A stretch of 64,000 bases of DNA, taken from positions 1 to 64,000 of the forward strand of contig JAUJNG010000005.1 of the NCBI GenBank assembly GCA_030448265.1. The letters run 5' to 3'. The notes under the pieces were generated by a model. The model was given only the letters and a program-made list of their open reading frames with translations. It had not been told where the DNA came from and ran no database searches. The position numbers and the translations under genes are program-made. Every line of letters starts with the position of its first letter. Position 1 is the stretch's first letter. Below, in pieces: positions 1 through 64,000 of the stretch. The DNA is from Abditibacterium sp. (lineage in GTDB: Bacteria; Armatimonadota; Abditibacteriia; Abditibacteriales; Abditibacteriaceae).

Positions 1-72
1 ACACCATTCGAGGTTTTGTGTCGGCGAAGGCCGAGACTTTCGTTGGCTGCGACTTTATGTCGCTTTCTGCTT
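1..72. repeat. Right arm of a palindromic repeat (family M), cut by the window edge
   Basis: GTCGGCGAAGGCCGAGACTTTCGTTGGCTGCGACTTTATGTCGCTTT closely matches the right arm of the inverted repeat at 58318-58366. Confidence 0.7.
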
Positions 73-94
73 TTATACTCTCCCAAACGCCGTC

Positions 95-1891
95 ATGCCC
101 GCCCTTTCTTCCCCGCCCTCGCTCTTTTCCGACGCCGCACCCTTTTCCGAACCCAAAAAGTCCGCGCCGCGCGCCGTATGGACGCCCAAAACCCGCGTCG
201 AACCCGCCGACGAATTCATCGCGCGCCAGGCCCGCGTTTCGCCCGTCGCGGCGGCGCTTTTGCGGCAGCGCGGCTTCACTACCGCCGCGTCCATCGACGC
301 TTTTTTTCATCCTTCGCCCGCCGTTTTGCGTGATCCGCAATCGCTTCCCGACATCGAATTGGCAGTCGCGCGCTTGATTCGCGCCATCGAAGACGGGCAG
401 AAAATCCTCATTTTCGGCGACTACGACGCCGATGGCGTCACCTCCACCGCGCTTCTCATTCGCAGCCTGCGCTTGCTGGGCGCCAAAGTCGATTGGCGCC
501 TGCCCGAACGACTCGAAGGCTACGGCCTGACTCCCGCCGTGATTACCGACGCCCACGCCGCCGGTTTCGACCTCATCATGAGCGCCGACTGCGGCATCAC
601 CGCCATCGAACCGGCGAAATTGGCGCGGCAAATCGGCATCGACCTCATCATCACCGACCATCACGAGCCGTCCACCGAACTGCCCGACGCGATTGCGGTC
701 GTCAATCCCAAGCGCCACGATTCGACTTACGGTTTCGACGGGCTTTCCGGCTGCGGCGTCGCGTTCAAAGTGATGCAGGCGCTCATTTCGGCCCATAACC
801 CGCGAATTTTGCCCTCGTTTTCGCAGAAATATCTCGATTTGGTGGCGCTTTCCACCATCGCCGACTGCGTGCCGCTGTGCGACGAAAACCGTTATCTGGC
901 CGCCGAAGGTTTGCGCCGGCTTTACGGCACCAAAAAGGCGGGACTGCGCGCCCTGATCGAGTCGATGAGCGCCAAAGACGCCGCCAAACGCTACGATAAA
1001 GGCTTTTTCATCGGGCGCGATGTGTCGTGGGGGTTGGCGCCGCGCCTCAACGCCGCCGGACGCCTCGCTTCGCCGCGATTGGCGCTCGAACTGCTGCTGT
1101 GCGACGACCCCGACGAATGCCAGGAGCGCGCCCAGGAACTCAACGCCATCAACACCCAGCGCAAAACCGACCAGGAAATCGCCCTTCGCGGCGCCCTCGA
1201 ACTGGTCGAAAGCCAGACCGATCTCGACTCCGATTTGCTCCTCGTCGCCGCGCATCCGAGTTGGCATCGCGGCATCGTGGGCTTGATTGCGGGCAAGTTG
1301 GTGGAGCGTTATCACCGTCCCGCGTTCGCCCTGAGCATCCACGACGGCCACGCGCACGGGTCGGGGCGCTCGATTCACGGTTTTGATTTGCACGCGCTCA
1401 TCGAAGCCACGAGAGCGCACCTCTCAAGCGGCGGCGGCCACGCGGCGGCGTGCGGACTTTCGCTTCCCGAAGCCAACATCGAGAATTTTCGCGCCGCCGC
1501 GCTCGATTTCGCGGCCCAAACCTTGACGCTGGACGATCTCAAACCCACGCTCACGCCCGATTGCGAGGTGTCGGGAAATCATCTCGACGGCGAACTCACG
1601 CGCGAACTGGCTTTAATGGAGCCGTGCGGAACCGGCAACGAAGAACCCAAATTTTTGCTGCGCGGCGCGCGCGTCGAGGGCGCGCGCGCGTTTTCGATGG
1701 GCAAGCATCTCGAACTCACCCTGCGCCAGGATGGGCGACGATTGCGCGCGATCTGGTGGGGCAAGGGCGACAGGTTGGGCGAGTTTCGTGTCGGCAGCCA
1801 CCTCGAAACCATTTTCGTCCCCAAACCTGACACTTACACCGGTCAGGGCGAAATTCAACTGGTTATTGACGACGCGCGTTTGGAAGTTTGA
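95..1891 (+). CDS. recJ: Single-stranded-DNA-specific exonuclease RecJ
   Basis: DHH motifs (ILIFGDYDADGVTSTALL, IITDHHEP), GSGRSIHGFDLHALIEA and SSGGGHAAACG motifs, length 598 aa. Confidence 0.95.
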   Translation: MPALSSPPSLFSDAAPFSEPKKSAPRAVWTPKTRVEPADEFIARQARVSPVAAALLRQRGFTTAASIDAFFHPSPAVLRDPQSLPDIELAVARLIRAIEDGQKILIFGDYDADGVTSTALLIRSLRLLGAKVDWRLPERLEGYGLTPAVITDAHAAGFDLIMSADCGITAIEPAKLARQIGIDLIITDHHEPSTELPDAIAVVNPKRHDSTYGFDGLSGCGVAFKVMQALISAHNPRILPSFSQKYLDLVALSTIADCVPLCDENRYLAAEGLRRLYGTKKAGLRALIESMSAKDAAKRYDKGFFIGRDVSWGLAPRLNAAGRLASPRLALELLLCDDPDECQERAQELNAINTQRKTDQEIALRGALELVESQTDLDSDLLLVAAHPSWHRGIVGLIAGKLVERYHRPAFALSIHDGHAHGSGRSIHGFDLHALIEATRAHLSSGGGHAAACGLSLPEANIENFRAAALDFAAQTLTLDDLKPTLTPDCEVSGNHLDGELTRELALMEPCGTGNEEPKFLLRGARVEGARAFSMGKHLELTLRQDGRRLRAIWWGKGDRLGEFRVGSHLETIFVPKPDTYTGQGEIQLVIDDARLEV

Positions 1892-1897
1892 ATTTTT

Positions 1898-2001
1898 CTG
1901 CGGCGTGGAGAACGCGAAGCGTAAGCGAGTGAGGCGTGACTGTGGCGACAAAGTAACAGCCACGCCTCACTCGCGTACGCTTCGCGTTCTCCACGCCGCA
2001 G
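1898..2001. repeat. Inverted repeat, family B (AACGCGAAGCGTAAGCGAGTGAGGC)
   Basis: CTGCGGCGTGGAGAACGCGAAGCGTAAGCGAGTGAGGCGTG pairs with CACGCCTCACTCGCGTACGCTTCGCGTTCTCCACGCCGCAG. Confidence 0.95.
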
Positions 2002-2010
2002 ATCATCCCA

Positions 2011-2919
2011 ATGACTCCCAAACGCTTCGACATCCTCGGTCTGGGCTGCGCCACGCTCGATGAATTGCTCTACGTCGCGCAGTTTCCCCTTCCCGACAGC
2101 AAAATTCGCATCCAGCGCAGCGAAAAACAGGGCGGCGGCTTGTGTGCGACGGCGCTCGTCGCGGGAGCGCGATTGGGCGCGTCGTGCGCTTACGGCGCGA
2201 TGCTGGGATTCGATGACATCTCGCGTTTCGTGGCTCAGAATTTGGAAAATGAAGGCATCGACACTTCCCTTGTCTCGTGGCGCGAGAGCGCGTCGGCGAT
2301 TCGTTCGGTGATCGTTGTCGATGAAACCCAAGCGACGCGCACCATTTTTTTCGAGCGAAACGGCGAAGTCGGCGCGCCGCCCGATGCGCCCGACGAACGC
2401 GACATCGCCGCCGCGCGCGTTTTGTTTGTCGATCACTACGGCGGAATTGGAAACACGCGCGCCATCGAAATCGCGCGGCGTCTGGGGATTCCGGTCGTGG
2501 CCGATTTCGAGCGCGCCGACGTGCCCGAATTCGAGAATTTCTTTCCGCTCGTTGACCATTTGATTCTCTCGCGCACCTTCGCCGCCAAACTGACCGGCGC
2601 CGAAGCGCCCGAAGCGATGCTGCGCGCGCTGTGGAACACCAATCGAAAAGTCGTGGCCGTAACGTGCGGCGCGGAAGGCGTTTGGAGTTTGGAAGACGGC
2701 GAAATCCGTCATTTCGCGGCCTTTCCCACCGACGCTGTGGACACCACGGGCTGCGGCGATGTCTTTCACGGCGTTTACGCTGCGACTTTGGCGTGGGATT
2801 TTCCCCTCGCAAAACGGATGCGCTGGGCGAGCGCGGCGGCCTCGCTCAAGGCGCGCGCGGCGGGCGCCCAAAAGGGAATTCCGTCGCGCGCGGAAGTCGA
2901 AAAGTTCGCGGAAAACTGA
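2011..2919 (+). CDS. PfkB-family carbohydrate kinase
   Basis: DTTGCGDVFHGVYAATL signature, ribokinase-like N-terminus, 302 aa. Confidence 0.9.
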   Translation: MTPKRFDILGLGCATLDELLYVAQFPLPDSKIRIQRSEKQGGGLCATALVAGARLGASCAYGAMLGFDDISRFVAQNLENEGIDTSLVSWRESASAIRSVIVVDETQATRTIFFERNGEVGAPPDAPDERDIAAARVLFVDHYGGIGNTRAIEIARRLGIPVVADFERADVPEFENFFPLVDHLILSRTFAAKLTGAEAPEAMLRALWNTNRKVVAVTCGAEGVWSLEDGEIRHFAAFPTDAVDTTGCGDVFHGVYAATLAWDFPLAKRMRWASAAASLKARAAGAQKGIPSRAEVEKFAEN

Positions 2920-2920
2920 C

Positions 2921-3047
2921 CGGTTCCCTCTCCGCTTGCGGGGAGGGTTAGGGAGGGGTGGGCGGTGCAACTGAGCGTCCGATTTAAGAACAGCCACTTT
3001 GTCGGCGGCCCCCTCACCCTCCCCGCAAGTGTGATAGAGAACCGGTC
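2921..3047. repeat. Imperfect inverted repeat
   Basis: CCGGTTCCCTCTCCGCTTGCGGGGAGGG versus CCCTCCCCGCAAGTGTGATAGAGAACCGG. Confidence 0.6.
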
Positions 3048-3065
3048 CACACGCCGTCTCATTTT

Positions 3066-4238
3066 TCAATCGGGATTATCTTCCTTCCAGTTGTAGCGCG
3101 AACGGCCCACGCGCTCTTTTTTGACGACTATTCCGTTTTGCCGGATGGTGCGAAACAGAATCGCCTCGATTTCGCGTTCGCCAACGCGCTGAGAGACCAC
3201 GCGCAGCGCCGCTTTTTTGCCGGTGCGTTTGCCGAACAGCGTCGCGGTGATGCGCGAGCCTTTTTGGAACTTGTAGGAAATGAAAATCGGGCCCGACGTG
3301 TCGTTTTTGAACTTCATATCGAAGCCGTTCCACACCACCGTGGCGTCGCGTCCGAGCGGCAAATACGCCACGGGCCGCGAGTGAACGCGATAAGAAACGA
3401 TGGGCAGCCCCGCCACCAGCGCGGCGTTGAACAGAGTGCCCGTAACCTGCGACACGCCGCCGCCGATGCCAGGGACTTTTTTGCCGTCCTCAAAAATGGT
3501 CGCCGTGCGATAGCCGCGCGCCTGGGTGCGCGGGCCGACGACCTTGTTGAGCGAAAAGGTTTCTCCTGGCGAAAGCAGCGTGCCGTCGATGCTTCGCATC
3601 GCCACCGCCATATTGCGCGTGCGCTTGATTTGCGCGGGGTTAAAACGGGTGGGAAAGCTGCTCAAAACCGCGTTGATGCCCCCCAAACGCGCCCGCGTGA
3701 GGCGGGGCAGAACTTGTCTGGTTTCCAGCACGAAACGGGTTTTGGCGGGGTCTTTTTCGGCCTGAATTTTGACGCGCGCCGCGCTCGTGGAAGGAATGAA
3801 ACGGCGTCCCACGATTTCGGGACGAATTTGCACCCTTCCCCCCAAATAAACCGGCCTCGCCTCGCGCGGCGCGGTCGAAAGCACCGGCGCGAGGCGTTTC
3901 ATGGCGCGCGCGATCTGCGGGCGGTCAACACGAAACGCGACGGGCACGAAAGCGCGTTTCTCTTCGGCGCGGGCGAGCATTTTTCCCACATCGAGCGAAA
4001 ACCCCAAGTCGCGGCGCCTGCGATAAGCGATTCTCGGCCCCGCGCTGAGGCCCACGCGCTTGTCCAGACGCGGCGCCAGTTCGCGCCTCAGCCGCCGCGT
4101 CGCCTCTTCGCGGGTGAGGCCGGAAATCGACACGCCGCCGACCGAAACTTTGCCGTATTTAGGCTGCGCGGCGGGCACAGCGACTGTGGAAACGGCCAGC
4201 GAAAGCGGAACTAAATAACCAGAAAGAGAAAAATTCAC
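3066..4238 (-). CDS. VanW family protein (YoaR-like)
   Basis: GGGVSQVTGTLFNAALVAGLPIVSYRVHSRPVAYLPLGRDATVVWNGFDMKFKN is the VanW domain. The ORF runs to 4343 but its first residues translate a palindromic repeat; a GTG start at 4238 is proposed. Confidence 0.85.
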   Translation of the reverse strand: MNFSLSGYLVPLSLAVSTVAVPAAQPKYGKVSVGGVSISGLTREEATRRLRRELAPRLDKRVGLSAGPRIAYRRRRDLGFSLDVGKMLARAEEKRAFVPVAFRVDRPQIARAMKRLAPVLSTAPREARPVYLGGRVQIRPEIVGRRFIPSTSAARVKIQAEKDPAKTRFVLETRQVLPRLTRARLGGINAVLSSFPTRFNPAQIKRTRNMAVAMRSIDGTLLSPGETFSLNKVVGPRTQARGYRTATIFEDGKKVPGIGGGVSQVTGTLFNAALVAGLPIVSYRVHSRPVAYLPLGRDATVVWNGFDMKFKNDTSGPIFISYKFQKGSRITATLFGKRTGKKAALRVVSQRVGEREIEAILFRTIRQNGIVVKKERVGRSRYNWKEDNPD

Positions 4239-4287
4239 GCGCGCGCCCAATGCAAAAGGGACGCCGCCACTTTGGGGCCAGGCTTTT

Positions 4288-4474
4288 CCACGCAATGTGT
4301 GACGTGTTGTGGAACGTGAGAGTCTGTCATTCCGAGGAGGCACGACGATGAATCGGTCTCAGTCTCCACTCATTGGTGCCGAAATGAGTGAAAACTGCGG
4401 CTGATTCCTCAGTCGCCGAGGCTCCTTCGGAATGACAGGCGCCTCTGGGCCAGAACAAGTCACACATTGCGTGG
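4288..4474. repeat. Long inverted repeat, family A (full-length form)
   Basis: Outer arms CCACGCAATGTGTGAC / GTCACACATTGCGTGG around core GTCATTCCGAGGAGGCACGACG ... GGAATGACAG. Confidence 0.85.
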
Positions 4475-4497
4475 CTTTTCCAAGTGAAGAACGCGAA

Positions 4498-4570
4498 GCG
4501 TAAGCGAGTGAGGCCTGGCTGGGAAGACAAAATGACAGCCAAGTCTCACTCGCTCACGCTTCGCGTTCTC
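4498..4570. repeat. Inverted repeat, family B
   Basis: AGAACGCGAAGCGTAAGCGAGTGAGGC / CTCACTCGCTCACGCTTCGCGTTCTC. Confidence 0.9.
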
Positions 4571-4587
4571 TAATCCACTCAGGCAAG

Positions 4588-7500
4588 TCAATCCACGATT
4601 TCGATTTCGTCATCGGCGCCCAGCCCCTCGCCGCCGTCGAGCCAGCGCGCGAACGCGGCTTCGATTTCGACGCGCGTGCCGCCCTCTTTTAACATTTCCA
4701 ACAGTTTTTCGCCCGAACGCGAAGCGCGGCGGCGCGGCGCCAGCGCGTCGTCCAGCAGCCGCAGGTTGGCACTCGAAAGCAGGGGAAACAGCGCGCCGGC
4801 TTCGCCGTTCCACTCCGCGAGCGGCGAGTGGTGGCGCCCCAAAAACGTGCGCGGCGCGGTGTCCTGCACAGCGCGATGCAGCATCGTCATTTCGCCTTCG
4901 AGCGCCTCGGCAACGCGGCGCGGGTCGACCATTATCAGTCGTTCGCCCAGCCGCAGACCGCACGAGGAACACGCCGCTTCGCCCGCCGCGAGCGCGCCGT
5001 CGCGGGCGCAGCGTTTGGCGAGTTCGCGCTCGATCTCGCCGCGAAGCGCACCGCCAAATGTGCGGTTTTGAAGGCTCGCCAGCCGTTCTAAAACGTGAAT
5101 TTCATCGCTCTGCGCGAGAGCGCGCCAGCCGTTCCAGCGCGCCGCATCATTTTGTGCGCCGTGCCACAGCGCGTAGTGCGCGGCGTAATCGGCGCGAAAT
5201 TTTTCGGCCTCGGCGGGCAAATCGGGGTCGAAAAGCGCGTCTTCTCCGGCGCCAAGGCGTTTCAGCAAATCGCCGCGCGCGTCGCTCAGTTCGGGCGGCG
5301 GCGCGAATTCGGGATGGCCAAGCAGCGCATTCAAACCCAGAAGCGGCGCCAAACGCTGCCCCAGCGCGCTTTCAAAGTGATGCCACAGCGATAAATCTTC
5401 GCGCACCAACTCGAAATCGAGGCTCGCGGCGCGGCTCAGCACTTCGAAGGCGGCGCCGCGCGCCGGAACCGCCTCCAAAACGGCGCCGAGCGCCCTTTGC
5501 GCCCGTTCAAAACGCGGCCAGGCATGGGCATCGTGACCCAAAGCGCGGCGCAACTGCGCGGCGCGCGCCAGGGCCAGCTCCGCTTTTTGCGCGGTTTCTT
5601 CGCGCCACTCCAGCAGCGCCGTCGCCGCGCGCTGCGCTTCGGCAAAGGAGGCCGCGCCCAGCGAAAAGCCGCACAACTCGCGCGCCAGAGTTGCGATTCT
5701 GGCCCACTGCGGCGCGTCCGGCAAACGTCCAGGCCGCAGAAAATGCACGGCGCGGCGCAGGGGCAAACCGATTTGCGGCGGCGAAAGTTCGCTTCCGCGC
5801 TCGTCAAAAGCCGCGATTTCGCCGCTTCGCAAGAGGGTGCAGGTTAAAATCGCGGTTTGTTCGCCCCGCAAACCCCAGAGCGACTTGGAAAAGTGCGCTT
5901 CGAGCGCCGCATAAGTGGCACCTTCGCCCAGAAAGGCGCGCATTTCGCCCGTCAACTCCGCGTTTCCTGCCGCGATTTTCCAGCGTCCCGCATGGCTGGC
6001 GGCAGCGCCGAGCGGGCGCGCGACATGGTTTGCCAATCGTTCCAGCGAGGGCGCGAAAAACGGCTCCGCCGGTGCGCGGCGCAAAATTTCGAGGCACAGT
6101 GTGTCGGCATTGGAAGGCGAAAGCAGGCGCGCGCGCGGCGCAACTTCCACGAAGCGCGGAAACAAATGCGGCCAGGCGAAATCGCCGACGGCTTCCAACA
6201 GCGCGGCGAAACCTTCGCCGCGCGTCAGTTCGCTCGCTTCCAGAACGGCGCCGCCACCCAGAACGAGTTCACCTTCGAGCAGCAGGCGCAGCGCGACGCG
6301 CTGCAACTGCGTTTCGCGCGCGGGCGCTTCTTTTTCGAGATGTTCGAGCAGAGCGCGCCCGCGCCGGTTGTCGCGCAAAACCGGATCGAGCGTGGCCAGG
6401 CTTGCCGCCGTCGCTTCGCGCGCCAGTTCCCATTCGTCGCGCGCAGGAGAGCGCGGCTTCCAAATCCACAGTGCGGGCCGCGCGTCGGGTTCCAATTGGC
6501 CGAAAATCGCCTCGAAATCGGCTTCTTCGATGTTGAAGGGCGGCCAAATCGCTAACAGCGCGTCGTCTGGGGCGCCCAGTTCGCGCGTCGCGGCGGCGCG
6601 ATTGGCCAGACCCTGCGGCGCGCTGCCATTCCACATCTCCACGCTCAAACGGCGCGGCGCGCTGTGCCAGAACAGCGAAAACGAACGCGGCGCTGCCAGT
6701 TCGCCCAGTGGCAGGAGGTCGCCGCGACAGCAGCCCACGACGTGAGACGCGATGCGCGCATCGGCGCTCGGCAGGGTTTCGAGCGTCGCGGCGAGATGAC
6801 GGCGCGCCATTTCCCCGACGCGGCGGCCCAGATCAACCGTATAGCGGCCCGCGAGCGGAGTTTCGCCGCGTTCGAGCGCCACGAACGCGCCGCGCAGTCG
6901 CAGGCGTTCGAGCAGAAAACGCGCGTATTCATAGGCGCCATCGCCCGCCAGATCGAGATCGAAACCCAGATCGTTGGCGAGTTGAATTGGCGTTGGCGAC
7001 TGCCCCGCAATTTTGCAGAGCAGCAAAAACTTTCCCGCGCGGCGCCCGTTTTCGCGGTCTTTTTCATCGAAAATGGCGTCGGCGGCGTCTTCCCAGGCGC
7101 GCCACACCGCAAGAAGCGGGCGCAAATCGGGATGCGCTTCGAGTTCCGGCTCGAAATAATCCCAGATCGCCTCGGGCGCGACGCGAAAATCGGCGCTTTT
7201 GTCGAGGTCGATGCTGCGCGCGCAGAACAGCGTCGCCGAGCGCGTGCGCGAGAAAAAACGGCCCGTCACGGCTTCCAAAAGCCCCAGAGTCGCGGGATGG
7301 AACGGCCACGAGGCGCGCCATTCGCGCGCGCCGAAAGCGAGGCGCGGCAGGCGCTGCGAAAGGCGCGCGAAGCTGTCGTTGCAGACTTTTTGGACGGCTT
7401 CTTCGTCGCTGACCTGCACCAGGCGCATTTGCACCAGAGCGGAGATGTTGGACAGCGAGAGCGGCAACAGCGTGAAGCGGTCGCGGATTTGGGAGAGCGA

Positions 7501-8202
7501 ATAGCGTTCGAGGCCGGAAATGTCGTCGATGGTTTTTTGCAGCGCGGCGAAGACCCACAACGGCGCGCGGCGGCTGTGGGCGCCCAGAAACTGGAGAAAA
7601 GCAGCGTCGGCCTGCAAAGGTTTGTGGTCGCGCCCGCCCAGAAAGAGCGAGAGTTCATCGAAGCACACCACCAGGCCGCTTAAACCCGCATTTTGCAGCG
7701 CGGTTTCGAGCGACGCGAAGGCTTCGACGCGCGCGCCGTCGCGTTCGATGGGGAATTCGCCCAGTTCGCGGCGCGCCCACAGCGCTTCGAGCTGGCGCCA
7801 GAAAACCGCTTCGAGGCCAAGTTGTGAAGCGTCGAATTCATCGAGCGAAATGTGCAGACAAAGGCGCCGCGCGAAGTTTTGAAGGTAAGGCGCGCAGTCG
7901 GGATGCGTGGCAGCGAAGGTTTCCCCGCCGCTGCCCTGCCCCAGAAGCGCGACGACGCCCAGAAAATGACTTTTGCCCGAACCAAAGACGCCGTTGAGCC
8001 AGAACGCGCCGCCCACTTCGCGCTGGGCGAGGCTGGAAAGCGCGGTGTGGAGGGCGTGGCGCGAATGGGAATCGAGGCCGAGATAGCCGCCCAGAAATTC
8101 GCGCGCGGCATCGGTGTCGGGGTTTTGGAGGTGCGCGGCGATGTCGGCGCCCGACAGCACGGCGGGAAAATCGGCGACGTGGCCCAAATCTCGAAGCCGC
8201 AT
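4588..8202 (-). CDS. Large P-loop ATPase resembling BREX PglY/BrxC or DUF6079-type proteins (orphan)
   Basis: 1204 aa; Walker A GGAFWLNGVFGSGKSHFLG, Walker B-like LSGLVVCFDELSLFL, single CSSCG near the C-terminus; family assignment by recognition only. Confidence 0.7.
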   Translation of the reverse strand: MRLRDLGHVADFPAVLSGADIAAHLQNPDTDAAREFLGGYLGLDSHSRHALHTALSSLAQREVGGAFWLNGVFGSGKSHFLGVVALLGQGSGGETFAATHPDCAPYLQNFARRLCLHISLDEFDASQLGLEAVFWRQLEALWARRELGEFPIERDGARVEAFASLETALQNAGLSGLVVCFDELSLFLGGRDHKPLQADAAFLQFLGAHSRRAPLWVFAALQKTIDDISGLERYSLSQIRDRFTLLPLSLSNISALVQMRLVQVSDEEAVQKVCNDSFARLSQRLPRLAFGAREWRASWPFHPATLGLLEAVTGRFFSRTRSATLFCARSIDLDKSADFRVAPEAIWDYFEPELEAHPDLRPLLAVWRAWEDAADAIFDEKDRENGRRAGKFLLLCKIAGQSPTPIQLANDLGFDLDLAGDGAYEYARFLLERLRLRGAFVALERGETPLAGRYTVDLGRRVGEMARRHLAATLETLPSADARIASHVVGCCRGDLLPLGELAAPRSFSLFWHSAPRRLSVEMWNGSAPQGLANRAAATRELGAPDDALLAIWPPFNIEEADFEAIFGQLEPDARPALWIWKPRSPARDEWELAREATAASLATLDPVLRDNRRGRALLEHLEKEAPARETQLQRVALRLLLEGELVLGGGAVLEASELTRGEGFAALLEAVGDFAWPHLFPRFVEVAPRARLLSPSNADTLCLEILRRAPAEPFFAPSLERLANHVARPLGAAASHAGRWKIAAGNAELTGEMRAFLGEGATYAALEAHFSKSLWGLRGEQTAILTCTLLRSGEIAAFDERGSELSPPQIGLPLRRAVHFLRPGRLPDAPQWARIATLARELCGFSLGAASFAEAQRAATALLEWREETAQKAELALARAAQLRRALGHDAHAWPRFERAQRALGAVLEAVPARGAAFEVLSRAASLDFELVREDLSLWHHFESALGQRLAPLLGLNALLGHPEFAPPPELSDARGDLLKRLGAGEDALFDPDLPAEAEKFRADYAAHYALWHGAQNDAARWNGWRALAQSDEIHVLERLASLQNRTFGGALRGEIERELAKRCARDGALAAGEAACSSCGLRLGERLIMVDPRRVAEALEGEMTMLHRAVQDTAPRTFLGRHHSPLAEWNGEAGALFPLLSSANLRLLDDALAPRRRASRSGEKLLEMLKEGGTRVEIEAAFARWLDGGEGLGADDEIEIVD

Positions 8203-8344
8203 GATGGCCGGATTTTAACTCAATCGGGGCGCTTTTCCAATGGGGATACTTCGCAAACCTCGCCTTCGCGCGACGCGAGTCGAGTGCCTTCGGGGTGAGG
8301 CCAATGCAGGAACGCCTCTCAGCTTAAAATGGAAATGGGAAGTC

Positions 8345-8995
8345 TTAGCGGTTTCCCTGCGCGATGCTTCGCGCCTGGCGCAGAGCCCTTTCCAGGCGCC
8401 GCGTCGCCGCCGCGCGCGCTTCTCGCGGCGGCAAATCCCCCAAATCGTCGAAGCGAAGCGGCGCGCCGAAATGAACTCGCACCGGCGCCAGGGTGGGACG
8501 CGGCACCAGCGAGCCGTGCGGAACGATGTTTTGCGCGCCCCACATTCCCACCGGCACCACCGTCGCGCCGCTTTTGAGCGCGAGCAGAACCGCGCCAGGC
8601 ATGATCGCGCCCAGTTCGCCGTCGGGCGAAATGCGGCCTTCGGGAAAAACTACCAGCGCGTCGCCGTTTCGAAGCACCTGCGCCGCCATTTTAAGCGCGG
8701 CGCGGTCGGGCGAGGCCGGATCGACCGGAAACGAGCCCACGAAATCTAAAACCGGCACCAGAGGGCGAATCTGCCACAGTTCGCGCTTGGCCATCCACGC
8801 AATCGGAAAACGCACCGCCGCGCCCAGAACCGGCGGGTCGGAGTCGGAGATGTGGTTCGACGCCAGAATCAGCGGCCCGCGCGACGGCAAATGGCGGCGC
8901 CCCGAAACGCGATAGCGCGGCGCGAAAACCCACACCAGGGCGCGAAAAAAGAGCGCAAAGAGCGGGTGGAAACGGCGGAAGAGGGGATGGAACAT
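8345..8995 (-). CDS. 1-acyl-sn-glycerol-3-phosphate acyltransferase (PlsC-like)
   Basis: ASNHISDSDPPVLG (NHxxxxD variant) and VVFPEGRISPDGEL motifs. Confidence 0.85.
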   Translation of the reverse strand: MFHPLFRRFHPLFALFFRALVWVFAPRYRVSGRRHLPSRGPLILASNHISDSDPPVLGAAVRFPIAWMAKRELWQIRPLVPVLDFVGSFPVDPASPDRAALKMAAQVLRNGDALVVFPEGRISPDGELGAIMPGAVLLALKSGATVVPVGMWGAQNIVPHGSLVPRPTLAPVRVHFGAPLRFDDLGDLPPREARAAATRRLERALRQARSIAQGNR

Positions 8996-9000
8996 GGGGT

Positions 9001-9090
9001 TTAGGCAATAGGAAACAGGCAACAGTGAAAATGCGGCTCGCCAGTTTCTCCCAATCCCGCGCCCGTTGCCTGTTCCCTGCTCACTGTCCC
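9001..9090. repeat. Imperfect inverted repeat
   Basis: AGGCAATAGGAAACAGGCAACAGTG versus GTTGCCTGTTCCCTGCTCACTGT. Confidence 0.4.
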
Positions 9091-9108
9091 CTTGGAGAAA
9101 TTCGATGT

Positions 9109-9153
9109 TTGAAAAGCGTGACTTCTGGGTATACTCATTTAGACCGGTCTAAA
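9109..9153 (+). promoter_or_regulatory. Putative promoter plus LacI-type operator upstream of the regulator gene
   Basis: TTGAAA (9109-9114), TATACT (9130-9135; 15-bp spacer), then perfect 16-bp palindrome TTTAGACCGGTCTAAA (9138-9153) ending 2 bp before the ATG at 9156. Confidence 0.6.
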
Positions 9154-9155
9154 GC

Positions 9156-10221
9156 ATGGCGACGAATCCCTTGAAATCATCCATTACCCTAAGCGATGTG
9201 GCGCGCGTGGCAGGGGTTTCCAAGGCGACGGCGGGTTTCGCGTGCGCGGGGAACGGGCTTATCGCGCAGTCCACGCGCGAACGGGTTTTGGAAGTGGCGC
9301 GCGAGCTAGGTTACGAGCCGAACCCGCACGCCAAACGCCTCGCCGACGGGCGTTCTCACAACGAAATCGCGCTCTTTTCGCTCAATCTGGATCTGGGCGT
9401 GGGCACGCGCAAACTGCAAAAGCTGCAAAGTCTGCTCTCGCAGCGCGGTTTTAAAGCGCCGATTCACGGCTATGGCGCGCTCATTGGACAGGAGGCGCAG
9501 GCGCAGGTCGCCGAATTTCTGGGCGATTTGCGGCGTCACAAACCGCGCGCCATCGTGTGCTACACCTCGCAGTTGGGGTCGCCCGCCATTGAGGAACTGC
9601 GCCGTTATCAGGACGAAGGCGGCATTTTGGTGTGCTACGATTTTCCGGTAGAAATCGAGTGCGACCGCGTGATTTTCGACCGGCAGGACAGCACTCATCA
9701 GGCGGCGCGGCATCTAATTCAGAACGGACACCGCCGTCTGGGGCTGTTCATGCTGGGGCCGCAACCGGTGGGCGGCGCGCGCCTGGAGGGTTTCCAGCGC
9801 GCGCTGGGCGAAAACGGCCTCGAAGTGCGCGACGAATGGCTCTTCGCGGTGGGCGATCACTGGCAGCCCGAAGCCGGCGGCGCCGAAATGGCGCGCTATT
9901 TTCTGGAGTTGAAGTCCGAAAACCGGCCCAGCGGCGTCTGTCTGTTGAACGATGCGGCGGCGCTGTCTTTTCTGGCGACGCTGGCGCGAAGCGGCGTCGC
10001 GGTGCCCGCGCAAATCAGCGTCGTGGGACACGACGACACCCCCGCTAAAGCGCCCATTCCGGCATCGTGCCGCTCTCGACGGTTTCCCATCCCAGCGAGG
10101 CCATCGTCGCGGGGTCATCGAACTTTTGTCGGGCCGTTTAACCGGCCAATACGACGGAGCGCCGCGCGAAATCATCGTGCGGGGCGAAATGCGGCAACGG
10201 CAGAGCGTGTTGCCACTTTAA
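9156..10221 (+). pseudogene. LacI-family transcriptional regulator, reading frame broken twice as written
   Basis: N-terminal [28 protein letters not shown]; effector domain to [10 protein letters not shown]; continues in other frames as [22 protein letters not shown] then [35 protein letters not shown]. Confidence 0.8.
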
Positions 10222-10233
10222 AACCGAGGAGAA

Positions 10234-11035
10234 ATGATGTCGAAACTTTTGTGGAGCGCCGCACGGCGCGCAGAGCCTTTACTCTGATTGAACTCTTGGT
10301 CGTTATAGCTATAATAGCGATCCTCGCCGCGATCCTATTTCCCGTCTTCGGGCGGGCGCGCGAAAACGCGCGCCGCACCTCGTGTTTGAGCAACTCCAAG
10401 CAAATGGGCCTGGCGATGATGCAATATGTGCAGGATTACGACGGGCGCTATCCGCACGCTTCAGGGGTGCCCGCTATTAGTAGCTATCTCGACTTCAATC
10501 GCAAAAATCAGATGCTCAACTTCAACATCCACTGGATGCAGCAACTCTACCCTTATCACAAGAGCTGGCAGATCTACCTGTGTCCAAGCGACAGCACGCC
10601 CAACGCTGAGAAGGTGGACAACAACTTCCTGACCGGCTTTCGTTCGCCGTCGCCTTCGTCTTACGGCACCAACTCGACGCTGCTGCAAACGGGTTCGTCC
10701 ACGACAGCAGCAGGCTCGCTGCACGAAAGCATGCTCACCTCTGCCGCGACGACCTACATCATCGCCGAGACCCGCCAGAGCAACGAGTTCTTCGGGCACA
10801 ACTGCGGCGGCAATCCCAACACCAGTTGGCTCAACCGCGTCCGCTTTGCCAGCGCCACCAACGATGTGACGACCTCATGTGTGGGTTCGGCGATTCCCGA
10901 CCTCTCAAAATGGCGGGCAATCAGGAAAGGCATACGCGCCACTTCGGCGGTTCGGTCATCGCCTTCGCCGATGGTCACGCCAAGTGGAGCAAGTGGAGCA
11001 ACATCAAGCCGGAGTTTCTTAACGCCACACAGTAA
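10234..11035 (+). pseudogene. Type II/IV pseudopilin (prepilin-type cleavage/methylation protein with AFADGH C-terminus), frame-broken as written
   Basis: [62 protein letters not shown]; ending [39 protein letters not shown] lies in another frame. Confidence 0.85.
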
Positions 11036-11107
11036 CCTGACTGTCACCGCTGGCGCTCAGTTGCAAGGCACTTTCAGCATCTATTGAAGACCTGTCCAAA
11101 GAGGCAA

Positions 11108-11180
11108 TAGAGGCGGGACTTACGTCCTCTTCCAATCGGTGGCAGTCCTCGATTGGAAGAGGACGTAAGTCCCGCCTCTT
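11108..11180. repeat. Inverted repeat, family G
   Basis: AGAGGCGGGACTTACGTCCTCTTCCAATCG / CGATTGGAAGAGGACGTAAGTCCCGCCTCTT. Confidence 0.95.
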
Positions 11181-11275
11181 CGGATAGCCTCTGGAAGGGC
11201 GTTGCCAAAAGGTTCAACACCCACGCTTTTGCTTTTTGCTAACGTGGCCCTTTTATCGAACCGCTTCCTTTGCCC

Positions 11276-13888
11276 ATGAATTTCCTCCCTTTCCTGCGCG
11301 CTGCGGCGCGCTTTCTCACGCTCGCCTTTTTGCTGGCCTTTCCGGCGCTTTCGTGTCTGGCGCAGGACAAAACGCCGCGCGTCGCGGTGTTCGATCCCGT
11401 CAAGGGCACCACCGAAAGCCGTTTCAAACTCGATTTGCCCTATCTCAATGAGGTCGCCGAGTCTCTTCAAAAAGCGGGAATCACGGTGGCGCGCGTCACG
11501 ACGGCGCAAATTGACGACGAAGCCGCCTTTTCCGCCAAAAATTTCGATGTGCTGATGATGCCAGGCGATGCGTTTCCCAAACAAAACGCCACAGCGCTGC
11601 AACAATTCGCCGATGGCGGCGGCGTTATCGTGGCGCTGGCGGCGCAGGTGCCGTTTCTGGTTGCAACGGCGCCCCAGGCCGACGGAACCTGGACGATGGA
11701 ACCCAAAGCGCCCAATTTTGCCTGGCAAAACGGCGCGATTCTCAATTATCTGGGCGCCAAATTCGTCTATAACCCCGCGATGCACGACGCCGGCGTCAAG
11801 CACACGCCGACGGCGTTGCTCAAAAAATATCTGCCCGAGGCGCCCACAATCAACCGCAAACTGACCTCTCGTTTCGTGGTGCCCTTTGAATCCGGCGGCG
11901 GACGAATCGGCGAATTCTATCCCCTGCTCCGCTCGCAGCGTGTGGACGGCGCCGATGTCACGCCGCAAATTTATGTGATGAAGAATGGGAAGCGGATCGC
12001 CATCGTGGTTTCCAACGAATTCTTCACCAAAAACAGCGAACCCGAACTCTGGCCGCTCGCCTCCAAAACCATCGTCGCTCTGGTTCGCCTCGCCAAAGAT
12101 TTGCGCGCCAACCCCGCGCTTTTGACCTCAGACCTCAAAATCGCCCTTTCGCAAGACGTTTCCCTCCCCGAACCTTTGCGGACGCGCCTTCCCACCGGCA
12201 GCGTCGAACCCGAAGGCGCCAAACCGCTCGCGCGCTGGGGCCGCTTCGACGGCGCCAGCAACGAATTCGGTGCGCCGTTGGGCGTGGGACAAAGCAAATC
12301 GCTGCCTGCCAGGAGCGCCGACGCGCAGTTTCCGCGCGCTCTGCTGCCTGGCGCGACGCTGCAACTGGCGATTCCATCTCTTGGCGGCGCCCAGACGCAT
12401 TTTCTGCGCGTTCGCGGCGGATTCGCCAAAACCGGCGCGGCCCTGCGCGCCGATGTCGGCGCCCAGACGGTGTGGAACGAAGCGTTCACCTCCATCGATG
12501 CGGGCGGCTCCGGCAACTACAGCGCGCCCAACATCGCCGATGTGCCCGCCGAGTTTCACCGCATCGTTTTCATCACGCCTGACGCGGCGGGCAACACGCT
12601 GACGCTTTCCAATCCTGGCAGCGAGCCAGTGTATTTCGACGCCGTGCAAATCGAAACGCGCTCGCAGCCGGCGCCGGAAATGATTCTGGGGCTGGGCGTG
12701 GGCCAGAGAGCGAGTTATCCAGGCTACACCAGCCCGATTCCCGCACAAACTACGCAGGGTTGGAGCGCGATTCGCGCGACTTCGCGCCTGCAATTCGTGC
12801 TCGCGCCTGGAACGCCCGACCGCATGGCCAAAGTCGATGAACTGCTGAGCCGTCAGACGGCGATGAACCCGCATCTGCACCTCATCATCGAGGGCACGCC
12901 GGAATGGGCCGCGATTTCGCCGGAGCGTTACAAGGCTGCGGGTGGCCGTCCCTCCACGACGCCGCCCGATCCGGCGAAATATGCCGCCATTGTGGAAGAG
13001 ATCGTGCGGAAATACGGCGACAAAATCGACGCCTACGAAATCTGGAACGAAGCCGATTCGCAGCAGTTTTATCGCGGCTCGACGCCCGAATACATCACGC
13101 TCTACAAAACGCTGGTGCCGGTCATCAAACGGCTCGACCCGACCGCGAAAATCATCACGACGGGGATGGCGGGCTTCAAGGAAGCCTTTGTCGCCGACCT
13201 GGAACGCGCGGGCGCGCTGCAAACTTCGGACTGGTTCGGTTTTCATCCTTACGCCGGAAAAAGCCCCGCCTGGGACGTGCCGTTCGGTATGATCGAGGGC
13301 GCGCTGTATTCGCGGGGGACGGGGATGGAAATCTATTCCAACGAAAGCGGTTTCGTGTGGACGCCCTCGGAATGGTTCACCGCGCCGCCTGCCTACAATG
13401 AAACGATTCAGGCCGAACTGCTCAACGTGGCGATGGCGCGGCTCCTGTCCAACGGCCTCGCCAAACTCAACATTTTCCACGCCGGCGGCGACAACCATCC
13501 CTTCGGCCTGATCAATGAAAAGGGCCAGCCGCGCGCCGCTTACGCCGTGTTCGCCGACTACCTGCCGCTCGGCCAGAACGGAGGCCGCCGCCTCGACGTT
13601 TCGCTGACCGGAAGCGGCGACGTGCCGCTTCAGGGCATCCATGCCGCCGCCGCCTCGCACGCCGATGGGAGTGTCACGGTGGTGCTGAATCCCGTGCAGT
13701 CGCCGTTTTATCGCCGTGAAGTGGTTTTGCGCGTGCCCCTGTCCAAAGCGGGCGCTTACAAAGCGAGTTTGCGCCAGGATGGGCAAAACGCGCCGCTTCA
13801 AATCGCGCAGAAGACGGCGAATGGGCAAAGCTTCGCCGAAGTAAAACTGCCGTTGACGAGCCGCGCGGTTTTGACTTTGACGCCTTAG
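11276..13888 (+). CDS. Secreted glycoside-hydrolase-like protein (GH39-like TIM barrel)
   Basis: Signal peptide (MNFLPFLRAAARFLTLAFLLAFPALSCLAQ); DAYEIWNEADSQQFY (acid/base-like NE) and MEIYSNESGF (nucleophile-like E). Confidence 0.6.
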   Translation: MNFLPFLRAAARFLTLAFLLAFPALSCLAQDKTPRVAVFDPVKGTTESRFKLDLPYLNEVAESLQKAGITVARVTTAQIDDEAAFSAKNFDVLMMPGDAFPKQNATALQQFADGGGVIVALAAQVPFLVATAPQADGTWTMEPKAPNFAWQNGAILNYLGAKFVYNPAMHDAGVKHTPTALLKKYLPEAPTINRKLTSRFVVPFESGGGRIGEFYPLLRSQRVDGADVTPQIYVMKNGKRIAIVVSNEFFTKNSEPELWPLASKTIVALVRLAKDLRANPALLTSDLKIALSQDVSLPEPLRTRLPTGSVEPEGAKPLARWGRFDGASNEFGAPLGVGQSKSLPARSADAQFPRALLPGATLQLAIPSLGGAQTHFLRVRGGFAKTGAALRADVGAQTVWNEAFTSIDAGGSGNYSAPNIADVPAEFHRIVFITPDAAGNTLTLSNPGSEPVYFDAVQIETRSQPAPEMILGLGVGQRASYPGYTSPIPAQTTQGWSAIRATSRLQFVLAPGTPDRMAKVDELLSRQTAMNPHLHLIIEGTPEWAAISPERYKAAGGRPSTTPPDPAKYAAIVEEIVRKYGDKIDAYEIWNEADSQQFYRGSTPEYITLYKTLVPVIKRLDPTAKIITTGMAGFKEAFVADLERAGALQTSDWFGFHPYAGKSPAWDVPFGMIEGALYSRGTGMEIYSNESGFVWTPSEWFTAPPAYNETIQAELLNVAMARLLSNGLAKLNIFHAGGDNHPFGLINEKGQPRAAYAVFADYLPLGQNGGRRLDVSLTGSGDVPLQGIHAAAASHADGSVTVVLNPVQSPFYRREVVLRVPLSKAGAYKASLRQDGQNAPLQIAQKTANGQSFAEVKLPLTSRAVLTLTP

Positions 13889-14026
13889 AGTTCGCTCGAC
13901 TGAAGTCGGCGCTATGGGCCTTCGGCTAACTTCCCGCCTTCGCGGGAACCAAACTGCCTGGTTTCGGCGCAGGCCGAAAGTCAGCGCGCTGGCGCGCCCA
14001 TAGCGCCGACTTCAGTCGAGCGAACT
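13889..14026. repeat. Composite palindromic element, family D copy 1
   Basis: AGTTCGCTCGACTGAAGTCGGCGCTATGGGC ... GCCCATAGCGCCGACTTCAGTCGAGCGAACT with two internal hairpins. Confidence 0.95.
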
Positions 14027-14044
14027 GATGCTCGTTATGTATCC

Positions 14045-14079
14045 AAAAAAACGCCGCAGAAATTTCTGCGGCGTTTTTT
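14045..14079. terminator. Bidirectional intrinsic terminator
   Basis: AAAAAACGCCGCAGAAATTTCTGCGGCGTTTTTT. Confidence 0.85.
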
Positions 14080-14083
14080 CGCT

Positions 14084-15556
14084 CTACTCTTCGTGCCCCA
14101 CCAGCACGCGCATCGCTTCTTCGGGAGCGAGATGGCCGGCCACCACTTTTTCGCGCGCGTCGTCGATCAGGGTTTTGAAGCCGTTTTTCCTGGCGATGGT
14201 GCGCAGCGTGTCGGAGTCTTCCTTGTCCATGATGGCGCGGCGCAGATTGGTATCGACGTGGAGCAGTTCGATGAGCGCCACACGACCGCGCGAGCCGGTG
14301 TTGCCGCACTGCGTGCAGCCGGAGCCGCGCCACATCGGGGCGTCGGGCGCCAGTTCGAGCGCGGCGCTGTTTTCCAGTCGCGCGGGATCGTCGGCGGGAA
14401 CCGGCACGCGGCAGTGACGGCAGTTGAGCCGCGCCAAACGCTGCGCCACCACGCCCGCGAGCGACGACGCGATGAGATAAGGCGGCACGTCCATGTCCTG
14501 CAAGCGCGTCACGGCGGCCACCGCCGAGTTGGTGTGGAGCGTGGAGAGCACCAAATGGCCGGTGAGCGCAGCGCGCACTGCGACGTCGGCGGTCTCTGAG
14601 TCGCGGATTTCGCCCACCAGAATCACATCGGGATCCTGGCGCAAGACCGAGCGCAAAACCGAGGCGAAAGAGAGACCGATATCGTGATGCACGTTGGTCT
14701 GCGTCACGCCTTCGAGTTCGTATTCCACCGGATCTTCGACGGTGATGACATTTTTGGTTTCGTCGCGCGTTCCCGCCAGGGCCGCGTAAAGCGTGGTGGT
14801 TTTGCCGCTTCCGGTGGGGCCGGTGACCAGAATCATGCCGTGCGAACGGCCCAGCATGGCTTCAAAGGCGGCGCGGTCAGTGGCGCCGAATCCCAACTGG
14901 GCCAAATCCACCACGAGGGAAGAATGGTCGAGCAAACGCAGCACGATTTTTTCGCCGTGCAGACTGGGCAGCGAAGAAACTCGAAAATCGAAGGTTCGCT
15001 TGCCCAGGCTGGCGCGAAACCGTCCGTCTTGGGGCATACGGTTTTCGGTGATGTCAAGGCCTCCGACGACTTTGAGGCGCGACACCATTGGAAGGGTTAA
15101 ATCGGGGGGCAAAAGCTGGCCAGGCCGCAGTTGGCCGTCGATGCGGTAGCGCGGCAGCAGCCCGTTGGCGCGCGGTTCGAGGTGAATATCGGAGGCGCCC
15201 ATGGTGATGGCGATCCGCAGCAGTTCGTTGGTGAAGGAAACCACCGGCGCCTGCGACGGATCGGCAGCGCCATCGGCGCCTTCGACCGTGAATTCGCCTT
15301 CGAGATCGGAATTATCGCGCTCGGCGCTGCCGATTTCGGGAGCGGACGCGGCGGCGGGCGCGACCGGTGCGGCGGGCGCGTCATCGAGAGCGTGGGGCGC
15401 GAAACGCAGAATTTCGGCGGGTGGCAGCAGTCCCATCCGCAGCAAAGCGCGGGCGAGAGTTTCGCCCTGACGCCGCGAACGCGCGGCCTGCGTGAGGGTT
15501 TCGCGGGAGAGAAGACCGGCGCCGTGCAGGGCGCGGGCGAGTTGTTCGTCCATCAT
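14084..15556 (-). CDS. GspE/PilB-type secretion/pilus assembly ATPase
   Basis: GPTGSGKTTTLYAAL Walker A, VILVGEIRDSETADVAVRAALTGHLVLSTLHTNSA, CRHC...CTQCGNTGSRGR zinc-binding motif. Confidence 0.95.
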   Translation of the reverse strand: MMDEQLARALHGAGLLSRETLTQAARSRRQGETLARALLRMGLLPPAEILRFAPHALDDAPAAPVAPAAASAPEIGSAERDNSDLEGEFTVEGADGAADPSQAPVVSFTNELLRIAITMGASDIHLEPRANGLLPRYRIDGQLRPGQLLPPDLTLPMVSRLKVVGGLDITENRMPQDGRFRASLGKRTFDFRVSSLPSLHGEKIVLRLLDHSSLVVDLAQLGFGATDRAAFEAMLGRSHGMILVTGPTGSGKTTTLYAALAGTRDETKNVITVEDPVEYELEGVTQTNVHHDIGLSFASVLRSVLRQDPDVILVGEIRDSETADVAVRAALTGHLVLSTLHTNSAVAAVTRLQDMDVPPYLIASSLAGVVAQRLARLNCRHCRVPVPADDPARLENSAALELAPDAPMWRGSGCTQCGNTGSRGRVALIELLHVDTNLRRAIMDKEDSDTLRTIARKNGFKTLIDDAREKVVAGHLAPEEAMRVLVGHEE

Positions 15557-15603
15557 AATATTGGGGAGATAACCAAAATCAAACGCTTGAAAAGGAAATT
15601 GAG

Positions 15604-15777
15604 TAGGTAACTCAAGTTGCCACCAACTGCGCGCGTTGTCATTCCGAGGAGGAACGACGAGGAATCAATGGCAGTTTCTGCCGATTTTCGGCCCAAACGA
15701 GTCCAAGCTGTTACCGATTCCTCGTCGTTCCTCCTCGGAATGACAACGCGCGCAGTTGGTGGCAACCTGGGTTAGGT
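15604..15777. repeat. Inverted repeat, family A variant
   Basis: GTTGCCACCAACTGCGCGCGTTGTCATTCCGAGGAGGAACGACGAGGAATC / GATTCCTCGTCGTTCCTCCTCGGAATGACAACGCGCGCAGTTGGTGGCAAC. Confidence 0.95.
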
Positions 15778-15785
15778 AGTCCCAG

Positions 15786-15934
15786 GCAATCGCAAGAGGG
15801 ATTTTTCACCGCAGAGACGCGGAGGCCCAGAGAAAAGAGTGAAAAACGAAGTTTTGAAGGCCCTTCTGACGGATTTCTCTCTTTTTTCTCTGGGCCGCTG
15901 CGTCTCTGCGGTGAAAAATCCCTCTTGCAATGCC
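15786..15934. repeat. Inverted repeat, family C
   Basis: AATCGCAAGAGGGATTTTTCACCGCAGAGACGCGGAGGCCCAGAGAAA / TTTCTCTGGGCCGCTGCGTCTCTGCGGTGAAAAATCCCTCTTGCAAT. Confidence 0.9.
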
Positions 15935-16069
15935 TTTGGACAGCGCAGGTTGACACCGTTCAGTTTGCCGCGCAAATCGCGCCCCCGCAATCGCCCCAGA
16001 TGCGGACAAGCGACCGACAAACCAAACCCGTCTCCGATTCGCGCACGCCGTTTGCAATTTCGGGTTTTC

Positions 16070-16729
16070 ATGCCTTCGACCCAAGTCACTAAATCCGCGA
16101 AAAAAGCCGCCTCCACCGAAGAATCCAACCCGTCGCAGCACGAAATGGCGCAGCATCGCTGTCCGGTCGCGCTGCTTCTTATCGACGTCATCAACGACCT
16201 GGAATGGGACGACGGCCATCTCATCGAACCGCAGGCGCGCGAGATGAGTCACGCCATCGCCGAGCTGAAACAGCGCGCCAAAATTGCTAATGTTCCCGTC
16301 GTTTACGTCAACGACAACTTCGGCCAGTGGCGCTCCGATTTGAATTCGCTGGTCGATCATCTGCTTCAGGACGAGGTGCGCGGCGAGTTTCTGGCGCGCG
16401 AACTTCATCCCGAAGACGACGATTATTTCGTTCTCAAACCCAAACATTCGGGGTTTTTCGGCACCACGCTCGATATTTTGCTCGATTATCTGGGCGCCAA
16501 AACCCTGGTTCTCACCGGTCTGGCGGGCAATATCTGCGTGCTCTTCACCGCCAACGACGCCTATATGCGCGATCTCAAAGTCATCGTGCCGCGCGACTGC
16601 ATCGCCTCCAACACACGCGAGTCGAATGACGATGCCATCCACGTCATGGAACACGTTCTCAAAGCTGAGGCGCCGCTTTCGGACGAAATCGACTTCGCCG
16701 CTTTGATCGCCGAAGCGGGAAAATCGTGA
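16070..16729 (+). CDS. Isochorismatase-family cysteine hydrolase
   Basis: ALLLIDVINDLEW, FFGTTLDILLDYLGAKTLVLTGLAGNICVLFTANDAYMR. Confidence 0.9.
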   Translation: MPSTQVTKSAKKAASTEESNPSQHEMAQHRCPVALLLIDVINDLEWDDGHLIEPQAREMSHAIAELKQRAKIANVPVVYVNDNFGQWRSDLNSLVDHLLQDEVRGEFLARELHPEDDDYFVLKPKHSGFFGTTLDILLDYLGAKTLVLTGLAGNICVLFTANDAYMRDLKVIVPRDCIASNTRESNDDAIHVMEHVLKAEAPLSDEIDFAALIAEAGKS

Positions 16730-16761
16730 AAGCGCGCCGAAGATGAGGCACAATACAATTC

Positions 16762-17721
16762 ATGCCCCCCTCCGAGGCGTCTTCCCACTCTCCCGTCGCT
16801 CCAACCCCCAATCGTCACCTCTGGCTCTGGCTCCTGGGCGGCGCGCTGCTCATTCTGCTGCTCGTGTTCGGGCCGCGCGCGCTCACGGCGGGCCTGAATC
16901 TGTCGCCCGCCGCGCGCCTGACTCTCGAAACCCAGATTCGCGACACAGGCGCCAAATTTCTGTGGGCGGGCCTGTCGCTCGCCGGCGCGGCCCTGGTGTG
17001 GCGCTATTTGCACCTTCTGGCGCAGGTGGTGGAAAACTCGTCGAAAACCCTCGCCGCCGCCGAGCGCACGGCGTTTTTCGCGGCGCAGGCGAGCGAAACC
17101 GAGCGCTTCGCGCGCGCGATGGCGCTTCTGGGCGACGAAAAAATGGAAGTTCGACTGGGCGGCGTTTACGCGTTGGAGCGGCTGGCGCGCGAATCGGCGC
17201 GCGATCACGGGCCGATTATGGAAGTTCTGGCGGCCTATGTGCGACAGCACAGCGAGTGGAACGAGGGCGAACCCGTTCCCGCCCGTCTGCGCGCCGAGTT
17301 GCAGGCAATTTTAACCGTCATCGGGCGCCGTCACGCGCCGTTCGACCCGCCCGAAAGCCGCATTGACCTGCACGGCACCGCTCTGGCGCGCGCCTACTGG
17401 CCCTGGACCAATCTCGCAGGCGCGCATCTCTACGAAACCAATCTCGATGGCGCTCTGCTGCAAGGCGCCAACCTGCGCGGCGCGTGGCTGTGGAAATCTT
17501 CGCTGACCGGAGCGGTTCTGGAAGGCGCGCACCTCGAAGGCGCCGATCTGCGCGGCGCGGCGGGCCTGAGCGCGGCGCAACTGAGCGGCGCGCACCTCGA
17601 TTCCGATACCAAACTGCCCGACCACCTGCGCGGCGCGCTCGAAGACGCTCCCAAAGCCGCGCCGCAGGCGCAGTCGCCCGAAGAAGTCGAAGATTTGAAA
17701 CTGCCGACCAAACGGCCCTGA
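16762..17721 (+). CDS. Membrane-anchored pentapeptide-repeat protein
   Basis: N-terminal TM segments; repeats NLAGAHLYETNLDGALLQGANLRGAWLWKSSLTGAVLEGAHLEGADLRGA. Confidence 0.9.
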   Translation: MPPSEASSHSPVAPTPNRHLWLWLLGGALLILLLVFGPRALTAGLNLSPAARLTLETQIRDTGAKFLWAGLSLAGAALVWRYLHLLAQVVENSSKTLAAAERTAFFAAQASETERFARAMALLGDEKMEVRLGGVYALERLARESARDHGPIMEVLAAYVRQHSEWNEGEPVPARLRAELQAILTVIGRRHAPFDPPESRIDLHGTALARAYWPWTNLAGAHLYETNLDGALLQGANLRGAWLWKSSLTGAVLEGAHLEGADLRGAAGLSAAQLSGAHLDSDTKLPDHLRGALEDAPKAAPQAQSPEEVEDLKLPTKRP

Positions 17722-17773
17722 AACTGAATGCGTGACTTGTTAAACGAAGGGCGCACGCACTCCACGCGCTGTT

Positions 17774-17878
17774 GTCATTCCGAGGAGGCACGACGAGGAA
17801 TCAGTGACAGTTTTCTCCACTTTAGGCCTAAAGTGGAGAAAACTGTCACGATTCCTCGTCGTGCCTCCTCGGAATGAC
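17774..17878. repeat. Near-perfect 105-bp loop-free palindrome, family A
   Basis: GTCATTCCGAGGAGGCACGACGAGGAATCAGTGACAGTTTTCTCCACTTTAGG followed by CCTAAAGTGGAGAAAACTGTCACGATTCCTCGTCGTGCCTCCTCGGAATGAC. Confidence 0.97.
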
Positions 17879-17922
17879 CACGCCTACGCTTGAGAAAAAG
17901 TCACACATTAGGTGGCCCTGAA

Positions 17923-18504
17923 ATGACCTGGATACTGGCCCAGCGCGCTCAAACCCGCGACGCCTCGCTGCGTTTCACGCGCGCTCTCGAACTTTTGGGC
18001 GAAGACGCCGCGACGGCGCGCATCGCGGGCATTTACGCGCTCGAAAGCCTGGCGCGCGGCGGCGAAGTGAGGCTGCGCGGCGCGATTATCGAAGTGCTGT
18101 CGGCGTTCGTGCGGCGGCGCGCGCGCTGGGAAATCGGCTTCCCGCCCGTCGAGCGCACCGCCGCCGACGTTCAGGCCGCGCTCACCGCGCTGGGCCGCGC
18201 CCCGCAGGACGATCTGGGAGCCGACCGACCGCTCGATTTGCACGGCATCGCGCTGCGCGAGGCGTATCTGCCGCTCTGCCATTTCGAGCGCGCCTTTCTC
18301 TACGACTGCGATTTCGAAGGCGCCCTTCTTGTCGGCGCGCATCTGCGCGGCGCGTGGCTGGCGCGCGCCAATTTGAAGCGCGCCAATCTCGATGGAGCCG
18401 ATTTGCGCGGCGCCGATTTATCGGGCGCGCGCGGCCTGACGGCGGACTCGATGGGGGGCGTAATCTGGGACGCCGACACGCGCTGGCCCGATTTTTCACC
18501 GTAA
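17923..18504 (+). CDS. Pentapeptide-repeat protein, paralogue of the preceding gene
   Basis: ALELLGEDAATARIAGIYALESLARGG mirrors AMALLGDEKMEVRLGGVYALERLARES; repeats ANLKRANLDGADLRGADLSGA. Confidence 0.85.
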   Translation: MTWILAQRAQTRDASLRFTRALELLGEDAATARIAGIYALESLARGGEVRLRGAIIEVLSAFVRRRARWEIGFPPVERTAADVQAALTALGRAPQDDLGADRPLDLHGIALREAYLPLCHFERAFLYDCDFEGALLVGAHLRGAWLARANLKRANLDGADLRGADLSGARGLTADSMGGVIWDADTRWPDFSP

Positions 18505-18505
18505 G

Positions 18506-18660
18506 AGTTCGCTCGACTGAAGTCGGCGCTATGGGCACCTTCGGTGCTAACTTTCGGCCTGCGCCGAAACCATCCAGTTTGGTTCCCGCGAAGGCGGGAA
18601 GGGAGCGAACTTGTTCGCGGGGCACCCTCTGGGTCAGCGCCGACTTCAGTCGAGCGAACT
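18506..18660. repeat. Composite palindromic element, family D copy 2 (opposite orientation)
   Basis: Same outer arms as 13889-14026; interior is the reverse complement order of copies 1 and 3. Confidence 0.95.
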
Positions 18661-18738
18661 ACAGGGATTGAAACGGAAATTTATCGCAGCGCCGCGATAT
18701 TGCGCGCAACTCGCACGCATCTCGCAGTTCCAGAAGTT

Positions 18739-18864
18739 ATGCCTTCCCCTACCCCTAAAAAATCTTTCTCCACCAAATGGTTTCTCGTCGCGACTGCCGT
18801 CTCGTTTGTGGCCGGAATCGCCAAAGTCGTTCTCGCCAAGCGTTTGAGCGGCAAGAGCGAATAA
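18739..18864 (+). CDS. Small single-TM hypothetical protein
   Basis: MPSPTPKKSFSTKWFLVATAVSFVAGIAKVVLAKRLSGKSE. Confidence 0.4.
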   Translation: MPSPTPKKSFSTKWFLVATAVSFVAGIAKVVLAKRLSGKSE

Positions 18865-18893
18865 AAGCGACTTCCTCGCTTTTCCGCAGCATT

Positions 18894-19145
18894 TCAGTTG
18901 CGGTCGGGCCGCCCGCGCTGCGCCGGATGCACGTCGCGCAGCGCCGCCAGAGTTCGTTTCAAGCGCCGCACCAACACCCAAACCAGCGCCCCAACCACCA
19001 GCAGCAAGCCGAGGTGCCACGCCCCGTGAAGGCTTTGGTCGTTTCGCAGCGCCGCCTGGCGCGCCAGAAACCACACCCAGATCAGCACGAACGACCCAAA
19101 AAGCACCGCCGTTTCCCATTTCGGCACACTCGTCGATTCTTTCAT
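18894..19145 (-). CDS. Small two-TM hypothetical protein
   Basis: 83 aa, two hydrophobic segments; overlaps the following MoaDE ORF by 4 bp. Confidence 0.55.
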   Translation of the reverse strand: MKESTSVPKWETAVLFGSFVLIWVWFLARQAALRNDQSLHGAWHLGLLLVVGALVWVLVRRLKRTLAALRDVHPAQRGRPDRN

Positions 19146-19855
19146 TTGTCAGCCTCCGTTTTTGAACCGGCGCTGCCTTCGACCCACCAAAAACCATCGC
19201 GCGCGGTTTCACGTTTCCAGACCGGAACCCGCTTTTTGAGTTCCTCGATCACATAGCGGCACGCCTCGAAACTTTCGCCGCGATGCGCGGTCGCCACCGC
19301 AATCGCCACGCTCGCCTCGCCCACGCCCAACCGCCCCACGCGATGCGTGAGCGCCACTGCCGCGTCCCATTTCGTGCCCGCTTCGAGCGCGATTTTTTGC
19401 ATTTCGCGACGCGCCATCGGCGCATAGGCTTCATAGTCGAGAAATTCGATGTCGTCGCGCACCTGTCCCTCCAAATCGCGCGAACTTTCGCGCACCACGC
19501 CCAAAAACGTGCAAATCGCGCCCGCCTTGCCGCCAATTTCAGCCTGAACCGCGCGCACCACTTCATCGAGCGACAGTTCGCGCTCCACAACCGCGACAAA
19601 CGGCGATTGCGCGCCGCCCGAAACCGGCGGAATGAGCGCGATTTCATCGCCATCGCGCACGATTTGGCCGTTCGAGGCGTATTCTTCGTTCACAGCGACG
19701 CGGCAGTGCGGCAGCCACTTTTTCATATCGGGAAACTCGCGCGCGACGGCGTCGAGCAACTGCGCGACGGTTGCATTCTCTGGAATTTCGATTGCGATTT
19801 GCGAAGTTTTCGCGGCGTCTTTGAGCGAAGCGAAAAGTTGAATGGGAACTGTCAT
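19142..19855 (-). CDS. MoaD-MoaE fusion (molybdopterin synthase small and large subunits)
   Basis: MoaD ending DEIALIPPVSGG followed by MoaE (GAICTFLGVVRE, RVGRLGVGEASVAIAVATAHRGESFEACRYVIEELKKRVPVWKRE). Confidence 0.92.
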   Translation of the reverse strand: MTVPIQLFASLKDAAKTSQIAIEIPENATVAQLLDAVAREFPDMKKWLPHCRVAVNEEYASNGQIVRDGDEIALIPPVSGGAQSPFVAVVERELSLDEVVRAVQAEIGGKAGAICTFLGVVRESSRDLEGQVRDDIEFLDYEAYAPMARREMQKIALEAGTKWDAAVALTHRVGRLGVGEASVAIAVATAHRGESFEACRYVIEELKKRVPVWKRETARDGFWWVEGSAGSKTEADK

Positions 19856-20274
19856 TCTGGGTAGGAATCGAGCGCGAACTGGCATTTCTCGGTGCCGGCG
19901 ATGCCTTCGCCCCACGCGCTCATGAGGCGCAGAATCGGCACCAGTTCGTGGCCGCGCGGCGTGAGCGAATACTCCACTTTGGGCGGCACCTGCGCGAAAA
20001 CCTCGCGGTGAACCACGCCGTCGCGTTCGAGTTCGCGCAGTTGCGTGGTCAGCGAGCGCTGCGCCAGCAGGGGAAACGCCCTTTGCAGCGCGCCAAAACG
20101 CTGCGGCTCGCGCGCCAGCTCATACAAAATCGCGCCTTTCCAGCGCCCGCCTAAAACATCGAGCGTGGCCTCGACGGGGCAGCGATAGCGCGTGTCGCGC
20201 CAGGCTTCGCGGCTCATGTCGGTCGCTTTCTGGGGCGCTTCGAGCGGCCCTGGGATGGTCTGCGTGTTGATCAT
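19852..20274 (-). CDS. HxlR-family transcriptional regulator
   Basis: RCPVEATLDVLGGRWKGAILYELAREPQRFGALQRAFPLLAQRSLTTQLRELERDGVVHRE. Confidence 0.92.
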   Translation of the reverse strand: MINTQTIPGPLEAPQKATDMSREAWRDTRYRCPVEATLDVLGGRWKGAILYELAREPQRFGALQRAFPLLAQRSLTTQLRELERDGVVHREVFAQVPPKVEYSLTPRGHELVPILRLMSAWGEGIAGTEKCQFALDSYPE

Positions 20275-20421
20275 TTGGACTCCTTTGCGGATGTTGAGAC
20301 GACCTGGGCCGTCATGGTGCCAATTTTCTCCCCTACTGCTTTTATTTTCCCTTCTACCGCGCGACGCGCCGCGCGGCGTAACTCATTGGGCGTTCCAACG
20401 GACGCACGGAGAAAAATCACC

Positions 20422-21168
20422 ATGAATTCCTTTGAACTGAACGGGAAAATCGCGCTCGTGACGGGCGCTTCTCGCGGCATCGGAGCCGCCGTCGCCCTCA
20501 AACTCGCCCAGCGCGGCGCCCTCGTCGCCGTGAACTACAACCAGAGCCGCGATGCCGCTCACGCCGTTGTGGCCGAGATCGAAAAGGCGGGAGGCCGCGC
20601 TACCGCCATTGGGGCCGACATCGCGCACGACGATGCGCCCGAAACCCTGATTTCCGGCGTGGAGCGGGCTTTTGGCGGCCTCGATATTCTGGTCAACAAC
20701 GCCGGAATGATCCAGACGGCGCCCCTGGCCGACATCACGCGCGCCGAGTTCGACGCGCAGTTCGCCACCAACGTGCGCGGGCTGTTGTTTCTCACCCAGC
20801 GAGCCGCGCAGAGTTTGAACGACGGCGGGCGCATCATCAACATTTCCAGCGTCGCGGCGGCGGGCAAATTTCCGACTTACACCACCTACGCCGCGACCAA
20901 AGCCGCCGTTCACGCCTTCACCAACGTGTGGGCGCGCGAACTCGGCAGTCGCGGCATCACCGTGAATTCGGTGAGTCCTGGCCCCGTTGAAACCGAAATG
21001 ATGTGGCAGGTCAACGATGCCCAGGCGGTCGCGGCGATGGCGGGAATGTCGCCCCTGAACCGCGTCGGGCAACCTGACGACATCGCCGAAATCGTCGCCT
21101 TTCTCGCCTCGGACGCCGCGCGCTGGATCACCTCGCGCGATATCATTTCCGACGGCGGCCTGCTTTAA
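20422..21168 (+). CDS. SDR-family oxidoreductase
   Basis: ALVTGASRGIGAAVALKLA, NNAG, YAATKAAV motifs; divergent from the HxlR regulator. Confidence 0.93.
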   Translation: MNSFELNGKIALVTGASRGIGAAVALKLAQRGALVAVNYNQSRDAAHAVVAEIEKAGGRATAIGADIAHDDAPETLISGVERAFGGLDILVNNAGMIQTAPLADITRAEFDAQFATNVRGLLFLTQRAAQSLNDGGRIINISSVAAAGKFPTYTTYAATKAAVHAFTNVWARELGSRGITVNSVSPGPVETEMMWQVNDAQAVAAMAGMSPLNRVGQPDDIAEIVAFLASDAARWITSRDIISDGGLL

Positions 21169-21207
21169 AACGCGCCAGCGCAAGGGTTGGCAGAGGCATG
21201 ATTTTGT

Positions 21208-21388
21208 CACTTAATGTGTGAGTTATTGTGGAGCGTGAGGGCCTGTCATTCCGAGGAGGCACGACGAGGAATCAGCCGCAGTTTCGGGTCACTTGGGCCG
21301 AAATGAGTGGAGATTGTGACTGATTCCTCGTCGTGCCTCCTCGGAATGACAGGATCTCACGCTCCACAACAACTCGCACTTTGCGTGG
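21208..21388. repeat. Inverted repeat, family A (full-length form)
   Basis: AATGTGTGAG..GTGGAGCGTGAGGGCCTGTCATTCCGAGGAGGCACGACGAGGAATC / GATTCCTCGTCGTGCCTCCTCGGAATGACAGGATCTCACGCTCCAC. Confidence 0.95.
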
Positions 21389-21409
21389 TTTTATTCTGTC
21401 CCTGCCACT

Positions 21410-23668
21410 CTAAATCCCACTCACGAACAAACTCAACTTTTCCAGTTCGCTCGTCACTTCGGCATCGGGCAGCGAGGCGAGAAACGTTTTGCCATACGGT
21501 TTCGTTTTCACGCGCGGGTCTAAAATCGCCACGACGCCCCGATCTTCCTGAGTGCGAATCAAGCGGCCAAAACCCTGTCGAAACATCATCACGGCCTGGG
21601 GGACTTGATATTCGTTGAAGGCGTCGCGCCCGCGCTTTTTGATGGTTTCGACGCGCGCCTGAACCAGTGGCTCATCGGGCACGGCGAAGGGTAGTTTGAG
21701 AATGACGACGCACGAAAGGCTTTCGCCTGGCACATCGACGCCCTGCCAGAAACTCGTCGTGCCCACCAGAACTGAGGAAATATCGCTGCGAAACTCGCTG
21801 AGCAACTGTCCGCGCGCCATGCCGCCCTGTTTGAGAATGCGAATGCGCGCCGGCATCACTTTTTCCAGAAAGCGCGCGGTTTGATCGACCATGCGGAAAC
21901 TGGTGCAGAGAATAAAGGCGCGTCCATCGGTGCGCTTGACGACTTCGGCGGCGCGCTTGACGGCGGCTTCTTCCCAGAAGGTGACGTTGGTGGTTGGCTC
22001 GGGCAAATCCTGCGCGACGTAAACCAGGGCGTTTTTGCGAAAGTTGAAGGGACTGCCCAGCGTCAGAGTCCGCACTGCCGCTTCCGAGGCGGGAGTTTTC
22101 GAGGAGGAAGGAGGAAGGAGGGAGGAGGGAAGTTTGGCACCGTCGCTTTCATGCGTTTGCGCTTCGTTTGCTTCCTCCCTCCTCCCCCCTCCCTCCTCCC
22201 CACCTGATAATCCCAGGCGTTCGATGAGAAAATCGAAGCTGCCGCCGGTCGTCATGGTCGCTGAAGTCAAAATGACGGGGCGGAACTGGTCGAAAAGCGA
22301 GGCGCGCATCGCCCCCGCGACTTCGATGGGCGCGCCGTGCAGACTGAGGCGCGGCACACGCGCCGCTTTGCCAGGGCCGTCGGGCAGGCGCGGCACGCTC
22401 GCAGCCCAGTAAACATATCCGGCGCGGCTCTGTTCGAGGATTTCGCGGCTCGCTTTTCTCATCTCGGCGCAGCGATTGATGAAACCGTCGATTTCCTTGA
22501 GAAGGGTTTCGTCCTGCGCGCCCTCCGCCTCGCGCCGCGCTTGCTTGAGAATGCTTTCGAGGCGTTCGAGCGGCTCGTTCATCTCGTTGGAAAGCAGATT
22601 GGAGCGCGTGATGCGAATGTTATTGGTGCGATTCGGCTCGAAGCGCACCGCGAGCTGCAAATTCTCGAAAAAACGCGCGACGGCTTCGCGCGCTTCACTG
22701 GCGGCGTCGTGAAGCTGCGCTTCGAGTTCGGCGCGATGGGGAATCTTCGAGGCGCTCAGAATGGTGCGGCTGGAGCGGCGGCTGGCCAAAAGTTCGATGA
22801 GTTTGGCGGCGCCGAGGTTGGAGATTTCGATGCCCAGGTAGCTCGCCGCGACATCTTCGGCGCCGTGCGCTTCGTCAATCACCAGCGCATCGAAGGCGGG
22901 CAAAACGCCGCCCGCGTTGCCTCCCGCCGCGATGTGGGCGAATAAAAGATGGTGATTGGCGACCAGAATTTGCGCCTTTTCCTGTTCGCGGCGCGCTTTG
23001 TAATAAAACGACTGGTCGTAGAGCGAACAGTTGCGTCCCAGGCACAAATCCGACTCGCGGTTGAGCTGGCTCCATAATCCTGGCAACGGTTCGAAGGGCA
23101 AATCGAGGTTGCGGCCCGTGGGCGATTTTCCGGCGAATTTCTGGATGTCGGCGAGTTGTTTGACCTCTTTTTCCGACGCGAACAATCCCGCCACCTGCGC
23201 TTTGGCGAGGCGGCGCGGGCAAACGTAGTTGCCGGTTCCCAGGCAGAGCGCGAACTTGATGTCCTGTCCGAAATGACGCTTGAACATCTCGCGCAAAAAC
23301 GGCAGATCGCGCTCGACGAGCTGCTGCTGAAGAGCCTTGGTGCCCGTCGCGATCAAAACGCGCTTTTTGTTTTCAATCGCCCAGAGCAGAAACGGCACGA
23401 GATAGGCGTAAGATTTTCCGGTTCCGGTTCCGGCTTCGACTAAAAGGTGAGTTTCGTCGCGGATGGCGCCCGCGATGCTCTGCGCCATTTCGAGTTGTTC
23501 GCCGCGCGCTTCGAAAGGCCGGTTTTGCGCTGCCATCGTCTTGGCCAGAAACCCGCCCGCGCCGAAAATGCGCTTGAGCTGCGCTTTATCGAGGTCTTGC
23601 CGGCGGACTTTGGCCGAATCAGGAAGAGATTCGACAGGCGGAGCAACGGGGGGAGAAACAACGGGCAC
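21410..23668 (-). CDS. DinG/Rad3-like ATP-dependent DNA helicase
   Basis: LVEAGTGTGKSYAYLVP, VIDEAHGAED, SFWQGVDVPGESLSCVVILKLPFAVPDEP, QGFGRLIRTQEDRGVVAILDPR. Confidence 0.9.
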   Translation of the reverse strand: MPVVSPPVAPPVESLPDSAKVRRQDLDKAQLKRIFGAGGFLAKTMAAQNRPFEARGEQLEMAQSIAGAIRDETHLLVEAGTGTGKSYAYLVPFLLWAIENKKRVLIATGTKALQQQLVERDLPFLREMFKRHFGQDIKFALCLGTGNYVCPRRLAKAQVAGLFASEKEVKQLADIQKFAGKSPTGRNLDLPFEPLPGLWSQLNRESDLCLGRNCSLYDQSFYYKARREQEKAQILVANHHLLFAHIAAGGNAGGVLPAFDALVIDEAHGAEDVAASYLGIEISNLGAAKLIELLASRRSSRTILSASKIPHRAELEAQLHDAASEAREAVARFFENLQLAVRFEPNRTNNIRITRSNLLSNEMNEPLERLESILKQARREAEGAQDETLLKEIDGFINRCAEMRKASREILEQSRAGYVYWAASVPRLPDGPGKAARVPRLSLHGAPIEVAGAMRASLFDQFRPVILTSATMTTGGSFDFLIERLGLSGGEEGGGRREEANEAQTHESDGAKLPSSLLPPSSSKTPASEAAVRTLTLGSPFNFRKNALVYVAQDLPEPTTNVTFWEEAAVKRAAEVVKRTDGRAFILCTSFRMVDQTARFLEKVMPARIRILKQGGMARGQLLSEFRSDISSVLVGTTSFWQGVDVPGESLSCVVILKLPFAVPDEPLVQARVETIKKRGRDAFNEYQVPQAVMMFRQGFGRLIRTQEDRGVVAILDPRVKTKPYGKTFLASLPDAEVTSELEKLSLFVSGI
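22100..22201. repeat. Purine/pyrimidine inverted repeat inside the helicase coding sequence
   Basis: GAGGAGGAAGGAGGAAGGAGGGAGGAGGGA / CTTCCTCCCTCCTCCCCCCTCCCTCCTCC; translates in-frame as GGEEGGGRREEANEAQTHESDGAKLPSSLLPPSSSK. Confidence 0.85.
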
Positions 23669-23847
23669 ACCGATATTTTACCTGTTCGAGGCGCCTCAAA
23701 CGGGCGAAAAATTCCCGTGTCAATGCGCTTGCGGCGCTGGATTGAGGCCGCGGTTTGACGCGCTCAGGACATAGCCCCAGATGAAATGCGGTCTCATTAC
23801 AGATAGAATTTTGGTCACAACCTCCGTTTTTTCCGTTTTTCTCACTT

Positions 23848-25402
23848 ATGAATTCATTCACCCGCCGCCGTCTCCTGGGACTTGGCGCCGCCGCGATGGG
23901 CGCCTCCTTGCTGTCAACTTCCGCGCTGGCCCAGACCAACGCCCCGCGCGCCAATGCCCCGCGTCAGAACATTTTGCTTATCACCGCCGACGATCTGGGA
24001 ATGCAACTCGGCTGCTACGGCGACAAAACCGTGCCCACGCCCAACATCGACGCCCTCGCCAATGGGGGCACGCGCTTCGACCGTGGCTATGTGACGCAGG
24101 CTTCCTGCTCTCCTCGCGCGCCTCGCTTTTAACGGGATATTATCCGCACCAAAACGGGCAGTGGGGACTGGCCTACAAAATTCGGGCTACGCGCTCAAAG
24201 ACGGCATCCCGACGCTGCCGCAAGTGCTGCGCGAGGCGGGTTATTTCAACGGCATCATGGGCAAACTGCACATCCAGCCCGCCGAAAAATTTCCGTGGCA
24301 CTGGGAGCGCTCGCCCGACGCTCTGGTCGATGGCCAGCCCACCACAGCCGCGATGGATACGCTCGACCCGAAGACGGTGACGGCGGAAACTCGCAATTTT
24401 TTGCAGAGCGCCAAAGCCGGCAACCGGCCCTTTTTCCTGATGGCGAATCTCTTCGATCCGCACCGGCGCTTTATCAACCAGCACAAGGGATTTCCGGTCG
24501 TTCCGGTGCGCGCCGCCGACGTGAAACCGCTTTCCTTTCAACTGGTGGACACGCCCGACCTGCGCGAACAAATCGCCGGTTATTACAACGGCATCGCGCG
24601 CCTCGACGCTTCTCTGGGCGCGCTGCTGGGCGAACTGCAAGCCTCCGGCCTGGCCGAAAACACTCTCATCGTCTTCGTCAGCGACAACGGGCCGCCTTTC
24701 GCGCGCGGCAAAGTCACCGCCTACGAAGCCGGAACGCACGTGCCGTTTCTGATTAAGCGTCCTGGCGCCAACCCTGTGAGGACGACCAATGAACTGACCT
24801 CAGCCGTCGATTTAATGCCGACGTTTTTGCAGGCTGCGGGTCTTCCGGTTCCCGCCGAACTGCCAGGGCGTTCGCTCAATCCGATGCTGGGAGGCGCCCG
24901 CGTCGAGCCGCGTCCCTACCTGTTCACCGAATACACCAGCCACGTCACCTTTCACTTTTATCCGCGCCGCACCGTGACCGACGGGCGCTATAAATTGGTC
25001 GTCAACCTGCTGCCCAACCGCGCCAACCCCGCTCCCGAAGGCGAGGGCGACGGCGCCTACCAAAGCGCCCTGCAACTCTTCGCACCCCAGACAACCCAGC
25101 GCAAAGGCTGGGACACTTTCGCTCGCCCAGGCGCCGAAGAGTTCTACGACTTGCAAAATGATGCCGACGAGTGGAACAATCTCGCCGGAGCGCCCGCCAT
25201 CGCCGGCCACCAGAAGCGGCTGCGCGATGTGCTGCAAACCTGGCGCGAAGAAACCAAAGATCCGTTTCTGGACAAGACTTTTCTGGCTGCCGAAGAAACT
25301 AAACACTTCGCCAAACTTGATCAAGACCCCGCGCCTTACAAAGCCTTCGTGGAAAAGCAGCGCTCAAATGCACTGCCCGCAGATCGTGCCTCGGCACGTT
25401 GA
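23848..25402 (+). pseudogene. Secreted sulfatase (formylglycine-dependent), frame-broken twice as written
   Basis: [52 protein letters not shown] is reconstructed across three frames; continues as GIPTLPQVLREAGYFNGIMGKLH. Confidence 0.85.
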
Positions 25403-25427
25403 GAATGCGACGAATAGAGTTTTTTAT

Positions 25428-25601
25428 CGCTCGAAGTGCGACGGCTCAACCTCCCCTGCACCATCCTTCATAAGGAGGGGAAACCACACTATAACTGTCT
25501 CCATCTCACTCGAACGTCCAAGTGAAGTGGAAGCCATTGCGCGCTCGATTCCCCTCCTTACGAAGGAGGGGGCGGGGAGGTTGAGCCGTCGCACTTCGAG
25601 C
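25428..25601. repeat. Inverted repeat, family H
   Basis: CGCTCGAAGTGCGACGGCTCAACCTCCCC / GGGGAGGTTGAGCCGTCGCACTTCGAGCG. Confidence 0.95.
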
Positions 25602-25629
25602 GAGGTCATCTCCCAGAGCCGACAAACCC

Positions 25630-26620
25630 TTAACCCACAAAATAGCGCGCATACCACTTCGCCGTTTCCTGCAAGCCGTCAAAAAATGGGATTTGCGGCT
25701 TCCAGCTCAAAACCCGTTCCGCTTTGGATATATCCAGGTATTTGACCGAGTTCACCTTCGGCCCCGTAATGTGCGGCGCTTCGGGAATGCTCTGGCCGTT
25801 CGCCGCGTTCCAGGCGCGCGCGGCTTCTGAGACGACGAAACGCAGTTCGAGCGGCGCACCGCCGCCAAAGTTGAAAGCCTCGCCGCGCACGTCGTCCTCG
25901 TCAAGGCGCTCGGCGACGCGCAGATAAGCCGCAATCATGTCGCGCACATGGAGCATTTCGAGGATGTTGGTGCCATCGGTGCCGTCGATGAGGCCCGCTT
26001 CGCCGCGCGAAAAACGGCGCATGCTCTGCGGGATGATGCGCGAAAAATTGAGGTCGCCAGGGCCGTAGGTGTTCATCCAGCGGCAACTCGCGGCGCGCAG
26101 GCCGTAAATTTTGGCGTAGCAGCGCACCGCGAGATCGGCGGCGGCTTTGGTGGGCGCGTAGATGTTGCCCGCCACGAGCGCCGGTTCGTCTTCCCCAATG
26201 GCCGTCGTCGCGTTGGTCGCGCGCGTAATAGGCGCCCGATGACGCGAAAACTAATTTCGGCGCATTTTTGTGGCCGCGTATGGCTTCGAGCACGTTGTAG
26301 GTGCCGATGATGTTGGCATGGGCGGTTTCGAGCGGCAGGGCGTTGGAAATCGACACGATGGGCTGCGCCGCGAGCAGAAAAATCGTCTCCACCGGCCAGC
26401 GTTGCAGGATGAGGCGCAGGTTGGGCAGATCGAGGATGTCGCCGGTGATGAAATCGATTTTGGGGAGCGTGCCTGAGGTGTGGAGCCACGAATCGCGCGG
26501 CAAAAACTTGTCGAGGCCGATGACGCGCGCGCCTTTTTGCACCAGTTGATCGCACAAATGCGCGCCGCAAAATCCCGATGCGCCCAAAACCAGCGCGCTT
26601 TGTCCATTCCAGGTGTTCAT
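25630..26620 (-). pseudogene. NAD-dependent epimerase/dehydratase (SDR), frame-broken as written
   Basis: SALVLGASGFCGAHLCDQL and KLVFASSGAYY in one frame; ATNATTAIGEDEPALVAGNIYAPTKAAADLAVRCYAKIYGL in another. Confidence 0.85.
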
Positions 26621-26639
26621 GGTCGAAATTTACAAAAAA

Positions 26640-26704
26640 AGCGGGGCTTGCGCCCTCTTCCAATCGAGAGAACTCAAAGATTGGAAGAGGGCGCAAGCCC
26701 CGCT
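26640..26704. repeat. Inverted repeat, family G
   Basis: AGCGGGGCTTGCGCCCTCTTCCAATC / GATTGGAAGAGGGCGCAAGCCCCGCT. Confidence 0.95.
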
Positions 26705-26719
26705 CGTTATTTCAGGATT

Positions 26720-28063
26720 TCACGCCGCCAGCGCCGATTCCACCACAAAGGCGCGCGGGCGATGATGGGCCTGGCGCGATTCGCCTTTGTCGCGCAGCAC
26801 GGCGTGGGGATTGAGAACGTGAACCGGCAGTCCGTCCTCGGTGTAAACGGTTTGAAAAGCCGGTTCGGAACGCATCATCTCGTGCGACGGTTCGGCTTCG
26901 GTTTCGATCGGCTTTTGACCTTTGGGCGCGATGTGGGAGAAATACCACAGATAAAAACGCGCCGTCGCTTCCAGACCGTCGCGGAAACTGGTTTGGGGCT
27001 CGAAATCGGCTTCCATTTGAATCCGCGTGCCGTCGAGATGCTGCTTGGAAATGGTGATGAGTTTCGGATCGGAGGGAACGACGCGAATCGAGCGGTTCCA
27101 GTGATGCTGGGCGAGAGGTGAATCGGGCGCTTCGACCATCGCTTCGTCCTGCATGGTGCCGATGTGCGACACCAGATCGCGCAGCACGTCGGGCGTGGCC
27201 GAATAGTGCGCGCCTGGCAGGTTGTAAACGCGGCCCCGACAACACTCGCAGCGCGCGATGTGAAAATAAGCGCGCACCGCGTCCTCGACGAAGAGATAGT
27301 CGCGGAAATGCTCCAGCGAATTCATGTAAAGTTCCGGCGATTCGGCGTCGCGGAAAATGTTTCGCATCGCTTTGGGAATCAAGCGGTAATCGAAATTGAG
27401 GTCATACGGCCCGAAAATGTTGCACATTCGCAGCACGATGGTCGGAACGCCCAGCGCCTTGTGATAAGTGCCCGCGAGAATGTCGGCGCACAGTTTGGCG
27501 GCGTCGTAAACGCCCACTCCGCCCAGATCGTGTTCCTCGGTATAAGGCAGAATTTCGGCTTCGCCATAAACCTTGTCGGTCGAACTGTAAATCACCACGG
27601 GCCGCTCGTCTTCGGGCAGCAAGCGCGCGCCTTCGGCGAGGTTGACGAAGCCCATGGTGTTGGCCATGATGGTCGCGTAAGGGTCGGTCATCGCTTTTTC
27701 GACCGTCGTGGCGCCCGCCGCGAGATGAAAAATATGCGAAAAATGACCGTTTTTCACGATGTCGGCGATGGCGCGGCGGTCGGTGATGTCGGCCTCCACC
27801 ATTCTCATCTCGTGGCGCAGACCGGTGAGATCGAGCTGGCTGCCGCGCGAGGGCGAAACGTCGCAGTCGAGCGCCGTCACGATGGCGCCGGCGGCGTGCA
27901 GGGCGCGGGCGAGGTGCCCGCCCACGAAACCGCAGGCGCCGGTGACCAGAACGCGCTTGCCGGCAAAGAAATCGCGGCTTTCCTCGATGGTGTCGCGCAG
28001 CGCCGGACTGGGCCAGCTATCGGGAATCGCGGCGCAATTCGGGGAGTTGGGACGGGTATTCAT
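26720..28063 (-). CDS. NAD-dependent epimerase/dehydratase (CDP-glucose 4,6-dehydratase-like)
   Basis: VLVTGACGFVGGHLARALHAAGAIVTALD, SSTDKVYGEAEILPYTEEHDLGG, YDAAKLCAD. Confidence 0.85.
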   Translation of the reverse strand: MNTRPNSPNCAAIPDSWPSPALRDTIEESRDFFAGKRVLVTGACGFVGGHLARALHAAGAIVTALDCDVSPSRGSQLDLTGLRHEMRMVEADITDRRAIADIVKNGHFSHIFHLAAGATTVEKAMTDPYATIMANTMGFVNLAEGARLLPEDERPVVIYSSTDKVYGEAEILPYTEEHDLGGVGVYDAAKLCADILAGTYHKALGVPTIVLRMCNIFGPYDLNFDYRLIPKAMRNIFRDAESPELYMNSLEHFRDYLFVEDAVRAYFHIARCECCRGRVYNLPGAHYSATPDVLRDLVSHIGTMQDEAMVEAPDSPLAQHHWNRSIRVVPSDPKLITISKQHLDGTRIQMEADFEPQTSFRDGLEATARFYLWYFSHIAPKGQKPIETEAEPSHEMMRSEPAFQTVYTEDGLPVHVLNPHAVLRDKGESRQAHHRPRAFVVESALAA

Positions 28064-28253
28064 GGGAATGTGACCTGTTATTTGATGAGATGAAACGGCA
28101 ATTCAACAGGGGATAAGAAGCACGGCTTTTGCCATAAAAATTGACGCCCTGACAAGGCCACCCGCGCAATGTCGATACCAGTGCCAACCGGAGCGCGAAA
28201 ACCCTATGTTAAACTTCTGCGCGCGGCTCCATCGCCGCTCAAGGAATTTATTC

Positions 28254-29600
28254 GTGTTTTTTCTCGGCACTCAAACCCAAAATTCGCAGGGACATCTCGA
28301 AATCGGCGGCTGCGACGCCGTTGAACTGGCCCAGACTTTCGCTACTCCTCTTATTGTCATGGATGAAGCGCACATTCGCAACCAGATGCGCGCCATGACG
28401 GGCGCTTTTGAAGCGCAGGGCGTCGGTATCCACGTCATTTACGCCTCCAAAGCCTTTCCCTGTCTGGCGATTTCCAAAATCGCCGCGCAGGAAGGTTTGT
28501 GGATCGATGTCGCGTCGGCGGGCGAACTTCTCACCGCGTTGCGCGCCGATTTTCCAACGGAGCGCATCATTTTTCACGGCAACAACAAATCCGACGACGA
28601 ACTCGTTATGGCCGTCAACGCGGGCACTGACGGCGCCGGCATTGGCCGCGTCGTCGTGGACAACTTCGACGAAATGGAGCGACTCAATCGCATCGCGGGC
28701 GAAGCGGGCGCGCGCCAGCCCATCATGCTGCGCCTCACGCCCGCCGTCGATGCCCACACCCATCGCCTGATTCAAACCGGACGCATCGACACCAAATTCG
28801 GTTTCAACATCGAAGGCGGGGGAGCGCGCCGCGCCGTCGAAGCCGCGCTGGAAAAGGAAAACCTCGAACTTCTGGGCGTGGGCTGTCATATCGGTTCGCA
28901 GATTCTCGACGCGCCCTTTTTTACCCTCGCCGCGCGTTTGATGATTGAATTTCTGGCCGAAATCCGCGACGATCTGGGCCTGGAATTTCCCGAACTCGAC
29001 CTCGGCGGCGGTCTGGGTATTCGCTACCTGCCCGAAGACAGCCCGCCCACGATGGAGGAATACGCCGCGACGCTTGTCGGCACCGTGCGCGAAAACCTCG
29101 AAAAATTCGGCCTCGCGATGCCCAATCTGGCCATCGAACCAGGCCGAAGTCTGGTTGGCGAAGCGGGCACCACGCTTTACCGCGTTGGCAATATCAAGCG
29201 CATTCCCAACGTGCGAACCTACGTTTCGGTTGACGGCGGATTGTCCGACAACCCGCGCCCCGCGCTTTACGAAGCCCGATATTTCGCCCTCAACGCCTCG
29301 AAAGTCGATCAGCCGCAGAATGAAACGGTCGCCGTCGCCGGAAAACACTGCGAAACCGACGTTTTGATCGAGGAAGCCCAACTCGCCGACCCGCAGCGCG
29401 GCGACATTGTGGCGGTGTATTCGACCGGCGCCTACAACTATGCGATGGCGAGCAACTACAACCGTTTTCGCCGTCCCGCCGTAGTTTTGGTGAGCGAAGG
29501 CGAGGCCGATGTGATTGTCGAGCGCGAGACTCTGGAAGACGTGCTGGCGCGCGATCTGATTCCCGAACGCCTGCGCCAGAGCGAAGGCGTCGTGGCCTGA
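28254..29600 (+). CDS. lysA: Diaminopimelate decarboxylase
   Basis: VIYASKAFPCLAISK, GVGCHIGSQI, LDLGGGLGIRY, EPGRSLVGEAG, CETDVL, GAYNYAMASNYNRFRRPA. Confidence 0.95.
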   Translation: MFFLGTQTQNSQGHLEIGGCDAVELAQTFATPLIVMDEAHIRNQMRAMTGAFEAQGVGIHVIYASKAFPCLAISKIAAQEGLWIDVASAGELLTALRADFPTERIIFHGNNKSDDELVMAVNAGTDGAGIGRVVVDNFDEMERLNRIAGEAGARQPIMLRLTPAVDAHTHRLIQTGRIDTKFGFNIEGGGARRAVEAALEKENLELLGVGCHIGSQILDAPFFTLAARLMIEFLAEIRDDLGLEFPELDLGGGLGIRYLPEDSPPTMEEYAATLVGTVRENLEKFGLAMPNLAIEPGRSLVGEAGTTLYRVGNIKRIPNVRTYVSVDGGLSDNPRPALYEARYFALNASKVDQPQNETVAVAGKHCETDVLIEEAQLADPQRGDIVAVYSTGAYNYAMASNYNRFRRPAVVLVSEGEADVIVERETLEDVLARDLIPERLRQSEGVVA

Positions 29601-29601
29601 C

Positions 29602-30303
29602 ATGGATTTTTTCTCTGCCGACCGTATCCTGCTGTTGCTGTGCGGCATTCCCGCCCTGCTCACGGGACTGACGCTTCACGAGTTTGCTCACGCCTGGGCC
29701 GCCGACCGTCTCGGTGACGACACGCCGCGTCGCGAAGGGCGTCTCACGCTCGACCCCATCGCGCACATCGACCCGTTTGGGGCGCTGTTTTACGTCATTT
29801 CGTCGCTGGCGGGGTTTGGTTTCGGCTGGGCCAAACCGGTGATGACCAACCCGCGCAATCTCAAGCACCCGCACCGCGACGGAATGTTCATCGCGCTCGC
29901 GGGGCCGATTTCCAACGTTTTGCAAACCCCGATCTGGATGGCGGCGCTCGCTCTGTTTGGCTTCATCGCAGCCAAAGCCGGCATCAACATTGAGGTGGGG
30001 CAAAGTCTGGGCTACTTCGTTTTGATGGCGGTCATTTACGGCGTCGTTATCAATCTGGTGTTGGCCGCGTTCAATATGGTGCCCATTCCGCCGCTCGACG
30101 GCCACTGGGTTCTGGGCGCCCTCGCCGGCGAGCCGGTGCGCCAGATTTACGACCTGATCCGGCCCTACTCGTTCATCATCCTGATCATTTTGCTCAACTT
30201 TCCCAACCCGTCGCTTTTCGACTACATCGTGGGGCCGGTCGTCGGTTTCGCCTCCAATCTGGCCGGCCTTGCGCTGAACTTCGGCCAAAACCTGGCCGCT
30301 TAG
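29602..30303 (+). CDS. Site-2 protease family (M50) zinc metalloprotease
   Basis: LTLHEFAHAWAADRLGDDTPRREGRLTLDPIAHIDPFGAL; NMVPIPPLDGHWVLGAL. Confidence 0.93.
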   Translation: MDFFSADRILLLLCGIPALLTGLTLHEFAHAWAADRLGDDTPRREGRLTLDPIAHIDPFGALFYVISSLAGFGFGWAKPVMTNPRNLKHPHRDGMFIALAGPISNVLQTPIWMAALALFGFIAAKAGINIEVGQSLGYFVLMAVIYGVVINLVLAAFNMVPIPPLDGHWVLGALAGEPVRQIYDLIRPYSFIILIILLNFPNPSLFDYIVGPVVGFASNLAGLALNFGQNLAA

Positions 30304-30321
30304 CGGAAAATTCGATTTGCC

Positions 30322-31158
30322 GTGATTCCCGCCACCCTCGAAACGGCTAAAGAGCCGGAACGCTTCACCGGCCACGCCATTCGGCTGCCCGTTTTCGAAG
30401 GGCCGCTCGATTTGCTGCTCTATCTGATTCGCGCCCACAAATACGACATTTTCGACATCCCAATTCGCCACATCACCGGCCAATTCGTCGAATATCTAAC
30501 CTTAATGCGCGAAGTCGAGGCCGATTACGCGGGCGATTTCCTCGTCACCGCCGCGACCTTGATGCAAATCAAGGCGCGAATGCTCCTCCCCAAAACTCAG
30601 TCGCAGAGCGAGGAAGTGATGGCGCAGGACGAAGCCGACCCGCGCGCCGAGTTGGTCGAGCGCCTGCTCGAATATGGAAGAATCCGCGTCGCCGCCGAAG
30701 AACTGCGTCAAAAACGCGAAGCGCGCGACGACCTCTTCGCCCGCCCGCTCGAAGCCGCCAAATTCCAGCCCGATTTCGACGCCGAACTCTCCCAGGCGCT
30801 ACTTTTGGCCGAAGTCTCCAGTTTCGACCTGCTTTCCGCGTTGCGCCGCGTCCTCCATCGCATGGAAGAACGCCCCGTCGCGCTGGTGCGGCGCGAAGCC
30901 TTCACCCTGCCCGACCGTCTGCGCGGCATCACGGTGCGCCTTTATCACAGTGGCGAACTGTCATTTGAAGCGCTGTGCGACGACTGCCAGTCGCGATTGG
31001 AAGTCGTGGTGACGTTTCTGGCGATCTTGGAACTCATCCGGCGCGGCCAGGCGCGCGTGCGCCAACTGACGCTGTTCGATGAAATCTGGCTTGAAGGCGC
31101 CAGGAGCCAGGCGTCAGGCGCCAGAAATGGAGTTCCTGCCCCCGACTCTGGCGCCTGA
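30322..31158 (+). CDS. scpA: Segregation and condensation protein A
   Basis: VFEGPLDLLLYLIRAHKYDIFDIPI; AATLMQIKARMLLP; FLAILELIRRGQARVRQ. Confidence 0.93.
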   Translation: MIPATLETAKEPERFTGHAIRLPVFEGPLDLLLYLIRAHKYDIFDIPIRHITGQFVEYLTLMREVEADYAGDFLVTAATLMQIKARMLLPKTQSQSEEVMAQDEADPRAELVERLLEYGRIRVAAEELRQKREARDDLFARPLEAAKFQPDFDAELSQALLLAEVSSFDLLSALRRVLHRMEERPVALVRREAFTLPDRLRGITVRLYHSGELSFEALCDDCQSRLEVVVTFLAILELIRRGQARVRQLTLFDEIWLEGARSQASGARNGVPAPDSGA

Positions 31159-31177
31159 CGCCTGGCTCCTGGCGCCT
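31095..31177. repeat. Inverted repeat, family J, overlapping the 3' end of scpA and the scpA-scpB gap
   Basis: AGGCGCCAGGAGCCAGGCGTCAGGCGCCAGA / TCTGGCGCCTGACGCCTGGCTCCTGGCGCCT, exact 31-bp arms. Confidence 0.97.
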
Positions 31178-31183
31178 CCCAAA

Positions 31184-31762
31184 ATGCCCTCGCCCACCGA
31201 CATCATCGAAGCCCTCATTTTCGCGTCACACGCGCCGCTTTCGCTCGAAAGGTTGGCCGCTGTGACGCAAATGCCGCCCGAATCGGTGGCGGCGGAACTC
31301 GACGCGCTGCGCGAGGAAAAAGAGGCCGTCGGTGCCTTGCAACTGGTCGAGGTGGCGGGCGGCTGGCAGTTCGTCACCAAAGCCGAATTCGCGCCCTTCG
31401 TGCGCCGTCTGCGCGACGAAAAACGGGCGCGCCTCTCGCGCGCCGCCTTTGAGGTTCTGGCGATTGTGGCCTATCGGCAGCCCGTGACGCGCGCCGAAAT
31501 CGATGCCCTGCGCGGCGTCGAAAGCGCGGCGCCGCTGCACTTTCTTTTAGAACGAAAACTGCTTTTTCCCGCTGCGCGCAAAGATGTCGCGGGCCGTCCC
31601 TGGCTTTACAAGACCACGCCGCAGTTTTTGGATCAATTCGGCCTCAAATCGCTCGAAGATTTGCCCGAACTCGATGAATTTTCGGCGCTTGAGGGCGTCG
31701 GCGGGCATCCGCAGACGATGAATTTGTTCGAACGCGGCGAAGTGCGGGAAGACGATGAGTAA
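31184..31762 (+). CDS. scpB: Segregation and condensation protein B
   Basis: IIEALIFASHAPLSLERLA; AAFEVLAIVAYRQPVTRAEIDALRGVES. Confidence 0.92.
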   Translation: MPSPTDIIEALIFASHAPLSLERLAAVTQMPPESVAAELDALREEKEAVGALQLVEVAGGWQFVTKAEFAPFVRRLRDEKRARLSRAAFEVLAIVAYRQPVTRAEIDALRGVESAAPLHFLLERKLLFPAARKDVAGRPWLYKTTPQFLDQFGLKSLEDLPELDEFSALEGVGGHPQTMNLFERGEVREDDE

Positions 31763-31787
31763 CGGAGGGACACGGCACGTCAGGTCT

Positions 31788-34700
31788 CTACAACTCAACC
31801 GGCTCACTTTTCATCTTCTCGCCAAGCGGAGCGAGCGCCCACGCCTCGCGCACCGCGAAACCCGCGTTTCGCGCCGCCCCAGCCATCAAGCGAACCCGCG
31901 CCGCCGCGATTTCGCCGTTCTCTCCGCTCGCAGCGAGCAAAATCGACTCATCCCGAAGCAGCGCCAGCCATTCCCACGCCCCGACGAGCCAGTTCGCGCC
32001 CGTCAATCCCAGTTCGCGCGCCGGAGCCGAAAACGGCACTTCTTCGCGGATTTGCTCCGCCTCTCCGCCCAGAAGCGCGACGCGATTTTCCATCCATTCC
32101 CGCGCGCGCGCCGCGAATTTTTCGGCCCGTTCGCCACACAGTTCGGCTAAAGCGATCTCCTCCACCTTCGCGCGCGGCAACGGCGACGGCAAGGGCGCCG
32201 GAAAGGGCGCGGGGTTTTCCTCTAACCTGCCCTCGCGGGGAAGCTCGCCGACGGGCCGTAAATTGGTCATTTGGTCGCGGTGCGCGCCGGATAAATTCGT
32301 CCACGCGGCGGCGTTTTTGACTTCGCGTTCGGGACACACCAGCACCAGATGCGATTCGGCGCGCGTGCAGGCCACATAAAACAGGCGCCGCCACTGCGCT
32401 TCCTCCTCGGCGCCATCGCGCGCCAGCAATTTTTCCCACATCCAGGGATGAGCGCCGCTTCCCTCTTCGTCGTCGCCCAGGCGAAACGCCATCTGGCGCT
32501 CGCCATTCAAATTTCCACGCAGCAAATGCGCGCCCTCGGCGCGCGGTGCGTCATCGAGCTGGGCCAGAATCGTCATCGGAAAGCCCAGTCCTTTGGCGGC
32601 CCATACGGTCATCAATTGAATCGATCCCTGCGAGGGAAGCGGCGCGTCGGCTTCCTTGTCGCCGTTCTCGGCTTCGCGGATCAGGGCCGAAAAATGGTCG
32701 ATGAGCGCGCTCAAACCGCCCTCGCCGGCCTCTTCGCGCTCGCGCACGATGTCGAGAATTTTGCGCCAGTTCTGCTCGCGCTGCGCCGCGTCGGGCAGTC
32801 CGGCTTCGTAAAACGCGACCTCGCTTTCTTCCAGAACGCGCTCCAGAACTTCGCTGACCGCTTCCACACGCGCCAGATCGCGCCACAGGTGCAGTCGCGC
32901 CGCGAAAATTTCCCAGGCGCGCGCATCGTCGGGGCGCGAGGGACAAAACCCTTGAATTTCGCCGCAAAACGCGCCTTCCATGCGTTCGGCATCGGCTTCG
33001 AGCGCCAGATGCCATTCCAACAGCGCCACATCGCTGAGCGCGCCGAGCGGCGAGCGCGCCAGACCCACGAACGCGGTTTTGTCGCTCCCATCGAGCAGAA
33101 TTTGCAGCAGATGCAGCGTCCACGTCACCGGTTCGCTGCTCCAAAAACCGGTGCCCTTCACGGCGACAAAGGGCACATCGAGGGCGCGAAGCTGGGTTTC
33201 AAAGACCGATTTGACGGCGTGCGAGGTGAAAACCACGCCAATCGCACTCTGCCCGCGCACGATTTTTTGAGAAATGGCACCCAAATCGGGAAAGCGCAGC
33301 GCGGGCGAGTCACTTTTCTCCAATTCTTTGGCATCATCGCACAACTGGCGCAGAAAACGCGCGAGGGCGCGAGCGGCGCGTTCGCGCTGAATCGCCAGAG
33401 GCGGCGATTTTTCGCTCCACAGCGCGTTTTCCGCCGCGAGATGCCAGTTTTGCGGCGCCAATTTCCACAAACCGTTTTCGCTCGATTCGCTTTCCGACTG
33501 CAAGGCTTGAAAGGGCGCTTCAAACGGCTGGCGCGCTTCGAGCGAGGGCAAAACCTCGCAAAAAACCGCGTTCGTCCAGCTTACCAACTGGCGCGTCGAG
33601 CGGCGCGAAATGGTGAGTTCGTCGGCGCGCGTCTCGCGTCCGAGCAGCGTTTGGCGCACGCCGTCGAAAACGGTGATGTCGCCGCCGCGAAAGCGAAAAA
33701 TCGCCTGTTTTTCGTCGCCCACGATGAGGACGTTGCCGCGCGCCGCGTCGCGCAGGGCTTCGATTATGGCCCACTGGCGCCAGTTGGTGTCCTGAAATTC
33801 GTCGATGAGAATGTGCGAAAAACTCGCGCCAAGGGGCGCCGCGACTTGGCGGTTGTTCACCATGTCGAGCGCCGCCGCCGCGATGTCGGCGAACGCCGCG
33901 ACGCCGTTTTGCGCGCACCACTCGCGGTGCGCGCGCTGCCACCACAGCGCGTGGGCGCACAACTGCGCGACGGCGCGGCGCGACTGCCAGTCGAGCGCCG
34001 CGTCGCGTTCGACGGAAACTTCCGCTTTCCAGTCGCGCAGGCGCTTGCCCACGCGGTCGAGTCCCAAAATCAGCTCCGGCGACCAGCGTTTTTTGAAAGC
34101 GGCGCTCCAATCGTCTTTGGTGACAATCCCGCCGCGCCCGCCCGCTAAAATGCGCTCCTGATCGAGCAGTTCGGCCCGAAGTTCCGATGATAGCGCCTCA
34201 TTTCGCTCTACTTTCGCAATTTCTTCCCCAACGGCGCGCCACAGCCGTTCGCCATCGGGCGCCACCAACCGCTCCCATGCGAGTTTCCACTGGCTCTCTG
34301 GGGGCAAACGCGATAGTTGGCTTAAATCGTCTTCATTTTCGGTTTCGGCGAGCGTCCACATCGTTTCGAGCGCGGCGCGGCGGCTCGAAAACAGTTCCAG
34401 CAGTTCCCACAATTCGCGTTTTTGTTCGGGCGAATAGGTAGTTTCGACGCGATTCCAAAACTGGCGCGTGACATCGCGGCGCAACCGGCGGCGCGCGGCG
34501 CCCTCCAGAATTTCGATTTCGCCCGCCAGCGATGAGTGTTCGGGAAACTGGCCCAGAAGCCGGAAACTGAAGGCATCGAAAGTAAGAATGCGGTTGTTTT
34601 CGCTAAATTCGGCGCGCACCGTTTCCAACCGAGTGCGCGCCTCGCCGCGCGGCAGGGCGCGCAGAATTTCGACCAGTCGCGCATAAACGCGCCCGCGCAT

Positions 34701-34949
34701 TTCGGCGGCGCCTTTGTCGGTGAAGGTGAGCGCCAGAATCTGTTCCAATTCGACCGGCCCGCTCGCGCCGTCGCCTTCGACCAGCAACCTGAGAATGCGC
34801 TGAGTGAGGGTTTCGGTTTTGCCGGTTCCCGCGCCCGCCACCACGACCTGATTGCCCGCGCCGTGATCGCGCACTTTGGCCTGCTGCGGCGACAAAGGCG
34901 GGCCATAATTGAAAGTTGGAGTGTCGAAGAGCGAGAGTTGAGATTTCAT
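31788..34949 (-). CDS. UvrD/AddA-like superfamily 1 helicase
   Basis: VVVAGAGTGKTETLTQRIL; SHILIDEFQDTNWRQW; VGDEKQAIFRFRGGD; LMTVWAAKGLGFPM; RRLFYVACTRAESHLVLV; no C-terminal PD-(D/E)XK nuclease motif seen. Confidence 0.9.
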   Translation of the reverse strand: MKSQLSLFDTPTFNYGPPLSPQQAKVRDHGAGNQVVVAGAGTGKTETLTQRILRLLVEGDGASGPVELEQILALTFTDKGAAEMRGRVYARLVEILRALPRGEARTRLETVRAEFSENNRILTFDAFSFRLLGQFPEHSSLAGEIEILEGAARRRLRRDVTRQFWNRVETTYSPEQKRELWELLELFSSRRAALETMWTLAETENEDDLSQLSRLPPESQWKLAWERLVAPDGERLWRAVGEEIAKVERNEALSSELRAELLDQERILAGGRGGIVTKDDWSAAFKKRWSPELILGLDRVGKRLRDWKAEVSVERDAALDWQSRRAVAQLCAHALWWQRAHREWCAQNGVAAFADIAAAALDMVNNRQVAAPLGASFSHILIDEFQDTNWRQWAIIEALRDAARGNVLIVGDEKQAIFRFRGGDITVFDGVRQTLLGRETRADELTISRRSTRQLVSWTNAVFCEVLPSLEARQPFEAPFQALQSESESSENGLWKLAPQNWHLAAENALWSEKSPPLAIQRERAARALARFLRQLCDDAKELEKSDSPALRFPDLGAISQKIVRGQSAIGVVFTSHAVKSVFETQLRALDVPFVAVKGTGFWSSEPVTWTLHLLQILLDGSDKTAFVGLARSPLGALSDVALLEWHLALEADAERMEGAFCGEIQGFCPSRPDDARAWEIFAARLHLWRDLARVEAVSEVLERVLEESEVAFYEAGLPDAAQREQNWRKILDIVREREEAGEGGLSALIDHFSALIREAENGDKEADAPLPSQGSIQLMTVWAAKGLGFPMTILAQLDDAPRAEGAHLLRGNLNGERQMAFRLGDDEEGSGAHPWMWEKLLARDGAEEEAQWRRLFYVACTRAESHLVLVCPEREVKNAAAWTNLSGAHRDQMTNLRPVGELPREGRLEENPAPFPAPLPSPLPRAKVEEIALAELCGERAEKFAARAREWMENRVALLGGEAEQIREEVPFSAPARELGLTGANWLVGAWEWLALLRDESILLAASGENGEIAAARVRLMAGAARNAGFAVREAWALAPLGEKMKSEPVEL

Positions 34950-34989
34950 GCGCGGACACTTCGCAGTTTAAAGCGTGTCTCATTGGAAC

Positions 34990-35142
34990 GGTTCGCTCGA
35001 CTGAAGTCGGCGCTGACCCAGAGGGTGCCCCACGAACGAGTTCGCTGACTTCCCGCCTGCGCGGGAAAACAACCGAGAGGATGTTTCGGCGCAGGCCGAA
35101 AGTCAGCCGAAGGCCTATAGCGCCGACTTTAGTCGAGCGAAC
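34990..35142. repeat. Composite palindromic element, family D copy 3
   Basis: GGTTCGCTCGACTGAAGTCGGCGCT ... AGCGCCGACTTTAGTCGAGCGAACC with two internal hairpins. Confidence 0.95.
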
Positions 35143-35177
35143 CGCCATTTCAATGGCGGGATCAAGAATCGCCACAC

Positions 35178-35211
35178 AAAAAACGCCGCCGGAAACTTCC
35201 GGCGGCGTTTT
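35178..35211. terminator. Intrinsic terminator hairpin
   Basis: AAAACGCCGCCGGAAACTTCCGGCGGCGTTTT. Confidence 0.85.
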
Positions 35212-35218
35212 CGACATT

Positions 35219-35361
35219 AGACCTCTTGCAAAAGTAGCGAAAGCGGTTTGTAGGGGTGCCGCGAGGCGCGTGTGGAAAGCGTCCCAGGGTGTCAACACGC
35301 GCCTCGCGGCACCCCTACAAACCGACGAACATCCAAATCTCTGCACTTTTGCAAGAGGTCT
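35219..35361. mobile_element. MITE-like element, family E copy 1, carrying a nested palindrome
   Basis: Terminal inverted repeats AGACCTCTTGCAAAAGT / CTTTTGCAAGAGGTCT around CGGTTTGTAGGGGTGCCGCGAGGCGCGTGT / ACACGCGCCTCGCGGCACCCCTACAAACCG. Confidence 0.8.
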
Positions 35362-35371
35362 CTTAGAACCC

Positions 35372-36154
35372 TCACACGTTCATCCCATTGGGAAAGAAGG
35401 GCCGCACGATGGCTTTGACCTGCTCCATGGTGCGCGGCGGCGTGAGTCCGAAGTTGTCGGCGAAGAAAAAACGATTTCCGGCGGGCGGCGGCAAAATATC
35501 GACGCCATCCAGACGCGGAACTGTGATGTTCTTCTGCGCGATCATCAAGCGCACGTTGCCCATGTGATAGGCCTCGTCCGCCAGAATGCGCGCCGCAGCG
35601 CCCAAGATCGTTTTGGACTGAATCATCGTCGAGGCGCCGATGTAGGCGCTGGTGCCGGTGTCTTCCATCGCGCGCGCGACGGTGAGATATTCGGCGTCGC
35701 TGCCGAAACCAATGCCCAATCCCAAAAGGTTGAGGGCGGGCTTGGCGACCGCACGGTTGCCCAGAACCGAACGGATGAATTTGACGTGCTGCTGCTCGTC
35801 GAAAGTGAGTTCGCGCGCCACCGCCGCCAGCATGGGGTCGGAGAAATTGAGCTGCCCGCCTCCCATCGTTGGTCCCAAGGTGCCGCGCCCTTCCACGCCG
35901 ATGCCGACTTGCTGAAGGTTCTTGCCCGTCAAGGTCATGGTGTAGTATTCGGCTTCGAGATACTCCAAATTGAGCGCGAAGTTGAGAATATCGACATCCG
36001 AGACGCCCTGGGCCGCCCACACGGGAGCCGACGACGCGGCCAGAGCCGCGAGGCCCAGAGCACCCGCGCCCGCGCAGCCCAGCAGGGCGCGGCGCGAAAG
36101 CACGGATTCGGCACTTTCAGGTGTGGAATTCTCGGTTGAATTTTCAGTTTTCAT
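35372..36154 (-). CDS. Ferritin-like domain protein, exported (Tat-like signal)
   Basis: SRRALLGCAGAGALGLAALAASSAPVWA; LNFALNLEYLEAEYYTM, FDEQQHVKFIRSVLG. Confidence 0.85.
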   Translation of the reverse strand: MKTENSTENSTPESAESVLSRRALLGCAGAGALGLAALAASSAPVWAAQGVSDVDILNFALNLEYLEAEYYTMTLTGKNLQQVGIGVEGRGTLGPTMGGGQLNFSDPMLAAVARELTFDEQQHVKFIRSVLGNRAVAKPALNLLGLGIGFGSDAEYLTVARAMEDTGTSAYIGASTMIQSKTILGAAARILADEAYHMGNVRLMIAQKNITVPRLDGVDILPPPAGNRFFFADNFGLTPPRTMEQVKAIVRPFFPNGMNV

Positions 36155-36170
36155 GTGAATCTCCTTTTTC

Positions 36171-36956
36171 TCAGCCCGTTCCGGCGGGCATCACGATATC
36201 CTTGACGATGAACGGAGCGGCGTTGGCGACGGCTTCCTCGATAGTGCGCGGCTGCTCCAGAGGTCGCGGCGCGATTTGATCGCCGAGCAAAAAACGAATC
36301 AAACCGGTGTGACGCGCTTCGATGCCATAAATCGAAGCGGCGAAGTTGAGCACGTCTTTGTTGGCCACCATGGGAGCGGCGCCCAGGTAGGCGCCGACGC
36401 CGTTTTCTTCCAACTCGACCGCCAACTGCAAAAACGCAATCGGCGACAGGAAAACGTTGGCCGGAAACTGAAACGGCGGCTTCTCGATGGGCGCGCCGCC
36501 CAATTTGACGATCATTTCGCTGACGTTTAGGACGTGAGCGGCTTCATCGCGCGCCAGAGTGACCGCAGCGTTTCTCTGGCGGCCCTGCAAAAAGGAGCGC
36601 GCCTGGTCAGCCGCCACAACGCGGGCATAGAACTCGGCTTCGAGATGTTCCAGCACAAGCGCCGAATTGAGAATCGCGATGTCGTTGGTGATGCCCTGCG
36701 CCGAGGTTGTGGGTTTTGCTTCGCGCAAACCAGGAATCGGGCCGCCCGAAGCGCGCATCATGCTGGCCTGCGTCGCGCCGAACTGCTCCACAGGGGCGTT
36801 CAAGTTGGGCGAGGCGATCATAGGCCCCAGACCCATCATGTTCATGCGCGATTCGGTCGTCATGCCGCCCGACATCGCGTTGGGCATGGTGCCATTCATC
36901 GTTCCTGGCGTGGCGTTGTCCATCGCGGGGGTGTTTTGAGCCAGTCGGATTTTCAT
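36171..36956 (-). CDS. Ferritin-like domain protein (no obvious signal peptide)
   Basis: LNSALVLEHLEAEFYARVV, LARDEAAHVLNVSEMIVKLGG. Confidence 0.85.
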   Translation of the reverse strand: MKIRLAQNTPAMDNATPGTMNGTMPNAMSGGMTTESRMNMMGLGPMIASPNLNAPVEQFGATQASMMRASGGPIPGLREAKPTTSAQGITNDIAILNSALVLEHLEAEFYARVVAADQARSFLQGRQRNAAVTLARDEAAHVLNVSEMIVKLGGAPIEKPPFQFPANVFLSPIAFLQLAVELEENGVGAYLGAAPMVANKDVLNFAASIYGIEARHTGLIRFLLGDQIAPRPLEQPRTIEEAVANAAPFIVKDIVMPAGTG

Positions 36957-37687
36957 TGCGCGCCTCCATTGTTGCGTGGGCCGCCGCCTTGAAAGCCGTA
37001 GCGCCTTCCCAGGCGCTGGCCGATGATCTGGGGCGAAACCTGACCTTCGTAGGAAGTGGGAACGGGATCGAGGCCCGCAATTTCGCGCAGCGCCGCTAAG
37101 TGGCGGCTTTCGACGCCCGCGATAGCGGCGGCTGGCCCCAGCAGCGACGGGTCGCGCACCAGATCGACGGCGCCGTGATAGGCGTAGATGACGTTTTCCT
37201 TGAGCGAAATCGCTTCGCGCAGCAAGTTCTGGCGATTGTCAAAAACTCCGGCGGGGTAGCGGAAGAAACGCGGGCGTCCCAATGAGGAAGAGCGGTTGCG
37301 GTTTTCGAGGGTATCGGACGGCGTGGCGCGGCGCCGCTTGCGTTCCATATCGAGCACCTGAAAATGCGCCGCGTCCTGGCGCGCGATGAGGTCGAAGAGG
37401 CCGCGTTCGCGCCCGTCGAGCTGCATATAACCGTTGGATTCGCGCGCGCGCGCAAAGAAGTCTTTTTCGAGTTCTTCCATTTCGTGCGCGTAGCCCAGCA
37501 CGGTGGGATCGAGCAGGAAAATCTTGTTGAGCGTGTCGAGGATATCGGCCTGCGCCGGCGTGCGCGACAGCATCAAACCTCCGGCGCACAGCGCGGCGCC
37601 CATCAGGAAATTGCGGCGCGAAAGCGCGCTCTGTGGCGGCGTTACGGGCGGGAAGACCAGCGGCGAAACCATGGGATCGTTTGGCAT
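36953..37687 (-). CDS. Ferritin-like domain protein, exported (Tat signal)
   Basis: LSRRNFLMGAALCAGGLMLSRTPAQA; YAHEMEELEKDFFARARESNGY, IARQDAAHFQVLDMERKRR; 4-bp overlap with the next ORF. Confidence 0.8.
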   Translation of the reverse strand: MPNDPMVSPLVFPPVTPPQSALSRRNFLMGAALCAGGLMLSRTPAQADILDTLNKIFLLDPTVLGYAHEMEELEKDFFARARESNGYMQLDGRERGLFDLIARQDAAHFQVLDMERKRRRATPSDTLENRNRSSSLGRPRFFRYPAGVFDNRQNLLREAISLKENVIYAYHGAVDLVRDPSLLGPAAAIAGVESRHLAALREIAGLDPVPTSYEGQVSPQIIGQRLGRRYGFQGGGPRNNGGAQ

Positions 37688-38038
37688 TTTTGCTCCCTGT
37701 AAGAAGTGGTTGAGGACTCGGAAAGGGCCTGAATCCTCGCGTTACAGCCCGCGCCAGAGCAAACCAAAAACCAAACCAAGGGTTTTTTAGCAGAAAAAGG
37801 AGAGAATCCCCTGCGTCAGGCAAGAAGAAGTTTGCTAACACACCAGTAGTGAAAAGAAAAATTGCGCGCTGATTTCCGCGCTCAAGCCACCGCTACATTA
37901 CTTCGCCCTCAACCAAGTCACGCGCAAGCCGCCAAACGACTGGACACGGACTGCAAGCGGCCAGATACAGCGCCTTGTCGTGCTGCCTTTGGTATGCTGC
38001 CATCACTGCTGAGCGTCTCAACCCGATGATTTGCGATT

Positions 38039-38205
38039 AGACCTCTTGCAAAAGTGGCTTGCAGCGACTGAAGTCACCGCAACAACGACGCGAAACCGGC
38101 CTTCGCAGGTTGGGGAGTCTCCAGTCCGCGCCGGCGGACTTCGCGCTGGTGTTGCGGTGACTTGAGTCGCTGCCTTTTTAGGACAGGCACTTTTGCAAGA
38201 GGTCT
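38039..38205. mobile_element. MITE-like element, family E copy 2, carrying a nested palindrome
   Basis: AGACCTCTTGCAAAAGTG / CACTTTTGCAAGAGGTCT around GCAGCGACTGAAGTCACCGCAAC / GTTGCGGTGACTTGAGTCGCTGC. Confidence 0.8.
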
Positions 38206-38430
38206 AGTGATATTTTTAAGTGCCGCGCCGCCCAGGCCCAGGATGCCTGAACCAATGCCACAAAGTAATGCCGCAGCAACCCATGCCGAAGCGCCGGAAA
38301 AGCTGAACCTGCCTGTCATTACCTTAAGGTCTTTAAATTGATCTGTGGCAAACGCTGCTGCTGGAAGTGCGGCACCTATGATGAAAGCACCTGCGAACCA
38401 GCGCAACCAATAATTCTGGAATAGCCTCAT
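38074..38430 (-). CDS. Hypothetical membrane protein whose C-terminus is encoded by the MITE-like element
   Basis: MRLFQNYWLRWFAGAFIIGAALPAAAFATDQFKDLKVMTGRFSFSGASAWVAAALLCGIGSGILGLGGAALKNI then repeat-derived residues. Confidence 0.45.
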   Translation of the reverse strand: MRLFQNYWLRWFAGAFIIGAALPAAAFATDQFKDLKVMTGRFSFSGASAWVAAALLCGIGSGILGLGGAALKNITRPLAKVPVLKRQRLKSPQHQREVRRRGLETPQPAKAGFASLLR

Positions 38431-38509
38431 ACTTTGATTGTAACTGGATCGTCCACGGTGTGGCAGTCCACGGGGAACTGGATGCGGCGCCCTGTTCTGC
38501 CACGGTTAA

Positions 38510-38881
38510 TCACTCGATGCCCTCTGCCTGCGCGAATGTGGCAGGATTCACAATTTTGATGTCACTCATCTGACCCAACACCAGAAGGTTTTTATCTCCT
38601 GTAACGATAAGTTCACATTGGCCTGTTAAAGCCGTTGCCAGAACAGTATCATCGTCAGCATCACGGCACACTGGAGACGATAAAGATTCCGGCACCACAA
38701 TCTGCACCCTTGATTTCAACACTTCAATGGCTTCGTCTGCGGTTTCCGAAGCGTATTTGAATTTGTCGGTTAATTTCTCTCTTAATTCGTCTAAGATGAA
38801 TTGCGGGTAGTGGTTCAGTTGCGGGTGGCACCGAGGTTTGTAGTAGCGCCGCCAGGGGCGGGTGGCGGGCATATGACACAT
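38510..38881 (-). pseudogene. PIN-domain toxin (VapC-like), N-terminus replaced by palindromic repeat
   Basis: PQFILDELREKLTDKF, CRDADDDTVLATALTGQCELIVTGDKNLLVLGQ match PIN-toxin C-terminal halves; the MxxVxDTN(V/I) N-terminus is missing. Confidence 0.7.
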
Positions 38882-38921
38882 TATGTAAACGCGCTACGGC
38901 GCTACTACAAACCTCGGTGTC
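38828..38921. repeat. Inverted repeat, family F
   Basis: GCACCGAGGTTTGTAGTAGCGCCG / CGGCGCTACTACAAACCTCGGTGTC. Confidence 0.9.
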
Positions 38922-39165
38922 ACGTTGATGCCGGTTGAAAAGAGGGTGCGAACGCAGTTTGAGAAACTGGCGCCGCTCACCCGCTAAACGCCTTAACGCG
39001 CTTCCGCCAACTCCAGCGCCGGATAATCGACGTAACGCCTGCCCTACGCGATAGCGCCGGTTTCGTCGTTTGCCAGAAGGCGCTCAGCGCTCACTTTGCT
39101 TCCAGTGAAAGTCTCCTTTTCACGGTAAAATGGCAAGCGCCAGCGCCAATTCCGGCGCGATTTTT

Positions 39166-41034
39166 ATGTCCGAACTTCCCCATTCGTCCGAATCGCCCTC
39201 GCGCGGCGAGTTCGCGCTGCATTTGCCAGGGCTGCTCAAAGTTCTGGCCGAACATCTCTATTCCAACCGCCAGGTCGCGCTGCGCGAACTGATTCAAAAC
39301 GCCGGCGATTCGTGCGTGCGCCGCGCGCTGAGCGGCGACGCGCCGCAAGGTTATGCGCCGCGCCTCGATATTCGCCTCGACCGCGCGGCGGGGACGCTGG
39401 AATTTTCCGACAACGGATCGGGCCTCACCGAAGACGAAATCCGCGATTACCTGGCCACCATCGGCCGCTCGCAGACCCGCGAATTGAAGGAAAATCTGGC
39501 GATTTTTTCGCCCGACGACGCGCAAAAATTGGTTGGACAGTTCGGATTCGGCTTTCTGTCGGCGTTTTTGCTGGCGTCCCATGTCGAAGTCGTGACGCGC
39601 TCGATGCAGCCCGATAGCCCCGCGCTTTTGTGGCGCGCGCAGGGCGACGAATCTTACGAAATGTCGCGCGCCCAGCGCGATGAAATTGGCACCACGATTA
39701 CGCTTCGCGTCAAGCCCGAAGCGGCCTATTTGCTCGAACGGGAGCTTCTGGGTGAAACCCTGCGCCGTTTCGCCGATTTTTTGCCGCTTCCCATCACTCT
39801 CGACGGCGCGGATGAGCCGCTCAACGCGGGGCGACCGCCCTGGGAGGGCGACGATCCGGCCCACGAAATCGGCGACTACATTCGCGCCCGTTTCCACGCG
39901 CCGCCGCTCGTGATTATTCGCCTGGGGCCGCACCAATTCGACTTGGGGCACGATACGCTCGAAATTCCGCTCGAAGGTTTTTTGTTCGTGCCGCCTGGGT
40001 CGGTCGCGTCGGTGCGCGAATACGGCGATTTGAGCGTTTTCATTCGCGGTATGTTCATCCGCGACGACGAAAAACACCTGCTGCCGTCGTGGGCGCGCTT
40101 CGTGCGCGGCGTCATCGACTGCCCCGATTTGCAGCCCACCGCCTCGCGCGAAGACATTCATCAGGACGAAACCTTCGGCTGGGTCAAAAAAGCGATTGAA
40201 GCGCAACTGGTGAGCGCGCTGCACGGCATCGCCGACGAAGAGCCGCAGCTATGGCAGGCGATTGTGCGCGGCCACGCCGATGTCATCACCGGCTGGGCGG
40301 CGCGCGACGAGGAGTTTTTCGAGCGCGTCGCCGATATTTTAAGTTTTCGCACCACACGCGGCCTGCTCACGCTGCGCGATTATTTGAATTTGTCCGACGG
40401 CGCGCTTTATTACGTCACGCGCGAGTTGGGTTCGCTCCAGGAGCAGCTTTTGGCGGAGGGACACGGTTTTCCGGTGATTGACGCTTCGTGGTTTGGCGTC
40501 GAAGGCTGTCTGCGCCGCTTCGCCGCGACGCGCCTGCACGACGAAAAACGAGTGCGCCTGGTGCAACTCGACGACAACGCGCCCGAACTTTTGCGCGCCG
40601 CGCCAAGCGATTCGCTCCAGGCGGTTCTTCGATGGTATGAAGCGCGCGGCGTGCGCGTCAAAGTCGCCCGTTTCGCGCCCGACAGCGTGCCCGCTTTGAT
40701 GGTTTATCCGCGCGACGCGCAGTTCATCGCCGACGCCCGCACCGCGCTTTCAGGTGACGAACTGCCCGCGCCCTTCGCCGGACTGATTGGTGAAGTCGTC
40801 GAGTCGCTGCCCGTCGAGGAGGACGATTTAGCGGGCGTTTTGCATCTCAATCTCGATAATTCACTGGTGCAAAGTCTGGCCGATGCGCCGGTTGACGCGC
40901 GGCGTGGTGCGGTTTTGGAAACGCTGCTGCAAGTCGGGCGGCTGTTTGCGGGTCGCACGCTCACGGTTGGCGACGCGGCGGGGGCGTTCGAGGAACTGGG
41001 CGCGGCGCTGGGAAGGTTAATGTTGGAAGAGTGA
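39166..41034 (+). CDS. HSP90-family protein (HtpG-like)
   Basis: LAEHLYSNRQVALRELIQNAGDSC, LEFSDNGSGLTEDEIRDYLATIGRS, LVGQFGFGFLSAFLLA; GHKL ATPase motifs. Confidence 0.9.
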   Translation: MSELPHSSESPSRGEFALHLPGLLKVLAEHLYSNRQVALRELIQNAGDSCVRRALSGDAPQGYAPRLDIRLDRAAGTLEFSDNGSGLTEDEIRDYLATIGRSQTRELKENLAIFSPDDAQKLVGQFGFGFLSAFLLASHVEVVTRSMQPDSPALLWRAQGDESYEMSRAQRDEIGTTITLRVKPEAAYLLERELLGETLRRFADFLPLPITLDGADEPLNAGRPPWEGDDPAHEIGDYIRARFHAPPLVIIRLGPHQFDLGHDTLEIPLEGFLFVPPGSVASVREYGDLSVFIRGMFIRDDEKHLLPSWARFVRGVIDCPDLQPTASREDIHQDETFGWVKKAIEAQLVSALHGIADEEPQLWQAIVRGHADVITGWAARDEEFFERVADILSFRTTRGLLTLRDYLNLSDGALYYVTRELGSLQEQLLAEGHGFPVIDASWFGVEGCLRRFAATRLHDEKRVRLVQLDDNAPELLRAAPSDSLQAVLRWYEARGVRVKVARFAPDSVPALMVYPRDAQFIADARTALSGDELPAPFAGLIGEVVESLPVEEDDLAGVLHLNLDNSLVQSLADAPVDARRGAVLETLLQVGRLFAGRTLTVGDAAGAFEELGAALGRLMLEE

Positions 41035-41085
41035 GGTGGGAAAAGTAGGAGTTTGACTCCCTCATCTCGCCAAAAGGAAAACGCG

Positions 41086-42279
41086 ATGGATATTTGGAAC
41101 TGGCTTTACGAATCAATCGAAACGCACCGCGAAAAGGGCGACGACTCGCGCCTCGAACTGTATTGGACTTTCCGCGAAGCGATGGATTTCGACGAGCAAA
41201 ACCCGCAGGCGGCATTCGCGGCGCTCGAAGAAGGCCGCAAACGCGCCGCCGCGCTGGGCGACGGCTGGTGGACGCTGTTTTTCGAGCACTGGAAACTGCA
41301 AAATCTGCTCTCGAAACAGCGCAATTACGGAGCGGCGCGCGATCTGGCGGCGCGCGTCGCGCTCGAAGCGCGCAAGCCGCAATATGCCGCGCTGCCGCAG
41401 CGCGTCTGTTTGCAGGAAGACCTGATTTCGGCGTTCGTGGGCATTGATGCGCGCGGCCACGCGACCCTGATTCAGGAAGCGCTCGATTACATGGAAAAAG
41501 AGGCCGCGCCCGATGTCGAATGCTTCCTGTGTCTGCTCGGTCTGCAAAGCGATTTCGCCGAAGAACGCGCGCTGTGGAACGAAGCGCACGCCCTCCGGAT
41601 GCGTCTGCTGGCGCGCTGCGAGGAGAGCGGCAACGAGCATCACGCCATGCAGTCGCACCTCGAACTGTGCGGCGTGATTCTCAATTTGCCCTACGCGGCG
41701 GAAGAGGTTCTCGACCCCGCCAACATCGGCGAAAGCGACGAAGTGGTGCCGGTTGCCGAAGGCTGGGTCAGCCGCGAAACCTTCGAGAAGCGGATGGGCG
41801 AAGTCGAAAGTCACGCGATTCGGGCGCAGGAACTGGCCGAAAAACTGGATGCGGGCGAGTATTTTTCCGAAATCTGGATGTGGCGCGCCCATGTCGGGTT
41901 TATGCGGGGCGAAACCGAGGCGGCGCAGGAGTTTTTCAAGCGCGCCATCGACCGCTTTTTCGCTAACGGACTGTTGCCCGCCGAAAACTTTTTCGCGGCG
42001 TGGCGCACGACCTATTGGCGTTACGGCAACTTTGACAAGGCGCTGCAACTGGTGGAAGACGAGGAAAAATGGATCGAGGGCACCGGCCAGCTCGCGCGCG
42101 AAGCGCGGCTGGCGCGCTTCAGGTGCCATTTCAAACTCGCTCTGGGAACCCTTGAAGCCGCCGATTTCGAAGCGGCGCGCGCCAAAATCGCGCTGTTGGG
42201 CGACCCCTCGCACGAGCAAAATCGTCTCGCGGAAGTCGAAACCGCCTGGAAGAATCAAAATTCCGCTTCTGCGGGATAA
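41086..42279 (+). CDS. TPR-like helical-repeat protein, downstream partner of the HSP90-family gene
   Basis: 408 aa alpha-helical repeats (AQEFFKRAIDRFFANG, WRYGNFDKALQLVEDEEKW); same strand, 51-bp gap. Confidence 0.6.
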   Translation: MDIWNWLYESIETHREKGDDSRLELYWTFREAMDFDEQNPQAAFAALEEGRKRAAALGDGWWTLFFEHWKLQNLLSKQRNYGAARDLAARVALEARKPQYAALPQRVCLQEDLISAFVGIDARGHATLIQEALDYMEKEAAPDVECFLCLLGLQSDFAEERALWNEAHALRMRLLARCEESGNEHHAMQSHLELCGVILNLPYAAEEVLDPANIGESDEVVPVAEGWVSRETFEKRMGEVESHAIRAQELAEKLDAGEYFSEIWMWRAHVGFMRGETEAAQEFFKRAIDRFFANGLLPAENFFAAWRTTYWRYGNFDKALQLVEDEEKWIEGTGQLAREARLARFRCHFKLALGTLEAADFEAARAKIALLGDPSHEQNRLAEVETAWKNQNSASAG

Positions 42280-42303
42280 AAAGGCCATCCTGCCATCACA
42301 GTT

Positions 42304-42407
42304 GTCATTCCGAGGAGGCACGACGAGGAATCGGTTGCAGTGCCCACTCATTGACTGTTAAGAGAGGAAACCCTCACCGATTCCTCCTCGTGCCTCCTCG
42401 GAATGAC
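42304..42407. repeat. Inverted repeat, family A
   Basis: GTCATTCCGAGGAGGCACGACGAGGAATCGG / CCGATTCCTCCTCGTGCCTCCTCGGAATGAC. Confidence 0.95.
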
Positions 42408-42447
42408 AAGCGCTCACGATCCATAGGCGCTTACGCTTCAAACTACC

Positions 42448-43701
42448 ATGACCCAACACCCCAACGCCTGGCACAACGCCCTTTCGCAGCTCGATGCCGT
42501 CGCCGCCAAGATTGGCCTCGAATCGCATATTCACGCGCGGTTGCGCCAGCCCAAGCGCTCGCTCGAAGTTTCGATTCCAGTTGTGATGGACGATGGCAGC
42601 GAGCAGATTTTCACCGGTTTTCGCGTTCAGCATTCGCTCGACCGAGGCCCCGCCAAGGGCGGAATGCGCTATTCGCCGCTCGTCAATGAAGATGAAGTGA
42701 AAGCTTTGGCGATGTGGATGACGTGGAAATGCGCCGTCGTCTCAATTCCCTATGGCGGCGCCAAAGGCGGCGTCGCCTGCGACCCGAAAGCGCTGTCGCA
42801 GAGCGAACTGGAGCGCCTGACGCGCCGTTTTACCACCGAACTTTTGCCCATCATCGGGCCGGAAAAAGACATTCCGGCGCCCGATATGGGCACCAACGCG
42901 CAGGTGATGGCGTGGATCATGGACGCTTATTCGAGCCACGCCGGTTTTTCGGTTCGCGGCGTGGTGACCGGAAAACCGCTTTCGATTGGCGGCTCGGCGG
43001 GCCGCGAGGAAGCCACGGGGCGCGGCGTGGCCATCACGACGCGCGAAATGGCGCGCCGCGCGGGCATTACGCTGGCCGGCGCCAGCGTGGTGATTCAAGG
43101 CTACGGCAACGTCGGGCGTGCGGCGGCGCAAATTTTGTCCAAAGAATTTAGCTGTCGCATCGTGGGCGTGTCCGATGCGCGCGGCGGCTTTTATAACCCG
43201 CGCGGCCTCGACATCGCCCAAATCGGGCGCGACATGACAACGCACGGCGCTTTGCCAGCGCAAATTGACGCCGAGCGCGTCGCGGGCGACGAATTCTTGC
43301 AACTGCCCTGCGACATCCTCATTCCCGCCGCACTCGAAAATCAGATTACGACCCAAAACGCGGCCAAAATCTGTCCTAAAATGCTGGTCGAAGCGGCGAA
43401 TGGGCCGACGACGCCCGAAGCCGACCTGATTTTGCGCGACAACGATGTTGTGGTCGTGCCCGATATTCTGGCGAATGCGGGCGGCGTGACGGTGAGCTAC
43501 TTCGAATGGGTGCAGGGCCGCGACGAGTATTTCTGGGCGGCGGATGAAGTCAACCGACGATTGGAGCGCATCATGGTCAACGCCTGCAACGAAGTCGGGA
43601 CTATTGCGGATCGAGAAAAAGTTGATTTGCGACTGGCGGCTTATATTTCGGGCGTGGGGCGCGTCGCGGAAGCGATTCGGGTGCGGGGGATTTACGGTTG
43701 A
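42448..43701 (+). CDS. Glu/Leu/Phe/Val dehydrogenase (glutamate dehydrogenase)
   Basis: GPAKGGMRYSPLVNEDEVKALAMWMTWKCAVVSIPYGGAKGGVACDP; VVIQGYGNVGRAAAQIL. Confidence 0.95.
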   Translation: MTQHPNAWHNALSQLDAVAAKIGLESHIHARLRQPKRSLEVSIPVVMDDGSEQIFTGFRVQHSLDRGPAKGGMRYSPLVNEDEVKALAMWMTWKCAVVSIPYGGAKGGVACDPKALSQSELERLTRRFTTELLPIIGPEKDIPAPDMGTNAQVMAWIMDAYSSHAGFSVRGVVTGKPLSIGGSAGREEATGRGVAITTREMARRAGITLAGASVVIQGYGNVGRAAAQILSKEFSCRIVGVSDARGGFYNPRGLDIAQIGRDMTTHGALPAQIDAERVAGDEFLQLPCDILIPAALENQITTQNAAKICPKMLVEAANGPTTPEADLILRDNDVVVVPDILANAGGVTVSYFEWVQGRDEYFWAADEVNRRLERIMVNACNEVGTIADREKVDLRLAAYISGVGRVAEAIRVRGIYG

Positions 43702-43706
43702 GATTG

Positions 43707-43959
43707 GAAAATAACCACAGAGACGCGGAGACACAGAGGAAGAGAGAGGTTTAGAGGCTGTTTAGTAAATGGCGATTTTCTTGACGTGCCAGAAAACCCG
43801 TCATGCTGAGCCTGCGAAGCATCTGGCGTGACTGCGATTGGGGCGTCACGCCAGATGCTTCGCAGGCTCAGCATGACGAAAACTGCGAATTTTTCATTTA
43901 CTAAACAACCTCTAAACCTCTCTCTTCCTCTGTGTCTCCGCGTCTCTGCGGTTATTTTT
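43707..43959. repeat. Triple-nested palindrome (families C, TTTAGTAAATG, and L)
   Basis: Outer AATAACCACAGAGACGCGGAGACACAGAGGAAGAGAGAGGTTTAGAGG; middle TGTTTAGTAAATG (43759-43771) / CATTTACTAAACA (43895-43907); inner CGTCATGCTGAGCCTGCGAAGCATCTGGCGTGAC (43799-43832) / its complement (43845-43878). Confidence 0.95.
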
Positions 43960-44405
43960 CATCTCAATACCGTGAATCGTTCGATTTTCCACTTTCCATT
44001 TTCTGGCACGACGCGAATATAAATCAGCGTTCCGGTGCTTTTCGAACCCGTCACGGCGTGGCGAAAATCGACGAAGGGCGGGAAAACGCACACGCTGCCG
44101 CCAAAACCCGCAATCGACACTTTGTTGGCCGCTTCCCATTTGGCTAACGGGCCATGCTTTGCCTCGAACTTGCGCCACAGCTTTTCAAATGCGGCGCCGC
44201 CGGTGCCTTCTTTGCCGCTTTCGCTCAAATAGGCGCGCGCGCCGGCGTAATCGCGGGCCTGGCAGCGCGCGTAGAACGCTTCCACGACACGATTGGAATC
44301 GCGTCCCATCTGCGGCGCGACGCTTCCGGCATAAACGAGAAGTCCAACGAAAACAACGGCGATAGCGCCAAATGCGGCGACAGCGCGCCAGTGAAATGTC
44401 GTCAT
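43959..44405 (-). CDS. Hypothetical protein with N-terminal TM segment
   Basis: MTTFHWRAVAAFGAIAVVFVGLLVYAGS...; ATGA overlap with upstream DoxX-like gene. Confidence 0.65.
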   Translation of the reverse strand: MTTFHWRAVAAFGAIAVVFVGLLVYAGSVAPQMGRDSNRVVEAFYARCQARDYAGARAYLSESGKEGTGGAAFEKLWRKFEAKHGPLAKWEAANKVSIAGFGGSVCVFPPFVDFRHAVTGSKSTGTLIYIRVVPENGKWKIERFTVLR

Positions 44406-44785
44406 ATTGCCTCTTTTTTGAGCGTCGCCGCCCACACCCACCACATCAAAAGCGGCTGCAAGGGCAGTCGCGCCCACCACACCCAGCGCGGCACCAGAAT
44501 CCCGACGCTTTCCGTGCCCTTAAGCGCCATTTCGATATTGGCCGGAAAAACCGCGAGCAGAAGCGCAATCAAACCGATTCCCGCCAGTTTGCGAGTTGCA
44601 CGCGGCCAGATTCCGATTCCACCGGCGATTTCCGCAATGCCGCTCACATAAACCAGTGCGAGCGGAAAAGGCAGATAAGGCGGCATGATTTTGAGATAAG
44701 TCTCCGTCGCGCGGAAGTGCATCATGCCACCGCAAATGAAAATCAGTGATAAAGCGAGACGCGAAAAGGTCGAAAAGCGGGGCAT
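44402..44785 (-). CDS. DoxX-like small membrane protein
   Basis: FICGGMMHFRATETYLKIMPPYLPFPLALVYVSGIAEIAGGIGIW. Confidence 0.8.
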   Translation of the reverse strand: MPRFSTFSRLALSLIFICGGMMHFRATETYLKIMPPYLPFPLALVYVSGIAEIAGGIGIWPRATRKLAGIGLIALLLAVFPANIEMALKGTESVGILVPRWVWWARLPLQPLLMWWVWAATLKKEAI

Positions 44786-44841
44786 TGGAATTGCAAAACG
44801 GCGCGGCGCTGTAACTACTCAAACTTCAGGAGAAAAACCCA

Positions 44842-45057
44842 ATGGAAGACATTCTGGAAACCATCGAGAATCTGCCGAGCAGTGTCTATTATGGCGGCGT
44901 GTTCGGCTCGATTTTGCTGTCGATGATCCTCTTTTTGACCGGCAAGCGTCAGGCCGCGATTTTCGTCGGATTGTGGCCGCCCACGATCCTCAATCTCGGA
45001 CTCTACAACAAGCTGCTGCGCCCTTCGCAGGAGCCTGGCACGCCCGATATTCCTTAA
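44842..45057 (+). CDS. Small hypothetical membrane protein
   Basis: 71 aa; SVYYGGVFGSILLSMILFLTGKRQAAIFVGLWPPTILNLGLYNKLL. Confidence 0.6.
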   Translation: MEDILETIENLPSSVYYGGVFGSILLSMILFLTGKRQAAIFVGLWPPTILNLGLYNKLLRPSQEPGTPDIP

Positions 45058-45073
45058 ATTGTTGTCAGTTTGA

Positions 45074-45161
45074 AATTAACCACAGAGACACAGAGGCACG
45101 GAGATTTTTGAGAGTTGGAGTTTGAAACTTTAAAAAAATCTCCGTGCCTCTGTGTCTCTGT
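45074..45161. repeat. Inverted repeat, family C, interrupted by the IS1-family element
   Basis: AATTAACCACAGAGACACAGAGGCACGGAGATTTTT / AAAAAATCTCCGTGCCTCTGTGTCTCTGT; right arm resumes after the IS as GGTTAATTTT at 45977. Confidence 0.95.
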
Positions 45162-45202
45162 GGTGTCTTTTCTGTATGAGTGTGAGATGTTAAGCTGGAG
45201 TC

Positions 45203-45514
45203 ATGGTCAGCCAAGTTTTCCAATGCCCTCACTGCGGTGAAAGTGAGCGCGTTCGTCGTCATGGTCGCACACGGCGCGGTAGCGAACGCTTGTATTGCAA
45301 TGTCTGCCGTCGCGCTTTTACGCCATCTCCCAAGTCGCGCTCCTTGAGCGAGGAGAAGAAAACTCACATTCTCAACGCCCTGGCCGAGAAGATGCCCCTG
45401 ATCGCGATTTGCCGCACCTTCAAGGTCAGTCCGAACACTGTCTACGCCCTGCTCAAAAAACGTAGAAGCCCTGCCTCCTGTGAACGAGACGCTCAAACCC
45501 TGCGCCTGGGATGA
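45203..45514 (+). CDS. insA: IS1-family InsA-like protein
   Basis: CPHCGESERVRRHGRTRRGSERLYCNVCRRAFTP zinc finger plus HTH. Confidence 0.88.
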   Translation: MVSQVFQCPHCGESERVRRHGRTRRGSERLYCNVCRRAFTPSPKSRSLSEEKKTHILNALAEKMPLIAICRTFKVSPNTVYALLKKRRSPASCERDAQTLRLG

Positions 45515-45947
45515 GTTGGTTGTGGACGAGATGTGGAGTTTCGTTTTCTCCAAAGCGCAGCAAGTGTGGATTTGGGTGGCCCTTTCACGGCGCCACTTAC
45601 AAATCGTGGCGTTTCATCTCGGAAAACGCGACTTAGAAAGTGCTCAGAAGCTGTGGGAGCAAGTTCCTTGGCCGTGGCGCGAGGGGCTGGTCTTCACCGA
45701 TGGATTGAAAACCTATCAGGCGCTCTTTGAAGAGCGTCCTCTCCAGCATTGCCGCTGCCCCAAAGCCGACAAGCAGCGCTTTGGAGAAACCTCGGTGGTC
45801 GAAGGAGCCAACAATGCCTTGCGCCAGGGCGTCTCGTATCTCGGACGCAAAACCGCCGCTTTTGCCCGCTCGACCTACTGGCTCCACATGAGACTCACCT
45901 GGTTCGTCCATCACTGGAATCGAAGGCAAGCTGATAAGTGGAACTAA
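45480..45947 (+). CDS. insB: IS1-family transposase InsB-like (DDE), joined to InsA by frameshifting
   Basis: WDELVVDEMWSFV, VFTDGLKTYQALF, VVEGANNALRQGVSYLGRKTAAFARS; poly-A run at 45455-45460. Confidence 0.9.
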   Translation: MNETLKPCAWDELVVDEMWSFVFSKAQQVWIWVALSRRHLQIVAFHLGKRDLESAQKLWEQVPWPWREGLVFTDGLKTYQALFEERPLQHCRCPKADKQRFGETSVVEGANNALRQGVSYLGRKTAAFARSTYWLHMRLTWFVHHWNRRQADKWN

Positions 45948-45978
45948 CACTCCGTTAGAATAACTACCGTCTCTGTGG

Positions 45979-47031
45979 TTAATTTTTTTTGTTATAGACC
46001 GGCGCCATCGCGTCGATTTCGTCCCACAAACGCACATAACTTTCATAGCGCGATTGCGCGATTTTCCCCTCTTCCAACGCCGCGCGCACCGCGCAGCCTG
46101 GTTCGCTGCGGTGAGTGCAATCGTTGAATTTGCACTGCCCTAAAAGCGCGCGAAATTCCGGAAAACAGTGTTCGACATTGATCTCCTGCTGCTCCAGCAG
46201 CGCGACGGTTTTTACCCCTGGCGTGTCGGCGATGTAGCCGCCGCCATCGAGCGGATGCAGCGTGACATCGGTGGTGGTGTGGCGACCTTTGCCGATATCC
46301 ATCACTTCGCCGACCCACAGTTCCAGTTTGGGCTGAATCATCATCACCAGCGATGATTTCCCCACGCCCGACGAGCCGATGAGCGCCGAAATGTGGCCTT
46401 TGAGCTGCTTTTTGAGTTCCTTGCGGCCCATGTCGATGCCTTCTTCGGCACTGGTCAAAACCACCGGATAACCCAGGCCAGAATACAGCTTTTCGAGCGG
46501 CTCGATTTCTTTTTTGATTTCGCGTTTCTTGAGCAAATCAATCTTGTTAAAAACGATGACGGCGCGCAGTTCGTTGGCTTCAGATAGCACCAGAAAACGG
46601 TCGAGGCGATGCGGATTCAAATCCGGCTCGCGCGAGGCCATCACGATGACGACCTGATCGAGATTGGCAACCGTGACCTGCGAAGTTTTGTTGTAGCGCG
46701 AGCGGCCCAACTGCGAAGTGCGGGGCAAAACTTCCTCTATGAAACCCTCGCGCGAGGTGATTCCCTCGCGGTTGCCACCCGAAGTTTCGAGGGGCCGCAC
46801 CCGCACGCGGTCGCCGACCGAAACCGGCTGCGAGAACTCGCGGCGTCCTTTTTTGAGCCGTCCGCCGAGGGCGCAGACAAGCGGCTGGCGCTTTTTGCCT
46901 TCTTCGGGCACATCGACTTCGTAAACGCCGCCCGCGCTTTTCATCACCGTGCCTTCGATAAGCGTCACGCATTGGGGCACAATGGTTTCGGGCGCGAGTT
47001 GTTTGGGATTGTTGGCGGGTTTTTGCGGCAT
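45979..47031 (-). CDS. rsgA: Ribosome small-subunit-dependent GTPase A
   Basis: VFNKIDLL, TSAEEG, IGSSGVGKSSLV, GRHTTTDVTLHPL, DTPGVK, CTHRSEPGCAVRAALEEGKI. Confidence 0.95.
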   Translation of the reverse strand: MPQKPANNPKQLAPETIVPQCVTLIEGTVMKSAGGVYEVDVPEEGKKRQPLVCALGGRLKKGRREFSQPVSVGDRVRVRPLETSGGNREGITSREGFIEEVLPRTSQLGRSRYNKTSQVTVANLDQVVIVMASREPDLNPHRLDRFLVLSEANELRAVIVFNKIDLLKKREIKKEIEPLEKLYSGLGYPVVLTSAEEGIDMGRKELKKQLKGHISALIGSSGVGKSSLVMMIQPKLELWVGEVMDIGKGRHTTTDVTLHPLDGGGYIADTPGVKTVALLEQQEINVEHCFPEFRALLGQCKFNDCTHRSEPGCAVRAALEEGKIAQSRYESYVRLWDEIDAMAPVYNKKN

Positions 47032-47129
47032 AAAACGAGAAGAATTTAACCCAACGCGGCGCCCCCGAACGCATATTCGCTAAAATTTGCCTCGCGCGGC
47101 GCGTTTTGGCGCGTCGAACTCCTCGTTTT

Positions 47130-48749
47130 ATGCGTTTCAAGTCGCCAATTCTCATTGTGGGCGCCGTCGCGGGCCTTTTGGCCCTGGGCGCTCAAATTCA
47201 ATCTCAACAGCGCGCCGTCGCGCAGCTTTCGGTCAACCAACCCGACGCGGTGGACTCGGCAATCCGAAAACTGCCCGCGCCGCCTTCGACAGGAGTCAGG
47301 CGTCAGGCGTCAGGGGCCAGAGCGGTGGCGCGACCGGCGCCGATTCCGGTTTGGAAGCCGCGTTTCGTGGGCCAGAAGGTGATTCGCGTCGGGCTTTCGA
47401 CGGCGGGCGGTGGCATCGCTGTTTACGTTCCCGATGGCGCCACACTTTTCGAGTTGGGACAGCCTAAACGCGCGCTTTCGGTTCCCGCTGGAGCGAGTTT
47501 CGAGGTCGGCTACTCGCCGCCGCGCCCGATGCGTATTCCGCCCTACACGGTGAGCGGCCCGCTCTCGGTTTCCGTTCCTGGTAGAAGTCCGAGCGATTGG
47601 AGACGGCTTTACATTGCCGTCAAAGGCGCTCCGGCGCGGGTTTCGACCAACAACAAATCGCCGCGCTACGCGCGTCCTTATCGCGGCGATCTGGAAATTT
47701 TTCCGCAAAAAGACGGTGGAACACCCCAGCGCCAAGGCCCGCTCGCCCTGGTGAACGTCGTGCCGCTCGAAGCCTATTTGAAAGGTGTCGTGCCCTGGGA
47801 AATGTCGCCCTCAGCGCCGTTGGAGGCGCTCAAAGCGCAGGCGATTTGCGCGCGCACTAAAACCCTCGATTTCGTGCGCTCCAAGCGCTTCGCGGCGCTC
47901 GATTTCGAGATTTGTGATTACGACGCCTGTCAGGGCTACCCAGGAACCGAAAACGAAAAACCGTCCACTTCGCAGGCTGTTGAAGCGACCAAGGGCCTGG
48001 CGATCTATCACAACGGGCGCCCCATCGACGCGGTGTATTCGACCAATTCCGGCGGCATCACGGCGAACGCGCGCGATGTCTGGAAAGGCGCCACGCCCAT
48101 CACCTATCTGCAAAGCGTGCCCGATTTTCCGGCCAATTCGCCGCTCGCGGGGTTGTGGAAAGGCGGCATGACCGAAGCGGAATGGGGCCAGTTTTGCGCG
48201 CAGCCCTGGCCCAGTTACGCGCGGCCCGACGGCGTGGCATCGACTCGCTATGAAGCGCGCAAATATCGCTGGAATGAGGTCGTTTCCGCCGAGGAAGCGC
48301 GCCGCGCCTTCACCCGCGACGGTCTATCGCGCGTTCTTTCGCTCGAAGTCGCCGAGCGGACGCCATCGGGCCGCATTCGCCGGCTTCGCGTCACCGGAGT
48401 CGATGCGGCGCGCGAAAAACTGATGGCAACACCGTTTCCTTCGATTCCCGCCGCTAAAACCGTTTCGCCGCCCCTCAAAATTGTGGAATTTGAGGGCGAT
48501 GGAAAAATTCGCGCCATGTTTTCCAAGCAGTTGGGTTCGACAACCGCGCTGCCCTCTTCGCTGTTCGTGATTACGCCCATCGCAGGCGCGAACGGGCAGG
48601 TAAGCGGCTGGAATTTGCAGGGCGCGGGCTGGGGACACGGCGTGGGAATGTGTCAGCGCGGCGCGCAAAACCGCGCCCGCGAAGGCTGGGACGCGCGCAA
48701 AATTCTGAATTGGTATTATCGCGGCGTCGAAATTCGCCGTGTCAATTAG
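47130..48749 (+). CDS. SpoIID/LytB domain protein
   Basis: VVPLEAYLKGVVPWEMSPSAPLEALKAQAICARTKTL; GWGHGVGMCQRGAQNRAREGWDARKILNWYYRGVEI. Confidence 0.92.
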   Translation: MRFKSPILIVGAVAGLLALGAQIQSQQRAVAQLSVNQPDAVDSAIRKLPAPPSTGVRRQASGARAVARPAPIPVWKPRFVGQKVIRVGLSTAGGGIAVYVPDGATLFELGQPKRALSVPAGASFEVGYSPPRPMRIPPYTVSGPLSVSVPGRSPSDWRRLYIAVKGAPARVSTNNKSPRYARPYRGDLEIFPQKDGGTPQRQGPLALVNVVPLEAYLKGVVPWEMSPSAPLEALKAQAICARTKTLDFVRSKRFAALDFEICDYDACQGYPGTENEKPSTSQAVEATKGLAIYHNGRPIDAVYSTNSGGITANARDVWKGATPITYLQSVPDFPANSPLAGLWKGGMTEAEWGQFCAQPWPSYARPDGVASTRYEARKYRWNEVVSAEEARRAFTRDGLSRVLSLEVAERTPSGRIRRLRVTGVDAAREKLMATPFPSIPAAKTVSPPLKIVEFEGDGKIRAMFSKQLGSTTALPSSLFVITPIAGANGQVSGWNLQGAGWGHGVGMCQRGAQNRAREGWDARKILNWYYRGVEIRRVN

Positions 48750-48876
48750 TTGATTCGCGTTTTTATTGGAATAGAAAAAGGAAAGGATTTTATGGGATTC
48801 GAGCGCAAATTTGGAGGTTCGTGCCTCCATTTTCTCCCTTTCTTTTACCCAAACCAAACGCTGCCAAGTTCGAAAT

Positions 48877-49350
48877 TTATTTGGTGGCCTGGAGCCACTC
48901 GACGACTTGAATCAGGTGATAAGCGTCGTGCGCCAGCATCAACGCGGCGCCTTCTTCAACGGAAAACTCGCCGACTTTGGGCCTCGCGGCGCGCCGCGTC
49001 CATTCGTCGGCGGCCAACCCTTCGAGCCAATCGCCCAGTTCGCGCCGCGAAAGCTCCAGACTTTCGAGCTGGTTCAGAGGATTGCGCGTTTGGTAATGCG
49101 CGGCGGCTTCGGTTGGATCCCAATCGGGAAATTCGGGATGGTCTTCGCGAATCATGCGCTCGAAGCGCTCGCGCGAAACCGTGTCGTAATCCACCAGATG
49201 GGCGATGATTTCGCGTAGGCTGAAGCGGTCGGGGGCGGGTCTGGCGTCCCAGCGCGGGTCGTTTTCGGCTAAATCCCGCAGCAGGAAACTGAAAACGCGA
49301 GCGTTGCTTTGAACGCCCGCGACGAAGTAATTGTGGACAAAAGGTGACAT
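48877..49350 (-). CDS. DinB-like (DUF664-type) protein
   Basis: DRFSLREIIAHLVDYDTVSRERFERMI; ALMLAHDAYHLIQVVEWLQA. Confidence 0.8.
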   Translation of the reverse strand: MSPFVHNYFVAGVQSNARVFSFLLRDLAENDPRWDARPAPDRFSLREIIAHLVDYDTVSRERFERMIREDHPEFPDWDPTEAAAHYQTRNPLNQLESLELSRRELGDWLEGLAADEWTRRAARPKVGEFSVEEGAALMLAHDAYHLIQVVEWLQATK

Positions 49351-49408
49351 GGCGGCGCGCCTGTCTTGCAGGGATGGGGCCAACTCCAGGCGCAACGCCT
49401 TTTTCGTC

Positions 49409-50026
49409 CTAATCGAGCGGAAAATGACGGGTGAAGCGTTCCCAGACCAAATCGCCATATTGGCGCGCGTAGGCTTCGGCGTAAGGTTCGCCGCGCGCCG
49501 CGCGCTTTTGCGATTGGGTGGTGATGCGGTCGTGATGGTGTCCCAGTTCATGCGTCAGAATGTGGAGAAGCTGGTAGGCGCGCGCTGTGTTTTGCGTCCA
49601 TTTGCACAACACGAAATCTTCGTCTTCGTCGCTTTGGACTTCGCAGGGCACACCGATTTGTTCCCAGATGTCGCGGTGCGCTTCAAAGTGGTCGAGCGTG
49701 GTTTCGTGCCACAAACCGGCTTCCCACGCGCAAATGTGAACCACGCCAGGCGAATGATAACCGTCGGTTCCCGACTCGCCAGGCGCCAGAACAATCGCGT
49801 CCAATCCCTGCGACATCTCTTCCCAATCCGGCAAAAGTGCGATGAAGCGTTCCACGTCGCGCTGCATCAGGACGTGGCGGTAACCCGCACCAGGACGCTG
49901 GCGGTCGATGACCAACTCGCGCTGCGAGTGCGAATAGTAGTTGGGCGTCAATTCCCAGTTGTTTTTCTTTTGCACGCGCCCGTCCTTGACGGTCAGGGCG
50001 CCGCGCCGGCTTAAACCTCGCATCAT
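49409..50026 (-). CDS. Putative zinc metallopeptidase-like protein
   Basis: LTHELGHHHDRITTQS (HExxH), 205 aa. Confidence 0.6.
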   Translation of the reverse strand: MMRGLSRRGALTVKDGRVQKKNNWELTPNYYSHSQRELVIDRQRPGAGYRHVLMQRDVERFIALLPDWEEMSQGLDAIVLAPGESGTDGYHSPGVVHICAWEAGLWHETTLDHFEAHRDIWEQIGVPCEVQSDEDEDFVLCKWTQNTARAYQLLHILTHELGHHHDRITTQSQKRAARGEPYAEAYARQYGDLVWERFTRHFPLD

Positions 50027-50049
50027 TTCCCCTCAAGCGCCAATTTTAA

Positions 50050-51489
<1,440 letters not shown>

Positions 51490-51508
51490 GAACAAAAGCG
51501 TATCTAAT

Positions 51509-51700
51509 ATGTATTACGGTGGAGATGTTCCGGCAATGTGTTTAGGAATGGGCGCTGGAGTGTTGTTGAACCACCTGGCGTTTCAGTATTGGCATCACTC
51601 GAAATTGGTTCTTGCTCTTGGCTTCCTACCCTCTGTCTTCATAGGTATGTTGCTCGGCTTTCACCTTTTCCGATGGTGGATTTCAAGGAGTAACAAATAA
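51509..51700 (+). CDS. Small hypothetical membrane protein
   Basis: MYYGGDVPAMCLGMGAGVLLNHLAFQYWHHSKLVLALGFLPSVFIGMLLGFHLFRWWISRSNK. Confidence 0.5.
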   Translation: MYYGGDVPAMCLGMGAGVLLNHLAFQYWHHSKLVLALGFLPSVFIGMLLGFHLFRWWISRSNK

Positions 51701-51704
51701 AAAG

Positions 51705-51743
51705 AAAAACCGCGCGGAGAAATCAATCTCCGCGCGGTTTGTG
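51705..51743. terminator. Bidirectional intrinsic terminator between convergent genes
   Basis: AAACCGCGCGGAGA aatcaa TCTCCGCGCGGTTT. Confidence 0.9.
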
Positions 51744-52241
51744 TTTTTTGTGGGTGATAAATCCTAATATTCCAGCCGTTGTAATAAGCAACAAAGATGG
51801 CAGCAATAAAGCCAGGGCAAAACTAAAAACGAACGGCTCAAAGAGAACATCTTTAGGTAGGGGATAACCATGAAAGACGGTGCCGAAAAACGCGCTATAA
51901 AGTCTTTCCAATGCGTAACTTGTCCCCACTATCCCAGCGATTAAAAGCGAGATGATGGCACGCTTCGGGTTTGATGACCATTTCTTCCTCACATTGGCAG
52001 CGATAAGCACACCTGCAATACCTGCCAAAAAACAGACGAAACAGAGGAAAGAAAAAGCCGCATCAGAAATCAATGGATCAACGGTCAGCGTTCCATAGCG
52101 AAGGATTTTCGTCAGGCGGCCTTCCGGCCCATCAATACGAGAGATGATTTGCGTCGTCGCCGCGAAGAGCAACGGTGGGACGAGAGCTACTGACGAGCGT
52201 AAAATCGGCGATTTAAAAATGGAATCCGCGAAACGTTGCAT
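51723..52241 (-). CDS. Hypothetical multi-TM membrane protein
   Basis: 172 aa, several hydrophobic segments. Confidence 0.6.
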   Translation of the reverse strand: MQRFADSIFKSPILRSSVALVPPLLFAATTQIISRIDGPEGRLTKILRYGTLTVDPLISDAAFSFLCFVCFLAGIAGVLIAANVRKKWSSNPKRAIISLLIAGIVGTSYALERLYSAFFGTVFHGYPLPKDVLFEPFVFSFALALLLPSLLLITTAGILGFITHKKHKPRGD

Positions 52242-52300
52242 ATTTTTCGAAGAACACCACGCGGAAGTTTTTACATGGTTTTTGTTTCATTCGTCAAATT

Positions 52301-52891
52301 TCAGTCGCTACGGACAAACCGCCGCAGCGCCTCCGCGCTTTGCACGCCCGCCAGACCGCGATTCCCCATCACAAACGTCGGCACCGACTGCACCCCGATT
52401 TCACCCGCGTGCCGCAGCGCCGCTTGATGCGCCTCGCGGTAGCGCCGCGTTTCAAGCGCCTCGCGAAACCCTTCGCCCGCGCCAACCTCTTCAGCCAATT
52501 CGCACAAAATTTCGATGTCGCCAATATCTCGATTTTCCTGAAAAAACGCTTTCAACATTCGTGAATTGTAAGCATCCGCGACTTCTCTTCCGAAAGATTT
52601 GGCGTGCTGGTAGCCCTCGAACGCGAGATGGGTGTAAGGCTGCGGAGAAATCGTCGGAAGGCGGATTTCGACGCCCAGTTCGCGCGCCATCGGATAAACC
52701 GACTGCTGCCAGACGCGCGGCAAATAGGGGTCTTCGGGGCGCAGCGTCGGGGTGGGGAAGGGGCGCAGTTCGAACGGCATCCATTCGACTTCCACGCCTT
52801 CCAAACCCCGCAGGGCTTCTTCGAGAGGCGCTTTGGCGAGCAGGCAAAACGGGCACACGTAATCCGAGTAAATTTCGAGTTTGACGGGCAT
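52301..52891 (-). CDS. DsbA-family oxidoreductase (FrnE-like)
   Basis: LEIYSDYVCPFCLLAKAPLEEAL; IGVQSVPTFVMGNR. Confidence 0.9.
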   Translation of the reverse strand: MPVKLEIYSDYVCPFCLLAKAPLEEALRGLEGVEVEWMPFELRPFPTPTLRPEDPYLPRVWQQSVYPMARELGVEIRLPTISPQPYTHLAFEGYQHAKSFGREVADAYNSRMLKAFFQENRDIGDIEILCELAEEVGAGEGFREALETRRYREAHQAALRHAGEIGVQSVPTFVMGNRGLAGVQSAEALRRFVRSD

Positions 52892-52908
52892 AATTGCGGC
52901 TCCTCCCA

Positions 52909-52944
52909 AAAAAACCGCGCGGAGCCTTCTCCGCGCGGTTTTTC
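52909..52944. terminator. Intrinsic terminator
   Basis: AAAACCGCGCGGAGCCTTCTCCGCGCGGTTTTT. Confidence 0.85.
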
Positions 52945-52947
52945 GCT

Positions 52948-53862
52948 TCAATAGCTCACTAACATCGGTTCGTCGTGTTTCGACCAGCCCATCACGCTGG
53001 TGTCGTGGAGCCAGAAGAGCGGGCTCTGGCCTTCGCCTTTTTTCGCGTGTTCGGCGTCCTCTTCAACAATCGGGCGCACCCCCGCGACCAGTGCGTCGAA
53101 TTCATCGTCGCCAAGCGGCTCGACATTCTGGGTGGCGGCCACGATTTCGTCGATGTGCCATTCGTTGTCGAGGCCGATAATGGCGAGCGAAACGGCGGGC
53201 AGACTCAGCGAATAGCGTAGCGCCAGATCGCGCTGCTGGAACTGGCCATGACCGAAGACTTTCATCGCGATCACCGCCGTGTTGCGCTCCTGCGCGACCG
53301 GCAAAACGAAGTGCTCCGGCCCCGAAACCAGGCGGTCGGCCATGCCAAGCGCCACCAAAACCGAGTCGAAGGGATATTCCTCAATCGCGCGCGCCAAAAG
53401 CGCCGGATGCGCGTGGCCGGTGATGCCGATAAAGCGCACCAGACCCTGCTCACGTGCTTCTTCGAGTGCGGAAAGCGCGCCGTCGGGCGCCAGGGCCTGT
53501 TCCAAATCGGCCCAGGCGTTGACGGCGTGGACTTGAATCAAATCAACGTGATCGGTTTGCAGCTTTTCGAGCGACTGGTGAAGTTCGTCTAAAACGCCAT
53601 CGTGGGAGCGGCGATTGATTTTGGTGGCCAGAAACACTTCGTCGCGCCGCGTTTTCATCACTTCGCCAACGTGCGGCTCGCTGCCGTAATCGGGCGAGGT
53701 GTCGAGATAGGTGATGCCCCTATCGATGGCGTAATGCAGAAAGCGAACGGCATCGGCGGCGGGAATGTCTTTTTCCTTGCCGAGCGGCGCGGTTCCATAG
53801 CCGATGATCGGCACACGGACGCCGGTGGCGCCAAAATTTCGAGTCGGTAACAAATTGGGCAT
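52948..53862 (-). CDS. Aldo/keto reductase
   Basis: AIDRGITYLDTSPDYG, VFLATKINRR, DHVDLIQVHAVN. Confidence 0.92.
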   Translation of the reverse strand: MPNLLPTRNFGATGVRVPIIGYGTAPLGKEKDIPAADAVRFLHYAIDRGITYLDTSPDYGSEPHVGEVMKTRRDEVFLATKINRRSHDGVLDELHQSLEKLQTDHVDLIQVHAVNAWADLEQALAPDGALSALEEAREQGLVRFIGITGHAHPALLARAIEEYPFDSVLVALGMADRLVSGPEHFVLPVAQERNTAVIAMKVFGHGQFQQRDLALRYSLSLPAVSLAIIGLDNEWHIDEIVAATQNVEPLGDDEFDALVAGVRPIVEEDAEHAKKGEGQSPLFWLHDTSVMGWSKHDEPMLVSY

Positions 53863-53991
53863 GACAGGCTCCTGAAACTGGGGGATTTCGGCGCTCTCTG
53901 CCAAAGCTGTGCCCAGCGGCGCTTTTGAGGGGCCAAAACGGGTTGTTTCCGAACCTTCAGGCTCGTTTCGCAGCGCCAAAAAGGAGCAGCG

Positions 53992-54753
53992 CTAAAGGGC
54001 GGGTGTCGATTGCGCGAGCAATATGTTGAGGTTGTCGCGCAGTTCTTTCATTTCGCCCTCGGCTTCCACCGTGAGGCGCAGCGACGCCGCGTCGCCTTTC
54101 ATCAAGGCCCGCGTTGCAAGGTTGAACGAGCGCACCTGCGTGGTCATGTTGGCCGACATCGTGTTGAGGTTCTCGGTCATCTCCTGCCAGACTCCCGACG
54201 CGCCTTTGACCTCGATCTGCCCACCCAAGCGGCCTTCGGTGCCCAGTTCGCGCGTCAGGCGTGTCACCTGGGAAGCGAGGGAGTCCAGTTGATCGGCCAT
54301 CACGTTGACGGTGGCGCCGAGTTCGGCGAATTCGCCATGCGCGTCAACGGTGACTTTGCGGCTCAAATCGCCCATTGCGATGGACGTGATGACCAGGGCC
54401 AAATCGCGCACCTGATCGGTCAGGTTGCGGGCCATGAGGTTGATGCCGACGGAAAGCTCCTTCCAGGCGCCCGCCTCGCCTTCGACTTCCATTTGGCCGC
54501 CAAAAAGCCCCTGAGCGCCGATGTCATGCGAAATGCGCGTGGCCTCCGCAGCGAATCGACCCAAATGATCGACCACTTCATTGAGCGTTGTGGCGATTTC
54601 CAGCGACTCGGAGTCCCAGTTCGCTCCGGCTGGCGCTTGCAAAGAAACCCTGCGCGTCAAATCGCCCTGGGCCAGCGCGGTGACAACCTCGCCGATGGCG
54701 CGCATCTGCCACGACATCTCGCTGCCAGAAGGGATGTTTTCGTGATTGTTCAT
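53992..54753 (-). CDS. Soluble HAMP-repeat protein without detectable output domain
   Basis: Three HAMP-like units (ALAQGDLTRRV..., SIAMGDLSRKVTVDAHGEFAELGATVNVMADQL, ATRALMKGDAASLRLTVEAEGEMKELRDNLN); no TM, kinase or MCP domain. Confidence 0.8.
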   Translation of the reverse strand: MNNHENIPSGSEMSWQMRAIGEVVTALAQGDLTRRVSLQAPAGANWDSESLEIATTLNEVVDHLGRFAAEATRISHDIGAQGLFGGQMEVEGEAGAWKELSVGINLMARNLTDQVRDLALVITSIAMGDLSRKVTVDAHGEFAELGATVNVMADQLDSLASQVTRLTRELGTEGRLGGQIEVKGASGVWQEMTENLNTMSANMTTQVRSFNLATRALMKGDAASLRLTVEAEGEMKELRDNLNILLAQSTPAL

Positions 54754-54823
54754 GAGAGAAGAGTGTCTCTGAAATGTAATGGCTGCAAGTTATAACAGGG
54801 TTGGCGCCGCCGATTTATCCCTT

Positions 54824-55609
54824 TTATCCCTGGCGACTGCGCCGGTAGGCTGCCGGACTGACGCCCGACAAGCGTTTGAACTGGTTGGAGAAAAAATAAA
54901 CGTCGCGGTAGCCAAGCTGCGCCGCGATTTGCTTGAGGGGTAAAGCGGTTTCGCCGAGCATCTGGCGCGCCTTATCGAGCCGATTTTGCAAAAGCGCTTC
55001 GTGAAGCGAAAGTCCCGTCGCCGCGCGGAAGTTGCGGCGCAAGGTGGAAAGGCCCAGGCCCAATTCGCGCGCCAACAGGGTGTAATTGGGCGAAAAATCG
55101 CCGGTTCGAGCCAGAAAATCGCGGGTGTGGGCCAGCCAGGGCGCTTCGACGGAACTCGCGGCGCGCGCTTCGGCCAATTCTAAAAGCAAGGCTTCGAGCG
55201 CGTGAACCGCGCGGCGCGTGCCCCAGGCGCCGCCGCGCTGAATAAGAGCGAGCAGTTCATCGAACTGGGCGCGATGTTCCCTTCCGCGCGGCCCGATTTG
55301 CGGTTTCTGGGGCCACAGTCCGGCGCGTTTCCAGCTTTCGAGGCGCGCTCCAGTGAAAGCGGCGTAGCGGTGATTCCATTCGCGGGCCTCGCGCGCGAGG
55401 TGGAAACGGATGCGCGGCCCCTCGAACGCGGGCCAGAACCACGTCGAGTCGGCGCCAGCGCGCAGTTCAAAGTGCTCCTCGCCGTAAAACAGTTCAATGG
55501 CGCCCGCCTCCATCCATTGCAGCGAAGCGTAGCCCTCGAAATGTTTGTCAACGCGCGCCGCGCAGTGCGGATAATGGGCGCAGTGCAAAAACGCAAGATC
55601 GCTTATCAT
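54824..55609 (-). CDS. AraC-family transcriptional regulator
   Basis: C-terminal LARELGLGLSTLRRNFRAATGLSLHEALLQNRLDKARQML...IAAQLGYRDVYFFSNQFKRLSGVSPAAYR. Confidence 0.93.
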   Translation of the reverse strand: MISDLAFLHCAHYPHCAARVDKHFEGYASLQWMEAGAIELFYGEEHFELRAGADSTWFWPAFEGPRIRFHLAREAREWNHRYAAFTGARLESWKRAGLWPQKPQIGPRGREHRAQFDELLALIQRGGAWGTRRAVHALEALLLELAEARAASSVEAPWLAHTRDFLARTGDFSPNYTLLARELGLGLSTLRRNFRAATGLSLHEALLQNRLDKARQMLGETALPLKQIAAQLGYRDVYFFSNQFKRLSGVSPAAYRRSRQG

Positions 55610-55707
55610 CGAAACCTCATCGTGAGCCTATTTTATAAAGGCGCGGCTCGATAATCTATTTTCTTTGCCCCCAGGCCGCGAGAAAATCAGAGGTGAGGTT
55701 TCCCATT

Positions 55708-56496
55708 ATGACCATTTCCGATCCGGTTGCCGCGTTGCAGCTCACCCCCAGCGAAGTCCGTTTTTACAACGAAGAAGGCTATCTTTTTTTACCTGGCGTC
55801 GTATCGCGCGACGTGGCGGCCCAACTGGCCGAAGAGGTTCTCGAACTGATGGCGGCGTCGGGCAAAAGCCTGGACGAACTGCGAAATTCGGCGGGCCAGA
55901 AAGGCAAGCTGCTCAATTCGCACCAATATCTCGCCGGCAGCGCGCTCGACGGTTTCGTCAATTCGCCGCAATTGAATGCCATCGCGTCGGGGTTGATGGG
56001 CGGGCCAGGCACGCTTTATCTGCCGTTTTCCGCCGTGAAAGCGGGTGGTGGCGGCGGCACGTTTCACTTTCACCAGGACAACCAATACACCCGTTTCGAC
56101 GGCCCTGGCATCAATTTGTGGATGGCTTTGTCGCCGATGTCGCCGGAAAACGGCTGTTTGATGGTGGTGCCGCGTTCGCACCTGGGTGGAACTGAAGAGG
56201 CGATTTCGCCCGACGGCGACGGGCATCGTGCCGTGGCGCAGGATCCGACGCGATTTTTGCCGGTTCGCATGAATCCAGGCGACGTGATCGCGTTTTCGCG
56301 CCTCACCATTCACGGCAGCGGCCCCAACCACACCGGCGAGCCACGCCTCGCCTACGCCGTGCAGTTCCACCGCGACGATGTGAGCGCGATTTGGGACGGT
56401 CAGGAGCCGCGCCTGCTCAAGCAAACGCCGCGCTGGAACACCCTTCCCGCCCACGAACTGATGCCGCCCGATGCCAAAGGCCGCGATGGGCATTGA
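55708..56496 (+). CDS. Phytanoyl-CoA dioxygenase-family protein
   Basis: FYNEEGYLFLPGVVSRD; FHFHQDNQYTRFDGPGINLWMALSPMSPENGCLMVVPRSH; HGSGPNHTGEPRLAYAVQF; divergent from AraC regulator. Confidence 0.9.
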   Translation: MTISDPVAALQLTPSEVRFYNEEGYLFLPGVVSRDVAAQLAEEVLELMAASGKSLDELRNSAGQKGKLLNSHQYLAGSALDGFVNSPQLNAIASGLMGGPGTLYLPFSAVKAGGGGGTFHFHQDNQYTRFDGPGINLWMALSPMSPENGCLMVVPRSHLGGTEEAISPDGDGHRAVAQDPTRFLPVRMNPGDVIAFSRLTIHGSGPNHTGEPRLAYAVQFHRDDVSAIWDGQEPRLLKQTPRWNTLPAHELMPPDAKGRDGH

Positions 56497-56538
56497 ACGG
56501 GGACTTAAAGCGTTTCTCCCTTGAGTTGATTTCAGGGA

Positions 56539-56616
56539 TTGGTAGGGACATGGCCTGCCATGTCCTTCGAGGGCGTAAGAAGCATCATAAGGACATGGCA
56601 GGCCTGTCCCTACCAA
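56539..56616. repeat. Inverted repeat, family I
   Basis: TTGGTAGGGACATGGCCTGCCATGTCCTT / AAGGACATGGCAGGCCTGTCCCTACCAA. Confidence 0.95.
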
Positions 56617-56712
56617 CCTGTCATTTCATTCGAGAACCGCTTCAGGCAGTTGAAAATAAGGGCGCAAGTCCCGCTTGGACGTAACTCCTATGAACGAGCG
56701 CGAAAACGCCCG

Positions 56713-57495
56713 CTAAGCGATGACGAGCGACTGCCCGCCGTCGATGTGAATTTCGGCTCCTGAAATGAAGCCCGAATCTTCCGAGGCCAGAAAAAGCGCC
56801 AGGGGCGCGATTTCTTCCGGCTCGGCGGGGCGGCCCAGGAGCGGCAGTTTGCTGCCAGGGGCGTATTGGATGTTCAAATTGATGCTTTCGATGTTGCGAA
56901 GCACGCGGTCGTCATTGACGTGGGTTTTGGTCGAGCCAGGACACAAAACATTGACGCGGATCTTGTGGCGCGCCAGTTCGAGGGCCATTTTTTTGGCAAA
57001 AACGACCTGGGCACCCTTGGAACACGCATAGGCGGTCGAACCCGCGATGGTGTAGGTGCGCGTGCCGTGCATCGAGGCGACGATCATCGCCGAGCCGCCG
57101 CGCACCTTGAGATGCGGGACGGCGTATTTGAACGTCAAAAAAGTGCCCTTCAAATTGACGGCGAGCGTTTTGTCCCACTCGTCGGCTTCAAGATCGTCAA
57201 CCGGCGCCCACACGCCGTTGATGCCGGCGTTTGCCACGATGATATCGAGCCGCCCGCTCGCTTCCACCAGCGCCGCGACCGCGTTTTGCATCTGCGGCGC
57301 GTCCGAGACGTCGGCGACGAGCGCGAGGGCTTTGCCGCCATTTTGGGTGATGAGATCGACGGTTTCGCGCGCGCCGTTCGCGTTGAAATCGAGCACGCCG
57401 ACGTGGGCGCCTTCCTGGGCCAGCAAAAGCGCGATGGCGCGCCCGATGCCCGAACCCGCGCCCGTCACCAGCGCGCTTTGATCGTGTAATTTCAT
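56713..57495 (-). CDS. SDR-family oxidoreductase
   Basis: ALVTGAGSGIGRAIALLLA, VANAGING, SMHGTRTYTIAGSTAYACSKGA. Confidence 0.93.
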   Translation of the reverse strand: MKLHDQSALVTGAGSGIGRAIALLLAQEGAHVGVLDFNANGARETVDLITQNGGKALALVADVSDAPQMQNAVAALVEASGRLDIIVANAGINGVWAPVDDLEADEWDKTLAVNLKGTFLTFKYAVPHLKVRGGSAMIVASMHGTRTYTIAGSTAYACSKGAQVVFAKKMALELARHKIRVNVLCPGSTKTHVNDDRVLRNIESINLNIQYAPGSKLPLLGRPAEPEEIAPLALFLASEDSGFISGAEIHIDGGQSLVIA

Positions 57496-57570
57496 AAAAA
57501 ACTCGGTTTGCTTTCTCCCCAATCAGCGCAATGCGGCTGTGGCGTGCGGGGCAGTTTAAACTGATTTTTC

Positions 57571-58171
57571 ATGCCCGCAGAATACGAAGCCGACATCGCC
57601 GCGATTGAAGCCAGATACGCCGCCAAACCGACCGGCAACATCGTTTTTTACGGTTCTTCCTCGATGCGCCTCTGGCCGCGCCTGACGCGCGATTTTCCCG
57701 CCGTCGAAATCGAAAACTGGGGCTTTGGCGGCTCGACCCTGGCGCAGTGCGCCGCTTTTTTCGAGCGCGCCATTGGGCCGCGAAAACCGCGCGGCCTCGT
57801 CTTTTACGGCGGCGACAACGACCTCCATTTGGGCGCCTCGCCCCAGGAGGTGTGGAACTCGCTGCGCGCTTCTCGACTCGCGCGACGCCCTTCTGGGCGC
57901 GATTCCCTTCGCGTTTTTGTCGATCAAACCCTCGCCCGCGCGCATGGAACTTTTGCCGCAAATCATCGAAAGCAACGAATGGTGCTGGCGCGAAATCGAA
58001 AGCCGCGACAACGCGCTCTGGGCCGATGTTTTCGCGCCCATGCTCGACCCAGACGGCGCGCCGCGCCCCGAACTCTTCGTCGCCGACGGTCTACACCTGT
58101 CGCGCGCGGGCTACGAGATGTGGCGTGAGGTTTTGAAGCGCGAGGTGTCGTGGCTTGGCGGCTGGGAATAA
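57571..58171 (+). pseudogene. SGNH/GDSL hydrolase, frame-broken once as written
   Basis: IVFYGSSSMRLW, ENWGFGGSTLAQ, YGGDNDL in frame 1; LLDSRDALLGAIPFAFLSIKPSPARMELLPQI...DGLHLSRAGYEMWREVL in frame 2. Confidence 0.85.
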
Positions 58172-58238
58172 ATCTCAAAGAGGGCGAGGCGGGGCTTGCC
58201 AAATGTAGAGCAGTTAAAAAGTGGCGGCTCCATCTTTA

Positions 58239-58366
58239 ATAAGCGAAATAAATTCGCAGCCAACGAAATTGTCGGCCTTCGCCGACACAATACGCCGGCA
58301 GAGGAAGCGCTGCTTTTGTCGGCGAAGGCCGACAATTTCGTTGGCTGCGAATTTATTTCGCTTTAT
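58239..58366. repeat. Inverted repeat, family M
   Basis: ATAAGCGAAATAAATTCGCAGCCAACGAAATTGTCGGCCTTCGCCGACA / TGTCGGCGAAGGCCGACAATTTCGTTGGCTGCGAATTTATTTCGCTTTAT; arms about 49 bp with one unmatched base. Confidence 0.97.
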
Positions 58367-58390
58367 ATCCTAAACTGGCCCTCGTCTCCC

Positions 58391-61300
58391 ATGCCCGCCG
58401 CTCCGACCCTTTTTCTGGCCCCGACCGCCCCCGAAGCGCGCCGCGCCGCCTGGACGCATCTCGCATCGCAAGGCGCGCTTTCACCGCTCGATCCGCCGCT
58501 CGTTTTCACCGGCGCGAGCGCCGCCGCCGCGTGGCGCGAACTGGCGCGCGAGGGCGCCGCGCGCACCCAGACTGTGCCGCGATTGATTCGCGCCGACGGG
58601 TTTTTCGCTCGTTTTCACGGCGCCAATGCGCGCCAACGCCCGATTCGCGGCGCCGACCGCTTGTGGGTTTTGGGAAGCGTCCTGCGCCGCGTCGCGCCGC
58701 AACTGGTTCATCTTGAACGCCTCGCGCACTCGCGCGACTTTTTGAGCGGCCTGGGCGATTGGATCGGCGCGCTGCGCCGCGCGGGCCTCAGCGAATTTCC
58801 CGCCGCGCAGGGCAGCGACGAACTCAATCTCCTCTTGCGCGCCTACGATGCGCGTCTGGCAGATCTGGGCGCTTTCGATTTCGAGGCGGCGCTCGCGCTT
58901 TTCCCCCATTCCGCGGCGCAAAATCGCGCCTTCGTCTGGCCGCGCCATTTGCTGGTCGATGACCTGCTCGACATCTCGCCCGCGCTCGAAATCGGCCTGC
59001 AATCGCTGTTCGAGCGCGCCGAAGTCGTGGCGGCGACGCTGATTTGTCCTGGCGGCGTCGAAACTGAAAATCCCGCTTTGGCGCGCTCGCTCGCCTTTTG
59101 GCGCGAATGCGGCGCGAGCGTCGTGCGGGCCGACGAAAAAACCGACTCGACGCGCGCCGCCGCGCGGGTTTTGGGGCTGGAAACGGCGTCGGCGCGGCCC
59201 GAAAACGTCCATCTGAGCGCCGCGCACACGCCGTGGGATGAGATGAATCGCATCGCGGCCCATATCCGCCGTGAAGTGGAAGCGGGCGCGCGGCCCGACG
59301 ATTTCGCGCTCGCCTGCGCCGATCTGGGCGGCTACGAAGCGCAGGCGCGTCACGCTTTCGCCGCGCACGGCGTGCCGCTCGACTGGCCGGTGAAACCCAC
59401 GCTTCGCCGTTCGCCGCTCGTGCGCGGGTTGCTGCGCGCGGCGCGCTCCTGCCGCCAGAGTTGGAACGTCCACGAAGTGCACGATCTGTTCGGCGACGGC
59501 ACGCTGCGTTTGCAATGCGAAGCGCTCACCTTCGACGCACGGCGTCTGCGCGCGGCGGGACGCGCGGCGCGCCATCCCGAACTCGACGATTTGGACGCGA
59601 CGCGCGCCGCTTTCGAGGCCAAAATCGCCCAGTTCACGCGCCATCCCAAAAACGACGACGCGCCGCGCCGCGCCGCCATCGAAGCCGCGCTGCAGGGCGG
59701 CGATCTGGAACTGGTGGCCGAATTTGCGACGTTGTGCGCCGCGTTTTCAACCTCCCTGAGCGCACGCGCCTGGCAAAGCCGCCTTTTCGATTTAATCGAA
59801 CGTCTGGCCGGACACTGGCTCGAAGGCGAGGGCGAAGCGGCAAGGGCGGCGCAGGGGGCCATCGTCCGCTTCAAGGAGGCCGCCGAACGTGTCGTGGAGC
59901 GCGCCCAGGATTGGCGCGACGAGGACGTCGAACCGCAGCACCCTGCCGCCGATTGGATGGAGTGGCTCGAATGGGAAATTGACGCCGTTGCTCCGCTCGA
60001 AAGCGCGCGCGGCGAGGAATGGGGCGGCGGAGTGCGCGTGGGGAGCGCGAGCGCGCCGCCGAGCGCGCGGGCGCTGTTTTTGTGCGGCTGGAACGAGGGC
60101 GCCTGGCCGCTTGCGACCTCGCACGGGCCGCTCGGCGCGCGCGGACGGGACATCGGCGCGGTTTTGCGGGCGGGCGAAGCGTCGCCCATCGCGCGCGCCG
60201 CTCACGTTCTGGCGCGCGCCATCGGCGAAAACGAGGCGGTTTTTCTGTCCCACGCCGCTTATGTTGAGGGGCACGAAACCCCGCCGTCGCCGCTTCTCGA
60301 TGACCTGCGCGCCGCCTGGCCGGACGCGATTTGGCCCCAACTGCCCGATGCCGAAGTCCAGGCCAGCACGCGGCGCGCTCATCTGACGCGCTGGAACCGG
60401 TTTTTGGGTTCTCCCCACCACGATGGCGCGCCCGCGCAGCTTCAAACTCTGGCCCAAATGCGCGCCCAGCGTCGTGAAACCGAAGATCTGGGCGTTTACG
60501 ACGGCGTTTTGGGCGTGCGCGGTCAGGTTTTGATGGAAAATTGGCTCCAGTCGCGCGGCGGCGCGCCGCTTTCGCCGAGCGCGCTCGAAATGGTGGCGCG
60601 TTGCCCGATGCGCTACTTTTTCGAGCGCGTTCTGGGCGTGGGCGCTGAAGAGGAAGGCGACGACGACCTCGACGCGCGCACGGCGGGGACTCTCATTCAC
60701 CAGATCGCGCGCGATTGGGTGGAAACGTGGAAAACGCCGCTCGGCGCACAAGACTTCGACGCCGCGCGCGAAATGCTGGGCGAAATCGCGCGCCGCGAGT
60801 GCGAATTGCTGCCGCTTCGCCCCATTTTGCGCGAGGCGGAGTGGCATCGCTTGATGGGCGCCGATGGGCAGAGCGGACCGCTGGTGCGCTGGCTCCGCAT
60901 GGAAATCGCGGGCGGAAACGGCGCCTGGGCGCGCGATATGAGGCCGCTTGGGTGCTCCCAAGTTCGCATTGAGGGCGTTCACGGGCTGGAGCAGCGTTTC
61001 GAGATCGAAATCGGCGGCGAAACCATCAAAGGCGTCATCGACCGCCTCGACGTGAGCGCCGACGGGAGCCAAATTTCGGTTCTGGATTACAAAACCGGCG
61101 ACCTTTCGAGTTTGCCGTCGTGGAAAAGCGGCGATAGCGGCCTGCATTTTCAACTCGCGATCTACGCTCTGGCGGCGCGCCAGCTCACGCGGCGCATGGC
61201 ACCGGCGCCGCAGTTGGCGATGGCCTACATTTCGCTGAGACGCGCCCGCATCGCGCGCGGCATCGGGCAGGAGGGCACGCTTGGCAAAGGCTGCGTGGGC

Positions 61301-61570
61301 GCGTTATCGCTTTCCGATGCGGCGTTTGAGGCGTGGTTGGACGATGTGAGCGCGCGCGTAGCCCGTCTCGCCGATTTGCGCCGCGTCGGGGTCTTCAACA
61401 TTTCGCTGCAAAGCGCCGCCGACGCCAAATGTGCGAATTGCGGCTGTAAATCACTGTGCGGTCAGCACCAGCCCACGCAAGTGGCGCGACTGGAAGAACT
61501 GCGCGCCTCGCCGTTTTTTTACGCGCCGCAAGTTCGGCAATGGGAATCGAACGTCACTGAACAGTCATGA
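58391..61570 (+). CDS. AddB-like PD-(D/E)XK nuclease/inactivated helicase
   Basis: C-terminal VLDYKTGDLSSLPSW and QLAIYALAAR nuclease motifs; MVARCPMRYFFERVLG plus KCANCGCKSLCG as Fe-S cysteines; ORF extends upstream to 58196 through the palindrome. Confidence 0.85.
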   Translation: MPAAPTLFLAPTAPEARRAAWTHLASQGALSPLDPPLVFTGASAAAAWRELAREGAARTQTVPRLIRADGFFARFHGANARQRPIRGADRLWVLGSVLRRVAPQLVHLERLAHSRDFLSGLGDWIGALRRAGLSEFPAAQGSDELNLLLRAYDARLADLGAFDFEAALALFPHSAAQNRAFVWPRHLLVDDLLDISPALEIGLQSLFERAEVVAATLICPGGVETENPALARSLAFWRECGASVVRADEKTDSTRAAARVLGLETASARPENVHLSAAHTPWDEMNRIAAHIRREVEAGARPDDFALACADLGGYEAQARHAFAAHGVPLDWPVKPTLRRSPLVRGLLRAARSCRQSWNVHEVHDLFGDGTLRLQCEALTFDARRLRAAGRAARHPELDDLDATRAAFEAKIAQFTRHPKNDDAPRRAAIEAALQGGDLELVAEFATLCAAFSTSLSARAWQSRLFDLIERLAGHWLEGEGEAARAAQGAIVRFKEAAERVVERAQDWRDEDVEPQHPAADWMEWLEWEIDAVAPLESARGEEWGGGVRVGSASAPPSARALFLCGWNEGAWPLATSHGPLGARGRDIGAVLRAGEASPIARAAHVLARAIGENEAVFLSHAAYVEGHETPPSPLLDDLRAAWPDAIWPQLPDAEVQASTRRAHLTRWNRFLGSPHHDGAPAQLQTLAQMRAQRRETEDLGVYDGVLGVRGQVLMENWLQSRGGAPLSPSALEMVARCPMRYFFERVLGVGAEEEGDDDLDARTAGTLIHQIARDWVETWKTPLGAQDFDAAREMLGEIARRECELLPLRPILREAEWHRLMGADGQSGPLVRWLRMEIAGGNGAWARDMRPLGCSQVRIEGVHGLEQRFEIEIGGETIKGVIDRLDVSADGSQISVLDYKTGDLSSLPSWKSGDSGLHFQLAIYALAARQLTRRMAPAPQLAMAYISLRRARIARGIGQEGTLGKGCVGALSLSDAAFEAWLDDVSARVARLADLRRVGVFNISLQSAADAKCANCGCKSLCGQHQPTQVARLEELRASPFFYAPQVRQWESNVTEQS

Positions 61571-61786
61571 ACATCGGCAATTTGTATCCCTGTGCCACAA
61601 AATGCCGAACGATTGAGGATAATACATTGTTCTGTCGCGGTTTATAGCAAGTCTGAAAGGAGTTACGGAGAGTTCGTCGGAATGAATTTCGTTGCCGATG
61701 AGCGTGTTACAACCCCAGTCCGTTTTTCGCCCCTGCGGAAGGGGAGATGGCCCTCGACGCAACTCATCTCAGATCAGCTATAAAAC

Positions 61787-62069
61787 ATGAGCATTACACT
61801 GGACTTACCCGCAGAAGTCGAATCAGAACTGGTAGAAGCCACAGCAAGAAGACGGACTGACGCCGAATGAAATCATTGCGAGAGGTCTATTATCTTTTCG
61901 TCCGCAAATTCCGACGTGTCCGCGAAAAGATGCAGGCTCAATCTAAGCGCGTTCATACGGATGAAGAGATATTTGAGATGGTGTCGTGAGAATAGTGATT
62001 GACACCAATGTGTTATGTAGGGATTACAAAGCAGCTTTACTCTTTTTAGAGGGCAGTTCTTTTCGATAA
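61787..62069 (+). pseudogene. Degraded VapBC-like toxin-antitoxin remnant
   Basis: Antitoxin-like MSITLDLPAEVESELVEATARRRTDAE* overlapping ...HTDEEIFEMVS*, then GTG-start toxin RIVIDTNVL truncated after 10 PIN residues. Confidence 0.6.
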
Positions 62070-62292
62070 AGCGGCCACCGAGCGCCTACCGGCAAGCGGC
62101 GACGCTGACGCTTTCGCGTGGGGCAGGGGTTCATCGCCAACCTCGATTTGCCATTGCGCTTGGAACTCGACGCGCCGCGTGGCGCGCCCGACCCCAGCAC
62201 GTTTTACGCGGATGGGGCGCAGTGTTACGTTGATTATCCGGCGCTGGTGTTGGCCGCACCTGAGATCAATCTCTTTGTGGCCGCGCACCGCT

Positions 62293-62598
62293 TTAAACTC
62301 GTTCCAGCACTTCACCGATTTCATGCGGTGTCGCGCCGGTTGCCAGAATAGCACGCATTAGCAATTCGAGAGAAACCGAACTGTGCCCTGTCTCCGCTTT
62401 GGCGATGCGGGATTGGCTGGATTTGATGCGCTCCGCCAGTTGCGCTTGCGTCATGGTTCCCTCACGGCGCTGACGCAAATGCTTGCTAAGCGCCAGCTTG
62501 ATTTCAATGAGCGCCGATTCTTCGGGCGTCAACCCCAGAAACTCGGCAACGGTGCCATCTTTCCATCCCAATTCTTCCACAGTTTTTGTTTTGCTCAT
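62293..62598 (-). CDS. XRE/HigA-like antitoxin
   Basis: MTQAQLAERIKSSQSRIAKAETGHSSVSLELLMRAILATGATPHEIGEVL helix-turn-helix. Confidence 0.85.
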   Translation of the reverse strand: MSKTKTVEELGWKDGTVAEFLGLTPEESALIEIKLALSKHLRQRREGTMTQAQLAERIKSSQSRIAKAETGHSSVSLELLMRAILATGATPHEIGEVLERV

Positions 62599-62947
62599 CG
62601 TGCGCTTCCTCCCCCTCGATTGCCTGGTCGTAATCACTCAATCGTTTTCGACACGTCGCCATCACGTCATCCGGAATTTGCGGCGTTGTTTTTTTAAATA
62701 CTTCGACGATCACGATGCGATTGCTGTCAACGCGATAAATCAGACGCTAATTGCTGTCCCTGTCGCGCACGCGCAACTCGTGACAGCGCGCGCCCAGACT
62801 GGGCAACGGTCTGGAATGCGGCAGGGACAAGTGTTCGCCCTGCTGCAGGCGGCGCAGCAGCCAGCCTATCTCCAAACGCGCAGCCGGAGAAAACGGCGGG
62901 CTTTTCACTTCACCGTGCAGCCAGCGCAAGGGTTTATCGCCATCCAT
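62504..62947 (-). pseudogene. HigB/Gp49-like toxin interrupted by an in-frame TAG
   Basis: LPHSRPLPSLGARCHELRVRDRDSN*RLIYRVDSNRIVIVEVFKKTTPQIPDDVMATCRKRLSDY; stop sits where family members usually carry W. Confidence 0.7.
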
Positions 62948-63034
62948 ACAAAACTCATTCTAAGCCAAATTCGACATAAGCACAATTTGCCGGCAACCAA
63001 AAAGAGCGCGTTTTTCGCCGCGCTCTTCTTTACA

Positions 63035-64000
63035 TCACTTATTTTCCGCTCCATCCGCCGGAACGCTTTCCGCTTCCGGTAAAGCCGCCACGCCATTCCC
63101 GCTCGCTTTGCTGGGCTTCTCGCCCATTGTGACGACGATGCGATGCCCCATGCCGTCGTCTTTGAGCGGAATTTCAACGGTGCGAACCGCCTTTCCATCC
63201 AACTCGACGCTCGCCACGCCGCGCTCGAAGCCGTCGGGGTTTAAGACTTCGATGTCATACCAGGTGTTGCCGTGACGGTAGCGCATCGCAAAGCGCGGCC
63301 AATCGGACGGAATCGCCGGATCAATCAAAAGTTTTTCGCCGCGTTTTTTGAAGCCCAGCACTTCCTCGACCCAGACGCGATACATCCAGCCACAGCTGCC
63401 GGTATACCACGTCCAGCCGCCGCGCCCGATCTGGCCTTCGAGGTTGTAAACGTCCGCCGCCACGACATACGGCTCGACTTTATAGCGCGCCGTATCTTCG
63501 GGCGTGCGGGCGTGCTCGACGGGGTTGAGAAGTCGCAAAACCTCGACCGCTTTGCCGCCCTGCCCGCCCCGCGCGTAGGCGTAAGCGACCCAGCACGCCG
63601 CATGGGTGTATTGGCCGCCGTTTTCGCGCACGCCTGGCAAGTAACCCTTGATATAACCTGGGTCTTTGGTCGTTTTGTCGAAGGCGGGCGTGAAAAGCAG
63701 CACCATTTCCTCTTCTTTTTTGATGAGATGCGTTTCCAGCGACTGCATCGCCTGTTCGCTGCGCGCTTTGTCGCCGCCGCCCGCGATCACGCTCCAGCTT
63801 TGCGGCAGGGAGTCGATTTTGGCTTCGTCGCTGCGGCTCGAACCCAGAGGCGTGCCGTCGTCGAAATAGCCTCTGCGATAATACTCGCCGTCCCAGGCGT
63901 TCTTATCGATGTTGGCGACGTATTTTTTGGCGCGCGCGCGATAGGTTTTGGCCAGTTCCCGCTCGCCCTGTTTGGTGCAAACCTCGGCGAAGGTATTCAA
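63035..64000 (-). CDS. GH94-type glycoside phosphorylase / cyclic beta-1,2-glucan synthase C-terminal region (truncated at window end)
   Basis: RENGGQYTHAACWVAYAYARGG, GRGGWTWYTGSCGWMYRVWVEEVLG, IDPAIPSDWPRFAMRYRHGNTWYDI. Confidence 0.88.
   Translation of the reverse strand: MNTFAEVCTKQGERELAKTYRARAKKYVANIDKNAWDGEYYRRGYFDDGTPLGSSRSDEAKIDSLPQSWSVIAGGGDKARSEQAMQSLETHLIKKEEEMVLLFTPAFDKTTKDPGYIKGYLPGVRENGGQYTHAACWVAYAYARGGQGGKAVEVLRLLNPVEHARTPEDTARYKVEPYVVAADVYNLEGQIGRGGWTWYTGSCGWMYRVWVEEVLGFKKRGEKLLIDPAIPSDWPRFAMRYRHGNTWYDIEVLNPDGFERGVASVELDGKAVRTVEIPLKDDGMGHRIVVTMGEKPSKASGNGVAALPEAESVPADGAENK

Follow-up and report, generated by a model that had tools for sequence, protein, structure and literature searches.

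In a 64,000-nt stretch of an Abditibacterium sp. draft genome, here called the window, the 257 bp that separate two convergent stop codons are taken up by three inverted repeats, one inside another (nest at about 43705-43961). How does one palindrome come to enclose a second, and the second a third, and why do the layers share their symmetry so closely? The initial annotation had read the locus as successive insertions of palindromic elements into the loops of earlier ones, or as the product of a mechanism favouring hairpin loops.

Geometry and gene context of the nest

The upstream gene (42448..43701, forward strand, 417 aa), presumably encoding a glutamate dehydrogenase (GDH)-like protein, stops 6 nt before the nest and has orthologues at 72% on the amino acid level in a congener and at 53-59% in many phyla. 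The convergent downstream ORF (43959..44480, reverse strand, 173 aa), for which a Pfam match was not found, abuts the outer arm with its stop codon.

The nested repeats reported at 43707-43959 are real. The outer arms (43705-43771 and 43895-43961) are 67 nt long, 123 nt apart and 96% complementary, with mismatches at three positions, while the inner arms (43799-43832 and 43845-43878) pair over 34 nt at 100% around a 12-nt loop. Dinucleotide shuffles gave an expectation of no chance matches for layers 1 and 3, and the nest folds as RNA at -196.5 kcal/mol (z = -26). The claim that all three layers are concentric holds exactly for the outer and middle ones, which share a dyad at 43833; the dyad of the inner palindrome (43838.5) is offset by 5.5 nt, owing to the unequal spacers that separate layer 2 from layer 3 (27 nt left, 43772..43798; 16 nt right, 43879..43894). 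Layer 1 passes directly into layer 2, the two having the appearance of one arm; they can be separated only by reference to other copies, at the TA at 43752-43753.

Layers 2 and 3 as a single MITE

A 266-bp query covering the nest gave 125 matches in the 4.95-Mb draft genome, and comparison of these copies dissects the locus. Layers 2 and 3 together form a 159-bp unit (43754-43912) that lies between duplicated TA dinucleotides (43752..43753 and 43913..43914) at the dyad of layer 1. The unit is bounded by 18-nt terminal inverted repeats, the left one at 43754..43771 (GAGGCTGTTTAGTAAATG, forward) and the right one at 43895..43912 (reverse), with one mismatch between them, a length within the roughly 15-30 bp usual for MITEs. 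Four sister copies were identified (C16:118845-119006, C38:269172-269333, C25:99818-99980 and C16:19700-19861), giving five in total at unrelated sites; the sisters have related, unequal spacers and in most cases a TA or TTA flank on both sides. The left spacer in the window is related to those of the sisters, and the right one differs from the left in length and sequence. Judged by these copies, layers 2 and 3 make up a single mobile element, the MITE F3-E (frame F3, core E). Across the genome, TA was found on both sides of 31 of 46 such elements (45 MITEs plus one element that carries a transposase).

Matches to the F3 end pattern number 12 in this genome, and each of 2 of the 60 relatives compared has a lone stray match; paired F3 ends were observed nowhere outside this genome. 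An autonomous F3 element was not found in this genome, which is 93% complete. Frame F2, a similar TA-duplicating frame, has an 852-bp relative (C7:159205-160056) that is flanked by a TA duplication and whose ORFs match HTH_Tnp_4 and DDE_Tnp_4. On this parallel, mobilization of F3 by an IS5-like enzyme is a reasonable guess.

Layer 3 consists of a CGTC-tagged unit of family E (43799..43832, forward) and a second, inverted unit (43845..43878, reverse). The E unit begins with CGTC (CGTCAT...), has AT at its stem start and is paired with an inverted copy at almost every site. A single unit is predicted to fold as DNA into five pairs with a 10-nt loop, as against the 8-9-bp stem and 4-5-nt loop of families CGTC-1 to -4, and it is therefore termed REP-like only. 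Frames F2 and F6 contain core E as well, as does an F4-like frame in the congener, and the cores housed by frame F3 include a C-like one (C7:8376) and one of A type (C23:13502); to judge from these copies, frames and cores are combined in many ways. The window holds further palindromes of frame/core type, namely F4/A at 4288-4474 and 21216-21379, F1/A at 15608-15774, F2/J at 35219-35361 and F2/H at 38038-38206.

Mobilization of the inner layer by a RAYT protein found no support, as none of nine Y1_Tnp loci examined has E, A or F3 units adjoining the gene in the manner of a RAYT gene flanked by REPs. Five full-length, closely scoring Y1_Tnp genes (C5, C24, C40, C12 and C39; loci L074, L078, L082, L086 and L090) are apparently IS200-like, and E, A and F3 units were likewise not found beside them.

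The outer layer is an older, terminator-like palindrome

The outer layer belongs to family C (CCACAGAGACACGGAGACACAGAG). Its left arm (43708..43753, forward) ends in the TA target and its right arm (43913..43958, reverse) in a T-rich tract. Family C recurs at about 27 further places in the genome, at none of which a MITE occupies the centre; some copies sit within F1 frames, and the apex is T/A-rich in many. The copy at C25:2939-3030 has an uninterrupted loop (GGTTTAAATC) with an apex reading GAGGTTTAAATCTC, which corresponds, without the interruption, to GAGGTT-TA-MITE-TA-AACCTC in the window. By this comparison it is an empty site of the kind the initial annotation had described, at the level of the family and not of the orthologous locus. 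When the GDH-like flanking gene was used to look for an orthologous empty site, no genome in the collection (from which records of the same species are possibly absent) was close enough; the nearest, the congener, has an ordinary terminator at the corresponding place.

Family C repeats are also present in the congener and three other genera (G001, G002, G022 and G035), a wider distribution than that of paired F3 ends, and the outer layer is therefore the older. In the window, its stem is followed by a T run on both strands (GGTTATTTTT and GGTTATTTTCC) between convergent genes, the structure of a bidirectional intrinsic terminator. Family C thus appears to be a terminator-like repeat, and the copy in the window a predicted bidirectional terminator. 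Another family C palindrome (45079-45164) lies beside an IS1-like transposase gene pair (45203-45947, DDE_Tnp_IS1).

Other nests and the statistics of landing

Two further nests are built in the same way. In the one at C40:121404-121675, an F1 MITE with an A core occupies the exact dyad of a D palindrome and has a TA on either side; in the other, at about C13:99384-99626, the host is a CAGATG-type palindrome and the guest an F2 MITE whose core is E3, again with TA at the exact dyad. A further nest at C25:81163-81440 is less clean, and at C20:102850-103280 (L039) an F2-E MITE sits off-centre in an F3-like element together with A and T palindromes, so nesting is not always concentric. In other D palindromes (C40:125042-125141 and C42:102154-102254), the stems are conserved and the loops vary, and the arms continue outwards into perfect, locus-specific extensions that reach about 36 nt.

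How often such landings are expected was estimated from stretches totalling 1.264 Mb (about 25% of the genome) with simple gene calls of our own. In this sample, 257 palindromes with arms of at least 18 nt occupy 23.8 of 291 kb of intergenic DNA (about 8%), and 146 of 7922 intergenic TAs fall in palindrome loops. Accordingly, 0.85 of the 46 elements would be expected within palindromes and 3 are seen (P ~0.05). These estimates depend on families and frames that were chosen by eye, after the fact, from this genome, and on a background of one quarter of it. The proposed preference for hairpin loops is not demonstrated by the landing numbers, which do not lie clearly above the share of TAs in loops. 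Nor need it be invoked for the dyad landing in the window, since the MITE targets TA and the only TA of this family C palindrome away from its base is the one at the dyad.

Exact dyads are a different matter. Only 3 of 7908 intergenic TAs in the sample lie at one, and 3 of the 46 elements do (0.017 expected, P ~9e-7, with the same definitions and background). The exact symmetry of the three nests is not chance; either insertion is aimed at dyads or the arms became symmetrical later.

Evidence for arm-to-arm copying

Sister MITEs bear on this choice. Among F2-H MITEs, read by eye, six have one short and one long spacer (X/Y), two have the short form on both sides (X/X) and one the long form (Y/Y), and the Y/Y copy carries identical locus-specific letters on both sides. 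Likewise, four F1-A elements have unequal spacers and four have matching, locus-specific ones, again as read by eye. Identity between arms is 0.961 within a locus versus 0.923 for shuffled partners, and 0 of 1000 shuffles reached 0.961. From these sister elements, together with mechanisms known from E. coli and yeast, we infer that the exact symmetry of the nest may be due to arm-to-arm copying by template switching, a recognized error of replication. Selection for pairing is a possible alternative source of the higher arm identity, although it would not readily yield both X/X and Y/Y forms. The spacers of the F3-E MITE in the window are still unequal, and arm copying is therefore not universal. 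The duplicated 14-nt loop of the D palindrome hosting the C40 nest was considered as proof of copying and is only suggestive, since D loops vary greatly between copies. A universal rule by which MITE flanks turn symmetric was also rejected, as 43 of the 46 elements show little flank symmetry (score 7 or less); asymmetric flanks would be expected for MITEs in plain DNA if copying needs a stem on both sides of a mismatch.

Proposed origin and alternative explanations

We consider it probable that the nest arose by two transposition steps followed by smoothing of the arms. Earlier and elsewhere, a REP-like inverted pair of family E would have become the core of a short F3 MITE frame. The resulting 159-bp F3-E MITE would then have moved as a unit into the apex TA of an older family C palindrome, duplicating the TA. 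Finally, template switching from one folded-back arm of the long hairpin to the other (quasipalindrome correction) may have produced near-perfect arms up to the border of the MITE. The first two steps are supported by the comparison of copies, and insertion into an older palindrome is well supported; the third is suggested by the sister elements. As the RNA of the nest still folds as a two-way terminator-like hairpin, the insertion may have been tolerated for this reason. The idea of successive insertions thus survives in part: the TA duplication, the uninterrupted family C copies and the two further nests point to one palindromic element entering the middle of an older palindrome, but layers 2 and 3 arrived as one MITE, and three insertions at this place are not indicated. 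Of the layers, each of which the initial annotation proposed to look for alone, the outer one is found so; the middle and inner ones occur together at the four sister sites.

These distributions also bear on whether the three layers could be a single composite element that moves whole. The two arms do look continuous, yet layer 1 lacks the MITE at its other sites and layers 2 and 3 stand without layer 1 at four places, contradicting constant co-occurrence of all three and making this the least probable reading of all. Hardly more credible is an assembly or amplification artefact (an inverted chimera): the genome is a 43-contig draft, but the layers belong to repeat families that recur at many places, also in other genomes, and show target duplications, and the reading frames on either side of the nest are intact.

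Were the MITE transposase to prefer a TA at the apex of an extruded hairpin or cruciform, it would have chosen an already perfect palindrome, and arm copying would be superfluous. The excess of elements at exact dyads fits such targeting, as does the fact that one of the free exact dyads belongs to a family C copy (C25:2981). Against this, all but three of the 46 elements lie in DNA of low flank symmetry, the apices of most uninterrupted hosts are imperfect (10-60 nt), and arm copying is seen independently in the F2-H spacer forms; we regard dyad targeting as unlikely. Somewhat more doubtful is a broader scheme in which palindromes grow in concentric shells through an interchangeable frame-and-core system, with a dyad-preferring transposase and arm copying that perfects each layer. 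Chance landing with subsequent tolerance, in which a TA-inserting element occasionally hits a loop and insertions into terminators that can still fold survive, agrees with the number of loop landings and with the rarity of palindromes in divergent intergenic regions (21/214 versus 119/585). It can serve as the first half of our preferred account; as a full explanation, dispensing with arm copying, it does not account for arms that are exactly symmetrical as far as the TA in each of the three nests, and it is improbable.

Relation to known repeats and palindrome abundance

The kinds of element involved (MITEs, REP-like dimers, terminator-like repeats and quasipalindrome correction) are known; their density and combination are unusual. 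A literature search for nested bacterial MITEs returned nothing relevant. The closest precedents are pneumococcal repeats within one another (PMC3049150) and REP dimers within long palindromes (PMC3733652). In the former, BOX, RUP and SPRITE repeats insert into one another and SPRITE is terminator-like; their sequences are unrelated to the nest, and concentric insertion at a dyad is not described for them in the passages considered. In the latter, REP dimers lie within long palindromes in A. variabilis and H. neapolitanus, and REPs within small palindromes in T. roseum; the CGTC-tagged dimers (Di Nocera 2013) share with core E the tag, the AT at the stem start and the inverted pairing. Like bacterial TA-duplicating MITEs related to IS5-like and IS630-like elements, the F3-E MITE is short, non-coding, intergenic and multi-copy with terminal inverted repeats, and frame F2 offers a parallel through its DDE_Tnp_4-bearing element; unlike them, its interior is a palindromic core common to unrelated frames. 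Work in E. coli and yeast has established template switching that raises the likeness of inverted-repeat arms (PMC7202029, PMC8604942), and the process has also been put forward for RNA hairpins (PMC8794818); the same likening of arms is suggested here by natural element families.

The nest yields an insertion order for a nested palindrome, and the X/Y, X/X and Y/Y forms of one element provide a natural record of arm-to-arm copying. Palindromes that are both long and perfect are as a rule unstable. In this genome, long palindromes occupy about 131 loci in 464 kb (C42 1-264000 and C25 1-200000), roughly 10 times the density in 400 kb of the congener. Loss of the hairpin nuclease SbcCD was rejected as the cause of this abundance, since SbcD-like and SbcC-like genes are present (C42:142304-146715). 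With some tenfold more palindromes than the congener despite these genes, how palindromes arise and persist becomes testable.

Follow-up and report, generated by a model that had tools for sequence, protein, structure and literature searches.

At one site in the 64,000-nucleotide stretch of Abditibacterium sp. DNA analyzed here (the window), an insertion sequence (IS) sits inside one arm of a long palindromic repeat. This arrangement raises the question of whether the element recognizes such repeats or reached this one by accident. We conclude that the locus very probably records a conventional IS1-family insertion, by chance, into a gap between convergent genes that is almost entirely intergenic palindrome.

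Identity, ends and copies of the element

IS1-family elements are common among bacterial jumping genes. A first, sequence-only reading of the window had assigned the element to this family and noted its InsA/InsB open reading frames, and profile searches bear the assignment out. Specifically, the insB-like ORF matched Pfam DDE_Tnp_IS1 (PF03400) with 50.3 bits (cut-off 24.1), and a fused transposase, with the two ORFs linked in the reading frame that the intact copies use, scored 143.3 bits against the NCBIfam IS1 model NF033558 (cut-off 100). Judged from its predicted proteins, the element is a transposon of the IS1 family with an IS1-type DDE transposase. Feature coordinates are collected in the table.

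Table. Features of the IS1-family insertion and of the palindrome that contains it
Feature	Position in window	Strand	Remark
Palindromic repeat, left arm, 37 nt	45073..45109	+	empty-site reconstruction
Palindrome right arm, part 5' of the IS	45134..45161	+	final 8 bases are the left duplication copy
Target-site duplication, left copy GTCTCTGT	45154..45161	+	
IS1-family insertion sequence, 807 bp	45162..45968	+	imperfect terminal inverted repeats, start GGT
insA-like ORF, zinc-ribbon and HTH	45203..45514	+	IS1/IS1595 zinc-binding domain match
Frameshift tract AAAAAAC	45455..45461	+	one A fewer than AAAAAAAC of sister copies
insB-like ORF, DDE_Tnp_IS1 domain	45480..45947	+	Pfam match
Target-site duplication, right copy GTCTCTGT	45969..45976	+	
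Palindrome right arm, remaining outer part GGTTAATTT	45977..45985	+	contains rsgA stop codon

The terminal inverted repeats are imperfect (GGTGTCTTTTCTGTATGAGTGTGAG versus GGTAGTTATTCTAACGGAGTGTTAG), with ends GGT...ACC. Three further near-identical copies are present in the genome (C25:235575, C43:36736 and C43:38557), and all four copies have the same two ends; no copy lacking the ends proposed at 45162 and 45968 was found. The three copies represent two other sites, as the two C43 copies have identical flanks because each is carried by one of the tandem repeats of an IS982-family element. That region (C43:36073-40788; L084 4074-8789) contains three tandem IS982-family copies, the first two of which carry the IS at the same site. 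Among 150 related genomes no other full-length copy was detected, only short weak matches. The genome also contains a sister IS1 element, ~70% identical and with GGTATCTTTTCC ends, in 15 full or nearly full copies, a count that leaves out two short matches at C7:25765-27423; duplications of 8-9 bp flank it at 12 of 14 sites.

The left junction reads ...TGTGTCTCTGT before the boundary and GGTGTCTTTTC after it, and the right junction ...ATAACTACC followed by GTCTCTGTGGTTAATT. At the window site alone the boundary is uncertain by two bases, GG being common to both sides. This ambiguity is settled by the other copies, whose sites are clear: the C43 duplication, GGCGTGGT, is unambiguously 8 bp and leaves IS ends of GGT...ACC, and the C25 duplication is CTCTACCG. 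The exact GTCTCTGT on both sides of the window copy, proposed earlier as a target-site duplication, is thus one of three 8-bp duplications at independent sites, in keeping with the terminal repeats and 8-9-bp duplications of the IS1 family.

In the sister copies of the IS, the insA-like ORF stops after 87-88 codons and the AAAAAAAC tract gives the -1 relation of InsA and InsB; the intact C25 copy, with A7C and InsB in -1 phase, has the overlapping-ORF frameshift arrangement of the family. All three other copies have A7C, versus A6C in the window copy, where the shorter tract breaks the -1 phase and a -1 shift meets TAG immediately. Unless the base is a sequencing error, the usual -1 frameshift would therefore yield no transposase from the window copy. 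The missing A may have cost this copy its transposase fusion and left it inactive. Of the 15 copies of the sister element, 4 also have an A6 tract, and one locus (L003) carries scattered single-base indels. This variation suggests either a mutable tract or assembly homopolymer errors, the L003 indels also pointing to the latter; the A6/A7 difference may reflect true slippage in the tract or homopolymer errors of long-read sequencing. In both IS1 elements (window 45455-45460; L001-L019), the tract where InsA and InsB overlap has seven A's in most copies and six in some.

The interrupted palindrome

Deletion of 45162-45976 in silico, that is, of the IS with one copy of the duplication, rebuilds a palindrome whose 37-nt arms are 100% complementary and enclose a loop of 24 nt, as the sequence-only reading had anticipated. 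That reading also held that the stem is broken by the insertion. The IS does lie inside the right stem, but a 31-nt perfect hairpin remains because the IS itself starts with GGT; the predicted energy changes from -68.7 to -64.6 kcal/mol, with a stem of 31 bp after insertion. The T-run formerly located 3' of the hairpin on the + strand now lies 815 bp from it, and the insertion may have affected where transcription ends.

The neighboring convergent ORFs end at 45057 and 45979, which gives a pre-insertion gap of ~106 bp. Because this gap is almost all palindrome, an insertion within it had to land in the palindrome. The minus-strand gene, rsgA, retains its stop codon, which is supplied by the outer palindrome arm (45979-45981, within AATTAACC). 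The palindrome was unreported by a terminator scan, as the scan takes loops of 3-8 nt only; it had no match in Rfam, and a literature search for its sequence returned no paper containing it. A search for an orthologous empty site gave none, as no such palindrome lies next to rsgA in the same-genus and same-family genomes.

Elsewhere in this genome the arms of the palindrome family gave 114 matches with up to 2 mismatches, versus 10 for a control. Almost none of the family is present in the same-genus genome (1 exact arm match); it is common in the same-family genome (58), where CACAGAGA-type palindromes have a wider arm spacing, ~120 bp (genomes G000, G001 and G002). A second, related-looking family (CCGCATTGGCGCAAAGGCGCAAAG / CTTTGCGCCTCTGCGTCTTTGCGG) occurs at L040 2490-2605. 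The L040 locus was considered as another interrupted palindrome and rejected, since it holds an intact palindrome and a different palindrome 1 kb away. In the window, many unrelated near-perfect palindrome families, with arms of 18-64 nt, occupy 27 places and ~4.5% of the sequence; they merit separate study.

Chance or target recognition

The sequence-only reading had hinted at a role for the palindrome as a target and proposed asking whether other copies of the IS also sit in palindromes. Neither of the two other sites does, and the 14 scored sites of the sister element are likewise non-palindromic. Of 17 insertion sites scored by script, the window site alone is inside a palindrome, that is, 1/3 sites for this IS and 0/14 for its sister. 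An eighteenth site (L017), with one end missing and read by eye, is outside any palindrome. Palindromes with arms of 18 nt or more account for at least 1608 of the ~8221 non-coding bases of the window, or at least ~20%, a lower bound because the gene proxy overcalls coding DNA. With the genome's palindromic share estimated from the window, the probability that at least one of 18 insertions falls in a palindrome by chance is ~0.56, and for the three independent sites of this IS, a number small enough to leave room for a weak preference, it is 0.13. One hit among ~18 insertions is therefore expected, given how much non-coding DNA the palindromes cover.

A preference of the IS for palindromic repeats, such as that of IS1397, ISPsy8 and ISPpu9 for REP sequences, would account for the perfect insertion into one arm at the window site, and REP-targeting elements do exist (PMC1525189). 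Such a preference is nonetheless very unlikely here: beyond the palindrome-free sites above, the REP-specific elements in that study are 100% associated with REP sequences, at one fixed position, whereas IS1 in Shigella was in or near REP sequences in 6/101 copies (PMC1525189), a rate similar to that seen here. In addition, 30 of 30 palindrome-arm loci inspected retain the partner arm, and only L032 and L033, the window's own, are interrupted. Still less probable, in our estimation, is a weaker form of this idea, in which IS1-family elements of this lineage slightly prefer the feet of long intergenic hairpins and palindromes serve as safe havens. Least credible of all is the reading of the 8-bp direct repeat as a native extra unit of the arm. 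In its favor, the arm consists of CACAGAGA/CACAGAGG units that recur every 8 bp, which makes a native repeat conceivable in principle, and some palindrome copies (L039) have one additional unit on one side; it is opposed by exact 8-bp duplications at IS sites that have no such periodicity and by arms that are complementary at 37/37 positions once one duplicate is deleted.

The favored explanation is thus chance insertion, in which an IS1-family element transposed into the ~106-bp gap between the two convergent genes. Its predicted InsAB' DDE transposase would have made staggered cuts 8 bp apart, repair of which would have duplicated GTCTCTGT, and a convergent-gene gap would be expected to tolerate the insertion. 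The palindrome was probably struck because palindromes fill much of the non-coding DNA and the gap tolerates insertion, rather than through recognition by the transposase.

Comparison with known elements

The IS shares with the IS1 family a length of ~0.8 kb, imperfect GGT...ACC inverted repeats, the 8-bp duplication, and a zinc-ribbon/HTH InsA with a DDE InsB; its A7 copies also share the -1 relation of InsA and InsB at an A-run followed by C. It differs in being distant in sequence, the InsB part being only ~35-39% identical at the amino-acid level to the best named relatives, and in the A6 tract of the window copy, as opposed to A7 in its sister copies. The case is of minor importance. It contributes one more divergent member of the IS1 family, whose ends are well defined, and a clean example of an apparent target preference that gains no support when examined against the other copies in the genome. 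Like the REP-targeting elements IS1397, ISPsy8, ISPpu9 and ISRm22, the IS lies within a palindromic repeat between genes, and taking it out restores the repeat. In those elements all or most copies occupy a single fixed position in the repeat, versus one site in three for this IS and none of the scored sites of its sister.
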